Shown here piece after piece: positions 1-41,567 of a DNA stretch of 41,567 nucleotides. The notes beneath the pieces are model-generated. The model ran no database searches. It saw only the letters and a list, made by a program, of their open reading frames with translations, and was not told the origin of the DNA. The DNA lies in IMG/VR virus record IMGVR_UViG_3300009034_000096, positions 2 through 41,568 of that record. One strand, 5' to 3'. How positions within the stretch are numbered: position 1 is the first letter of the stretch; each line of letters opens with the position of its first letter. The DNA comes from a virus. The position numbers were made by a program, and so were the translations under genes.

Positions 1-135
1 TTTGGCAACCATAAGGCTACCTTTGACCCTGCCTTCCCTGCCAGCATCATCCCACTTTATCCACACAGTTATATCTTCCCATTTAAACCTGCTGAGTATT
101 TGCTTCTTTCGATAATTGCTAACCTTCTTAGTCAT
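1..135 (-). CDS. Hypothetical protein, partial (3' end off the window)
   Basis: The frame opens at an ATG at 135 and stays open for 45 codons to the window edge, so the C-terminus is missing. The start (MTKKVSNYRKK...) is preceded by GAGGAG at good spacing and overlaps the stop of the upstream gene by 8 bases (ATGACTAA), the same coupling seen throughout this region. The visible part is basic and contains WEDITVWIKWDDAGREG. I do not recognise a family. Real as a gene by its ribosome site and overlap; function unknown. Confidence 0.7.
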   Translation of the reverse strand, partial: MTKKVSNYRKKQILSRFKWEDITVWIKWDDAGREGRVKGSLMVAK

Positions 136-541
136 ACTGCTTCTCCTCACTTCCTTCAATCTGCTTATCCGTGAATTGTTTAAGCTGATTTTTCAGTATC
201 CTCGCTCTCTTCTTTATGAAGTCGGCTGTGCTGAGAGTCCTAACATTTGTCGTGTATCCAAGAAAATACTTTTCAAGCAGTTTGTCTATCTTGAGTTTAA
301 ACCTTTTCTCTATCTCCTTCATCCAAGCACTTTTAACCACATCCAGGCGATTAATAAGAACAGGGATACTCTCTTTTGTAATCATACCTATATCAGCACC
401 CATCATCATCCAACATAAAGTACCGTGATAAAATTCTGTCAGCTTCTCATCAGGCTTAATCTCCTCGTCATACCTCTTGGTAAACTCTTCCTTTGTTTCC
501 TCTTTACGAGCATAAAGCCCTAAGCCATATTTTAAAGCCAT
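128..541 (-). CDS. Hypothetical early-region protein, 137 aa
   Basis: A 137-residue soluble protein, rich in Lys and Glu and probably largely helical. The middle holds a short hydrophobic Met-rich stretch (CWMMMGADIGM) and the second half is strongly basic (KRFKLKIDKLLEK). There is no signal peptide and no motif I can tie to a family. It lies in the leftward string of small genes and its stop overlaps the next start, which suggests translational coupling. Function unknown. Confidence 0.65.
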   Translation of the reverse strand: MALKYGLGLYARKEETKEEFTKRYDEEIKPDEKLTEFYHGTLCWMMMGADIGMITKESIPVLINRLDVVKSAWMKEIEKRFKLKIDKLLEKYFLGYTTNVRTLSTADFIKKRARILKNQLKQFTDKQIEGSEEKQYD

Positions 542-551
542 TCATACCTCC

Positions 552-764
552 TCACCTATGTGGAATCAATGTTGTATTAACAGGGAAAGAAAGAGGCAAA
601 TCCTCTATCTCTATCTGACTTTCCAACGCAAAATCAGGAGCTCTATCATCCTCAACAGGTCGCTCTTCCTCACTCTCATCAGTAATTATGACATACTCTT
701 CTATCCCTTTCATCCAGCCTGTAGCCCCTCCTTCCTTGTTACACATAAAATGTAGAATTCTCAT
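552..764 (-). CDS. Small acidic hypothetical protein, 70 aa
   Basis: Begins MRILHFMCNKEGG after a near-perfect ribosome site (AAAGGAGGTT, seven bases before the ATG), which is the main reason for calling it. The protein is very acidic in the middle (ITDESEEERPVEDDRAPD) and ends with a short hydrophobic/proline segment. No zinc motif, membrane segment or family match is evident. Acidic small proteins of this kind are common in phage early regions and often bind host proteins, but nothing here shows a target. Confidence 0.65.
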   Translation of the reverse strand: MRILHFMCNKEGGATGWMKGIEEYVIITDESEEERPVEDDRAPDFALESQIEIEDLPLSFPVNTTLIPHR

Positions 765-775
765 GATAACCTCCT

Positions 776-1174
776 TTAGTTAGGAATAAAAATCTCATCC
801 GCAATAAAGCAATCCAAATGACTATTCTGTGTGCCGTATGCGTAACCTTTTTCTCTCACCTTCCGAACTAACACTTTCACAATCTTTATCCTCGGTGTGT
901 TAGTCCCCCACTTTTTAGCATCTCCCCTCCGCACAAACATATGCCAACCTGGGTCATAATCAATAATTGTCATTGCATTCGGCATCTCATGAGGCAACGG
1001 TGTGAAATCCTTCGCTTTAAGCCATCTACCTACAGGGCGAACAGTTCTGTAACCACAATAATCCCCCAGGTACTCTCCATTATCACCCATACGGAAAACC
1101 TTCCAGCCATACTGCCTTCCTGAACTATCCTTCAAAACACGAAACGTCTTCAGGAGATTAAGGTTTATACACAT
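776..1174 (-). CDS. Phage paralogous family A (GWxVFR / GWHxFxxRGDA), copy 1
   Basis: One of three related proteins in this window, with 2579-3010 and 4426-4824. Shared landmarks in order: GWKVFR near residue 23, a YCGYRTVRP.G.WL.A.DF block near residue 40-57, PGWHMF.RRGDA..W near residue 75-88, IVKVLVRKVREKG near residue 99, and a C-terminal CF.A.EIFIP. I recall similar unnamed phage and bacterial proteins with a W/F-H-x-F...A..W...V.KV pattern, but no established function. The spacing of conserved aromatic and basic residues suggests a small enzyme or nucleic-acid-binding fold; that is inference. This copy has the shortest N-terminus. Confidence 0.75.
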   Translation of the reverse strand: MCINLNLLKTFRVLKDSSGRQYGWKVFRMGDNGEYLGDYCGYRTVRPVGRWLKAKDFTPLPHEMPNAMTIIDYDPGWHMFVRRGDAKKWGTNTPRIKIVKVLVRKVREKGYAYGTQNSHLDCFIADEIFIPN

Positions 1175-1185
1175 TCCAACTTCTC

Positions 1186-1557
1186 CTACTTATCGTCTGC
1201 GTCAATCGGTGGTCTTTCGTCTTCTTCATCCAGAACATCTTCGAGTCGTGCTTCCTTTGTGTTCTCCTCATCTGGGGGCAACTGTTCATCTGGCTTCGCT
1301 ATCTCAGTTTCCCTCTCAAGAGCAGTCTGTTTCTTCTTCCTCTTTACCTCTTCCAGAGAATAGAACTTGAACTTCTTGGAAGTGAACTTAGGATAAATCT
1401 CTCCATCCCCACCAAGACGATGCTTCTTAGCAAGGTCATGATTCACAAAATACCTTGCCATAGCTTCGGGAGAAGCAAACGCAGCCTCGATAGTTGGGGC
1501 TTCCCCCACATCCGAAGTCTTGAACAAAACCAAAATCATTTCTCTTTTAAGTCTCAT
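1186..1557 (-). CDS. Hypothetical protein with acidic C-terminal tail, 123 aa
   Basis: The start MRLKREMILVLF follows AAAGGAGGTTTCAA. The first 75 residues look like a compact mixed alpha/beta domain (ILVLFKTSD...AMARYFVNHDLAKKHRLGGDGEIYPKF). A basic linker (EVKRKKKQ) leads into a long Glu/Asp/Pro-rich tail (residues ~85-123) that is probably disordered. Such polyacidic tails can mimic DNA, but there is no direct evidence for that here. No family recognised. Confidence 0.65.
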   Translation of the reverse strand: MRLKREMILVLFKTSDVGEAPTIEAAFASPEAMARYFVNHDLAKKHRLGGDGEIYPKFTSKKFKFYSLEEVKRKKKQTALERETEIAKPDEQLPPDEENTKEARLEDVLDEEDERPPIDADDK

Positions 1558-1573
1558 TTGAAACCTCCTTTAT

Positions 1574-1762
1574 TTATGTTACATCAAAATATTTCATACA
1601 TACCTGTAGAGCATTATCATAATCTCCACTCTCTGCTTCCTTCTGGAATTTTCTAATTTTCTCCTCACTCCAACCTGCTCGCCTCGCAACTCTCGTAGCT
1701 CTGCCTATAATATAGAAAACATTGCCATCCCCTGTTGATAATTCTAACTCAGGCTTAGCCAT
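1574..1762 (-). CDS. Conserved small phage protein (TGDGNVFYIIGRA type), 62 aa
   Basis: A 62-residue protein with the pattern TGDGNVFYIIGRATR followed by RAGWSEEKIRKF and a C-terminal SGDYDNALQVCMKYFDV. From memory this layout is shared by many small phage and prophage proteins (a glycine-led helix, a helix with GW/GxxEEKI, then SGDYDxxLxxxMxxFxV), all without assigned function. The start overlaps the stop of 1755-2195 by eight bases and sits behind AAAGGAGGTTTCAA. Confident as a gene; role unknown. Confidence 0.75.
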   Translation of the reverse strand: MAKPELELSTGDGNVFYIIGRATRVARRAGWSEEKIRKFQKEAESGDYDNALQVCMKYFDVT

Positions 1763-2195
1763 TTGAAACCTCCTTTACATTCTTTTCCCACCACCTGAAC
1801 AAGAGTGTGCAGGCAATTTTCTCTCTAAGCATTTCTTCCCTCACAAACTTCAAAGGAAGCTCAATCCCAAAATACTCAACACCATCCTCCCAAGATATAT
1901 CAATAACTTTTCCGTTAATAACATTAAACCCATGCTCGATTGGAATCCCGATTGCTTCAGTGACACCCCAACCTTCATAGTATCTTAACCTTTCATACTC
2001 GATAGACATAAATTGAGCATTATAATAGCAACCTTTAAACATCTTCTTAAATGTCGGCTGAAACTTCTTAACATCCTCCCTCTCTGTAAATAACTTCCCC
2101 GTCTTAATAATCCATCTATAGTAAGCCTCTCCGTAACCTGGAGCACCCTTCATCATCTTAGCAACCCCATTCAGATAGTCAAGTAAGATAGACAT
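1755..2195 (-). CDS. Conserved hypothetical protein (YEGWGV / IPIEHGFNV...GKVIDISW), 146 aa
   Basis: A 146-residue protein whose second half reads YYEGWGVTEAIGIPIEHGFNV.NGKVIDISWEDGVEYFGIELP. I recall this order (a 'EG' strand, P.EH.W/F.V, GKVID.TW, YFGI..P) in small bacterial and phage proteins of unknown function with a transglutaminase-like or papain-like feel. A conserved His (in IEH) and Asp (in VID) could be catalytic, but the expected cysteine is not clear, so I do not claim an enzyme. Ribosome site AGGAAGG before MSILLDYL. Confidence 0.65.
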   Translation of the reverse strand: MSILLDYLNGVAKMMKGAPGYGEAYYRWIIKTGKLFTEREDVKKFQPTFKKMFKGCYYNAQFMSIEYERLRYYEGWGVTEAIGIPIEHGFNVINGKVIDISWEDGVEYFGIELPLKFVREEMLREKIACTLLFRWWEKNVKEVSNG

Positions 2196-2253
2196 TCTTA
2201 ACCTTCCTCAATAACCTCTCTCAATTCAGAACCATATAGTTATCCCGAATCCC

Positions 2254-2577
2254 TCAAACTTTTCTAAAGAACTCTCTCAGTTGAGGATTCTCATTAAAAT
2301 CCAGAGCATCCAACTCTTTATTATCATGCATCTTCCAGAGTTTATCCATGTCGTAATTCAACATACAATTCTCGCACAACTGAATATCCGTTTCATACTC
2401 CTTCGCCTTGTCGCACTCTAAACAATACCCATGAAAATCATAGTCAAGCAGAACCTCTTTGCAATCCTCACATTCAATGGCTACATTTACAGGTATCTCT
2501 CCCTCTTCACCATAAGTAACGACTACAACCTTATGTCCTACATGGGATATTAAATCACCGTAACCCATCACACCCAT
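2254..2577 (-). CDS. Zinc-binding hypothetical protein (three CxxC pairs), 107 aa
   Basis: Contains three cysteine pairs in the middle of the chain: CEDC near residue 36, CLEC near residue 52 and CENC near residue 68, with nearby aromatic residues (DYDFHGYCLEC). This spacing fits one or two structural zinc sites of the zinc-ribbon type. The N-terminal part (GHKVVVVTYGEEGEIPVNVAIEC) is beta-rich; the C-terminus (LWKMHDNKELDALDFNENPQLREFF) is helical. GGGAGG precedes the ATG. Likely protein- or nucleic-acid-binding; the specific role is unknown. Confidence 0.7.
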   Translation of the reverse strand: MGVMGYGDLISHVGHKVVVVTYGEEGEIPVNVAIECEDCKEVLLDYDFHGYCLECDKAKEYETDIQLCENCMLNYDMDKLWKMHDNKELDALDFNENPQLREFFRKV

Positions 2578-2578
2578 T

Positions 2579-3010
2579 TTAAGCCTCCCTACTTATAATG
2601 TCCTTCCTTCTTAGAGGAGTAACCTTCTCAAGTGGGATAAAAATCTCTCTCGCCACAAAACAGTCAGCTACCTCAGTACCCCCTGCTACATGTCCCTTCT
2701 TAGTTACACCCCGAACAAATACCTTTACAATCCTCAAATCACTAGCACAATATCCCCACTGTCTAGCATCTCCACGAGTTCTAAACACATGCCAACCAGG
2801 TTTGTACCCAGATATTGCAGACATCCCACTTTCCATAGGCTCAGGTGCAAAATCTCTCGCCTTAAGCCACTTACCTCTAGGACGTACAGTATGACGACTA
2901 CAATATTCCCCATAGAGACCACTAATCCTCTGACGGAAAACTTTCCAGCCAAACTGTCTCCCTTCTCCATCCTTTTGGATAGTAAAACTATGAAAGCCTA
3001 TTAGACACAT
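2579..3010 (-). CDS. Phage paralogous family A, copy 2
   Basis: Paralogue of 776-1174 and 4426-4824. It carries all the family landmarks: GRQFGWKVFR, YCSRHTVRPRGKWLKARDFAP, PGWHVFRTRGDARQWG, RIVKVFVRGVTKKG and CFVAREIFIP, with a slightly longer basic C-terminus (PLRRKDIISREA). Ribosome site GGGAGG before MCLIGFHS. Alternation of A-family genes with zinc genes of family B in 0.8-6.8 kb suggests repeated local duplication. Function unknown. Confidence 0.75.
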   Translation of the reverse strand: MCLIGFHSFTIQKDGEGRQFGWKVFRQRISGLYGEYCSRHTVRPRGKWLKARDFAPEPMESGMSAISGYKPGWHVFRTRGDARQWGYCASDLRIVKVFVRGVTKKGHVAGGTEVADCFVAREIFIPLEKVTPLRRKDIISREA

Positions 3011-3011
3011 C

Positions 3012-3266
3012 TCAACCTCCCTTTGGATAGCCTACATCAGGCAAGCCTTCACTGGAGAATTTACCTTCTTTGATTTTCTTCAATATCTTCTCCCCTCCAC
3101 AATCATCTTTACCTTCGAGCTCGCACGTTTTACAAGCAGATAAACCCCAGAATTGAACCAACCAACAGTCAGGAGTTAGGCTCCCCTGATTTATAACCTT
3201 CGTCTTCACTTTAAGAGTTCCATCCCCAGGATTAACGTACTTACTCACAGTAACCTTGTTGCTCAT
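3012..3266 (-). CDS. Conserved phage protein with Cys cluster (CWLVQFWGLSACKTCE), 84 aa
   Basis: I place the start at the ATG at 3266, which overlaps the upstream stop as ATGA and has GAGG eight bases before it; a longer TTG-start version would overlap that gene by 45 bases. The core reads CWLVQFWGLSACKTCELEGKDDCGG: four cysteines suited to one zinc site. I recall the pattern CW.VQ..GL.AC..CE....CGG in many small phage proteins of unknown function. N-terminal MSNKVTVSKYVNPGDG is beta-like. Confidence 0.75.
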   Translation of the reverse strand: MSNKVTVSKYVNPGDGTLKVKTKVINQGSLTPDCWLVQFWGLSACKTCELEGKDDCGGEKILKKIKEGKFSSEGLPDVGYPKGG

Positions 3267-3451
3267 ATCCAGTGCCTCAATACTTTCACAACCAGGACAA
3301 CACAGCAAGCCTGAAACAGGTTCATGTTAGGAAACCTAAACATCTGCTCCATGACAAAATGCCAGAACAACATCAGCACAAGCGAGCTTCCTATAATCTC
3401 ACCTGTCAACATAAAAAATGCTCTAATCTTCTTATCCATATCATAGCTCAT
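3263..3451 (-). CDS. Small membrane protein with two TM segments, 62 aa
   Basis: A 62-residue protein with a short charged N-terminus (MSYDMDKKIRAFF) and two hydrophobic segments, about residues 12-34 (MLTGEIIGSSLVLMLFWHFV) and 43-60 (LFQACCVVLVVKVLRHWI). It should insert in the inner membrane as a hairpin. Found far from the lysis genes, so I do not call it a holin; a role in membrane remodelling or superinfection exclusion is possible but unsupported. Start follows GGGGAGG. Confidence 0.65.
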   Translation of the reverse strand: MSYDMDKKIRAFFMLTGEIIGSSLVLMLFWHFVMEQMFRFPNMNLFQACCVVLVVKVLRHWI

Positions 3452-3466
3452 TCTAACCTCCCCATC

Positions 3467-3661
3467 TTAAATTTTCGGAAGATACCCACACCCTTCATAG
3501 GCTGAGGGGTCAAATCCTTTATCCCTAAGTTTCTTCTTTAGCTCATCTTCCTTTGTCGAACACTCTATGCAAATAGTCTCCGTTGTAAACCATGACATGA
3601 TTCGAGCCCCTAACTCTCCATTACACCTTTGACAATTCCTAATGTTAAAAAAGTCATCCAT
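3467..3661 (-). CDS. Conserved small zinc protein (CxRCxGxLxARxMSWF...YEGCGYLP), 64 aa
   Basis: The ATG at 3661 is preceded by AGAGGAGGAAGA and overlaps the upstream stop by eight bases, so I prefer it to a longer reading. Residues ~8-35 read NCQRCNGELGARIMSWFTTETICIECS, giving two CxxC pairs for one zinc ion; the C-terminus ends YEGCGYLPKI. This is a recurring small-protein family in phages and plasmids from memory; no function is established. Probably nucleic-acid or protein binding. Confidence 0.78.
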   Translation of the reverse strand: MDDFFNIRNCQRCNGELGARIMSWFTTETICIECSTKEDELKKKLRDKGFDPSAYEGCGYLPKI

Positions 3662-3854
3662 GACCTTCTTCCTCCTCTGTGAGAGTCCCATCCAACTCAG
3701 CGTAATGAGTAAACTCTATCGAATAAACTTCATAACCCACCCATTTACAAATCGGACAGCCAACCTTGTAGGATAGAGCTCCACCGTCAACCTTTGGCTC
3801 CCTCTGATAATCAAGGCCGTCATAACCACATTTAGGACATATCCCTGGTTCCAT
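3654..3854 (-). CDS. Zinc-ribbon protein, 66 aa
   Basis: Starts MEPGICPKCGYDG and has a second pair at CPICKW near residue 33, a classic four-cysteine zinc ribbon with about 23 residues between the knuckles. An acidic tail (LDGTLTEEEEGHG) follows. The ATG overlaps the preceding stop by one base (TAATG), so translation is probably coupled to 3854-4231. Zinc ribbons of this size usually bind nucleic acid or scaffold a complex. Confidence 0.75.
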   Translation of the reverse strand: MEPGICPKCGYDGLDYQREPKVDGGALSYKVGCPICKWVGYEVYSIEFTHYAELDGTLTEEEEGHG

Positions 3855-4231
3855 TACTTCCCTCTCCTAGCACGTGGAAGACCTAACAGAACCTCACGTA
3901 TGTTTCTGATACCTTCACGAACCTCTTTATCTCTCTCCTTCCCCCACTCAATCCTATCGCAACTCGTAACAATAGATAAATCATCAGAGCCATGCTTACC
4001 AAGAAGGAATAAACAGCCAGCCTCCTTAAGAGGACAACCTTTACAATCTGACCCCCGCTTCCTAGCGAAGTCTCGGCATAGCATACAAGGAACGCTAATA
4101 ATAAACAAACCACCACGCTTCTTATGAATCTCCTCCTCATTAAAACGACGTAGCAAACCTCTCCACTGTGCTTCAGTTAGATAGACTGTAGTATCCCCTC
4201 CCACATACCTTGTAGGCTCAAGTTTCCTCAT
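3854..4231 (-). CDS. Phage paralogous family B (CxxC...CxxCPL), copy 1
   Basis: One of three related proteins with 5024-5413 and 6384-6767. All share a short variable head, VYLTEAQWRGLLRRF-like helix near residue 16-30 (here the acceptor helix is followed by basic residues), then a cysteine cluster CMLCRDF...C.GCPL...GC near residues 50-73, and a helical basic tail with R..IR. The cluster can bind zinc or an Fe-S cofactor; zinc is the simpler reading. Alternative: a small ferredoxin-like redox protein. No family name known to me. Confidence 0.72.
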   Translation of the reverse strand: MRKLEPTRYVGGDTTVYLTEAQWRGLLRRFNEEEIHKKRGGLFIISVPCMLCRDFARKRGSDCKGCPLKEAGCLFLLGKHGSDDLSIVTSCDRIEWGKERDKEVREGIRNIREVLLGLPRARRGK

Positions 4232-4425
4232 TAATCTTTCTCCTTTGTTGGTCTTACCATATCCATGCCCTGCTCGATAACTCTCAACTCATGAGCAACA
4301 GCCAGAAGAGCGTAACCCACGCCCTGTATCATTTGAGCCTGAGCAAGCTCTGGATGTTCAACATGCAGATTATCCAGAGTACTCTCTGCTGCGGTTGTAT
4401 AGAACTTATATTTATCGTCAGCCAT
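4231..4425 (-). CDS. Hypothetical protein, 64 aa
   Basis: Small, mostly helical protein: MADDKYKFYTTAAESTLDNLHVEHPELAQAQ, then QGVGYALLAVAHELRVIEQGMDMVRP. The LLAVAHELR helix is amphipathic and could support dimerisation. Head-to-tail with its neighbours, with a one-base contact at 4231. I recall similar short phage proteins with a ALLAVAEELR helix, without function. Confidence 0.65.
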   Translation of the reverse strand: MADDKYKFYTTAAESTLDNLHVEHPELAQAQMIQGVGYALLAVAHELRVIEQGMDMVRPTKEKD

Positions 4426-4824
4426 TCAAACCTCCATCGGGATAAACATCTCATCACAGACAAAACAATCCCTATCCTTGCCTACCGCATCTATCAAAGC
4501 TCTTCCCTTCTCTCTCACCTTTCGAACAAACACTTTAACCACTGCCTTGTTCACCATCTCATCTCTCCACTTATTAGCCCCCGCTCTAGTCCTAAAAACA
4601 TGCCAACCAGGTTTATACTTCTCAATTGTAGTTGCGGCTGAGAACCGTCCTATCTTTGAAGCAAAATTATCAGCGTTCAACCATTCACCTGTAGGACGAA
4701 TACGATTCCGTCCGCAGAACTCACCATAAAGCCGACCTCTACGAACACGGAAAACCTTATAGCCAACAAGCTTACCTTCCTCTCTACTGAGAGGAAACTG
4801 TCTACCGAGATTAGACATACACAC
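4426..4824 (-). CDS. Phage paralogous family A, copy 3
   Basis: Third member of family A: GYKVFR, EFCGRNRIRPTGEWLNADNFA, PGWHVFRTRAGANKW, AVVKVFVRKVREKGRA and CFVCDEMFIP. It differs from the other two in lacking the RGDA form (RAGA here) and is the most basic. The persistence of the same blocks in three copies while the linkers diverge suggests that the fold is under selection in all three. Confidence 0.75.
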   Translation of the reverse strand: MCMSNLGRQFPLSREEGKLVGYKVFRVRRGRLYGEFCGRNRIRPTGEWLNADNFASKIGRFSAATTIEKYKPGWHVFRTRAGANKWRDEMVNKAVVKVFVRKVREKGRALIDAVGKDRDCFVCDEMFIPMEV

Positions 4825-4825
4825 A

Positions 4826-5023
4826 TTAACCTCCCTCTAAGATTTCAGCCTTAAATATCTCCTCAACTATCTGGTCTATGTCATAGTTGATTGCGTTCTC
4901 CAACCTATCACACACTCTACCCAACTCTTCCGTAGTTAGAGGACGCTTCAAAAAAGTCTTAGCATGTCTTTGGATATTCTTCTTAGGAATGTAAAACGCC
5001 AATTCCTGATAACAGTTGCTCAT
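4826..5023 (-). CDS. Hypothetical protein, 65 aa
   Basis: Small helical protein: MSNCYQELAFYIPKKNIQRHAKTFLKRPLTTEELGRVCDRLENAINYDIDQIVEEIFKAEILEGG. It ends in an acidic amphipathic helix. The pattern RPLTxEELxxVxxxLExAI(D/N)xxIxxIVxExI is one I have seen in several phage small proteins, function unknown. It abuts the genes on both sides. Confidence 0.65.
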   Translation of the reverse strand: MSNCYQELAFYIPKKNIQRHAKTFLKRPLTTEELGRVCDRLENAINYDIDQIVEEIFKAEILEGG

Positions 5024-5413
5024 CTAAGCTCTCCTATCCACTCTTTCCATGTTCATCAGAGCTTTATAAATCTTCCTGGCATGACTGCGAGCTTCCCTAT
5101 TATGCCAAGTATACCACCACACACCTGAGTCAGGTTCCGCTCGAAACTGTAAATCTTTACCTTTTCCCACAATCTCTTCCATAAAATCTCCACACGTATG
5201 TAAGTCAGTGTTAAGAGGACAACCGCCACAAACCCCTACTCCACTACGATACATTTTACACAAATAGCAACCGTCGCTCGGAATTTCATATCTCTCTTCT
5301 TTTCCATCCTTAACAACTCTGCCCAAATCAAACCTCTTCAATAACTCACGCCACTGCTTCTCAGTGAAATAAATTATTGCAGGGTCAAAACCATCAAACG
5401 TCGTTTTCCTCAT
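5024..5413 (-). CDS. Phage paralogous family B, copy 2
   Basis: I set the start at the ATG at 5413 (MRKTTFDGFDPAII), behind AAAGGAG with seven bases spacing, instead of a longer frame that would run into the untranslated leader; the chosen start also lines up with the other two B copies. Landmarks: IYFTEKQWRELLKRFDLGR, then CYLCKMYRSGVGVCGGCPL and a further TCGDF. C-terminus is basic and Arg-rich. Probably a zinc protein; role unknown. Confidence 0.75.
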   Translation of the reverse strand: MRKTTFDGFDPAIIYFTEKQWRELLKRFDLGRVVKDGKEERYEIPSDGCYLCKMYRSGVGVCGGCPLNTDLHTCGDFMEEIVGKGKDLQFRAEPDSGVWWYTWHNREARSHARKIYKALMNMERVDRRA

Positions 5414-5571
5414 CTTAACTCTCCTTTGCAGGGGCGGTTCGGGGAAGCCATGCAACCTAGTCCTTCTTCCAATCAGTGTCGCATGTCAACTAAACACGAA
5501 CACGAAGCCAATAGTCTAAGTTTCCACTCACACATAGCCTTCCCCTAGAGTAGATTACCCCTGCCCTCCAT
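5414..5571 (-). other. Non-coding leader between 5572-6168 and 5024-5413
   Basis: This 158-base gap is one of only four sizeable gaps in the left 13 kb. On the minus strand it holds GGGGAAG near the 5' side and CTTCCCC near the 3' side (about 90 bases apart), able to pair, and between them a block GATTGGAAGAAGG followed by GGTTGCATGGCTT. A TTGACA at 5484-5489 has no good -10 partner at normal spacing, so I do not call a promoter. The GATTGGxAGAAGG block also occurs in the 7069-7131 element. Confidence 0.35.
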
Positions 5572-6168
5572 TTATAATTCGGCTAAACACTCCTTAGCAT
5601 GGTTATAACCGAAACATCCACCCACTACATCATAATCAATCGGCTCTTTCTTCTCTGAATAGATTTCCTTGACCGTACAGTACACATCCCCTGAGAGATA
5701 CTTATTCCAATGCTCAATAAGACCTTGTGCAAGTTCACACGCTTTCGATACTATCTCTGCTTCTTTCCTTGAGACTAACACCATGCCAACATGAGAAGTA
5801 TCCCAGCCTCCTGGGTCGCACGCAAAATTCCTTTCGAGAGACAACCACACACCTGAATGAACAAGAGAAGCTAATGCAAATAGGAAGTATGTTTCCTCTT
5901 GTGGAATCTTCCGAGTTGCTTGATACCAGTCCCTAACATCATCCTCCGTGATAATCTCATCTCTTCTCACATCAAAATCTGAATGATAGTTAACAAGAAA
6001 CACCGCATCATCCCCGTCTTCATCTGGACTCTCTGCCATCTCATCCTGAACTAAGTATTTAGCTTCAAACCCACTCTTTGTTTTCTTGATAGTCAGAGTA
6101 TCCTCGATAGGATTGAAGTTAAACTCGAAACCCTCGTCACTTACATAAGTTACGACTTTCTTTATCAT
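5572..6168 (-). CDS. Conserved phage hypothetical protein (HSGVWLSL...DTSHVG family), 198 aa
   Basis: A 198-residue protein with a beta-rich head and a core reading YFLFALASLVHSGVWLSLER...FACDPGGWDTSHVGMVLVSRKEA, then LIEHWNKYLSGDVYCTV and GCFGYNHAKECLAEL. I recall this order (HSG.x.SL, PWDSxQVG.I.V, YLSGDVY, GFYG) in a widespread phage and mobile-element family with no assigned activity. Conserved His, Asp and Cys positions would suit a catalytic site but this is not shown. Good length for the family. Confidence 0.78.
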   Translation of the reverse strand: MIKKVVTYVSDEGFEFNFNPIEDTLTIKKTKSGFEAKYLVQDEMAESPDEDGDDAVFLVNYHSDFDVRRDEIITEDDVRDWYQATRKIPQEETYFLFALASLVHSGVWLSLERNFACDPGGWDTSHVGMVLVSRKEAEIVSKACELAQGLIEHWNKYLSGDVYCTVKEIYSEKKEPIDYDVVGGCFGYNHAKECLAEL

Positions 6169-6180
6169 TATTTAACCTCC

Positions 6181-6387
6181 CTATAAAACATAAAAAGTTC
6201 TGCCTTTATTATCCACACCAAACAAAGCTCCACTGCCATTCCCCTCATCGTCCATAGAAGGATACAACTTAATCCCGTTGTCAAGAACAAGAACCATTGC
6301 AGGAAAGTCCCATCCTTCTCTCTCCATCTCTCCCTTTGTCATCTTTCTCACCGCTATGATTTTCTGATTAACTACTCCTTCCATCAC
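6181..6387 (-). CDS. Conserved small phage protein (VRxMTxxExxxEGW...EGNGSGALFG), 68 aa
   Basis: Reads IIAVRKMTKGEMEREGWD, VLVLDNGIKLYPSMDDEGNGSGALFG. From memory this is a frequently seen short phage protein: a beta strand, a helix with E.E.EGW, then a strand with VLDDGT.LY.S.D.EGNGPGALFG. Function unknown. The ATG overlaps the upstream stop as ATGA, so it is coupled to 6384-6767. Confidence 0.78.
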   Translation of the reverse strand: MMEGVVNQKIIAVRKMTKGEMEREGWDFPAMVLVLDNGIKLYPSMDDEGNGSGALFGVDNKGRTFYVL

Positions 6388-6767
6388 TTCCTCCTCATCT
6401 TTAACAATCCATCACGGATAAAACTCAAAACCCTACGAGACTCCCTATTATCTGGTTCATCCGTAAACCACGAGACATAATCATCATACAACGCAGGATA
6501 TTCTTTTATACCAAGCTCAGTAGCTACAAGTTTAAACAAATGAACACATCCCCAATCAGCAGTAGCAACAGAACCTTTTGAGCGATACACATCCAAAGGA
6601 CATTTCTCACAGTCCCTATCCTCCGACTTACAGAAAGGACACTTTATGTGGATAACATATTTACCCTGCTCTTTTTTTGCCCTGCTCACATCCACTCGAT
6701 TCAAACAATTCTTCCAGTCCTTTTCACTCAACACAACATGCTGACCTAAAAACGTGCCTTCTCTCAT
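6384..6767 (-). CDS. Phage paralogous family B, copy 3
   Basis: Third B-family gene: head MREGTFLGQHVVLSEKDWKNCLNRVD, cysteine cluster CPFCKSEDRDCEKCPLDVY near residues 48-66 and a further GC near residue 77, then a helical tail with ESRRVLSFIRDGLLKM. Compared with copies 1 and 2 the first cysteine spacing is CPFC instead of CMLC/CYLC. Coupled by ATGA overlap to 6181-6387. Confidence 0.72.
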   Translation of the reverse strand: MREGTFLGQHVVLSEKDWKNCLNRVDVSRAKKEQGKYVIHIKCPFCKSEDRDCEKCPLDVYRSKGSVATADWGCVHLFKLVATELGIKEYPALYDDYVSWFTDEPDNRESRRVLSFIRDGLLKMRRK

Positions 6768-7046
6768 TCATACCTCCTTTTTTATTGCATCCAAAGCGTC
6801 CTGACGAGTTTTGAACGCTTGGAAATCCCCAACTGTGTCAATATCATGAGTTTCTGGATTATACTTCCTGATAGAATAAAGACGTGGGTGGTCATCCCCA
6901 GCTTGCTCTGATGTAACAAAGAACTTCCCTCTAATTAGCTTACTTTCAATCCTACACCTAAAGAACCTCATGGTATCAGGACTGAACCAATAACCTCCCG
7001 CTTCTTTGTTATTCCTCCTAACATCAGCCATTGTTTGAGCTTCCAT
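6768..7046 (-). CDS. Conserved phage protein (WFSPDTMRFFRCRI family), 92 aa
   Basis: Contains AGGYWFSPDTMRFFRCRI, KFFVTSEQ, RLYSIRKYNPETHDIDTVGDFQAFKTRQDA. I recognise this as a common small actinophage/firmicute phage family: 'WF..DT.RFF.SR', 'FVTSE', 'R.Y.VR', 'I.TVG.FQ.Y....A'. It is compact, beta-rich, and has no known function. AAGGGAGGAAGC precedes the ATG. Confidence 0.8.
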   Translation of the reverse strand: MEAQTMADVRRNNKEAGGYWFSPDTMRFFRCRIESKLIRGKFFVTSEQAGDDHPRLYSIRKYNPETHDIDTVGDFQAFKTRQDALDAIKKEV

Positions 7047-7068
7047 GCTTCCTCCCTTAAGTTATGTT

Positions 7069-7131
7069 AAGTAGGCTGCACCGTGAAAATCATGCCATAC
7101 CAAACCTTCTCCCAATCGACACAGCCTACTT
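7069..7131 (-). other. Inverted-repeat element, 10-bp perfect stem
   Basis: AAGTAGGCTG at 7069-7078 pairs with CAGCCTACTT at 7122-7131, a perfect 10-bp inverted repeat enclosing 43 bases. The arm at 7122-7131 includes the stop codon of 7126-7536 and the whole element sits just before the ribosome site of 6768-7046. There is no U-tract, so it is not a simple terminator. The loop holds GATTGGGAGAAGG and a run GATTTTCACGG. It lacks a T-arm, so it is not a tRNA. A structured RNA, RNase site or translational control element is possible. Confidence 0.55.
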
Positions 7132-7536
7132 ATCTATATCGTGGTTACGTTTATAGCTACCATTAAACTCCACAATCAAGACATCCTCCTCTGCATCAAG
7201 CTTCAAAGTAAAAATCCTGGTTTGGACAATATTGCCCAGAAGATTCACCTTCCTGATAAAATCAGAACAATAAACTCTGGCAGTATACACCTTACCTTTG
7301 CTACTATACTTCTTCAGCTCAAAAGAATCCTTCAGAGGAAGAACCAACGGACGAATTCCAAACCTCACTTCATTCTCGTCATACAAGAGTTCAACATGAC
7401 TTGCATCCTTGAGATAAGACTCAATTGCTGATATATTAAACCTCAGACCATTAGGAGTAACAGACACTGTTGGTATCCTTTGAGGAGAAGAGCCACTTCG
7501 TCTCTTTCTATCTTCCTTCTTGTATTTCTTCCACAT
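7126..7536 (-). CDS. Hypothetical protein with basic N-terminus, 136 aa
   Basis: A strongly basic head (MWKKYKKEDRKRRSG, residues 1-15) followed by a beta-rich domain: PTVSVTPNGLRFNISAIESYLKD, VELLYDENEVRFGIRPLV, ARVYCSDFIRKVNLLG, and DVLIVEFNG. The head could contact nucleic acid. The stop lies inside the 10-bp inverted repeat described separately. No family recognised. Confidence 0.65.
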   Translation of the reverse strand: MWKKYKKEDRKRRSGSSPQRIPTVSVTPNGLRFNISAIESYLKDASHVELLYDENEVRFGIRPLVLPLKDSFELKKYSSKGKVYTARVYCSDFIRKVNLLGNIVQTRIFTLKLDAEEDVLIVEFNGSYKRNHDIDK

Positions 7537-7551
7537 CTCAACCTCCTTAGC

Positions 7552-7968
7552 CTATAAATCCTCAAAAAGGTCTTCTATATCTTCGGGAGAAGTTTCTTTC
7601 TCTTTACTTACCTGGTCAGGTTTCTTCTTCTCTATCTTTCCAGTCTTCTTCTCTACCTTCTCAGGTTTCTTCTCCTCTACCTTCTCAGGTTTCTTTACCT
7701 CTTCGGCTTTCTTTTTCTCAATTCCTATTCGCCTTATAGTAACCTTCTTCACTGATTTAGGTAACTCAAGTCCTACTCTTCCGAGACAAGTACGTCCTAC
7801 TTTAAATGCCTGTCCGTCGTTCCTTTCCAAAAGTACAAAATGAATCCCACGTCCACCGCAAAAGCTACACCAGAAATGCTCACCTTTAGGCATATCTCCT
7901 GCCCCAACAACCTTGAAAGTTGCATCAAAAACTACCTCTTCAAAGGTTGGTCTTTTACTTTTCTTCAT
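7552..7968 (-). CDS. Zinc-knuckle protein with Lys/Pro/Glu repeat tail, 138 aa
   Basis: Start ATG at 7968 chosen because AAAAGGAGAAGG precedes it; it overlaps the HNH stop by 14 bases. Residues ~10-60 form a small domain with CSFCGGRG near residue 35 and TCLGRVG near residue 61. The rest is a low-complexity tail built of KKPEKVE-type units (KKPEKVEEKKPEKVEKK...) ending in an acidic PEDIEDLFEDL. The tail is probably an extended linker, with the acidic end as a possible contact motif. Function unknown. Confidence 0.68.
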   Translation of the reverse strand: MKKSKRPTFEEVVFDATFKVVGAGDMPKGEHFWCSFCGGRGIHFVLLERNDGQAFKVGRTCLGRVGLELPKSVKKVTIRRIGIEKKKAEEVKKPEKVEEKKPEKVEKKTGKIEKKKPDQVSKEKETSPEDIEDLFEDL

Positions 7969-8437
7969 TTTCCTTCTCCTTTTCATGAGGACAATAACCA
8001 AATCGTCCCAATGAACAATTACAGTTATAACATAAAATTTGATACCCATCAGGAAAACCCTGCTGATACAGCCAACGATAAAAGTGCTTTCCATACCTCC
8101 CTAGAACCTTTCTATGAGCAGTTCCACCACCTTCCACATGGTCAATTGTTAAAAACTCCATCCGCTCTTCTCCACAACAAACACAAACTGGCTTTCCTTT
8201 AGAGTAATGAGTCATAACTTCCAAAGTTATCCGCTCTCGATACTCCTTCGCTCTCTGCTTATACTCTTCTATATGCTCTTCTCTATACTTCCTTTGATAT
8301 GCTCGAATCCGCTCTTTATTCTTCTTACGATACTTCTTGTCATATTCCCGCTTCCACTCTTTATTTTTCATTTTACGATACCATACCCTGCATTTAGTAC
8401 GATTCCTTTGTCGTCTTTCCTCTTCATTACTTTCCAA
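7955..8437 (-). CDS. HNH endonuclease, 160 aa
   Basis: Residues ~80-150 hold an HNH fold: CVCCGEE (85-88 knuckle), FLTIDHVEGGG (D99-H100, catalytic strand), FYRWL, and GYQILCYNCNCSLG (136-139 knuckle). This order (CxxC, hDHh, CxxCN) is typical of phage HNH nucleases. The first 75 residues are a very basic helical region (KKYRKKNKERIRAYQRKYREE), likely DNA-binding. The start appears to be a TTG at 8437 overlapping the upstream stop; an internal ATG would lose part of the helix. It could be a free-standing homing nuclease or a DNA-processing enzyme. Confidence 0.85.
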   Translation of the reverse strand: MESNEEERRQRNRTKCRVWYRKMKNKEWKREYDKKYRKKNKERIRAYQRKYREEHIEEYKQRAKEYRERITLEVMTHYSKGKPVCVCCGEERMEFLTIDHVEGGGTAHRKVLGRYGKHFYRWLYQQGFPDGYQILCYNCNCSLGRFGYCPHEKEKENEEK

Positions 8438-8708
8438 ACATCCCTCTTCGATGTCTATCCATCTTTTTGCCTAACTTCCCGCTCAGCACATTATCATGCT
8501 TACGAGTTAAATCTAACCTCCTCCTCCTTGTTAGGCTCTTAACAAAAAACGGTTTAGAACTACCTTTCTTTTCGCTCTTCTCTGGCTCCTTCTTATATGT
8601 TTTAACATTTCCTCCAAAAATAAGCCTTCTAAGTAGCCTAACCAGACCATAAACAAGTGCCACAAAAACAGAAAAAATGATAAAGCTAATCTCATCGGGA
8701 TTCTTCAT
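8427..8708 (-). CDS. Single-TM protein with basic tail, 93 aa
   Basis: Start ATG at 8708 follows AAGGAGATAAGG and overlaps the upstream gene by 17 bases. One hydrophobic helix at about residues 7-30 (ISFIIFSVFVALVYGLVRLL), followed by a highly basic cytoplasmic tail (RRLIFGG, KTYKKEPEKSEKKG, LTRRRRLDLTRKH). By the positive-inside rule the N-terminus faces out. No family recognised. Confidence 0.65.
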   Translation of the reverse strand: MKNPDEISFIIFSVFVALVYGLVRLLRRLIFGGNVKTYKKEPEKSEKKGSSKPFFVKSLTRRRRLDLTRKHDNVLSGKLGKKMDRHRRGMFGK

Positions 8709-9081
8709 CCTCCTTATCTCCTTTCTCCCCTCTCGCCTCTGCTCTTTCCTTCTCTCTTGTTGCAAGTATTGTAGACAAAAGAGCCTCTCCAACCTTATGG
8801 TTCTTCTTCAACATATCTGCCTCTACCGCCTCTGTTCTTTTCAACTCCTCAAACCAATCATACATATGGTCGGCAATAGCACAAAGAACAGGAATCTCTC
8901 TTCTATCCACAGGGTAATACTTTCGTGAATCTATTATCCTTCCAAATAAAGAAAGGAACATCGCATGACATCCTGCACAGAAAAGACCAAACTCTGTTTC
9001 CGAATTCTTCAAACACAACAACGCTTTATGAGCCATATCTAATTCCTGGTTAGTCAGGACTCTAAAAGGTTTCTTTTCCAT
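8692..9081 (-). CDS. Hypothetical helical protein, 129 aa
   Basis: A mainly helical protein: FRVLTNQELDMAHKALLCLKN, a small Cys motif FCAGCHAMF near residue 34, and IPVLCAIADHMYDWFEELKRTEA, with a disordered charged tail (REKERAEARGEKGDKEDEESR). The lone CAGC could bind metal with the neighbouring His. No match known. Confidence 0.65.
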   Translation of the reverse strand: MEKKPFRVLTNQELDMAHKALLCLKNSETEFGLFCAGCHAMFLSLFGRIIDSRKYYPVDRREIPVLCAIADHMYDWFEELKRTEAVEADMLKKNHKVGEALLSTILATREKERAEARGEKGDKEDEESR

Positions 9082-9084
9082 GCT

Positions 9085-9261
9085 TTATCCTTTCACTGCC
9101 TCATACCAATAAATTTCTCCACTCCCATCAATATCACCATACTTACCAACTTTTACCTTCCAGCCCGCTTTCCTCAACTCCTTAACTTTTCTATCTCTTT
9201 CTTCCTTCGAAAAGAACGAACCATCTTGGTGAGTAAGATTATCCACGTAAACATTTCCCAT
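9085..9261 (-). CDS. Small hypothetical protein, 58 aa
   Basis: I start it at the ATG at 9261 (MGNVYVDNLTHQDG), one base after the stop of 9263-10162, because a longer frame would run 75 bases back into that gene. The chain is SFFSKEERDRKVKELRKAGWKVKVGKYGDIDGSGEIYWYEA: a helix then two strands, a common small phage fold with AGW.VK. The ribosome site is weak (AAGGA at 13 bases), consistent with translation by termination-reinitiation. Confidence 0.68.
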   Translation of the reverse strand: MGNVYVDNLTHQDGSFFSKEERDRKVKELRKAGWKVKVGKYGDIDGSGEIYWYEAVKG

Positions 9262-9262
9262 C

Positions 9263-10162
9263 TTAGTCAACCCGTCCTTGAACAGACCAACTTTTAATCT
9301 GACAGTTAGGAATAGCCTTATGCCAAACCTCTCCAAGATTAATCATCGTGTGTTGATTCAAAGTATGCCTTACAGTCCCTCGCACGAACAGCTCACCACC
9401 AATACCTTCCACACAATCTCTGACATGGTGATGAGGAGTGTTACCATTCTGACTTACAATAGGTAGTCTTCTATGCTTTTCCATTAGAGTTGACAAAGAA
9501 GGCTGAAAGAATAACCTTTCCTTATTGAGAAATCTCATCAACTTTCGAGTATTCCCAAATGGAATGAAAAACCACTCCCCCTGCCTCTTCACATCCTTCT
9601 TATTTCTTATCGCTCGCTTCACAATCTCAGGCTTTAACACACTAAAAGCTTGAGCCACAGTTCTAACCTTCAAAGGAAGCTCAGTTAGAAAATAGCCAAA
9701 TCCCCAGTTGGCTCCATCATCCGTGCTACTTAAGAAATGCTTATCATAAAACTCCAACACACAGGCACCTAGTAAATGCTCTTCAACCGCTTTCATTTCT
9801 CCTGTCTTAGGGTCTTTCACTAACCTAGTCCTATATTTATCCGACTGTTGAGCAACAATCCTTAGTTTAAGTACCTCAAGACCCGCCAACTTTAAAGCAC
9901 TATAAGGAACCTCAACGTACTTAACCTTATGAGCATAAGCTTGACTCCTCGTGTCTCTTTGGTGTCCTGCGGTACTGTGAGTATCCGCATCTCCGTTCAA
10001 GATATACTCTCCAAGCAATGTTTCCGTTGCCAAAGGAAAGTGATGCCCCCAACTGTAAACACATTCTTCATCCATCAAAAGATTCTGATGATACCTATCT
10101 CCACCGCCTCGCTTCTGCCTCTTTCCTTCAAAGTATTCTCGGATGAAACTGTCATTACTCAT
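9263..10162 (-). CDS. Conserved phage hypothetical protein with RQGEWFFIP motif, 299 aa
   Basis: The largest product of the left 13 kb. Residues ~1-75 include ATETLLGEYILNGDADTHSTAGHQ; the middle has FSSTDDGANWGFGYFLTELP, then VKRQGEWFFIPFGNTRKL, and the last third is His-rich (NTPHHHVRDCV, VRGTVRHTLNQHTMINLGEVWHK). I recall 'RQGEWFF.P' together with 'G...H..T..VRG...H.EH..L.L...WH' in phage proteins of unknown function; the histidines suggest a metal site. Not near structural genes, so a DNA or nucleotide enzyme is as likely as a capsid role. Confidence 0.7.
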   Translation of the reverse strand: MSNDSFIREYFEGKRQKRGGGDRYHQNLLMDEECVYSWGHHFPLATETLLGEYILNGDADTHSTAGHQRDTRSQAYAHKVKYVEVPYSALKLAGLEVLKLRIVAQQSDKYRTRLVKDPKTGEMKAVEEHLLGACVLEFYDKHFLSSTDDGANWGFGYFLTELPLKVRTVAQAFSVLKPEIVKRAIRNKKDVKRQGEWFFIPFGNTRKLMRFLNKERLFFQPSLSTLMEKHRRLPIVSQNGNTPHHHVRDCVEGIGGELFVRGTVRHTLNQHTMINLGEVWHKAIPNCQIKSWSVQGRVD

Positions 10163-10171
10163 ACATCCCTC

Positions 10172-10306
10172 CTAAATATATATGCCAAACATCGCAAGAA
10201 TCTCTACAAACAAACCAAATATAAAGAACAAAAGCAAAATGACTCCTAAGACTATACCTAACGCTTCCCACGCTTCTTGAAGAGGATTTGGGTTCTCATT
10301 ATTCAT
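10172..10306 (-). CDS. Small single-TM protein, 44 aa
   Basis: A short gene whose ATG (10306) overlaps the stop of 10303-10626 as ATGA. It begins MNNENPNPLQEAWEALG and continues into one strongly hydrophobic helix (GVILLLFFIFGLFVEILAM, residues ~18-38), ending GIYI. The coupling, codon use and transmembrane profile support it. A small inner-membrane peptide of unknown role; it is far from the lysis region. Confidence 0.6.
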   Translation of the reverse strand: MNNENPNPLQEAWEALGIVLGVILLLFFIFGLFVEILAMFGIYI

Positions 10307-10626
10307 CCCTCAGCATCCCATCTCTCTCGAACAACCTCCAACTTTTTCACGACAGGACGCTTTGTCTTCTGGATAATATTCTCAACATACGAAAGCCCTT
10401 TCAACTTAGTAACAATATCTTTCCAGGAGATAGACACTCTCCCTACTGTCTCCTTAATCCTGGCAACAAAATCACCCTTCTCCACCTCTTCTCCACCTTC
10501 AATTCTCTTAACAAAACTCGCTTCCATATCCTTGATTGCTGCCTCTGCTAATTTCAGCTTCGAAGCTTTGTTCTTAATTTTAACCTTGTACCCATTAAAC
10601 TTTACTAACTCTTCCTGACTTATCAC
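10303..10626 (-). CDS. Hypothetical protein (KGDFVARIKETVGRVSISWKDIV), 107 aa
   Basis: N-terminal helical, Lys-rich half (MISQEELVKFNGYKVKIKNKASKLKLAE), then GGEEVEKGDFVARIKETVGRVSISWKDIVTKL. The 'G.....G.R.S.SWK..' block is reminiscent of the Gp157-like and related phage families where a coiled coil precedes 'GR.SV.WK', but the resemblance is short. C-terminal half is a basic helix. Function unknown. Confidence 0.68.
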   Translation of the reverse strand: MISQEELVKFNGYKVKIKNKASKLKLAEAAIKDMEASFVKRIEGGEEVEKGDFVARIKETVGRVSISWKDIVTKLKGLSYVENIIQKTKRPVVKKLEVVRERWDAEG

Positions 10627-10642
10627 TGTATGTAACCTCCTT

Positions 10643-10957
10643 TTAATTTACGCCCTCCAAACTTATGGATTCTTTTATCTCCTTAATATGAAAATCATCT
10701 ACCCTCCACAGAGAGAGCTGTAAACCACGAATCTTTTTGAGGTCTCTTAAATTAACCTCAATCTCTTTGTACGCATCCCTTAACAATTCAAATGTAGGAT
10801 TAAAATTCTTTGGACTTACCTGCAATGCCCAGAGCATCAACTCCTTTGCCCTATTCCGAGACTCAACCCACCAAAGCAACTTCTCTTGTGTATCACGGAG
10901 TAATTCTTCGACATCCATGAACAACTTATGTTTTTCTTCTCTATGGTCAGCGTCCAT
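10643..10957 (-). CDS. Hypothetical helical protein, 104 aa
   Basis: An almost wholly helical, charged protein (MDADHREEKHKLFMDVEELLRDTQEKLLWWVESRNRA..., LRDAYKEIEVNLRDLKKIRG) with a hydrophobic LLWWVES centre. It looks like a coiled-coil or helical hairpin. It sits one gene away from 10303-10626, which is also helical; they may form a pair. No family known. Confidence 0.62.
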   Translation of the reverse strand: MDADHREEKHKLFMDVEELLRDTQEKLLWWVESRNRAKELMLWALQVSPKNFNPTFELLRDAYKEIEVNLRDLKKIRGLQLSLWRVDDFHIKEIKESISLEGVN

Positions 10958-10974
10958 CCTGCCCTCCTTTCATG

Positions 10975-11193
10975 TCATCCTCCCTTCTTACTTGGTACGC
11001 CCCTCCCTTTCTTCGTTAATAAACCAAACATCGCTAAGAGATTAGGGGTGTACTCATCCATTAAAGGACTGTATTGAGGTTGGTTTTTCTGCTTGCTTTT
11101 CTTCCTCATCTCATGTCGATTCCTATTCTTTCTTAGCAAGATAAGACGCTCACGCTTTGTCTTCTTCCTCTTTTTCCTTTTCTTTCTCATCAT
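10975..11193 (-). CDS. Highly basic small protein, 72 aa
   Basis: Starts MMRKKRKKRKKTKRERLILLRKNRNRHEMRKK, with about half of the first 35 residues Lys or Arg, then a neutral tail (PQYSPLMDEYTPNLLAMFGLLTKKG). I chose ATG 11193 behind TTAGAGGGG; an upstream ATG at 11220 lies inside the preceding small gene and has no ribosome site. Probably DNA- or RNA-binding by charge alone. Confidence 0.6.
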   Translation of the reverse strand: MMRKKRKKRKKTKRERLILLRKNRNRHEMRKKSKQKNQPQYSPLMDEYTPNLLAMFGLLTKKGRGVPSKKGG

Positions 11194-11198
11194 CCCCT

Positions 11199-11333
11199 CT
11201 AATACAACCACTCTCGACATTTAGGACACACACAAAACGCCTTAAATGATTGTGCGTTCCTCCTGGGAGTGAAACCTTCACGACAAAACACACAAGGCTT
11301 CTCCCTTGATGGTCGACGCTTTCTACCTTTCAT
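11199..11333 (-). CDS. Tiny zinc-finger protein, 44 aa
   Basis: Starts MKGRKRRPSREKPCVFCREGFTP, and after RRNAQSFKAF ends CVCPKCREWLY: two CxxC-type pairs about 20 residues apart with a basic N-terminus. The ATG overlaps the stop of 11330-11497 as ATGA. Strong by zinc pattern and coupling; too short for most gene finders. Probably nucleic-acid binding. Confidence 0.7.
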   Translation of the reverse strand: MKGRKRRPSREKPCVFCREGFTPRRNAQSFKAFCVCPKCREWLY

Positions 11334-11497
11334 GACTGCACCGATGCATCGACCTCGTAACCTTCCTTCTCCAGCATCTCAGTTAGTTCTTCTCTATCCT
11401 TTGGGGTCAACTGTTTTACCTCTTCAACAAACTCCTTCAACGTCTGACGGTCTCTTAAACCAAAAAACTTTTTCATACACACAACAAAACTTGCCAT
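11330..11497 (-). CDS. Small hypothetical protein, 55 aa
   Basis: Starts MASFVVCMKKFFGLRD after AAGGGAGGATATC, and continues RQTLKEFVEEVKQLTPKDREELTEMLEKEGYEVDASVQS. The second half has the LTPxDRExLxxML pattern seen in many small phage-borne helical proteins. Ribosome site is excellent; the downstream zinc gene overlaps by four bases. Function unknown. Confidence 0.72.
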   Translation of the reverse strand: MASFVVCMKKFFGLRDRQTLKEFVEEVKQLTPKDREELTEMLEKEGYEVDASVQS

Positions 11498-11516
11498 GAT
11501 ATCCTCCCTTAATTAT

Positions 11517-11705
11517 TTATACTCGATGAGGCAGTCCCATCTTCCTCCATTCATCATTTACCACAGGATGATAGAGGTTCTTAGCACAAGCCTCATCCTT
11601 ATTCTCTCTTGCCCACATCCTGAAGTCAACCTCCTCTTCATTGCTCAATTCCTTGAAGAGAATAGCTTCCTCCACATAGTTTGCATCCTCTTTTGTCCAC
11701 GTCAT
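11517..11705 (-). CDS. Small acidic hypothetical protein, 62 aa
   Basis: MTWTKEDANYVEEAILFKELSNEEEVDFRMWARENKD... ending HPVVNDEWRKMGLPHRV. Helical, acidic, with a conserved-looking Trp/His C-terminus (VVNDEWRK). Its start overlaps the stop of 11702-12001 as ATGA. I do not recognise the family. Confidence 0.65.
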   Translation of the reverse strand: MTWTKEDANYVEEAILFKELSNEEEVDFRMWARENKDEACAKNLYHPVVNDEWRKMGLPHRV

Positions 11706-12001
11706 TTCGCTTCCTCCTCATGCTTCAAAATCAACTTCTTCAATATAACCATTTGACTCTTCTCAAGACGCTTCTTCCTGAAAAAGTATTTGCTGAAACG
11801 ACCAAAAAGAGCCTGTTCTTCCGCTACCATCTCATCATAATAAAGAGCTGCCTCCACTAACCTAGCCTCCGCTCTGCGAGTTACAACCCTCCGAAGGCTA
11901 CGAGCCTTCCTATCTGCCCGCTCTATCATCGCATCCGATGAATTATCATCAGGAGATAAACGAGCTGGACTCTCTAAATCCAAAGTCTCTAAATCATTCA
12001 T
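11702..12001 (-). CDS. Hypothetical helical protein, 99 aa
   Basis: An acidic N-terminus (MNDLETLDLESPARLSPDDNSSD) followed by a long basic helix (RADRKARSLRRVVTRRAEARLVEAALYYDEMVAEEQALFGRF) and a Lys-rich end (KKRLEKSQMVILKKLILKHEEE). Likely a coiled-coil protein; charge pattern would allow nucleic-acid binding. No known relatives. Confidence 0.62.
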   Translation of the reverse strand: MNDLETLDLESPARLSPDDNSSDAMIERADRKARSLRRVVTRRAEARLVEAALYYDEMVAEEQALFGRFSKYFFRKKRLEKSQMVILKKLILKHEEEAK

Positions 12002-12002
12002 G

Positions 12003-12254
12003 TTATCCTCCCACTTCTTTCAAAATCTCAGGTAAAAAACCAACCATCACCCCAAGACCATCTTCTTTATACATAACTCTCTTCCCAATCAAATCTCCAT
12101 CATCTTTAGCATCCAACACATATTTCAGCCGTCTAAAACCTACTCCACTCTCAATCAGCACTATCTTTCCATCTTCAAACATAATCTCCACAACATCCGA
12201 CATCGAAGATTGTCTCAACCTTTTAATCTTGCCTCTCTTTAAATCACTCATCAT
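12003..12254 (-). CDS. Hypothetical beta-rich protein, 83 aa
   Basis: MMSDLKRGKIKRLRQSSMSDVVEIMFEDGKIVLIESGVGFRRLKYVLDAKDD..LIGKRVMYKEDGLGVMVGFLPEI. Strand-rich core with a basic head; the layout resembles a small SH3-like or Tudor-like barrel, which is only a guess. Coupled to 12251-12457 by ATGA. Confidence 0.62.
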   Translation of the reverse strand: MMSDLKRGKIKRLRQSSMSDVVEIMFEDGKIVLIESGVGFRRLKYVLDAKDDGDLIGKRVMYKEDGLGVMVGFLPEILKEVGG

Positions 12255-12457
12255 CCGAACTCCGCTAATTGGATACCTTCATTGATAGCCTGAACAGTGA
12301 AGTGATTCCAACCGTAGAGCCCTGCATCACGATACAAGTTACCAGTCGCATTCATTGAACTCTCTCCCATGCTCATCAAGAAATTCTCAACAGCTATCCT
12401 CTTTACGCCTTTCCGAGAAGCAAACCTTTCAATCTCTTCTTCAGTTAATGCTCTCAT
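12251..12457 (-). CDS. Conserved phage protein (RALTEEEIERFASRKGVKRIAVENFL), 68 aa
   Basis: Reads RALTEEEIERFASRKGVKRIAVENFL then NATGNLYRDAGLYGWNHFTVQAINEGIQLA. From memory this helix-turn-helix-like arrangement ('L..EEI..FA.R.GV.RIAVENFL......A..NL..DA.LY.WN..T..AI..GI..A') recurs in phages of anaerobic Firmicutes and relatives, with no proven function. Small four-helix protein; a DNA-binding role is possible. GGGAGGATAGT precedes the ATG. Confidence 0.78.
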   Translation of the reverse strand: MRALTEEEIERFASRKGVKRIAVENFLMSMGESSMNATGNLYRDAGLYGWNHFTVQAINEGIQLAEFG

Positions 12458-12478
12458 ACTATCCTCCCATACTTAAAT

Positions 12479-12715
12479 TTAAAACCATCTAAAAGGAAGC
12501 CCACTTGCCTCAATAAGCTCTTCAAGCTTCCCAAAAGGCAAGATGAACTTACCAGCTTCTTCCTTTGGAATGTTTTGATACCCTTGATACAAATGATAGG
12601 ACTCAGCACCACACCTGTTACATATCCTTTTACTGATAAGCACCATATCTTCATGAACAACTACCTGAGATTCATGAAAGTCCTCAAAACATCCACCGTC
12701 TTTACACTTCTCCAT
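12479..12715 (-). CDS. Hypothetical zinc-binding protein, 78 aa
   Basis: N-terminus MEKCKDGGCFEDFHESQ with a second pair at CNRCGAES near residue 32, giving CxxxxC and CxxC ligands for one zinc site. The C-terminal half (IPKEEAGKFILPFGKLEELIEASGLPFRWF) is helical with a hydrophobic end. Start after GGGAGGATAGT. Unknown function. Confidence 0.68.
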   Translation of the reverse strand: MEKCKDGGCFEDFHESQVVVHEDMVLISKRICNRCGAESYHLYQGYQNIPKEEAGKFILPFGKLEELIEASGLPFRWF

Positions 12716-12726
12716 ACTATCCTCCC

Positions 12727-13083
12727 TTACTTAGTTAAAGTTTTAACAAGAGAACGCAGTGAATCCATTGTCTGCGTAATCACCCAATCAAGCAAGTGAA
12801 CATCCTTTGTTCGCACGCAAGTTTGGAGATGTCCCACCATATCCTTTGGAATCCCAACTAACTTTGCATACTTAGACAACACAACCAGCCAGGGCTTCGC
12901 AGCACTGTATCCTGGGGTCTTCCAGTCTCCATATACCTTTCTTGGGATTGTTAGATATTGATGAAATGAACCTAAGAAGCAAAGGAACTCATAGACCTGA
13001 ACATCCTTGCCATGCTTAACTGAGTTCAACATCCTTGATTGGGTTTTTTCAAGTTCTAAGTCGTAGAAAACCTTATTATTCAT
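12727..13083 (-). CDS. Hypothetical protein, first gene of the leftward early operon, 118 aa
   Basis: The first gene after the promoter at 13166-13194. I start it at ATG 13083 (MNNKVFYDLELEKTQSRM) behind GGGGGTGTCA; GTG starts four or more codons upstream are possible. The chain is helical with a Trp/Pro-rich middle (YGDWKTPGYSAAKPWLVVLSKYAKLVGIPKD) and ends LLDWVITQTMDSLRSLVKTL. No family recognised. As the leading early gene it may be made first after infection. Confidence 0.65.
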   Translation of the reverse strand: MNNKVFYDLELEKTQSRMLNSVKHGKDVQVYEFLCFLGSFHQYLTIPRKVYGDWKTPGYSAAKPWLVVLSKYAKLVGIPKDMVGHLQTCVRTKDVHLLDWVITQTMDSLRSLVKTLTK

Positions 13084-13165
13084 TGACACCCCCACACGCT
13101 TGAATCCTAGACATGCTCAACACGCTTAACACGCTGATTGTCTTTGATGTCCCATGCATATAATA

Positions 13166-13194
13166 ATGTTAACATAGTCCACCCCATATGTCAA
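13166..13194 (-). promoter_or_regulatory. Sigma70-type promoter for the leftward small-gene operon
   Basis: On the minus strand TTGACA (13189-13194, a perfect -35) is followed by exactly 17 bases and TAACAT (13166-13171, 4/6 match to TATAAT). An A-run precedes the -35. It faces the uninterrupted leftward gene string starting at 13083, with room for a ~75-base leader. Confidence 0.7.
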
Positions 13195-13419
13195 GTTTTT
13201 AAGTTGTTTGTTTTCAGTAACTTACAAAGTATTTTTGAGGTCTTTTTCAAAATCGCCTTTAACCTGTTTAACAGAATAACCTTTACAACCTTATCAACCT
13301 GTTCTGTGTGTCGGTATAATATAAATGAATAGCCTGTCCAACAGGGGAAAAAGTATACCTGAAAATACCCATAAAATGCTATCCTGGGTATGTATTCGAT
13401 GTATCCTAGTAAAGAAGAG
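13195..13419. other. AT-rich intergenic region with AACCT-type direct repeats
   Basis: Part of the only stretch over 300 bases without protein genes (13084-13598). Four short repeats AACCTGTT/AACCTTT/AACCTTA/AACCTGTT start at 13261, 13278, 13287 and 13296 (steps 17, 9, 9). CCTGTCCAACAGG near 13332 is a short perfect palindromic stem. A second, weaker minus-strand promoter-like pair (TGGACA then TATACC, 16 bases) overlaps it. Located between the replication genes and early genes, it could be a control region or replication origin; nothing here proves either. Confidence 0.4.
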
Positions 13420-13495
13420 TTGGGAAGACAGGATTCGAACCTGCGACACCCTGGTGCCCAAAACCAGTGCTCTAACCTGACTGAGCTACTTCCCA
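13420..13495 (-). tRNA. tRNA-Pro (anticodon UGG)
   Basis: Full cloverleaf on the minus strand: 7-bp acceptor TGGGAAG/CTTCCCA, D-stem GCTC/GAGC, anticodon stem CTGGT/ACCAG with loop TTTGGGC (anticodon TGG), variable loop, T-arm GCAGG-TTCGAAT-CCTGT and discriminator A. CCA is not encoded. UGG can read CCA and CCG and, through wobble, CCU/CCC. It is interesting next to virion genes whose pentad tracts use proline (mostly CCT/CCC) at every few residues. Confidence 0.95.
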
Positions 13496-13598
13496 ACCAA
13501 CCTACCTAACAACCTTAACCTACTAACCTACCTAACATCCTAACCCCTATTTCCGTCAATTTCCGCCCCCAATTTCCGCCTTCTCAGCCCCCCAAAGT
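13496..13598. repeat. G-rich short-repeat tract between tRNA-Pro and primase gene
   Basis: On the minus strand three GCGGAAAT/ACGGAAAT units are followed by many GG pairs spaced by T/A (TTAGG, TAGGTTAG, TTAAGG, TTAGGTAGG). TTAGGTAGGTT occurs twice. The GG spacing could allow two-layer G-quadruplexes or serve as protein-binding repeats. No open frame or terminator is visible here. Confidence 0.45.
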
Positions 13599-14237
13599 CT
13601 ACCTTGCTCCATTTTTAAAGTCAACCCTATCAAACCACGCTTCATTCTTTAGAACTGGTAATTTTCTCCACACTTCATGGGTATTTTTTACAACCCGAAC
13701 ATTGGTGTGAAACCAATCTTTAATCTCATCAAACTTCCGTCGAGTAGATTTCCCGCTAAAAATCTGGTCAAATTCCTGCCAGATATACTCTATTAGATAA
13801 ATCCAATTCTTCCAGGTACTAAGAGAATGGTAGTACTCGGAGAATTCATCAGCAACCCTCAGAATAAACGCATGGTAAGCTCTAGCCTGCTGGTCAGTAA
13901 ATACCTCTGTTCTTACCCGCTTAAAACTGCGTACAATCTTACCCAGGTCGGATTCAGCAAGCTTCTTAAATCTACCTATCTCACACAGTTTCTGTAAAGC
14001 ATCCAGGAAAGAACACCCATCAAACTCTCGAATGAGCTCAATGGAATCCCAGCTCTTCGAACAACCAAAACAATAGCAGAAATTCTTATCCAGATTCACT
14101 AAAAAGGAAGGACTTGTTTCTTTATGGAAAGGACAGAGAAGATGTACCTTCTCCCTCTTACCACGAATGGGAAACCCATAATGGCTTAAAACCCTTGCAA
14201 TAGGAATTGAAAGGAGTTGCTGCATTAACTGTCGCAT
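13599..14237 (-). CDS. DnaG-like primase zinc-binding domain protein (CHC2), 212 aa
   Basis: Residues ~1-75 form a CHC2-type primase zinc finger: CPFHKETSPSF (C35, H38) and CYCFGCSKSWDSIELI (C56, C59), with the usual N-terminal 'I...LSHYG' lead. This domain binds zinc and recognises the priming site. The remaining ~140 residues are helical and contain no TOPRIM motif or polymerase acidic residues I can see, so the catalytic core must be elsewhere, be supplied by the host, or be absent. It follows directly downstream of the DnaB-like helicase. Confidence 0.82.
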   Translation of the reverse strand: MRQLMQQLLSIPIARVLSHYGFPIRGKREKVHLLCPFHKETSPSFLVNLDKNFCYCFGCSKSWDSIELIREFDGCSFLDALQKLCEIGRFKKLAESDLGKIVRSFKRVRTEVFTDQQARAYHAFILRVADEFSEYYHSLSTWKNWIYLIEYIWQEFDQIFSGKSTRRKFDEIKDWFHTNVRVVKNTHEVWRKLPVLKNEAWFDRVDFKNGAR

Positions 14238-14245
14238 AAGCTACC

Positions 14246-15718
14246 TCAATCTTCTATGTCGTGCCCCTCTTCTATGCCTCCTGTCATCTCAAAGAAGTAT
14301 TGATAGTCAAATTCAACCCCCATACGAATTTGTGCACCTGTTCGACCATCCCGCATTTTGAGGATATCCAATCGAATCTCCTGGGGATTTTGCTCGTCTT
14401 GCCATAGCGAAATTACAATATCAGTTTGCCTTTCCGCCTCAGATGTGCTTGCTAACCCTGAAAGGTCATAATTACCCGACCCATCTTTTGCTTTCTTATA
14501 AAGCTCCCGATTAATATGGTAAGGACTTATCACAGGAAGCCCTAGATTTGTATGTGTACGAGCCAACCGTTTAAAGTCTCGGAGAAGCTGAGAAACCTCC
14601 TCGAACTCCTGCTTTCTTCGTGGAGAAGGAACCATATTTCGAATATCATCCAGCATGAGAACGTCCACCTTGAACATGGTCTCATATTGAAGGAGCTTCC
14701 CTCTGAGCCAACTCATAGTAGCATTGGCTGGGCTCTGTGCAACCATGATACGCCCATGAGGAGTACTCTTCAGGAATGGTTTTATCTGTAACAAAGACTC
14801 CCTTTCCTCCTCTGACATCTTCCCACTCTTCATCTTCTGCCCCGACACAGGAATACCTGGAAAATCAGGTAGTCTGGTTATCCGAGCGAATATCCTACGT
14901 AACACCTGGGAGCGGACAGTCTCAGTAGTAATAAAAACTGGATTCTTCCTTTGATGAAAAGCAACATGTACTGCTGTGTTAACCATGAGAGCTGTCTTCC
15001 CTACACCTGCCCACCCAGCAAACAAACACATATCTCCACTCCGAAGACCCAACACTTCATTATCCAAAGAGTTAATACCAAAGTCTACTGCCGAACCACC
15101 ACGAGAAGCCTCAGTAGAGGAAGCTATCAACGCCTCTGTCTCATCTGATATAAATCCTTCAGGAGTAATCTCCAGGAAGCCTCCTTCTAAGTCACTCAGA
15201 GCAAGCAGAACATGGTCTCGTGCTTCCCCAAATCCCTTCTCGCTGAGAACATTATAACCCTCCTCCTGAATTTCAACAAAACGCATACGCCTGTATATCT
15301 CCTGGAGTATCCCGATGTACCAAATAAACTTTCCTTCATCCATACCCGTACAAGCATCCCTACACTCTTCCAGAGCCTTCTCAAGGTCAAATATCTTCTC
15401 CTCTTTTATCTTCCTTATTCTCAAGAGGCTTCTCATTGTCGAAACATCCACCATCCCCGATGTTTCTTTATTATACACAGTAAAAACATTCCAGAGAGCT
15501 CGGTAGTTCTCTTCAAAGTACTTTGGCTGGAGCCTAACAAGTGCTTTCAAAAGAGCAGGGAGCTTCCCTATGTAGAAGATATACCCTAGTATCTTCTGTT
15601 GGCATTCCAAATAATCTTCCCGTTCAAATGCAATCGAAGGAGCAATACCTTCGCTGGCACTCCGCTTTCTCTCTTTCGCAAAAGAATCTATCATCTTATC
15701 ACGTAGAGGTTTATCCAT
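14246..15718 (-). CDS. DnaB-like replicative helicase, 490 aa
   Basis: RecA-fold helicase: Walker A GWAGVGKT (235-242), ITTET (helicase motif 1a) near 263, Walker B VDVLMLDD (351-358), SPYHINRE near 396 and a C-terminal SEAERQTDIVISLW followed by KMRDGRTG, the arginine-finger region. The N-terminal ~180 residues have the helical DnaB-N pattern. It unwinds DNA as a ring, normally with a primase; the primase zinc-domain gene is immediately downstream and an SF2 helicase immediately upstream. Length is typical of DnaB. Confidence 0.88.
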   Translation of the reverse strand: MDKPLRDKMIDSFAKERKRSASEGIAPSIAFEREDYLECQQKILGYIFYIGKLPALLKALVRLQPKYFEENYRALWNVFTVYNKETSGMVDVSTMRSLLRIRKIKEEKIFDLEKALEECRDACTGMDEGKFIWYIGILQEIYRRMRFVEIQEEGYNVLSEKGFGEARDHVLLALSDLEGGFLEITPEGFISDETEALIASSTEASRGGSAVDFGINSLDNEVLGLRSGDMCLFAGWAGVGKTALMVNTAVHVAFHQRKNPVFITTETVRSQVLRRIFARITRLPDFPGIPVSGQKMKSGKMSEEERESLLQIKPFLKSTPHGRIMVAQSPANATMSWLRGKLLQYETMFKVDVLMLDDIRNMVPSPRRKQEFEEVSQLLRDFKRLARTHTNLGLPVISPYHINRELYKKAKDGSGNYDLSGLASTSEAERQTDIVISLWQDEQNPQEIRLDILKMRDGRTGAQIRMGVEFDYQYFFEMTGGIEEGHDIED

Positions 15719-17236
15719 TTAGTAATCTCCACACCTTCTTATCATTGACATCAGCTCTGTACTTGACAGCGAAGGGAATATATCAGACCTCTCTTCAAAT
15801 AAATAATCAGTCAGAGCTTTCTCATACCGTAGCCTTTCCCAGAACCTTTGCTCAAGCGTTCCTTTTATAAGTAAAGGATAAACTACCACTGTCCGATGTG
15901 TAGAGCCAAGCCTTCTCAATCTTCCAATTAGTTGGGTCATTCGTTCAGCATTTAGGATGAGATTCACCATAAGCAAATATCGGGCTGACTGCAAGTTTAA
16001 GCCTCCTTCTATAGCATCGGTGCCCAGGAGTATCCTTACGTTGTTATCGTACCTGAACGCCCGTCTGACAGCCTCTCGTGAGGTCTTTGAGACATCATCA
16101 CCAGTGATTTTAACAAAATCCTCCCGACCCATCCCTTTCAGTCGTCGTTCTATAGCTCGTATGGTCTCCTTGTAGAAACTATAAACAATCAATTTCTCTC
16201 CTTCCGTCCCCAATTTATCATCAATGAACTGCATCACAGCATCGAGTTTAGCTGAGACATCCTCTTGGAGCCCAAAGGTTCTTGTCCCCGAACAAATCTG
16301 CATCATGCTATGATACCCCTTGTTAGGAATCTCTCGAATCTTTCCTTTGTCCCAAGCAGCTATTATCTTTTGACGAAGTTGTTCATGTATGTGAACCTGT
16401 TTAGGATGCATACGCAACCAGATAGGTTTAACAATGAGACTTGGAAGCTCCTTCCCTACCTCAGCAAAGGTTCTCTTAATCAAGAAGGGTTCCAGTTTCC
16501 TCTTTAACTCATTCGGGTTCCTTAACCCCACTTCCTCTTTCTGCCAAAACTGCCTCCCATCCCTGAGAGTCCTCTGAGTCTTCCTCATTACACAATAATG
16601 ATTCTCGAAGCCAATTTCCGACCCAAAAATGTGATTAAGTCCTAAAGATTCAAGGAGAGAATGCAAATCCATAGTACTTTTCTGTTTGGGGGTAGCTGTA
16701 GCCAAGATGATACGCTCAGCCCCCTTAGTCAGGTGCTTAACAATCCGAGCAGTTTTTGTGCTATGATGACGGAAAAAATGTGCATCATCAAACACCCAAT
16801 TCTTCACTCCCACATCTGCTATCATCTCCCAATCCCGCCATAATATCTGATAAGAAGTAATATAGACCTGCCAGAAATCAGAAGCAATATAAAAGCCCAT
16901 CCGCTCGTTTCTATTTCCAATGCCTAACGCAGGAGGAGGAAGAGTAGTAAACTTTTTAATTTCTTCTTCCCACTGAAAAATAGTGCTCGGAGGAGCTATA
17001 ATTATCCACTTATTATTATGCCCCAGATGTTCAAGAAGCTGGAAGAGCCCAACACACTGAACAGTCTTACCTAGACCTGTCGCATCAGCTAAGATACACC
17101 TGTTAGCATAATGCATATAGGCAACTCCCTTTACTTGGAAATCATAAAGAGGCTTTTTAATACCACAAAAAGCCAACTTAGAGAAGGGAGTCTCTCCTTT
17201 GTACCGTTTAACTTCCAGAGCCTTTTTGTAATTCAT
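15719..17236 (-). CDS. SNF2/SF2 DNA helicase (translocase), 505 aa
   Basis: SF2 motifs in order: Q-like YDFQVKGVAYM (31-41), Walker A ATGLGKT (52-58), motif Ia APPSTIFQWEEE (81-92), motif II DDAH (150-153, variant of DEAH), motif III TATP (180-183), motif V TDAIEGGLNLQSA and motif VI QLIGRLRRLGS. This is the SNF2-like set found in phage replication and recombination modules; it uses ATP to move along double-stranded DNA. Overlaps the upstream radical SAM gene by 29 bases. Confidence 0.9.
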   Translation of the reverse strand: MNYKKALEVKRYKGETPFSKLAFCGIKKPLYDFQVKGVAYMHYANRCILADATGLGKTVQCVGLFQLLEHLGHNNKWIIIAPPSTIFQWEEEIKKFTTLPPPALGIGNRNERMGFYIASDFWQVYITSYQILWRDWEMIADVGVKNWVFDDAHFFRHHSTKTARIVKHLTKGAERIILATATPKQKSTMDLHSLLESLGLNHIFGSEIGFENHYCVMRKTQRTLRDGRQFWQKEEVGLRNPNELKRKLEPFLIKRTFAEVGKELPSLIVKPIWLRMHPKQVHIHEQLRQKIIAAWDKGKIREIPNKGYHSMMQICSGTRTFGLQEDVSAKLDAVMQFIDDKLGTEGEKLIVYSFYKETIRAIERRLKGMGREDFVKITGDDVSKTSREAVRRAFRYDNNVRILLGTDAIEGGLNLQSARYLLMVNLILNAERMTQLIGRLRRLGSTHRTVVVYPLLIKGTLEQRFWERLRYEKALTDYLFEERSDIFPSLSSTELMSMIRRCGDY

Positions 17237-18272
17237 TCTTTAACCCTCGTAAAATCGTCTGCCTTTTATGCCTTACCTCAGCAGGAACCTTCCCGTCCAG
17301 ATAATAAGAGGGAGTTCCAACAACCTCAGTATAGTTACCAATAAGAATCTCATTATAATCTATACTCTCCAAAAACTCCTTCGTTTTCTCGAAGTCCTCT
17401 TCCGTCTCTCCTGGGAACCCCACCAACATGTATACCCCAAGATTTAGGTTTGGGAACTCCTCTCTCAACTTGAGAAAGCACCTTTTAACATCTTCAATCA
17501 CATAGTTTCTTCCCATCAACTTCAAAATCTTATCACTTCCAGACTGAACGGGGATATACAACTGTTTCACCTTCCCTAATTTTAAAACTCTCTCCAACCC
17601 TTCATAGTAATGAATAACCCACTGAGCATTGCATCTAAATAAATAGAAACAATACTCCAACTCTCGTGGCTGAGAAAAAATCAATTTCGCTAAAAGTTGA
17701 GGAAATGTTTCACCAATATCCGTCCCGTAAGCTCCTAAATCATCAGCCCACAAATAAAATCTTCTATAACCCGCACCAATAGCCTCTCCAAATTCTTTTA
17801 CAATCTCACGCATCGGTTTACTTCTTAATCGACCCCTCGCCTTTCTTATAGAACAGAAAGAACAAACATTATTACAACCCGAAGCTACAACAAGATGATA
17901 AGCATCTGCTCCCCGCAAATCAATCGCATTCTCAACACAGTCTGAAACATACAATTTATCAAAATTAAAATCCATGAAGCCCAAGATTTCCTTACCGAAA
18001 GACTCCAAAGCTTTTTTATAAATTATCGGAAGACAACCAGAGACAATTATCCTACTAGAAGCCTGCTTTCTTTCAATAAACTCCTCTATAATTTTAAGTG
18101 TCCGAGAAATCTTCTCGCCACTATAACCACAGGTGTGGTAAACAATCAAATCAGATTTTTCAACGCTCTCCATAGGAAACCATTCAGCTTCTATGAAAAG
18201 CTCTTCTATCTTTTTCGCTTCCAAACGGCTCGGAGTACATCCGTCAGAAAACACAAAAACTTTCTTGCTCAA
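17208..18272 (-). CDS. Radical SAM methylthiotransferase-like enzyme lacking a TRAM domain, 354 aa
   Basis: N-terminal UPF0004-type half with the three cluster cysteines C12 (SDGCTPSR), C48 (YHTCGYSGE) and C80 (VSGCLP), then the radical SAM motif CNNVCSFC (C133, C137, C140), and late family elements YIPVQSGSDKILKLMGR, YMLVGFPGETEEDF and GTPSYYL. These are marks of the MiaB/RimO/MtaB methylthiotransferases, which add a methylthio group to tRNA bases or ribosomal protein S12. The usual C-terminal TRAM domain (about 60 residues) is absent, so substrate recognition may differ. Phage-borne and placed between lysis and replication genes. Confidence 0.85.
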   Translation of the reverse strand: MSKKVFVFSDGCTPSRLEAKKIEELFIEAEWFPMESVEKSDLIVYHTCGYSGEKISRTLKIIEEFIERKQASSRIIVSGCLPIIYKKALESFGKEILGFMDFNFDKLYVSDCVENAIDLRGADAYHLVVASGCNNVCSFCSIRKARGRLRSKPMREIVKEFGEAIGAGYRRFYLWADDLGAYGTDIGETFPQLLAKLIFSQPRELEYCFYLFRCNAQWVIHYYEGLERVLKLGKVKQLYIPVQSGSDKILKLMGRNYVIEDVKRCFLKLREEFPNLNLGVYMLVGFPGETEEDFEKTKEFLESIDYNEILIGNYTEVVGTPSYYLDGKVPAEVRHKRQTILRGLKNELQKGSGS

Positions 18273-18829
18273 CCTCCTCCTGCCTGCCTCATATAATCCT
18301 CCGCTTCCTGCTTAGAAGTGAAATACTGTCTTCCATTTCGATTCGCACAGTACAACACCTCCCAAACCCTATCTGTCTTATCCCGCAAAGACAAATGAAT
18401 AAAATCTCCATGAGTCTTACCTTGACCATCCACATAAGGATAATAATAAATAAACTGCTTCGCATACATCCGATTTTCTCGACAAGTTTCATAAATCTGG
18501 TCAAGGTTCTTTCCAGTAAGTCTCTTTTTATAACTGCCTACAATAATATCTGTGGCAGCAGAATAAAATTTGTAGTTATGGTCTGAGGAGGCGACTCCTC
18601 CTACTAGACCATTTAATTCTCCTCTCCTTATACCGCTTGAAACGATAATAGGCAAGTCCTCTTTATCCGTTTTCTGGATAGCGTCTCGGCTCGGCTGTAG
18701 GAATAGATGAGTGAGCCAGAAAAATTTATATTTATCCAACTCCGTCAATTCAATCGCATTCGCTACATGAGGAAAAGTTTTGCTTACCTTGAACTCTGAG
18801 TAACTAAAATTTCTTGAAATGTCTCCCAT
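18269..18829 (-). CDS. M15-type zinc D,D-carboxypeptidase / endolysin, 186 aa
   Basis: Start ATG 18829 (MGDISRNFSYSEFKVS) follows GAGGTGATTAAT; a longer frame would overlap the previous gene. NFSYSEF and SSGIRRGELNGLVGG with SSDH (H84), ATDI (D94) and FIHLSL (H145) give the SxH, D and C-terminal H zinc ligands of peptidase M15A. It cleaves peptidoglycan stem peptides. Last gene of the lysis region, downstream of holin-like and other membrane proteins, so an endolysin role is most likely; a virion lysin is an alternative. Confidence 0.85.
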   Translation of the reverse strand: MGDISRNFSYSEFKVSKTFPHVANAIELTELDKYKFFWLTHLFLQPSRDAIQKTDKEDLPIIVSSGIRRGELNGLVGGVASSDHNYKFYSAATDIIVGSYKKRLTGKNLDQIYETCRENRMYAKQFIYYYPYVDGQGKTHGDFIHLSLRDKTDRVWEVLYCANRNGRQYFTSKQEAEDYMRQAGGG

Positions 18830-18849
18830 ATTAATCACCTCACTTAAAA

Positions 18850-19158
18850 CTATTTGGACGCAAGAAAACAGACCAAACCGATTAAACTTAAAATGACAGG
18901 GATAAGACCCCACTTTATTAAACCCACCGTACCTTTCACCTTTCCCAAAACTTCAGGAAGAGCACCCAAATGCCCCAACAACTTGTTTGTAGCTTTTGTA
19001 TTCTCCCTAAGCTCAGTACAAAGCATATCCATTTTAGATGTAAGTTCAATATGGGTTGCAACAGTCTTCCCAAACATCTCCACAAACATAGCTGCCTCAA
19101 TAGCATCCCCTCTCCCTCCTGGATTTTTTTGTCCCTTTCCTTTAGATTTAGATGGCAC
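18850..19158 (-). CDS. Membrane protein with C-terminal TM (XhlA-like layout), 102 aa
   Basis: Basic head (MPSKSKGKGQKNPGGRG), a helical coiled-coil-like middle (TSKMDMLCTELRENTKATNKLLGHLG) and one strong C-terminal membrane helix (GLIPVILSLIGLVCFLASK, residues ~83-101). This arrangement matches XhlA-type hemolysin/holin accessory proteins. Its place directly before the endolysin gene fits a lysis function. No sequence-specific XhlA signature is clear, so the family link is tentative. Confidence 0.65.
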   Translation of the reverse strand: MPSKSKGKGQKNPGGRGDAIEAAMFVEMFGKTVATHIELTSKMDMLCTELRENTKATNKLLGHLGALPEVLGKVKGTVGLIKWGLIPVILSLIGLVCFLASK

Positions 19159-19160
19159 GA

Positions 19161-19895
19161 TTACCTCCGAAATAATGGAATTATGACCTCCTTAACGATT
19201 ACATATCCAACTCCAACCGCAACGACAGTCTTAACAGTAGCCTTAAATGAAGCTCTTTTTATCTGCTTTTCAGCTCTTTTGAGCTGTCTGTCATCCTCTG
19301 CTATTTGTTCCGCCTGCTCCTTCACTGTCTCTTCACAATTCTTCAAAGCTCCCTCAGACAAAGTAGCGTATGCATTATGCCAGTACACTGCCTCTTCCTT
19401 AGCCTTCTTATCAGACGCAATCAACTTTGGTCTCTCCGTCTCACGGTAGAAATCTAGGTAAGTCAGTTCAACGGTTAACCGCTTCGTAGCAGCCAAAGAG
19501 AATTGAACCCCTTCAGGGTTTCTATAGATGTGCTCTGTCCCCATCTTCAACAACGTCTGCGTAACTATGACAAGTTCACCAGGCTCCATTCTCTCAACCT
19601 CCTCAACAACCTCCTCAACTTTCTCTCGCTCCTCTTTTAGTTCAGCTCTTACCTTGTCTCGTTCCTTAGCCGCAACCTTAGCTGCTTCCGCAGATATTGC
19701 AGCCTCGGTTTTAGCCTTCTCCTTTTCAATCGTCAGCGTCTGTATAATTCCCTCCCTCTCCTTCTTATCCTTTAGGAAGTTCGCTTTCTTCTTGTTGTAG
19801 TCAACCGAGTTCCATATGCTCCATGCACCAAATAGCACAAAGAAAACAGCCAAACAAACAACAATAATTTTAAGGTGTTTTAGTGTTAATTGCAT
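19161..19895 (-). CDS. Membrane-anchored coiled-coil protein, 244 aa (spanin-like?)
   Basis: N-terminal membrane anchor at residues ~9-30 (IIVVCLAVFFVLFGAWSIW), then a long coiled coil rich in Lys/Glu/Ala (EKEKAKTEAAISAEAAKVAAKERDK..., EEVVEEVERMEPGELV), a mixed middle region, and a second hydrophobic segment near residues 220-238 (VKTVVAVGVGYVIVKEVIIPLF). In this lysis region the anchor-plus-coiled-coil layout recalls i-spanins, but the extra C-terminal membrane helix is unusual, so a structural or signalling membrane role is also possible. Good ribosome site (TTAGGAGGGAATA). Confidence 0.65.
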   Translation of the reverse strand: MQLTLKHLKIIVVCLAVFFVLFGAWSIWNSVDYNKKKANFLKDKKEREGIIQTLTIEKEKAKTEAAISAEAAKVAAKERDKVRAELKEEREKVEEVVEEVERMEPGELVIVTQTLLKMGTEHIYRNPEGVQFSLAATKRLTVELTYLDFYRETERPKLIASDKKAKEEAVYWHNAYATLSEGALKNCEETVKEQAEQIAEDDRQLKRAEKQIKRASFKATVKTVVAVGVGYVIVKEVIIPLFRR

Positions 19896-20085
19896 TATTC
19901 CCTCCTAATTTAGGAGACTTCTGAGCTACCCGTTTTACTAAGTAAAACCCAAGAAGCCACACCAAAAACGTATTCACTTCTGCAAAGGGGAATTCAGGAA
20001 TCCATAAGGATTTAATGAAGGCATTGCCTTCCACCAGTATTAACCCTATCGCAAAAGCTTGCCAAGATTTAATACTAAAATTCAT
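19870..20085 (-). CDS. Two-TM holin-like protein, 71 aa
   Basis: 71 residues with two hydrophobic segments: SWQAFAIGLILVEGNAFI (residues ~7-24) and NTFLVWLLGFYLVKRVA (38-54), followed by a short basic tail with KSPKLGG. Size, two-helix topology, and position immediately before the other membrane lysis proteins and endolysin fit a class II holin. No family-specific motif is obvious; a channel-like pinholin is an alternative. Confidence 0.68.
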   Translation of the reverse strand: MNFSIKSWQAFAIGLILVEGNAFIKSLWIPEFPFAEVNTFLVWLLGFYLVKRVAQKSPKLGGNNAINTKTP

Positions 20086-20379
20086 TTATTTATCCTCCTT
20101 GACCTCCACCAGGATTGAGTCAATATAAATATAACCCAGTGATGTAGTCACTTCAAACGTCACATGATAACGCTTCCCCACCACTCCATCTTTAACCCAA
20201 ACAGAACAATTTCTGCCACTGTAACTGGGACTACCCTCTGTTGCCAAATCTCCACTAGGGTCAATCGTTACAGACACTGCTGCTATTGAATCCCCAGTAG
20301 GAATATCTTCAAGAGGATATTCTAAACCAATAGGGTATTTCTCACTTGCCTTTTTATAATAAATCGGAATAGCTGCCAT
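20086..20379 (-). CDS. Virion beta-sandwich protein (phage fibre/stopper-like), 97 aa
   Basis: MAAIPIYYKKASEKYPIGLEYPLEDIPTGDSIAAVSVTIDPSG... with SGRNCSVWVKDGVVGKRYHVTFEVTTSLGYIYIDSILVEV. I recall this layout ('L..GD.I....W.....GL........T..TVWL.GG..G..Y.VT..I.TS.GR..D.SI.V.V') in a common small siphophage virion protein family. Beta-rich, lies with the tail fibre-like genes. Probably a decoration or connector domain. Confidence 0.72.
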   Translation of the reverse strand: MAAIPIYYKKASEKYPIGLEYPLEDIPTGDSIAAVSVTIDPSGDLATEGSPSYSGRNCSVWVKDGVVGKRYHVTFEVTTSLGYIYIDSILVEVKEDK

Positions 20380-20381
20380 TA

Positions 20382-22475
20382 TTACCTCCTTCCAGAAGCT
20401 TTCATTGTTCTCCCTCTCTTTTTAACCTTCTTCATCCTATCTCTAGGAACAACTTCAAAGAACCTACTTCTCGTGCCTGTCGGGAGCATTCTGCCTCTCG
20501 GTGCAACCTCAATAATTCTATTTCTTGGAGCAACTTTAAAATATACAGGATAAAAAACTGCCACAGAAGGAAGTCCAAAAACTTCCCCACTAGCAAGTCC
20601 TGGAACAACAATATACTGGTCGACTACTAACTCAACATTCGCACTACCAAATACCTCCGAACTCGGAATTGCAATCGGAACCAATTCCAAATTAAGCTGA
20701 GCATCACCAAATTGCTCCTCGCTTATAACACCATCAGGGATTATACCATAGTTTAATTTACTTGTCCCGAACCCCTCTTCACTCTCTATAGAAGAAGGAA
20801 TAAGATAAAGACCAAAGGTTGCATCACCAAATTGCTCTTCGCTTGGAATACCAGACATAATCAACCGATAATTTAATTGAGGAGTACCAAAACCTTCTAC
20901 AGTCTCCACACCAGAAGGACTCAATACATAATTAACTTTTGAAGCACCAAACAGTTCAGCAGTTATTATCCCAGAGGGTAGTACCTTCAAAACAAGCACC
21001 AAATTACCGAACTGCTCACTCGATAGAATTCCTGCTGGAATAACTGTTTGCTGCAAGTTCAGGAATGCAGTACCAAAACCTTCCTGGCTCTCAATAGCCG
21101 ATAGCAACAATCGAAGATTCAGTTGTCCGCTTCCAAAGACTTCAGTACTTCCAATACCCGATAAGATAAGTGTCTGCTGTAAATTTAAGAATGCAGTACC
21201 AAAACCCTCAGCACTTAATACTGGAGAAGGAAAGACTCTAAAGTTCAATTGAGAAGTACCAAAACCCTCAAGAGACGCAACCCCCGAAGGCAAAAGAATC
21301 AAAACAGGAGCAACATTAGGAGTACCAAACCCTTCACCACTTCCAATCCCTGAAGGTAAGAGGAAGAGTTTCAACAATAGAGAACCAAAACTTTCTCCGC
21401 TTAAAACAGGATTAGGAAAGATTCTAAAATATAAATTTGAGGTGCCAAACCCTTCCAAACTTCCTATCCCACCAGGAGCAATCAAGAGACCTACTCCAGC
21501 AGTACCGAAAGCCTCAAGAGAACCAATAGCTGACGGGAATATATCCTGCACCCCTAAAGTAACAGAAGGAAGACCAAAAGCTTCTTGACTCGCAATAGCT
21601 GACAATAATAACCGAAGATTTATCTGTCCATCCCCACCATTTCCATGAGCTTCTTGACTCGAAATGCCTCCAGGAAGAAGAGTCTGGAACACGTTAAGGA
21701 ATGCAGTCCCAAAACCCTCCAAACTACCGATACCTCCAGGAAGAAGCGTTTGAATTACGTTCAGAAAAGCGGTGCCAAAACCTTCCAGACTAGGAATACC
21801 CGAAGGAAGTAAACTCTGCAATACGTTTAAAAAAGCTGTACCAAAACCTTCTTGACTCTCGATAGCTGATAACAATAATCGAAGATTTAACTGTCCATTC
21901 CCAAAGCCCTCTTGACTTCCAATACCAGACAAAATCAATCTATGATTCAATTTAGAGGTGCCAAACCCCTCCAAACTACCAACTCCTCCAGGGAGAAGCG
22001 TCTGTTGTAAATTTATAAATGCAGTACCGAAACCCTCTAAACTACCAATGCCTCCAGGAAGAAGTGTTTGCTGTAAATTTATAAATGCAGTACCAAAATT
22101 CTCACCACCAGGTATCCCTGAGAGGAGCAGTCTAAGATTTAATTGTGGGCTTCCAAACACTACCTCTTCCCAGCCAGAAGGGAGCAACCTGAGATTTAAC
22201 TGGGGACTTCCATGTCCCTCCTGACTCCCTACTCCAGAAGGCTCCACTTTATGATTAGCTTTGAGAGTACCAAAACCCTCCGCAGATGGGACGGGAGAAG
22301 GAAATACCCTAAAGTTTGCTTGAAGACTCCCAAATGCTTCCAAACTACCGATATTACCCGCAGCAGAAATAACCAAGCCAGCCTTATCTGTATCAGAACG
22401 CAGACGTAAATCCATATCAGGCGAAGTTTCGCCCTTGTCAGCATCTGAACGAAGATAAAGGTCATGACTCGCCAT
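20382..22475 (-). CDS. Repeat fibre protein, about 29 EGFG-type 22-residue repeats, 697 aa
   Basis: Starts with two LRSDADK-like blocks (residues 1-33), then about 29 units of the form [LI]xSG[IV]xSxE[GA]FG[TS]xxLNxxxxLLP (e.g. GSLEGFGTAFLN), each ~22 residues, and a basic C-terminus of [VF]APRxR motifs (EVAPRGRM, VVPRDRMKK). Repeats this regular should form an extended beta structure, as in tail fibres or spike shafts. The start overlaps the upstream stop by one base (TAATG). The same unit is present once each in the next two proteins, so these three likely work in one structure. Confidence 0.78.
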   Translation of the reverse strand: MASHDLYLRSDADKGETSPDMDLRLRSDTDKAGLVISAAGNIGSLEAFGSLQANFRVFPSPVPSAEGFGTLKANHKVEPSGVGSQEGHGSPQLNLRLLPSGWEEVVFGSPQLNLRLLLSGIPGGENFGTAFINLQQTLLPGGIGSLEGFGTAFINLQQTLLPGGVGSLEGFGTSKLNHRLILSGIGSQEGFGNGQLNLRLLLSAIESQEGFGTAFLNVLQSLLPSGIPSLEGFGTAFLNVIQTLLPGGIGSLEGFGTAFLNVFQTLLPGGISSQEAHGNGGDGQINLRLLLSAIASQEAFGLPSVTLGVQDIFPSAIGSLEAFGTAGVGLLIAPGGIGSLEGFGTSNLYFRIFPNPVLSGESFGSLLLKLFLLPSGIGSGEGFGTPNVAPVLILLPSGVASLEGFGTSQLNFRVFPSPVLSAEGFGTAFLNLQQTLILSGIGSTEVFGSGQLNLRLLLSAIESQEGFGTAFLNLQQTVIPAGILSSEQFGNLVLVLKVLPSGIITAELFGASKVNYVLSPSGVETVEGFGTPQLNYRLIMSGIPSEEQFGDATFGLYLIPSSIESEEGFGTSKLNYGIIPDGVISEEQFGDAQLNLELVPIAIPSSEVFGSANVELVVDQYIVVPGLASGEVFGLPSVAVFYPVYFKVAPRNRIIEVAPRGRMLPTGTRSRFFEVVPRDRMKKVKKRGRTMKASGRR

Positions 22476-23956
22476 TATTCTTCCTCTGTTGGCTGGAGCA
22501 CATGGTCAGTACAGTCAAACACATGAGGAGTATCATCCTTCCAAGCTACCACCAAATATTGAGCAAGCCCATCTTCTATCCCAGTAAAACTATAGGCTCC
22601 TGTTGAAGCATTGCTCAATGTATACCCAACATATGTGAGCGTATTATCTAAATTATCTTTAAACAGAAAACATTTACAACTCCCAAGAACACTTCCATTT
22701 TTATCTTTAGTATATCCCTCAAGCTTAAAAGTAGTCGGCACAACTGTGGTCGCACCATGAGCTTCACCACTCGCTATTCCTGAAGGAACAAGATATATGG
22801 CAGCAGTAAGCTCTATCACAAATAATGACCTCTCTCTATCAGGGTCACAGTTTGGAGTATTCTGAAGCCTATCTCCTTGCACAGAAAATGTATGAGAAGC
22901 CACTGACAAATTTTCTTCCGCCCATGCTAAACAAACCCTAGCAACGCCATTCACCTCATCACAATGAGAATTAACGTAAGCTCCTTCCTCTGTTCCATCA
23001 ATCGCTAATCGAAACTGGGCAGAAGAATCATTCACATTATCATCCATCTGGATATTACCTATCATCAAGGCTATTGTATTTGACACTGAAGGAGTATAAG
23101 AATCGGAAAGCCCATTAATATTCGCCCATGAATCAGGCAACGCTGCTGTTGCTTTGGTAATTAGATTAATTTTCAGCTCTGCGTTTTGCTTAATCTCTAC
23201 AACCTGAAATGTTCGTAGCCTTCCTGTATCGGCTGTGGGAGTTCCCTGTCGTAATTGCCATTGAAGTTCAAAACTATGGCTACCTGATATACCAGTTTTA
23301 ACATGAATCCCCGACCAGCCCGTTCCTTCAAGAGCATTGTCAACCCAGCTTGATGTGATAGCACCTTCTCTTGTACTATCAACCGAGAATTGAAAATCAC
23401 AACCCTCATCTGTTCCTGTCATCTCCATAGGAACATTCCCCAACAGCAAGAGAATACTGCCTGTCCCTGCTATAGAGATACCAGAAGCACTAAAAAGGTT
23501 AGCCCATGATGAGGTTGCAGTAGCTGAACCAGAAGATGATTGGTCAACTTTAATTTCCGCAGTCCCACCAGGAAGCTCTATAATCTGGAATGAATGCGGT
23601 TTTGTCGTATCAATTATTGGAGTTCCTGTAACTATCTGCCATTCCACAGAAAAGCTGTTTGCTGAACCAGACAACCCATCTATAGCCCAAACCAGTGTTA
23701 AGCCCTGTACCTCTCCACTACTAGAATCAGCAAAAGCAGTAAGGATTGGACTGCCTACGACAGAACCATTAACCTTAAAACGAAATTCGGCTGTTTCATC
23801 CCCAACATCATCAATCTGCACATGAGCAATCAGAAGTAGAACACTATTCGTTCCTTGAACAGTAATTCCAGTCGCACTCAAACCTGGTACAGTCCCCCAC
23901 GAACTCGGAGCAGACCCCGAAGCCGAGCTTTTAATATCAACAAGTAGATTAGCCAC
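22475..23956 (-). CDS. Multi-domain virion protein with three tandem beta domains, 493 aa
   Basis: Three tandem ~128-residue domains (about 1-131, 132-257, 258-385), each starting [A/N]xL[K/D]I and ending FQ[I/V]xEL. Then one EGFG-type unit (PSGIASGEAHG) and a C-terminal ~80-residue Ig-like or carboxypeptidase-regulatory-like domain (GYTKDKNGSVLGSCKCFLFK, STGAYSFTG, WKDDTPHVFDCTDHVL). A receptor-binding or adhesin-like tail appendage protein is likely. Domain triplication by tandem duplication is visible in the sequence. Confidence 0.72.
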   Translation of the reverse strand: MANLLVDIKSSASGSAPSSWGTVPGLSATGITVQGTNSVLLLIAHVQIDDVGDETAEFRFKVNGSVVGSPILTAFADSSSGEVQGLTLVWAIDGLSGSANSFSVEWQIVTGTPIIDTTKPHSFQIIELPGGTAEIKVDQSSSGSATATSSWANLFSASGISIAGTGSILLLLGNVPMEMTGTDEGCDFQFSVDSTREGAITSSWVDNALEGTGWSGIHVKTGISGSHSFELQWQLRQGTPTADTGRLRTFQVVEIKQNAELKINLITKATAALPDSWANINGLSDSYTPSVSNTIALMIGNIQMDDNVNDSSAQFRLAIDGTEEGAYVNSHCDEVNGVARVCLAWAEENLSVASHTFSVQGDRLQNTPNCDPDRERSLFVIELTAAIYLVPSGIASGEAHGATTVVPTTFKLEGYTKDKNGSVLGSCKCFLFKDNLDNTLTYVGYTLSNASTGAYSFTGIEDGLAQYLVVAWKDDTPHVFDCTDHVLQPTEEE

Positions 23957-23964
23957 AAATTCTC

Positions 23965-25362
23965 CTATAACACATGGTCAGTCACATCAAAGACATGAGG
24001 ACTATCATCCTTCCATGCCAGAACAAAATAATCCTTATCATGGGGAGCAATAAAAGAATAAGCTCCTGTTGAAGCATTGCTCAAAACATAAGCGATATAA
24101 TCACAGGTGTTATCTCCATTATCCCTGCAAAGAAAAGTATGGCACGAGCCAAGAACAGCTCCTGCATTATTTTTTGTTATTCCATTAATTTCTCTACACA
24201 CGGAAGCTGCACCGAAAGCCTCTAGGGAAGCTATCCCAGAAGGAAGAAGTGTCTGTGTCGTTTCTATTTTTACCACAGTTAGTGTTTTTTCCGTACAGTA
24301 AGCAGTCTCACCACTTATTTTCCACCTGATATTTATAGCCACGCCTGCACCTACACTTGGAAGGTATGCTATAGTCCCACCAGGATAATTATTTCCTGCA
24401 TCCAGAGATTCCTCAACTGTAATATCTCTTTCTGTATGAGCTTCTATTGTGGAATCTTTATGTATCGCAAACTGAATCGTGTTGGTCACCCCTGATTGAG
24501 TTTTACGAAATTGAGCAGAAAAGAAAACCAAATAATCACCTGCTCCTGGTGTTATTGTCATCCCTGTCATAGCAACATAACTTGTGCTTGATGTGTTTAT
24601 TTCAGTAGCATTATTAACCTCATCCACAAGCCCCTCATCCAGTTTGTGCATAGTAAGAGCTTTTCCACAACAAATCATATTCCCTGATGAAGGAAGTCCT
24701 TTTACTTCCACCACCTCAGACGCACCAAGATTAGCTATCTTCATCTGTGAAACATAAAACGCTTCTGCATTTGCAATCGAACTTTCTATAAAATACTTCC
24801 TTAATGTATGAGCCTGAGCAACACCAGCTTTGAACATTCTCGTTTGATAAGTTTGAGTTGAAGTATCCCCTCTACAGGAGGCAGTAAACCATGCAACCCA
24901 ATCTCCTGAACCAGGAGTCAAAGTGCAATTTGTTAAAACTGTTTCAGATGAAAAACTCTGCTCTGCAAGATGAGAATTATGAGCTACATCAGCAGCAGTA
25001 ACCTTACGAATTATCATCGTCCTTTCTAAAATATTTATAGTCCCACTTGGAGATTTCGCTCTTATCTCAATCGAATCAGTCACACCTACACCTGTGACAT
25101 ACCAACAAGTGCCAATCGCCATATGTGCGTTAGGAATAGAACCTTCCTGCCAAAAAAACCTCTCTGAATTTGCTTGAAGGACACCCCCCACATAGACTGC
25201 TGCAAATACATCTGTATCAGAGCTTGTATAAAATGTGCTACTAAACCAAATTAGATAATTGCCAGCGACCCCTGGCGTGATAGACATACCAGCGATAAGA
25301 CTATAACTGGTTGAGGTTACAGTCGTGCTTGCGGTTGCAGAGGCTTGTGTGACATCAGCCAT
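23965..25362 (-). CDS. Virion protein with three beta domains and shared C-terminal module, 465 aa
   Basis: Three ~125-residue domains with Thr/Ser-rich openings (STTVTSTSYSLIAGMSITPG, VLTNCTLTPGSGDWVAWF, STSSTSYVAMTGMTITPGAGDYLVFF). After a PSGIASLEAFG unit it ends with the same Ig-like module as 22475-23956 (GAVLGSCHTFLCRDN, STGAYSF, WKDDSPHVFDVTDHVL). Parallel architecture and shared C-terminal module suggest that these two proteins form or attach to the same appendage. Receptor binding is plausible. Confidence 0.72.
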   Translation of the reverse strand: MADVTQASATASTTVTSTSYSLIAGMSITPGVAGNYLIWFSSTFYTSSDTDVFAAVYVGGVLQANSERFFWQEGSIPNAHMAIGTCWYVTGVGVTDSIEIRAKSPSGTINILERTMIIRKVTAADVAHNSHLAEQSFSSETVLTNCTLTPGSGDWVAWFTASCRGDTSTQTYQTRMFKAGVAQAHTLRKYFIESSIANAEAFYVSQMKIANLGASEVVEVKGLPSSGNMICCGKALTMHKLDEGLVDEVNNATEINTSSTSYVAMTGMTITPGAGDYLVFFSAQFRKTQSGVTNTIQFAIHKDSTIEAHTERDITVEESLDAGNNYPGGTIAYLPSVGAGVAINIRWKISGETAYCTEKTLTVVKIETTQTLLPSGIASLEAFGAASVCREINGITKNNAGAVLGSCHTFLCRDNGDNTCDYIAYVLSNASTGAYSFIAPHDKDYFVLAWKDDSPHVFDVTDHVL

Positions 25363-25374
25363 CTCTTGCCTCTC

Positions 25375-25854
25375 CTATGTAATAAGAATAGGACTGGCTA
25401 GAATAAACTGAATCGTTTCTTTGTCATCCTCATAAACAAAATACCTTTTCTCTACAGCAACACCCCCCTCCAAAACGAATGCCCTCACAAGAGCAAACTC
25501 TGCCTTCTCATCTGCTTCTAAAACAACTCCTCGTAAAATCTCTTTTGAACCTATCTTCTCATCAATCAAGTTTGTAACCATATCCCTGTAAGGATGCGGG
25601 TCAAGGTCTTTATAAGGTTCAATATCTCCTCGGAAAAAAGCTTCTTCACCTGCCTCACCTTCATCTTTCACATAGAAGTAAATTGTTATTCTCTCTCCCA
25701 CACCTCCTTTTATCTTATAGACATTCACCTTATAGAATGCCACTCCTTCTGCCTCAAACTGCTCTTTCTCAGGAGTGCTACCATAGGCTTCTTCAGGTGC
25801 TTCAACCTTCTGATAGTTCTCGGCAAGCAAAGAAAGCAAATCTACCTTCTTCAT
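25375..25854 (-). CDS. Hypothetical virion-region protein, 159 aa
   Basis: Start ATG 25854 (MKKVDLLSLLAENYQKV) is set by TAGGAGGTCTGTT; a longer frame would run into the terminator-like hairpin. Mixed alpha/beta with a strand-rich core (GERITIYFYVKDEGEAGEE, FALVRAFVLEGGVAVEKRYFVY) and hydrophobic end (QFILASPILIT). I do not recognise a family. Position suggests a virion or assembly role. Confidence 0.65.
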   Translation of the reverse strand: MKKVDLLSLLAENYQKVEAPEEAYGSTPEKEQFEAEGVAFYKVNVYKIKGGVGERITIYFYVKDEGEAGEEAFFRGDIEPYKDLDPHPYRDMVTNLIDEKIGSKEILRGVVLEADEKAEFALVRAFVLEGGVAVEKRYFVYEDDKETIQFILASPILIT

Positions 25855-25865
25855 AACAGACCTCC

Positions 25866-25914
25866 TACAAAAATATAGAGGAACTCCATCCACGAGAAAG
25901 ACAGAATTCCTCTA
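25866..25914 (-). terminator. Intrinsic terminator or attenuator
   Basis: Perfect 8-bp stem TAGAGGAA (25907-25914 on the minus strand) / TTCCTCTA (25876-25883) with a 23-base loop, directly followed on the minus strand by TATTTTTG. It lies between 25935-26165 and 25375-25854. A stem of 8 bp with a mixed U-run would give partial termination and so lower expression of downstream virion genes. Confidence 0.5.
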
Positions 25915-25934
25915 GTAAACTATGAAAAAAGACT

Positions 25935-26165
25935 TTACCCGTCAGCTCCAGACTCGATACCTTCAACACCCAAAATCTGAGCAGCTTTCTTTTTCTCCGC
26001 AGGTGACATATCTTCCACTTTAACCTTCGCACTCTCCTCAGCAGTTTTTGTCTCTATAGCCTCTGCTATCGCCTTCTGCTCTTCAAGAATCTCATCCCGT
26101 TTCATAGAGAGTTCAGTTTTCTTTTTCTCAAGCTGAGCTAACGTCATATTGTTATAATTTGGCAT
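25935..26165 (-). CDS. Small coiled-coil virion-region protein, 76 aa
   Basis: Start ATG 26165 (MPNYNNMTLAQLEKKKTELS) follows AAGGAGGTAGTA. Charged coiled coil (EKKKTELSMKRDEILEEQKAIAEAI) then KVKVEDMSPAEKKKAAQILGVEGIESGADG. The order 'coiled coil ... LSPAEKKxLAQxLGVxGIESG' is familiar from small phage proteins next to fibre genes. Likely an assembly or trimerisation factor; not proven. Confidence 0.7.
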   Translation of the reverse strand: MPNYNNMTLAQLEKKKTELSMKRDEILEEQKAIAEAIETKTAEESAKVKVEDMSPAEKKKAAQILGVEGIESGADG

Positions 26166-26175
26166 TACTACCTCC

Positions 26176-26583
26176 TTAAAGTTTAAAGATTCTGTTGGCA
26201 CCACTATCCCACTGGACGATGATGTCTCCACCATTAGGTGTGCAAGGTAAACCTGTAGCAGTATCAATACAAGCGATGAGAGGGGAGGTTGATTGTGTTC
26301 CTGTATCCTTCCAGATAACAATATACTCAAACGGGTCTCCAGAAACAGAAGCAACCGTCACATCAGCAGCATCAGCTACCCCTAGAGTAGAGGTCTTACT
26401 GGCAAAATTGCCCGACGTGCCAACCTTACCACCAGCAGGAATATCATCAGCGAACTCGTCTACGTCAATACTGAGGGTGTAGTCGGCAGAGTCAACAAAA
26501 TACAACTTAATATCATCGGTCAACCAGGCAATAGAGCCTTCCAGGAATTTCTGTCTTCCTTTACCATATAATGCATTTGCCAC
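26176..26583 (-). CDS. Conserved phage virion protein (MANxLYxxGRxxFL family), 135 aa
   Basis: GTG start at 26583 behind CGGAGG. MANALYGKGRQKFLEGSIAW, DDIKLYFVDSADYTLS, FADDIPAGGKVGTSGNFASKTSTLGVADAADVTVASVSGDPFEYIVIWKDTG, SPLIACIDTATGLPCTPNGGDIIVQWDSGANRIFKL. I recognise this full order from a widespread siphophage structural protein family. It is headed by the strong promoter at 26631-26659. Beta-rich virion protein; exact position in the particle unknown. Confidence 0.82.
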   Translation of the reverse strand: MANALYGKGRQKFLEGSIAWLTDDIKLYFVDSADYTLSIDVDEFADDIPAGGKVGTSGNFASKTSTLGVADAADVTVASVSGDPFEYIVIWKDTGTQSTSPLIACIDTATGLPCTPNGGDIIVQWDSGANRIFKL

Positions 26584-26630
26584 TTTTTCCTCCGAAAAAG
26601 TTTAAATTTTTGCTCACTCTTCTGTTATTT

Positions 26631-26659
26631 ATAATAACTATAGAAACCTTTCTTGTCAA
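26631..26659 (-). promoter_or_regulatory. Strong sigma70-type promoter of the downstream late block
   Basis: Minus-strand TTGACA (26654-26659, perfect) / 17 bases / TATTAT (26631-26636, 5 of 6 to TATAAT). The best promoter in the window. It sits after the 625-residue repeat gene and before the conserved virion gene at 26583, so virion genes below can be expressed separately from the maturation cassette above. Confidence 0.78.
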
Positions 26660-26680
26660 CCTTCAGCTTCATATCTAACC

Positions 26681-28558
26681 TTACCAATTTCCGCTATCAA
26701 TTAACTTCCAAATACCACCTTCCTTGTAATAAACTTTACACCTCTTCCAAGTTCCGCCTACCTTTACATGAACTTTGGTCTCCTTCCAGGTATCCGAATC
26801 TTTAACATAGAAAAACCTTGATTGGTCTGTATGAGGACTATTCGTATGAGGAGTATGAGAGTAAGGGACATCCGTGTGGGGAGGAGCATCCGAATGGGGA
26901 GTATTTGTATGAGGAACATTCACATGAGCTTCGTTCTCATGAAGCAAATCCTCATGAGGAGTATCTTCATGTTCGTCATTCCACATATCTTCATGAGGAC
27001 TATCAATATGTCCTGTATTTACATGAGGAATATCCGTGTGAGGAGTATGCTCATAAGTTAAATTTTCATGCGGAGTATGGCTATAAGGAGTATGAGAGTA
27101 AGGGACATCCACATGAACAGTATGAGAATACGGGTCATCCATATGAGGAGTATCCTCGTGAGGGTCATCCTCATGGGAACCTTCATCAGTATAGTCGGTA
27201 TGGGGAGTATCTGTATGTGCTCCATTTTGATGAGGAGTGTTCGTATGAGGAGTATTAACATGAGAAATATCATAGTGAGGGTTATCCACATGAGCCACGT
27301 CTGTGTGAGCCACATCCGTATGAGGGGTATGACCATAAGGAGTATGGGAGTAAGGAACATCCGTATGTCCTACATCCGTGTGAGGAGTGTGGGAGTAAGG
27401 AGTATCCGAATGAGCCACATCCGTATGAGGGGTATGATTATAGGGAGTATGTGAGTAGGGAACATCTGTATGAGCCCCATCCGTATGAGGGGTATGGTTG
27501 TAAGGGGTATGACTATAAGGAGTATTCACATGAGGAGTATGGGAATAAGGAATATCCTCGTGAGTTTCATCCTCGTGAGGATTATCTTCATGTGCTACTT
27601 CGTCATAATAATCTTCATGAGGACTATCCGAATGCCCTGTGTTTGTATGAGGGGTATGACTGTAAGGAGTATTCGTGTGAGGTGCATCATCGTGGTCATA
27701 ATGAGGATAATCTTCATGCTCATCGTTCCACATATCCTCGTGAGGGTCATCCGTATGAGTCAACTGGTCTGTATGAGGGACATCCGTATGAGGAGTATTG
27801 ACGTGAGAAATATCCGTATGAGGAGTATTAACATGAGCAGTATGAGAATAAGGAACATCTGTATGAACTACATGCGTATGGGGAGTATGATTATAAGGGG
27901 TATGAGAGTAAGGGGTATCCGTGTGAGCTACATCCGTATGGGGGGTGTGACTGTAAGCAGTGTGAGAATGAGCTACATCCGTATGGGGGGTGTGGTTGTA
28001 AGGGGTATGATTATAAGGAACATCTGTATGAGGAGGGGCATCCGTGTGAGGGGTGTGACTGTAAGGGGTATGGGAGTAAGGAGTATTCACATGAGGTGTG
28101 TTTTCATGAGTTTCATCCTCATGGGGCTCATCCGTATGGTCTACCTCATCAAAATGGTCTTCATAAGGAATGTTTACATGCCCTGTGTTTGTATGAGCTA
28201 TATCCGTATGGGGAGTATGCTCATAAGTTAAATTTACATGAGGAGTATGAGAGTAAGGAACATCCGTATGTCCTACATCCGTGTGAGGAGTATGCGAATA
28301 CGGGTCATCCATATGAGGAGTATCTTCATGAGGCTCATCCGTATGAGTTACCTCATCAAAATGGTCTTCATAAGGAATATCCGTATGTGCTCCATTCGTA
28401 TGAGGAACATTTGTGTGGGGGGTGTTAACATGAGAAACATCTGTATGGGGAGTATGCGAATAAGGAATATCCGTGTGAGGAGTATGACCATAAGGGGTGT
28501 GCGAATAAGGAACATCCGTGTGAGGAGTATGGTCATAAACCGTATTAGTATGAGGCAT
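26681..28558 (-). CDS. Pentad-repeat virion-type protein, likely substrate of the radical SAM enzyme, 625 aa
   Basis: Residues 2-578 are about 115 back-to-back pentads of the form [P/A/G/S]-[H/Y]-[T/S/V/E]-[D/N/H]-x, e.g. PHTDV, PYSHT, AHTDT, PHVNI. Every ~80-110 residues the run is interrupted by acidic blocks (HFDEVTHTDEPHED, MWNDEHED, YTDEGSHED). The last 47 residues are a different module with K[V/Y]xVK.GGxWK units (VKVGGTWKRCKVYYKEGG), common at the ends of phage tail proteins. No signal peptide, TM or cysteine in the repeats (the only Cys is near the C-terminus). The pattern is not the A(D/N)Lxx pentapeptide-repeat fold. The [H/Y]-x-[D/N/H] triads are candidate sites for radical SAM chemistry; metal binding is an alternative. 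Confidence 0.8.
   Translation of the reverse strand: MPHTNTVYDHTPHTDVPYSHTPYGHTPHTDIPYSHTPHTDVSHVNTPHTNVPHTNGAHTDIPYEDHFDEVTHTDEPHEDTPHMDDPYSHTPHTDVGHTDVPYSHTPHVNLTYEHTPHTDIAHTNTGHVNIPYEDHFDEVDHTDEPHEDETHENTPHVNTPYSHTPYSHTPHTDAPPHTDVPYNHTPYNHTPHTDVAHSHTAYSHTPHTDVAHTDTPYSHTPYNHTPHTHVVHTDVPYSHTAHVNTPHTDISHVNTPHTDVPHTDQLTHTDDPHEDMWNDEHEDYPHYDHDDAPHTNTPYSHTPHTNTGHSDSPHEDYYDEVAHEDNPHEDETHEDIPYSHTPHVNTPYSHTPYNHTPHTDGAHTDVPYSHTPYNHTPHTDVAHSDTPYSHTPHTDVGHTDVPYSHTPYGHTPHTDVAHTDVAHVDNPHYDISHVNTPHTNTPHQNGAHTDTPHTDYTDEGSHEDDPHEDTPHMDDPYSHTVHVDVPYSHTPYSHTPHENLTYEHTPHTDIPHVNTGHIDSPHEDMWNDEHEDTPHEDLLHENEAHVNVPHTNTPHSDAPPHTDVPYSHTPHTNSPHTDQSRFFYVKDSDTWKETKVHVKVGGTWKRCKVYYKEGGIWKLIDSGNW
26825..28555 (-). repeat. 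15-bp-period coding repeat encoding His/Tyr pentads
   Basis: A 1.73 kb tract of ~115 tandem 15-base units (CCT/CCC CAT/CAC ACG/ACA GAT/AAT ..., or CCT TAC TCC CAT ACT). Codons vary while the protein pattern is kept, so the period is under protein-level selection. Because the period is divisible by three, other frames on both strands stay open too and can be mistaken for genes. Confidence 0.85.
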
Positions 28559-28589
28559 TTAACATGCATCTCTCCAACCAGAATATTCC

Positions 28590-30347
28590 TCACACTAAAT
28601 TATTAGGGTAGGCTAACCCCCTCTTTGCCTCAGAAGGAATATAATCACCTTTAAGTTCAACCACAAATCGCTCTACAGTAGGAGAAGAGTTCGTCACAAA
28701 ATAAAAAAGTGGCGTTCTTATAATTGCTATACCATGATAACAATCCCAACTCATTGGCATCCGTAGCAACTGCTCAAACTTCTCAGCAAGCTCAGGATTC
28801 ATTCCTTTTAGAATATCCAAACGCTGTTGAGAAATTCTCGTCGACTCCTCACACTTAAACGAACAAGGAAGATGAAAAGAAAGACGCACTCTAGCAAACC
28901 TCAAAAGCGGATTAGCCAAATGAGAAAAAGAAAGCCTCAAATGATTCTGTCCTTGTTTCTCATAACGTGATTTAGTAGCTGCTTGCCAAACAGGGTCAAC
29001 ATAACCCTGAGCCCAGGCATCAGCAAAAAACTGAGAGCAACACTTAGGAAAGCCAAGCAACATTCCCTGAGCATAATGGTCATGTCTATCCACCGCTTGT
29101 TTAAATTCTTCAATATCACCAGGAGTTTGAGCAACAATACAACAAACCAGAGCAGGCTCTCCCTCAACAGGTTCATCATGCCTATGAGCAAATCCTTCAA
29201 AACAACGAACTCGCTTTATTACCCCAGAGCATAAACCCTTACTTGCCCAATACTCTGCCTTACCTTCATAACTCTCTTCAGGAATAGTCTGCCAAGAACA
29301 AAGTCTATGTCGTCGGACAACACTCTCAATTTCTAGCTCTGGAAGAATTATATTCGCCTCAGCAAATACATTACTCCACGCCTCTCTTGCTCCCTTTGTA
29401 AGCCAAACCGTTCTCAAAAAACTATCTAATTTAAAACCGCTAAATAACTTCATTGGATATAACTTCCTCCTCTCGTCACACTTATCATAATATCCAGGCA
29501 ATCTGGACTGCCCAGTAATATGCCAAACCCTCGGAACCCCATAGTCAAGTCCCGTAGTTTCATTCAACCAGCCTCTATCAAAAATCTCACTTCGAACTTC
29601 ATACTTCTTTTTATAAGCCAGCCCCTTCATAATTGCAGGCAAACCATCGAAAACTTTCCCACTTTTAGGAACGTAGGGTTCAACCATAGGTTTCTGCCTT
29701 GCTGGAACTTCTGAAGCAAGCTCTTCCTTTATCAATTTATAAGCAGTCTCACAATTCTCAGGAAACATCCGATGAAAATGGAAGAAACCAAACTCCACCT
29801 CCACCTCTGGAGGAACATGATGTTTAAGGTACTTCCCTTCAACAGGCTTCCATTCACCAATCTGAAAGTCATCTCCTCCCCAATAGCTTGCCAACCCAGG
29901 AACTTTCTTAAGAATTCTAACATTCCTATAATCATATGCAAGGTTAAGAGCATCCCAAAGACTCTCTACACACATACTTCTAATCGACTTGTAACCTCCA
30001 CGCTCTGCCTCATTAATAATATTTCGTAACCCTTTGACATTCTCCTCATGCCAAACTTCATCTCCCTGTACTTCAAACACCCAATCCCCTGTCGCTAGTG
30101 AAATTAAATATTCTATCGTCTCATCCAGCCATAGCCAAGCCTTAGACTTCTTCCAGGGAACCTTATAAAGCTTTACTTTACGGGAAACATCCGCCAACAT
30201 TGTTAGAGCCTTCCAAGTACCATCATCACTCTCCCCATCGGCAACTATAAACTCGTCAACAACGGGCAACACTGAAATAATCGCCTCAAGGAATGGATAA
30301 CCACCAGAAATTGCATTTCGAATCGGCATAAAACCTGACACTTTCAT
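28590..30347 (-). CDS. GT2-like glycosyltransferase fused to a cysteine-rich (DUF483-like?) domain, 585 aa
   Basis: Start ATG 30347 overlaps the methyltransferase stop as ATGA. Residues 1-200 resemble a family 2 glycosyltransferase: MKVSGFMPIRNAISGGYPFLEAI, FIVADGESDDGTW, and GDWVFEVQGDEVW with the DxD-like GDE (95-97). Residues ~340-585 have CCIVAQTPGDIEEFK, LLGFPKCCSQFF (432-441) and HLPCSFKCEES (492-502), an order I recall from archaeal DUF483-type proteins; the cysteines suggest a metal or Fe-S site. It lies between the methyltransferase and the repeat protein, so it may sugar Thr/Ser of the pentads. Substrate not proven. Confidence 0.68.
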   Translation of the reverse strand: MKVSGFMPIRNAISGGYPFLEAIISVLPVVDEFIVADGESDDGTWKALTMLADVSRKVKLYKVPWKKSKAWLWLDETIEYLISLATGDWVFEVQGDEVWHEENVKGLRNIINEAERGGYKSIRSMCVESLWDALNLAYDYRNVRILKKVPGLASYWGGDDFQIGEWKPVEGKYLKHHVPPEVEVEFGFFHFHRMFPENCETAYKLIKEELASEVPARQKPMVEPYVPKSGKVFDGLPAIMKGLAYKKKYEVRSEIFDRGWLNETTGLDYGVPRVWHITGQSRLPGYYDKCDERRKLYPMKLFSGFKLDSFLRTVWLTKGAREAWSNVFAEANIILPELEIESVVRRHRLCSWQTIPEESYEGKAEYWASKGLCSGVIKRVRCFEGFAHRHDEPVEGEPALVCCIVAQTPGDIEEFKQAVDRHDHYAQGMLLGFPKCCSQFFADAWAQGYVDPVWQAATKSRYEKQGQNHLRLSFSHLANPLLRFARVRLSFHLPCSFKCEESTRISQQRLDILKGMNPELAEKFEQLLRMPMSWDCYHGIAIIRTPLFYFVTNSSPTVERFVVELKGDYIPSEAKRGLAYPNNLV

Positions 30348-30868
30348 GACCAATAACCTCTAACAACCACAAGCCTCATATATTCTTTAGAGACATGAGT
30401 ATATTCAAACAAAGAAAAATCTTTTTCGTCCCAAACCGAAATATGTGCCTCCGATTTATACCCTTCGTAAGACATATGAACAAACTTAACAGGGTAAGTA
30501 ACAATTATGTACTTTGACCGATAAACAAAAAAATGGAGAACATCCATACCCACAGATTTTCTAAGATGCTCAAGAATGTCTGCCATAATAATAACATCAT
30601 AAGTAAGGTCGACGTGCTCCTTCATAAAATCTATAATATCCATCACAAAAATGTTATTATAAATGCCATTTAATCCGTACTTAGAAATATAATCTGATTC
30701 AAGTTCAACAGCTTCTAGCCACACGTGACTCCCTGCCAATCTTCTAACTATCTTCCCATATTTACCTGTACCAGCTCCAACATCTAGAAACCGTCCACAG
30801 CCTTTGGAAACCACTCTTCTCAGCTCTTCTTCTACAAACTCGGTCATAACAGGAGTAGATTCAGGCAT
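30344..30868 (-). CDS. Class I SAM-dependent methyltransferase, 174 aa
   Basis: ATG at 30868 overlaps the radical SAM stop by one base (TGATG). Motif I LDVGAGTGKYG (28-38) binds SAM, an acidic post-I residue lies in AVELES, and motif IV-like YDVIIMADILEHL follows. This is a small stand-alone Rossmann methyltransferase (Methyltransf_11/23 type). No specific target is visible, but gene order places it in the maturation cassette between the SPASM enzyme and the glycosyltransferase fusion, so a repeat-protein or glycan target is suspected. Confidence 0.8.
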   Translation of the reverse strand: MPESTPVMTEFVEEELRRVVSKGCGRFLDVGAGTGKYGKIVRRLAGSHVWLEAVELESDYISKYGLNGIYNNIFVMDIIDFMKEHVDLTYDVIIMADILEHLRKSVGMDVLHFFVYRSKYIIVTYPVKFVHMSYEGYKSEAHISVWDEKDFSLFEYTHVSKEYMRLVVVRGYWS

Positions 30869-32301
30869 CACTTTCTCCCGCTCCAATCTGGTGAGGCAGC
30901 AGTATCCCCATGCGGTATATCTCTGTGTCCTTTATTGTTATGCACAACATCTTTATGAACCTTGTTACCATGAGGAATATCTCTGTGTACTTTATTACCG
31001 TGTGCAATGTCCCTATGTTTAATATCTTTATGTCCACTGTCTCTATGACCAGTAGTAGGAACACTCTTCCCAAGTTCAAAAGCTTGCTTCCTTAAATTTT
31101 CCACATCAAACCTAGCGAATGCTCTCCAAGTTGACCCTTTCTCTGCTCGTAATGAAGCCTGAACCAAATCTGCTGTCGGTCTTATTGGATAAAAATTAGG
31201 TGAAGAATAAAAGTTAGGGATTATCCCTTTAATCTTCTTCTCTATATGAGAAAAAAGTTGCTTCCAAGCTCCACAATACCTTGTTCGATTCCTCCAATCA
31301 TCGTCTATTGAGTCTCCTGGACACCCCGCATGACACATACACCAGTAACAACAATCTTTACATCCTCCCTGCTCTTGAGGAATCTGAGAAAGAATTTCAT
31401 ACCGCTCTCCAATACTCTTCCCTTCAGCAACTAAAGCCTGGATACCATCTATGGCTAGTCCTCCCTTTAGACACGTTCCCAAACCACCATCAGCCAAAAT
31501 TGTCGTCTCAGAATGCGTCTTAAACACATCACATTTTGTAAAAATACAAGTGCACTCCGCATAGAAACCAAATAAGAGGTCAACAATGTCTCTGTAAGGA
31601 AACCAGATTATGCTAGGGTCAGATAAACAAACGTCTGCAATCTGGCAAAAAGCATAGCCTAATTCGCTCTCAGACAGCTCCTCCTCGGCTTTATCCTTCT
31701 CCTCATAGATAAGGGCTTCGTTTGTTCGAAGAGACCCAACACCGAACTCATCCTTCAATCTTAATAGAAATCGTATAAACCCAGGTAATCGCTCCTTTGT
31801 AGCATTATATTTACTCAAAAGGGAAATCACACCAACTCTTAACCCAGCATCCCTACACACCTTCAGATTATAAAGAACTTTATCTGTCATTTTCTGAACT
31901 TCTTCCATCGGCATTGGCTCTGCATTCCATCGACCAAGATTCAATTCAGCAGTATCTCCATCAAGACTGATACCGACCAGAAAATTATACCTTTTAAACA
32001 ATTCAATGTGTTGAGAAGTAATCAACGTAGCATTCGTCTGGATACTCACCATACCACAGAGCTCATGAATCTTAGCTGCCAACCTCTCCAAGTCCTCAAA
32101 CTTCATCAACAAAGGCTCTCCCCCATGAATAGCTATATGATTAGACTTCAGATGCTTAGGAGTTTCCACATAGGTCTTCTCCATACTCGAAATAATTGCA
32201 TCAATATCGTAACTCGTATCAATACCAACAGACCTAATACGGTTCTCATAACACCGCCTACAAAGCCCGTTACAGCCTATAAGTTTAATTGCTAAAGCCA
32301 T
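30868..32301 (-). CDS. Radical SAM/SPASM maturase with its own pentad tail, 477 aa
   Basis: Radical SAM motif CNGLCRRC (C10, C14, C17) near the N-terminus, GGEPL (60-64), then SPASM cysteines (C250, C252, C257, C277, then C314, C317, C318, C321, C323, C327 and C343 in GGCKDCCYWCMCHAGCP...YCG). SPASM enzymes bind extra 4Fe-4S clusters and modify peptides or proteins (anSME, AlbA, GrrM, StrB types). Residues 418-467 are ten pentads [G/K/A/V/P]-H-x-[D/N]-x, rich in Lys/Arg (HRDI, HKDI, HGNK), the same motif as in the two tail-type proteins but basic. The tail may dock on, or be a test copy of, the substrate. Next gene overlaps by one base. Confidence 0.88.
   Translation of the reverse strand: MALAIKLIGCNGLCRRCYENRIRSVGIDTSYDIDAIISSMEKTYVETPKHLKSNHIAIHGGEPLLMKFEDLERLAAKIHELCGMVSIQTNATLITSQHIELFKRYNFLVGISLDGDTAELNLGRWNAEPMPMEEVQKMTDKVLYNLKVCRDAGLRVGVISLLSKYNATKERLPGFIRFLLRLKDEFGVGSLRTNEALIYEEKDKAEEELSESELGYAFCQIADVCLSDPSIIWFPYRDIVDLLFGFYAECTCIFTKCDVFKTHSETTILADGGLGTCLKGGLAIDGIQALVAEGKSIGERYEILSQIPQEQGGCKDCCYWCMCHAGCPGDSIDDDWRNRTRYCGAWKQLFSHIEKKIKGIIPNFYSSPNFYPIRPTADLVQASLRAEKGSTWRAFARFDVENLRKQAFELGKSVPTTGHRDSGHKDIKHRDIAHGNKVHRDIPHGNKVHKDVVHNNKGHRDIPHGDTAASPDWSGRK
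30901..31050 (-). repeat. C-terminal basic pentad tract of the SPASM enzyme (10 units)
   Basis: Ten perfect 15-base units encoding xHxDx/xHxNx (GHRDS, GHKDI, KHRDI, AHGNK, VHRDI, PHGNK, VHKDV, VHNNK, GHRDI, PHGDT). His is at position 2 and Asp/Asn at position 4 of every unit. Same register as the tail proteins but with Lys/Arg in place of Thr/Glu. Confidence 0.85.
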
Positions 32302-32316
32302 ACTCTCTCCTCCTAT

Positions 32317-32619
32317 TTAATATTCAAGCCAAATATCTCCGTTGGTTCCTCCACTTGGGGCACTGTCGGAAATATGCACCTTCCTGCTCGCACTTAGAGG
32401 TTGGTTATCTACCAAAACTTCGGGGGGAAGCATTGAATCATCCACATCCCCAACAGAATTAAGTTTGACAGGATAACCAGCTTCGGGTGCTCCCGTTGAT
32501 ACATCCTTAAAAACATTTTTTCTGTGAAAATGCTTAGGAGTCTCATGAGCAACCGTCGCATTTTGTCGGACATGTTTATCGAATTCCGACTCTTCACTAA
32601 ATTTTGTCTTCTTTGCCAT
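32317..32619 (-). CDS. Small virion/tail protein (VHISDSAPSGGTNGDIWLEY end), 100 aa
   Basis: MAKKTKFSEESEFDKHVRQNATVAHETPKHFHRKN head, middle APEAGYPVKLNSVGDVDDSMLPPEVL, and C-terminal KVHISDSAPSGGTNGDIWLEY. The C-terminal 'V.IS.SAP.GG.NGDIW..Y' is a recurring ending of phage tail-fibre proteins. It contains isolated HET/HFH motifs but no pentad run. It starts the maturation cassette and follows a 99-base spacer. GGAAGG precedes the ATG. Confidence 0.75.
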   Translation of the reverse strand: MAKKTKFSEESEFDKHVRQNATVAHETPKHFHRKNVFKDVSTGAPEAGYPVKLNSVGDVDDSMLPPEVLVDNQPLSASRKVHISDSAPSGGTNGDIWLEY

Positions 32620-32718
32620 TTTACGCCTTCCACAAAACTTCCATACTATTCACTCATTAATTCATATATACTATACCACCAAACAGGGGTACAAGAAACT
32701 TTTATTAAAATTATATCT
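32620..32718 (-). promoter_or_regulatory. AT-rich spacer ahead of the maturation cassette, possible promoter
   Basis: A 99-base gap in a block where genes otherwise touch or overlap. On the minus strand TTGTAC is followed 18 bases later by TATATA, and the upstream flank is AT-rich (ATAATTTTAATAAAAG). The -35 match is only 3 of 6, so this is a weak candidate. No hairpin with a U-run was seen. Confidence 0.3.
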
Positions 32719-34977
32719 TTAAACGCTTGTATCAAAATGCGGGGTATCCTGATGCGGTGTATTCGTATGGGGTGTATCTGTGTGCGGAGTATGTGAATAA
32801 GCTGTATTCACATGTGGATTATCCACATGGTCGTCTACATGAGGTATATTCTCATGAGTTTCATCCTCATGAGGTTCATCCGTATAGTCTACTTCATCAA
32901 AATGGTCTTCGTGGGGACTATCGGAGTGTCCTGTGTTCGTATGAGGAGTATGTGAATAAGGAATATTTACATGAGGAGCATCCTCATGGTCATAATGAGG
33001 AGTATCATCATGCTCGTCATTCCAGATGTCTTCATGGGGGTCATCTGTATGAGTTCCTCCATCCTGATGCGGAACATGTGTGTGAGGAGTATTAACGTGA
33101 GAAATATCCGTATGGGGACTGTTCGAGTGAGCTGTGTTTTCGTGTGGGGTATCCGTATGAGGGGTATCCGTATGAACTGAATGTGAATAGGCAGTATTCA
33201 CATGAGCAATATTCACATGGGGGATATCCCCAAGCAGTTGAAAATCATCTGCCACGAAAAGGCGGGTTCGCTCACTAGCATTATCCTTTACAATCTCTTT
33301 CACTCTAAAAAGCTTATCCGTCCAGGCTCCCGAAGTATCAACTGCTCGACTTCGAGTAAGTTTAACTTTCCGTGTTGGAAACAATTTGAAAGCCTTTATC
33401 CCACAAGAAGTCTCTACAATCTTAACAGGGGTACTACATAAATTCTGAATCGCCTGAGCAATCGTACCAGCATCCGACGCTTCTCTAAGATATGTTTCTA
33501 TATTTAAAGTTTCCCGTACCCCATATTTATATAACACAGCATAATTTGTCTTTTCTACAATTTCAAACTCTTGTGTCTTTGGATTCTGGTTATACTGCAC
33601 TTTAACCTTATTCCGTATAAAGAAGTCATCTAACTTGACCTTCCAATCGTCCCCAAAATCTCTATCAGACAACGACATAGTGCCCGCAGGCACTCCTCCC
33701 ACATATATTTCAAATGCAAGCTTCCCACTCTCTACAGGAGTAAAAAAACCAATGACACTTCGCCCTATTGTCTGAAGCACTTGTCTTGAACTCTTATCCG
33801 TATCAAGGTACATACATATTTCATATGGTCGGGTAGTGTCTACTGTAGTAAATGAGGTCAAATCTAAATCATCATCAATATAACCCAGATAAGTTTTCAG
33901 AATATCCTTTGCTATCTCGCCTGCTTTTTCCATCAAATTATTACTACCATCCACAATTCCCTTAGCATCAACCTCAAGATAATCACCAGATATAAGAGGG
34001 ATAAGCAAAGTGAACTCACCATTATTCAAATCAACAGTATAATGAGTAGTTTCAGTTAAAACCAACTCATCCAGACCTGCTAAATTCAAAGTCACTTTAG
34101 TAACCTCTTTAATCTTACGCCCTGCTATCTTCCACACACTTCCTGAAGGATAGTCCCCTTCGTCATAAGGAGGAGCTGGTCGGTTCGTATTGATACAGGT
34201 AGGAATTATATTAGTTTTTATCCCATAAAAAACAGGAATAGGTCGTCCTTCCCACCCTGCTGCTAATTTAGGGTAGTTACTCACCCAATAATGGTCAATA
34301 GGAATCTGAGCATATGTGCCAACTCTCAAATCTTTTACACTGAAAGTAACCTCTTCGTCACTAACAAAATAGTCAGAGATTCTTCCCGCAAAATAAACGA
34401 GATGCTCACTATAAGGAAGGTCTTCTCCCCCTAGCTTAATAAGCACATTACAGTTAGTCCATAAATAATTTTCGGCTGCCGTATCAAACCAACCTGGATT
34501 GTTCATTTGGAAGCTACCAAAGTTAAATCTATACATCCCTTCAACAAGGTCATCAACAGCCAAGTCCAACATAGGGATACTGTCTTGGCGAACAACAGGC
34601 ATATACTGGATTCCATTAAACTCACAGGCATCTGTAGAAAACATCTTCCAACAGAAAACCATAACAACTGTGGTTGTGGCAGGGGCACTCAAATCATCAT
34701 CATCGAAGCAACGAACATAAATAAGCTGGGCTTGTTTATCAAAATACCAACTACCCGCATTTGCTTTAACTAAAGCTATAGTTGCTCTCTCCGTCATCTC
34801 AACCCCGTCATCGGTAGTAGCATTAACCTTCACCTCAAGACAGGGATGTGAATAAGTAGAACTACCTTCTGATATCCAGGTAGCCCCGCAAGCATAATAG
34901 GCTCGTGGATTTGCTTCTACTAAGACTCTTACGTTAGGATTGGCTAAATCTACTAATTCATCCCATGTACTAACCAT
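32719..34977 (-). CDS. Tail hub/baseplate-like protein with C-terminal pentad tract, 752 aa
   Basis: Residues 1-585 look like a siphophage tail tip/hub protein: LLQWD-like N-terminus, YVRCFDDDDLS, LYFAGRISDYFVSDEEVTF and LVLTETTHYTVDLNNGEFTLLIP, followed by a strand-rich domain with GMKAFKLFPTRKVKL-type sequence. Residues 586-752 are ~32 pentads (PHVNI, AYSHS, PHTDT, WNDEHDD...) of the same kind as in 26681-28558, including the acidic WNDEHDD and HFDEVDYTDE blocks. So the same repeat is attached to a tail-tip protein, linking it to the virion. Placed right after the distal tail protein gene. Confidence 0.78.
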   Translation of the reverse strand: MVSTWDELVDLANPNVRVLVEANPRAYYACGATWISEGSSTYSHPCLEVKVNATTDDGVEMTERATIALVKANAGSWYFDKQAQLIYVRCFDDDDLSAPATTTVVMVFCWKMFSTDACEFNGIQYMPVVRQDSIPMLDLAVDDLVEGMYRFNFGSFQMNNPGWFDTAAENYLWTNCNVLIKLGGEDLPYSEHLVYFAGRISDYFVSDEEVTFSVKDLRVGTYAQIPIDHYWVSNYPKLAAGWEGRPIPVFYGIKTNIIPTCINTNRPAPPYDEGDYPSGSVWKIAGRKIKEVTKVTLNLAGLDELVLTETTHYTVDLNNGEFTLLIPLISGDYLEVDAKGIVDGSNNLMEKAGEIAKDILKTYLGYIDDDLDLTSFTTVDTTRPYEICMYLDTDKSSRQVLQTIGRSVIGFFTPVESGKLAFEIYVGGVPAGTMSLSDRDFGDDWKVKLDDFFIRNKVKVQYNQNPKTQEFEIVEKTNYAVLYKYGVRETLNIETYLREASDAGTIAQAIQNLCSTPVKIVETSCGIKAFKLFPTRKVKLTRSRAVDTSGAWTDKLFRVKEIVKDNASERTRLFVADDFQLLGDIPHVNIAHVNTAYSHSVHTDTPHTDTPHENTAHSNSPHTDISHVNTPHTHVPHQDGGTHTDDPHEDIWNDEHDDTPHYDHEDAPHVNIPYSHTPHTNTGHSDSPHEDHFDEVDYTDEPHEDETHENIPHVDDHVDNPHVNTAYSHTPHTDTPHTNTPHQDTPHFDTSV
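32722..33222 (-). repeat. C-terminal pentad tract of the tail hub-like protein
   Basis: 501 bases of 15-base units encoding about 32 [P/A/S]-[H/Y]-x-[D/N/H]-x pentads, interrupted by GTHTDDPHEDIWNDEHDD and HFDEVDYTDE blocks that also occur in the 625-residue protein. This shows that the repeat was copied between genes. Confidence 0.85.
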
Positions 34978-34978
34978 T

Positions 34979-36079
34979 TTAGTCTAGCCTTATCCAAGAT
35001 AATTTAATTGTTTTGAAGAGATTTCCAGGGTAAGTACGCCCATATTTCCCCTGAAAAATAATAAACTTCATAGATTCTTTAGCCTGGGGGTAATCCTCAA
35101 CAAAAACAAGAGGATACTTTTTTCGTGTAGCCAGAAACACCGCTTCCAACTTCGCCTCGTCTGCATCCAACACCTCATATAACACAGTCTGAAGCTCTAT
35201 ATTCCTACCCTGCACAACACTCAAATGTCCATCTTTCGAGAAGGTATGACGGCTTGCATCATCAAGGTCACAAGTAGCCCCATACTCATAGGTACGACTC
35301 AACTGTTTGTAATCCCCTAAAATAGCAGTCCCCAACTCTATGTACCCATCAGGATTCGCCTTATCTGCTATATAAATACGCCACTTAGAAGCACTCACAG
35401 AACTAAAAAAACAGATTGCTCGCCCATTGACTGCATCATAAGAAAAAGTCGCAACAGTCACCCAGCTAGTAGTATAACGCTGAAGCTTCATTACCGTGTA
35501 AGAAGAAGTCACGTTTAAGCCATAAAGAGCACAAGCTGTCGCACCAATCGACACAGAACCTTTTGACTCAATATCCCTGTACACATGAGTATGAATTCGT
35601 AAGGCATCTGCTGTGTAAGAAGCCGACCCAGTATCGTCTGCTGAGTCATCAAAACCAATAGTATCTGCTACGCTGTTCGCCTTGTTCGCTCCTGTATTCC
35701 ATAACAAAGAAAAAGTCCCACTCGCTGCAATCGTAAATTTATTAGTCGTATCAGAATACGTCACAGTATAAGTCAACGCCCCTGCTGCCTCCATCTTCGA
35801 TTTAATTTCTGTACACAAAGTATCCGCATCATAACTACCCGTCGCTAGAGTGGCTACAAGAGCTCCTCCTCCCTCATTAAAATCTATCTTCTGATTACCA
35901 GTGCCTATCCAAAACCATCCCCAACCAGACCCAGCTCCATATTTGGTACGAGTTCCATAATCCACCCAAAAATTCTTAATTTTCGAAGGTTCATAGCCTG
36001 GAGCATAATCAGTAGAAGGCGTAGCTGTTATGGTTCCCTCTCGAACTATCTTGTCATAGAGAAAGCCATTATATCCCAT
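34979..36079 (-). CDS. Distal tail (Dit-like) protein, 366 aa
   Basis: ATG at 36079 overlaps the tape measure stop (TGATG) behind AAGGAG. N-terminal MGYNGFLYDKIVREGT, then a domain reading INFNEGGGALVATL-like (QKIDFNEGGGALVATLATGSYDADTL, YTVTYSDTTNKFTIAASG, LLWNTGANKANSVADTIGFD.SADDTG), which I recognise as a common domain in phage distal tail proteins. C-terminal half has the Dit-type ending (LFKTIKLSWIRLD). It sits between the tape measure and hub genes, the standard position. Confidence 0.82.
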   Translation of the reverse strand: MGYNGFLYDKIVREGTITATPSTDYAPGYEPSKIKNFWVDYGTRTKYGAGSGWGWFWIGTGNQKIDFNEGGGALVATLATGSYDADTLCTEIKSKMEAAGALTYTVTYSDTTNKFTIAASGTFSLLWNTGANKANSVADTIGFDDSADDTGSASYTADALRIHTHVYRDIESKGSVSIGATACALYGLNVTSSYTVMKLQRYTTSWVTVATFSYDAVNGRAICFFSSVSASKWRIYIADKANPDGYIELGTAILGDYKQLSRTYEYGATCDLDDASRHTFSKDGHLSVVQGRNIELQTVLYEVLDADEAKLEAVFLATRKKYPLVFVEDYPQAKESMKFIIFQGKYGRTYPGNLFKTIKLSWIRLD

Positions 36080-39000
36080 CAATAGTCTCCTTCATCAAAT
36101 TCTCCAAACCTTACTCCTTTTCGAAAGTAGGGCACAACCGCTTTATAAAATCTCTGCCCATCTATTTCGATGACAGCCACTAACTCTCCACTCTCAGGAA
36201 TACCTAGAGGAGAGTAACCGCCAGGTGAAATCCCCATCCCTGGAGACGCTCCTCGGATACCCCTCTCGCCCCAATCAAAACGTCCACCGACATTATCAAG
36301 AGCATCACCAAGCCCACCAGTTCCTATAAGAATATTAATTAAATCTTGAATAGCAGTCACAACAGATGCGAACCCTTCACTTAAAACCTCAACCACCGAC
36401 TGTCCTGCCCCCTCTAAAAGACCCAAAGCATTCGCTTGGTCAATCAGAGCGAGCGTATTTGCATCCAACTCAAGTCCGTACTCCTCAGCATAAAACTGAA
36501 GCCTCTCTAGAGTTGGAGCCATTACTGCAAGAGCCTGCTCTGAAGTCAGCCCAGCATCTATTAACCTATCATAATACGACTTAGCTTGTGCAGCTACATC
36601 AGCAAAAGCTTGAGCTCCCTCTTCACCAAAGAAAGAGAATGTATTTCCTAACGCATTTAAAACCACCAGATTTCCTTCTATAGCTTCAAACAAGTCAGAA
36701 TAAAGTCTTCGCACTAATGCAATATCAAGAAGGGAATCAATCGCTGCTCCCCCCTCAACTCCTAGTGCTTCCATTCTGAGTTTCAAGATTAGAAGGGTCT
36801 CTTCCATAGCAGCAAGAGCCTCTCCCCAAGTTCTCCCCGACGCAAGCATACTATTAAATGTAGTTAGAGCAAGATTAGCAAGCCTCTTCAGCTCCTCTTC
36901 AGTAGTTCCCGCAGCCCACGCCATTGCATTTAAACCCTCAGCTCCTTTATCCAGCCATTTAAGCATATACTCATCAAGAACCTTAACTTCGATACCAAGC
37001 TCTCGTGTTCTTCGAATCAAATCAAGAATAGCTTCACTACCTTCAAGCCCAGCCTCCTCCATTGCACTGATTAGCTCATCCCAAGCCTCATTAAACAGCT
37101 CTAAATATTGTCGAGTGAACTCCGTCTTACTCTCCATAACAGTCAGCCATTTCACTACCTCTTCTAAGGCAACAGCATAGTCATCAATCCAACGAGTCAC
37201 TTCCTTATCTCCACCAGTACTAGGAGCTGTAACAGAAGGAGCCACTAATTGTATCTTTCTAATAACCGATGCTACTTCTTCGCCTTTTCTTTTTGCCTCT
37301 TCTGTCTTGTCTATAACCGCCTGGACTTCTTCATCTAAAGTGTTTATAATTCCAAAAACTCCAAGAAGATGTTTAACCATACCTGCTGCAACCCATATCG
37401 CAAAAGCATCAGCAAAAATTGCCATACTAGCCTTAAGAGTTTTCAGAAATGTTTGAAAGGCTGCCTTCATCTTGACTAAACCTTTAAACCAAGCCAAAAG
37501 CATTTGTGCAATCATCATTCCCCATGCTTGCAGTGTTCCTTTTATAAAACTTCCAAAATTCTTATTTAAGTCCTTTAAATCGGTAAATACACTAGAGAAG
37601 AATTTACCAAAGTCACGAATTATCTTACGGAAGATGCTCCGTGTGAATGTGTTCATAGCACCAAAAGTTTGCTTCCACACAGCCAATCCCGCTTTTAACT
37701 CCGCTTTAGTAGTAATTCCCAGTTCCCGCATAAGCTCAAAATACTGTCTGTATGTCTGCTCATAGCGTACCTGTTTTTCATATTCTGACCAAGAAGTCAT
37801 ATCAATCTCTTTCTTCAGAGCTTTAGCCAAATCTTCTATCCGACGAAGATTAGCCACCTGAAGAGCCAACGTGAGCGATTCCTCCAACTTTTTCCTCTTT
37901 TGTATATACTCAGCCCAAATCATAAGAAGGTTTCCCCCTGCTTTCAGGTTCATCTCTAGCAACTTATCTAATTTCCTCTGTTCTAATTTAATAAACTTCT
38001 TGGCTTGTTCAGCAACATCATCCCACTCTTTTCCTCTCAATTCATTCCTTAATATCTCCATATTCGAATCAAGACGGATAAAGTCATTTACCACACTCTC
38101 ATGAAGAGCTACTGCTTTTTTTGAATACTTCTGCTGAGCAGTTAGTCCTTTATTCAAATACATAAGCATGTTCTCTACAAGAACTTTGCCCTGCACATCT
38201 CCAATCCTTTCCAAATTATTCTTTATAAGCTCAAGCTGAGCTCGATGTTCTTCCACAAACAATTTCATCACTGTTGTACTATCCCCATATGCTTCTACCC
38301 ATTTGGTTTTCCATGTATCTGCCAACGCTTCTACACTGGTCTCCAACGCTTGCAAAGGAGGATGCATCTTCTCAAAAATAGCCAGATATTCTCTCATCCA
38401 CTCCTCATATTGTAGTTGCCTGAAAACTTCAGGTTGCTTTTCCGCAGCTTCTCTCCACTTCGCTAAAAATTCAGGAATTTTCTCTTTTGTAAGGTCTTCT
38501 AATGCCAGCCCTAAAGACTCAAAATACCGTTTAGCTCTCTCCCATTTTGGAGTCTCAGGTGCCAGCTCCATCAGCTCTTCCATTAGCTTTATGCCATCCT
38601 GTAACTCCTGCTGACTGAGCTCTTGTGCTAAGTTATAAACATGTTTACTTGACGACTCTACTATCTTATTCCAATCTCTCTGAAGACGGTGCAAGAACCT
38701 CATACCTTCTATGTGTTCTCTCATAACCTCTATATTTGTTCGCTGGGCATCTATCCATTTTTCGGTCTCCTGTTCGGTAACTCCCAGAGCTCTAGCCACT
38801 ATTCTCAATGCTTGGTCGTAACCCTCCACAGTATCTTTTCCCTCTGTCCAGCCTTTAGCTACAATTTTAAGTGCATAAGATAAATTCTCATCCATTTCAA
38901 TGCCCAACTCGTGTATCCTCATAGCAAACTGCCCAACAATCTTATAATAAGTTCCAAGCCACTTCATCTGCTCTTCTATACGCAGAGCTGCCAATCTTTC

Positions 39001-40572
39001 AATCTCATGAATAGCTTTTCCAGTTAATTCCCCTGCCTTCTGAGCTGAAACAGAATATAACTCCATTTCATCTTTTAAGTTTTTCATCGCTGTAGTTTGT
39101 CGATGTATTGCAGTTATTCCTCTATCTGATTTAGCTATCCATATATCCAAAGCAGTTTTAATTGCCACATACGCTATAACACCAGCAACCACACCCCCTT
39201 TAAGAAGTCTCAGTACCCTAGCAAACTTCTCCGCTCTTGCTGTCGCAAGTTGATAAGCCTGTCCTTGTGCATAAAGAGCTTTAGTCATCTTCCCTGTTGT
39301 TGCATAAAAGGTAGTCATATTAGAACGTGCCAGCACCGCAGAAACTTGTGCAGTTTTAATAGCCTTAGCCAGACCCCATATTATTGGGATGGCAGCCACT
39401 GTCACTCTACTTGATTTCAACAAAACAGCAATAAAACTAGATAATAAACGAATAAATCCTCCTAACCACTCAAAACCTTTCCCTTTCCATAAATCATACA
39501 TCACCGCCAACATTCTTTGTCCTGCTGCCTTAACTTCCTCTGACACAGTTCCAATCATCTTACCGTAGCCTCGTGCAACTTCTCCTCCATCCGCAGTAGC
39601 ATCACGAATTTTCTGTAATAATTTTACATAATCTTTAAACCCTTCACCTGCCAAAACAAAACCGACTCTCAAAGCTCTCTGTCGTCTAAAGATTGTAGGA
39701 AGAATATCTCCATACCGTTTACTAGCTTCCATCAAACGTCTCAGAACACCCACCAAACCAATACCTATAAAGGCGTTCCGACCCCACTCCCAACCAAGCT
39801 TTTCAAAAACTTTCTTAGTTTTATCAATAGGACGTAGGAAAGAAAGCATCATTCTGTTTAAACCAGTAGCTGCCTCACTAACATCCAACCCACGTTGAGT
39901 TAAAACAGCCAGGGCAGCAGAAACTTCATCAATTTGAACACCCATCGCTGCTGCGGTAGGCAGAACTTTTCCGATAGCCTGGTTCAGTTCCTCGGCATGG
40001 TATTTTCCCTCCATAACAGAGGCAAAAAGCATATCAGACTTTGCTCGCATTTCATCAGCAGTGTATCCATAAGCCTTCATAATCGCAGTCAAACTAGAAG
40101 CTGCTGTTGCTAAATCTGTAATACCTGCTTTCGCATATTTGGCTGACACCACTAAAAGCTTAAACGCATCTACTGGGTCAGAAACACCAGCAGACATAAT
40201 CTCATACAAACCTTTAGTAAGACTGATAGAATCCCCCATATGAGCATTCAACGCCAGAAGGTCTCCAACAACAGTCTGGAAAGACTCCGCCATATCCGCA
40301 TTTCGCATATCCACAAGAGTAGACACTTCAGCAAGACGGGTCTGTAGACTTATAGCTTCGCCTATTAACTTAGTTAGACTACCAAAAAAGGTGAAGATTG
40401 CGGTATAGGTTGCGATACGAGTAAGAGCTAATCTAAGGTATCCTGTCTGTTTGATGGTTTGTCGCATCTTCTCAGTAGTACGTGTAAAATGCGTACCCAT
40501 CTTTTCAGTAGTCGCAGAAACCCCCTCGTCTTGAGCGACAAATCTTACACCCGCTTCGACTATTTCAGTCAT
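36079..40572 (-). CDS. Tail tape measure protein, 1497 aa
   Basis: TP901-type tape measure core: TRLAEVSTLVDMRNADMAESF, LYEIMSAGVSDPVDAFKLL, AAMGVQIDEVSAALAVLTQRG, MMLSFLRP..TKKVFEKLG in the first ~260 residues. Hydrophobic segments near residues 44-70, 455-475 and 1010-1060 fit ejected membrane-active tape measures. Long helical middle and C-terminal region. It sets tail length; 1497 residues would predict a tail of roughly 220 nm at ~1.5 A per residue, if fully alpha-helical. Follows the chaperone frameshift gene as usual. Confidence 0.92.
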   Translation of the reverse strand: MTEIVEAGVRFVAQDEGVSATTEKMGTHFTRTTEKMRQTIKQTGYLRLALTRIATYTAIFTFFGSLTKLIGEAISLQTRLAEVSTLVDMRNADMAESFQTVVGDLLALNAHMGDSISLTKGLYEIMSAGVSDPVDAFKLLVVSAKYAKAGITDLATAASSLTAIMKAYGYTADEMRAKSDMLFASVMEGKYHAEELNQAIGKVLPTAAAMGVQIDEVSAALAVLTQRGLDVSEAATGLNRMMLSFLRPIDKTKKVFEKLGWEWGRNAFIGIGLVGVLRRLMEASKRYGDILPTIFRRQRALRVGFVLAGEGFKDYVKLLQKIRDATADGGEVARGYGKMIGTVSEEVKAAGQRMLAVMYDLWKGKGFEWLGGFIRLLSSFIAVLLKSSRVTVAAIPIIWGLAKAIKTAQVSAVLARSNMTTFYATTGKMTKALYAQGQAYQLATARAEKFARVLRLLKGGVVAGVIAYVAIKTALDIWIAKSDRGITAIHRQTTAMKNLKDEMELYSVSAQKAGELTGKAIHEIERLAALRIEEQMKWLGTYYKIVGQFAMRIHELGIEMDENLSYALKIVAKGWTEGKDTVEGYDQALRIVARALGVTEQETEKWIDAQRTNIEVMREHIEGMRFLHRLQRDWNKIVESSSKHVYNLAQELSQQELQDGIKLMEELMELAPETPKWERAKRYFESLGLALEDLTKEKIPEFLAKWREAAEKQPEVFRQLQYEEWMREYLAIFEKMHPPLQALETSVEALADTWKTKWVEAYGDSTTVMKLFVEEHRAQLELIKNNLERIGDVQGKVLVENMLMYLNKGLTAQQKYSKKAVALHESVVNDFIRLDSNMEILRNELRGKEWDDVAEQAKKFIKLEQRKLDKLLEMNLKAGGNLLMIWAEYIQKRKKLEESLTLALQVANLRRIEDLAKALKKEIDMTSWSEYEKQVRYEQTYRQYFELMRELGITTKAELKAGLAVWKQTFGAMNTFTRSIFRKIIRDFGKFFSSVFTDLKDLNKNFGSFIKGTLQAWGMMIAQMLLAWFKGLVKMKAAFQTFLKTLKASMAIFADAFAIWVAAGMVKHLLGVFGIINTLDEEVQAVIDKTEEAKRKGEEVASVIRKIQLVAPSVTAPSTGGDKEVTRWIDDYAVALEEVVKWLTVMESKTEFTRQYLELFNEAWDELISAMEEAGLEGSEAILDLIRRTRELGIEVKVLDEYMLKWLDKGAEGLNAMAWAAGTTEEELKRLANLALTTFNSMLASGRTWGEALAAMEETLLILKLRMEALGVEGGAAIDSLLDIALVRRLYSDLFEAIEGNLVVLNALGNTFSFFGEEGAQAFADVAAQAKSYYDRLIDAGLTSEQALAVMAPTLERLQFYAEEYGLELDANTLALIDQANALGLLEGAGQSVVEVLSEGFASVVTAIQDLINILIGTGGLGDALDNVGGRFDWGERGIRGASPGMGISPGGYSPLGIPESGELVAVIEIDGQRFYKAVVPYFRKGVRFGEFDEGDY

Positions 40573-40602
40573 TCAACCAACCAAACTAAAGGATTTCTAC
40601 TC

Positions 40603-40998
40603 TCACCTTTTTCCTAGAGCAGCTCTATCCCTTGCCTTTTTCTCTGCTTGTTTTATTCGTTCATTTTCGACTTCAATTCGCACGCTCTCAATAAGCAAAA
40701 GACCATCCCACTCCTCCTTAGTCAACTCATTTATCGAAAAAGTAGCCCCAACTCTTCTCAAGCCATCAAGATAAAAAATATGCTGTAACCAGGGGATAGC
40801 CACAAAGCTTCCCTCAACATCTCCCAACTTAGATTTGGAGAAATTGAACTCACATGGCTGACAGACCGTATCCTTGCTTCCAGAAGATAAATATTTCTGG
40901 CATTTCTCTTCGCCAGGACACCACTGTCTCCCTAGACTCTCTGCAATAATAACTTTAGCTACATTTTTTAACAGGGGAGAGTCTAATCCCCACTGAAT
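40603..40998 (-). CDS. Tail assembly chaperone, -1 frame extension (GT part), 131 aa
   Basis: In the -1 frame relative to 40983-41294, open from base 40998 (ATT after the slippery heptamer) to the stop at 40603: IQWGLDSPLLKNVAKVIIAESLGRQ, then zinc-like WCPGEEKC...VCQPC, ending in a charged helix (ESVRIEVENERIKQAEKKARDRA). It has no normal start codon or ribosome site at its beginning, so it is best made as a fusion through the frameshift (gpG-T type). The T-domain binds the tape measure and major tail protein during assembly. A short TTG-start version at 40827 is less likely. Confidence 0.75.
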   Translation of the reverse strand: MQWGLDSPLLKNVAKVIIAESLGRQWCPGEEKCQKYLSSGSKDTVCQPCEFNFSKSKLGDVEGSFVAIPWLQHIFYLDGLRRVGATFSINELTKEEWDGLLLIESVRIEVENERIKQAEKKARDRAALGKR

Positions 40999-41294
40999 TT
41001 TCCCTCTTCTTCCTCTTGTAAAGAAGCACCAAAGATTTCTTGAACAGCCATCCGCTTCTGTAAGGCATCAATCTTATCCTTCCAATCTGCGACTTCCATA
41101 ACGTCTTTACCCTCAAAAACATATCCCTCAACTTTTGTAATAAGCTTATCAAAAAGCTCCACAAAAGGACGAATATCCGTAGGAACACGAATAGCACTCA
41201 CATTACGCTGTTTAGTCCTCTGAAGTTGCATCTTACTGGTGAGGCGAGTAAAGCGAAGATAGTCACTCGACTCAGGAGCACTAAAATGGAACAT
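40983..41294 (-). CDS. Tail assembly chaperone (G part, zero frame), 103 aa
   Basis: Zero-frame product up to the stop at 40983, carrying the module LFDKLITKVEGYVFEGKDVMEVADWKDKIDALQKRMAV and ending EEEEGKFSGD. The heptamer GGGAAAA before the last four codons lets a fraction of ribosomes slip to the -1 frame and make the fusion with 40603-40998. The frame is coding-like ~14 codons upstream of the ATG (41336 onwards, e.g. CHFPEWQNREG) without a start codon, see the finding at 41294-41345. Confidence 0.72.
   Translation of the reverse strand: MFHFSAPESSDYLRFTRLTSKMQLQRTKQRNVSAIRVPTDIRPFVELFDKLITKVEGYVFEGKDVMEVADWKDKIDALQKRMAVQEIFGASLQEEEEGKFSGD
40998..41004 (-). promoter_or_regulatory. Programmed -1 frameshift site (G GGA AAA)
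   Basis: On the minus strand the heptamer reads G GGA AAA in the zero frame (preceding codon GAG), an X XXY YYZ slippery site like phage lambda GGGAAAG in G-T. After slipping, GGG AAA is re-paired and decoding continues ATT CAG TGG, giving a 131-residue extension. Just downstream, GTGGGGATTAG and CTCTCCCC can form a stem that could stimulate slipping. Confidence 0.8.
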
Positions 41295-41567
41295 ACCCTC
41301 TCTGTTTTGCCATTCTGGAAAATGGCAAACTTCATCTCAATTCCACTCTCCGCTAAATCAAAACCCTCTTTAGCCTCAATCAAAGAAGCGTCTTCGGGAA
41401 CATCTTCCCGTCCACTGAGAAGGAAACCACTTACTGCTTCAAGTTTATGTCCTAAAGGAATTTTTTCTTTCCAATCTTTTTGGTCTGTGAAAGGTTTTCC
41501 TTTCCAGATATAACCCTCAACTCGAATAATCAAGGTTTCCCATAGAGCCTGGTCTCGCTCTTGACGA
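41198..41567 (-). CDS. Tail protein with repeated VEGY-GK-DWK module, partial (5' end off the window)
   Basis: Open to the right edge. Visible: ERDQALWETLIIRVEGYIWKGKPF, then DQKDWKEKIPLGHKLEAV, and a degenerate stretch with SIEAKEGFDLAESGIE-like sequence, then KFAIFQNGKTERVCSILVLLSR... that no longer looks like the family. The module VEGY-(I/V)(W/F)(K/E)GK...DWK(E/D)KI also occurs in 40983-41294. The last ~30 residues probably come from a frame break at about 41336, so the true protein may continue in the next frame. Confidence 0.65.
   Translation of the reverse strand, partial: RQERDQALWETLIIRVEGYIWKGKPFTDQKDWKEKIPLGHKLEAVSGFLLSGREDVPEDASLIEAKEGFDLAESGIEMKFAIFQNGKTERVCSILVLLSRVTIFALLASPVRCNFRGLNSVM

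Follow-up and report, generated by a model that had tools for sequence, protein, structure and literature searches.

Here we describe a viral radical-SAM/SPASM enzyme that carries the repeat motif of its neighbours at its own C terminus. In the window (the whole 41,567-nucleotide stretch of DNA analysed), the minus-strand gene at 30868..32301 encodes a 477-residue putative radical-SAM/SPASM peptide maturase (Pfam PF04055; Foldseek), and genes for pentad-repeat proteins flank it on both sides. One of these (26681..28558, minus strand) encodes a 625-residue pentad protein, whose repeats start at residue 2 with no leader and whose C terminus weakly matches a minor tail protein family (phrog_6977). 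The other (32719..34977, minus strand) encodes a 752-residue tail- or baseplate-like protein with a C-terminal pentad array (32728-33222). It sits between the tape-measure gene and the enzyme gene and is assigned to the tail or baseplate by this gene order, its match to phrog_8917 being to a family of unknown function. Both pentad proteins are putative substrates of the enzyme.

The remaining genes of the cluster lie downstream of the enzyme. A 587-residue protein (28590..30353, minus strand), the putative cassette partner, combines an N-terminal GT2-like domain (weak GT2 match) with a C-terminal DUF483-like domain; it is homologous to Cumys_11/phiLo_141, and the Pfam DUF483 match was obtained in its homologue from locus L013. 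A 180-residue methyltransferase-like protein (30344..30886, minus strand; MetW and Methyltransf_23 matches below cut-off) overlaps the 3′ end of the enzyme gene. In this part of the window (28590-30886) the fusion partner of DUF483 is the GT2-like domain, and the methyltransferase-like protein stands alone; many relatives have DUF483–methyltransferase fusions. DUF483 was modelled confidently (pLDDT of 90) from the window protein (28590-30353) and from L016:11222-12127, with the motifs LG-x-P-x-CC and PCSxxC, and a fold search with it gave no PDB match at E < 0.001. DUF483 is possibly a new fold and the partner of the enzyme.

Two further genes of the window were recorded. A second radical-SAM gene (17208-18272) falls in the MiaB/RimO methylthiotransferase subfamily (213 bits versus a cut-off of 251); RimO acts on the β carbon of Asp. 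The gene at 20382-22475 encodes a 697-residue protein of degenerate 'SLEGFGTAFLNLQQTLLPSGIGS' repeats, for which no NCBIfam match was found.

Identity and fold of the enzyme

In the Pfam scan of the 477-residue enzyme, the Radical_SAM match (PF04055) is above cut-off (E = 3e-10). The radical-SAM motif starts at residue 10, and its CxxxCxxC SAM-cluster cysteines (C10, C14 and C17) are invariant in 47 homologues, as are, in the alignment of these homologues, cysteines C252, C257, C277, C314, C317, C323, C327 and C343 of the SPASM region (residues 252-343; 31273..31548, minus strand). On these cysteine motifs, the enzyme is a member of the radical SAM superfamily with a SPASM domain.

Foldseek matched the enzyme to anSMEcpe (4k38, E = 2.5e-11) and also to ChlB (9gmc). 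The best sequence matches are likewise to an anaerobic sulfatase-maturating enzyme and ChlB, anSMEcpe being the closest solved structure in both fold and sequence. Anaerobic sulfatase-maturating enzymes modify one Cys or Ser in sulfatases. The nearest curated relatives are peptide maturases, among them the cyclophane formers AmcB, YhhB, DynA and XyeB, with scores far below cut-off: no curated NCBIfam model matched at its cut-off across the enzymes tested (best, 83 versus 425 bits), and the best score of the window protein against any curated family was 78 versus 450 bits. Pfam scans detected no PqqD/RRE domain on the enzyme. In the AlphaFold model most of the barrel is confident, whereas residues 409-477 have pLDDT values below 50; the tail is predicted to be disordered over these residues, and its position in the model is not confident.

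A C-terminal tail of ten pentads

Residues 418-467 (30901..31050, minus strand) translate into ten basic xHx[D/N]x pentads, GHRDS GHKDI KHRDI AHGNK VHRDI PHGNK VHKDV VHNNK GHRDI PHGDT, each with His at position 2 and Asp or Asn at position 4 (seven Asp, three Asn). The register is that of both pentad proteins (26681..28558 and the C terminus of 32719..34977). Given the composition of the enzyme's core, the chance of a ten-pentad run is 4.8e-28 per start, and when the tail's own letters were shuffled 200,000 times, at most five of the ten pentads came to lie in register. The run of perfect pentads reported in the earlier note is thus real. The same note had contrasted the Lys or Arg of the enzyme with Thr, Glu or Pro in the tail proteins, which is true only roughly, as the substrates take almost any residue at X2.

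A close homologue, L007, is 87% identical to the window enzyme and also has a ten-pentad tail. Between the two (dS about 0.6), dN/dS is 0.074 for the tail versus 0.106 for the core. The His and Asp/Asn residues of the pentads, ten of each, are all identical, the Asp/Asn codons having undergone six synonymous changes and no replacement. The ten Lys/Arg positions are all basic in L007 too, with swaps between Lys and Arg, so that none of the ten basic sites was lost, compared with changes at 8 of the 20 remaining X sites (p = 0.03). A first tree placed the window enzyme and L007 on a branch of 2.9, which raised the concern of convergence; adding L282, L283 and L285, relatives found through HxD arrays, broke this branch, and in the core tree these three form with the window enzyme and L007 a supported clade in which all five members are tailed. 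On these comparisons, the tail is old and under selection.

Distribution of the tail and of the cassette

Viral contigs scanned with core patterns, not tail patterns, yielded about 60 further loci, and no enzyme of the survey was picked by its tail, only through core patterns or HxD arrays. At least two terminal HxD/N units are present in 52 of 62 distinct enzymes. The other ten have no tail and at least four of them (L013, L099, L016 and L145) have HxD proteins as neighbours, so the tail is not a universal requirement; the core tree requires a minimum of seven tail gains or losses. Homologues beside pentad proteins are not consistently tail-less, since most of them carry a tail. This conservation, together with purifying selection, upholds the proposal that the tail is the substrate motif and functional.

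In most loci the HxD-rich protein is followed by the SPASM enzyme and then by the DUF483 protein, and the last is often fused, in relatives, to a methyltransferase-like domain. The phage cassette is thus composed of an Ω-x-[D/N]-repeat protein, a SPASM enzyme and DUF483. It extends to the Thermus phages phiLo, Cumys and phiMa, whose enzymes (about 32% identity) have HxD units at their own C termini (that of Cumys reads ...HGDYTDHGDAPHGDHWDG) and adjoin HxD-rich proteins, Cumys_13 in Cumys among them, and a DUF483 protein. No HxD-rich open reading frame was found near most of the genome-contig matches L018-L095, most of which are more distant SPASM enzymes. A strict PHTD pentad scan returned one low-complexity match and one collagen-like match, with no enzyme on the contig. 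The enzyme at L277 (1501-3171) has fourteen tail units, many of them in PHGDHTD blocks spaced by 'QALVEGIVDR' linkers, and is directly adjoined by a tail-less paralogue.

The association was also tested from the opposite side. Virus records were retrieved, independently of the enzyme, with a DNA pattern that encodes four HxD pentads, and were classed by their translated array (17 array-like, 20 controls) before the enzyme was sought. The enzyme was present in 12 of the 17 records with in-frame HxD arrays and in none of the 20 low-complexity or out-of-frame controls (Fisher's exact test, p = 3e-6); some of the five array records that lack it may be fragments. Most enzymes found through HxD arrays are tailed.

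Tripeptide grammar of the putative substrates

Residue preferences were derived from 55 non-redundant HxD repeat regions (11,707 residues) chosen for HxD density. Unit spacing in the substrates ranges between 3 and 9, with some larger values; the tripeptide is constant. Asp or Asn occupies position +2 of 96% of His residues, a value partly built in by the selection for HxD density, and of 35% of Phe (bootstrap interval 26-44%), 25% of Trp (15-37%) and 22% of Tyr (16-30%), compared with 5% (4.5-6%) of non-aromatic residues excluding Met. For Phe and Trp the bootstrap intervals lie clear of the interval for the other residues. Neither of the two is a metal ligand, and both are two or three base changes away from His codons, so that chelation and simple mutation pressure both fail to explain the aromatic residues. 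Pro is nearly excluded at X2 (1 of 1,967 substrate units). These frequencies suggest that the enzyme probably recognises a tripeptide.

A distinctive signature, HGDHxD, marks the tails; 40 of the 52 contain an HxD[HYWF]xD block. Gly occupies X2 in 59% of tail units versus 16% of substrate units, and three-residue gaps make up 35% of gaps in tails versus 12% in substrates (gaps within one protein are not independent). Since this signature differs from that of the substrates, the tail is no simple substrate copy, which leaves room for other roles. The idea that a tail copies the unit spacing of its own phage's substrate found no support: L105, L107 and L110 have substrates with gaps of seven and HADHTD tails.

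Many pentads of the two window proteins (26681-28558 and 32719-34977) read Y-x-H (PYSHT, PYNHT, PYGHT), not H-x-D, and the window lineage may have a second type of unit, with Tyr in first and His in third place. An N-terminal GSxWxEGxxLHYID module, repeated two to three times, is common to many HxD proteins (including L009:10961-11992, L126:9102-10004 and L128:8988-10001); in the proteins tested it gave no Pfam or PHROG match, and it may serve in recognition or anchor the protein in the virion. In L110:6510-8186, L177, L206, L228 and L234, a collagen-like Gly-x-x stretch precedes the HxD array within one protein.

Proposed function of the enzyme and its tail

The reading that we favour, with a probability of roughly 0.55, is that the enzyme is a dedicated maturase of phage tail-repeat proteins, whose C-terminal tail is a disordered, selected mimic of the substrate in cis. 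The motif, the conservation of the tail and the selection on it, the co-occurrence with HxD proteins and the fold class are established at the level of sequence, from which the HxD proteins are very probably the substrate. The phage-encoded maturase would be dedicated to the giant Ω-x-[D/N] repeat proteins of its own tail, with Ω being His and, less often, Phe, Tyr or Trp, and would act with the DUF483 partner and often also with a methyltransferase. Its flexible tail would hold it on a substrate that offers from tens of sites up to about a hundred; that docking or processivity is the tail's main job is a tentative proposal, which we hold at somewhat under even odds and which is compatible with self-modification. 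The tail itself would probably be modified in most lineages, where its units fit the modification rule. Self-modification as such, equally compatible with docking, falls just short of an even chance.

The likeliest bond would be an i/(i+2) link from the aromatic ring to the Asp/Asn β carbon, a three-residue cyclophane as in triceptides, and such crosslinks would staple the tail protein. By analogy with those enzymes, cyclophane formation is an even bet for the chemistry; the sulfatase-maturase fold is also compatible with others, for example epimerisation or oxidation at Asp. More speculatively, phages may turn their own tail proteins into a polymeric, triceptide-like structural material by radical-SAM stapling at aromatic-x-Asp/Asn tripeptides, tens to hundreds of them, with the motif copy in cis making the enzyme processive without a leader.

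The main rival, which we consider unlikely, sees the tail chiefly as a pseudosubstrate or an element for auto-modification: it would sit in the active site, or undergo a single modification, and keep the enzyme gated until real substrate displaces it. It would accommodate the HGDHxD signature peculiar to the tails and a position at the disordered C terminus. In the window lineage, Lys or Arg at X2 would make the tail a poor substrate, these residues occurring there in 12 of 1,967 substrate units versus 6 of the 10 window tail units, and it is for these units that a pseudosubstrate is most plausible. However, most tails, with Gly, Thr or Ala at X2, obey the substrate grammar, and some enzymes have no tail at all.

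Docking by charge, the reading that the earlier note found most attractive, is improbable. In it, the basic tail would bind electrostatically to the acidic pentad proteins, and in the window the counts agree: Lys/Arg and Asp/Glu number 10 and 7 in the enzyme tail, 10 and 106 in the 625-residue protein, and 0 and 36 in the C-terminal array of the 752-residue protein. Lys/Arg make up 15% of tails in the window clade and, outside it, 2.4% of tails versus 0.8% of substrates, a threefold enrichment. Yet 50 of the 52 tails are net negative, only those of the window and L007 being net positive, which rules out a charge zipper as a rule of the family. Charge complementarity survives as a lineage-specific feature, with the enrichment just given and with all ten basic sites kept in L007; it is at most a refinement in the window lineage.

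Less probable still is that the HxD arrays are metal-binding repeats and that the tail loads or buffers metal, the chemistry of the enzyme lying elsewhere. His and Asp are good ligands, HGDHxD resembles a chelating motif, and His motifs in some tail fibres bind metal. But the non-ligands Phe and Trp replace His at the rates given above (35% and 25% versus about 5%), which disfavours a pure metal-ligand code; the spacing of 3 to 9 is unlike a coordination geometry, and the arrays are accompanied by a SPASM enzyme.

For Cumys and phiMa, Kolesnik et al. (2024) describe a module of an rSAM protein, a DUF483 protein and an unknown protein, and the section concerned suggests nucleic-acid modification, noting deazapurine genes next to the module in some cyanobacteria (PMC11437467). 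That the rSAM/DUF483 module modifies DNA is very improbable here, as the SPASM fold is nearest to peptide modifiers, the enzyme itself bears the substrate motif and an HxD protein is its near-constant neighbour. Finally, although pentad genes lie on either side of the enzyme, a recent fusion or recombination scar from one of them, as once proposed, can be discarded, because the tail is shared by homologues (the five-member clade and, at a dS of about 0.6 and a tail dN/dS of 0.07, L007), has no nucleotide match to the pentad genes above about 15 nt and differs from them in its residues.

Relation to known systems

The favoured reading, a tail-protein maturase, is closest to the triceptide maturases (XncB, OscB/GrrM, YxdB, HaaB and YhhB), which are likewise radical-SAM/SPASM enzymes (PMC11002830). 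Their substrates contain an Ω-x-X tripeptide, with an aromatic residue first and Asp/Asn or another residue third, sometimes with several motifs per precursor; known i/(i+2) enzymes link Tyr to Asp (YxdB), Trp to Asn/Asp (OscB), His to Ala (HaaB and ScaB) and His/Tyr to Arg (YhhB) (PMC11002830). The phage motif fits the 3-CyFE substrate motif Ω1-X2-X3 (aromatic at 1, i+2 partner) by its sequence grammar only. By contrast, the putative phage substrates are proteins of about 200 to over 1,000 residues with tens of sites rather than short leader peptides, and the phage enzyme bears the motif at its own C terminus and has a DUF483 partner. None of the curated 3-CyFE models (XyeB, GrrM, FxsB, YhhB and AmcB) scored above cut-off (best, 83 versus 425 bits), and a short precursor with a leader, as in 3-CyFEs, is absent, the 625-residue window protein beginning with its repeat. 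Therefore, the enzyme probably works like the triceptide family without being a member of it. HxsB (His-Xaa-Ser), GrrM and CefB are, going by their family names, presumably also maturases beside proteins with short periodic motifs; their motifs and gene sets differ from those described here, and the scores are far below cut-off.

The Cumys/phiMa 'rSAM module' is the same cassette, its rSAM protein being about 32% identical to that of the window, and the passage that describes it mentions neither HxD repeats nor an enzyme tail (PMC11437467). A module of this type (rSAM, DUF483 and an adjacent HxD-rich protein) is present in the window, with DUF483 fused there to the GT2-like domain. In the open-access literature searched, no paper was found that describes phage tail proteins modified by a radical-SAM enzyme.

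Most of what is known of radical-SAM peptide maturases comes from short peptides, and this widespread phage cassette would carry their chemistry over to viral structural proteins. If tail proteins are modified at tens to about a hundred sites, a covalent explanation for robust tail fibres becomes possible. DUF483 would gain a concrete, testable function, and a module so far supposed to modify DNA would be reassigned. The conserved motif tail offers a genetically separable handle on the recognition of a repetitive, sometimes leaderless substrate, and the L277 pair, one enzyme tailed and one tail-less, is a natural experiment on tail function; how an enzyme handles a giant repetitive substrate can now be tested.
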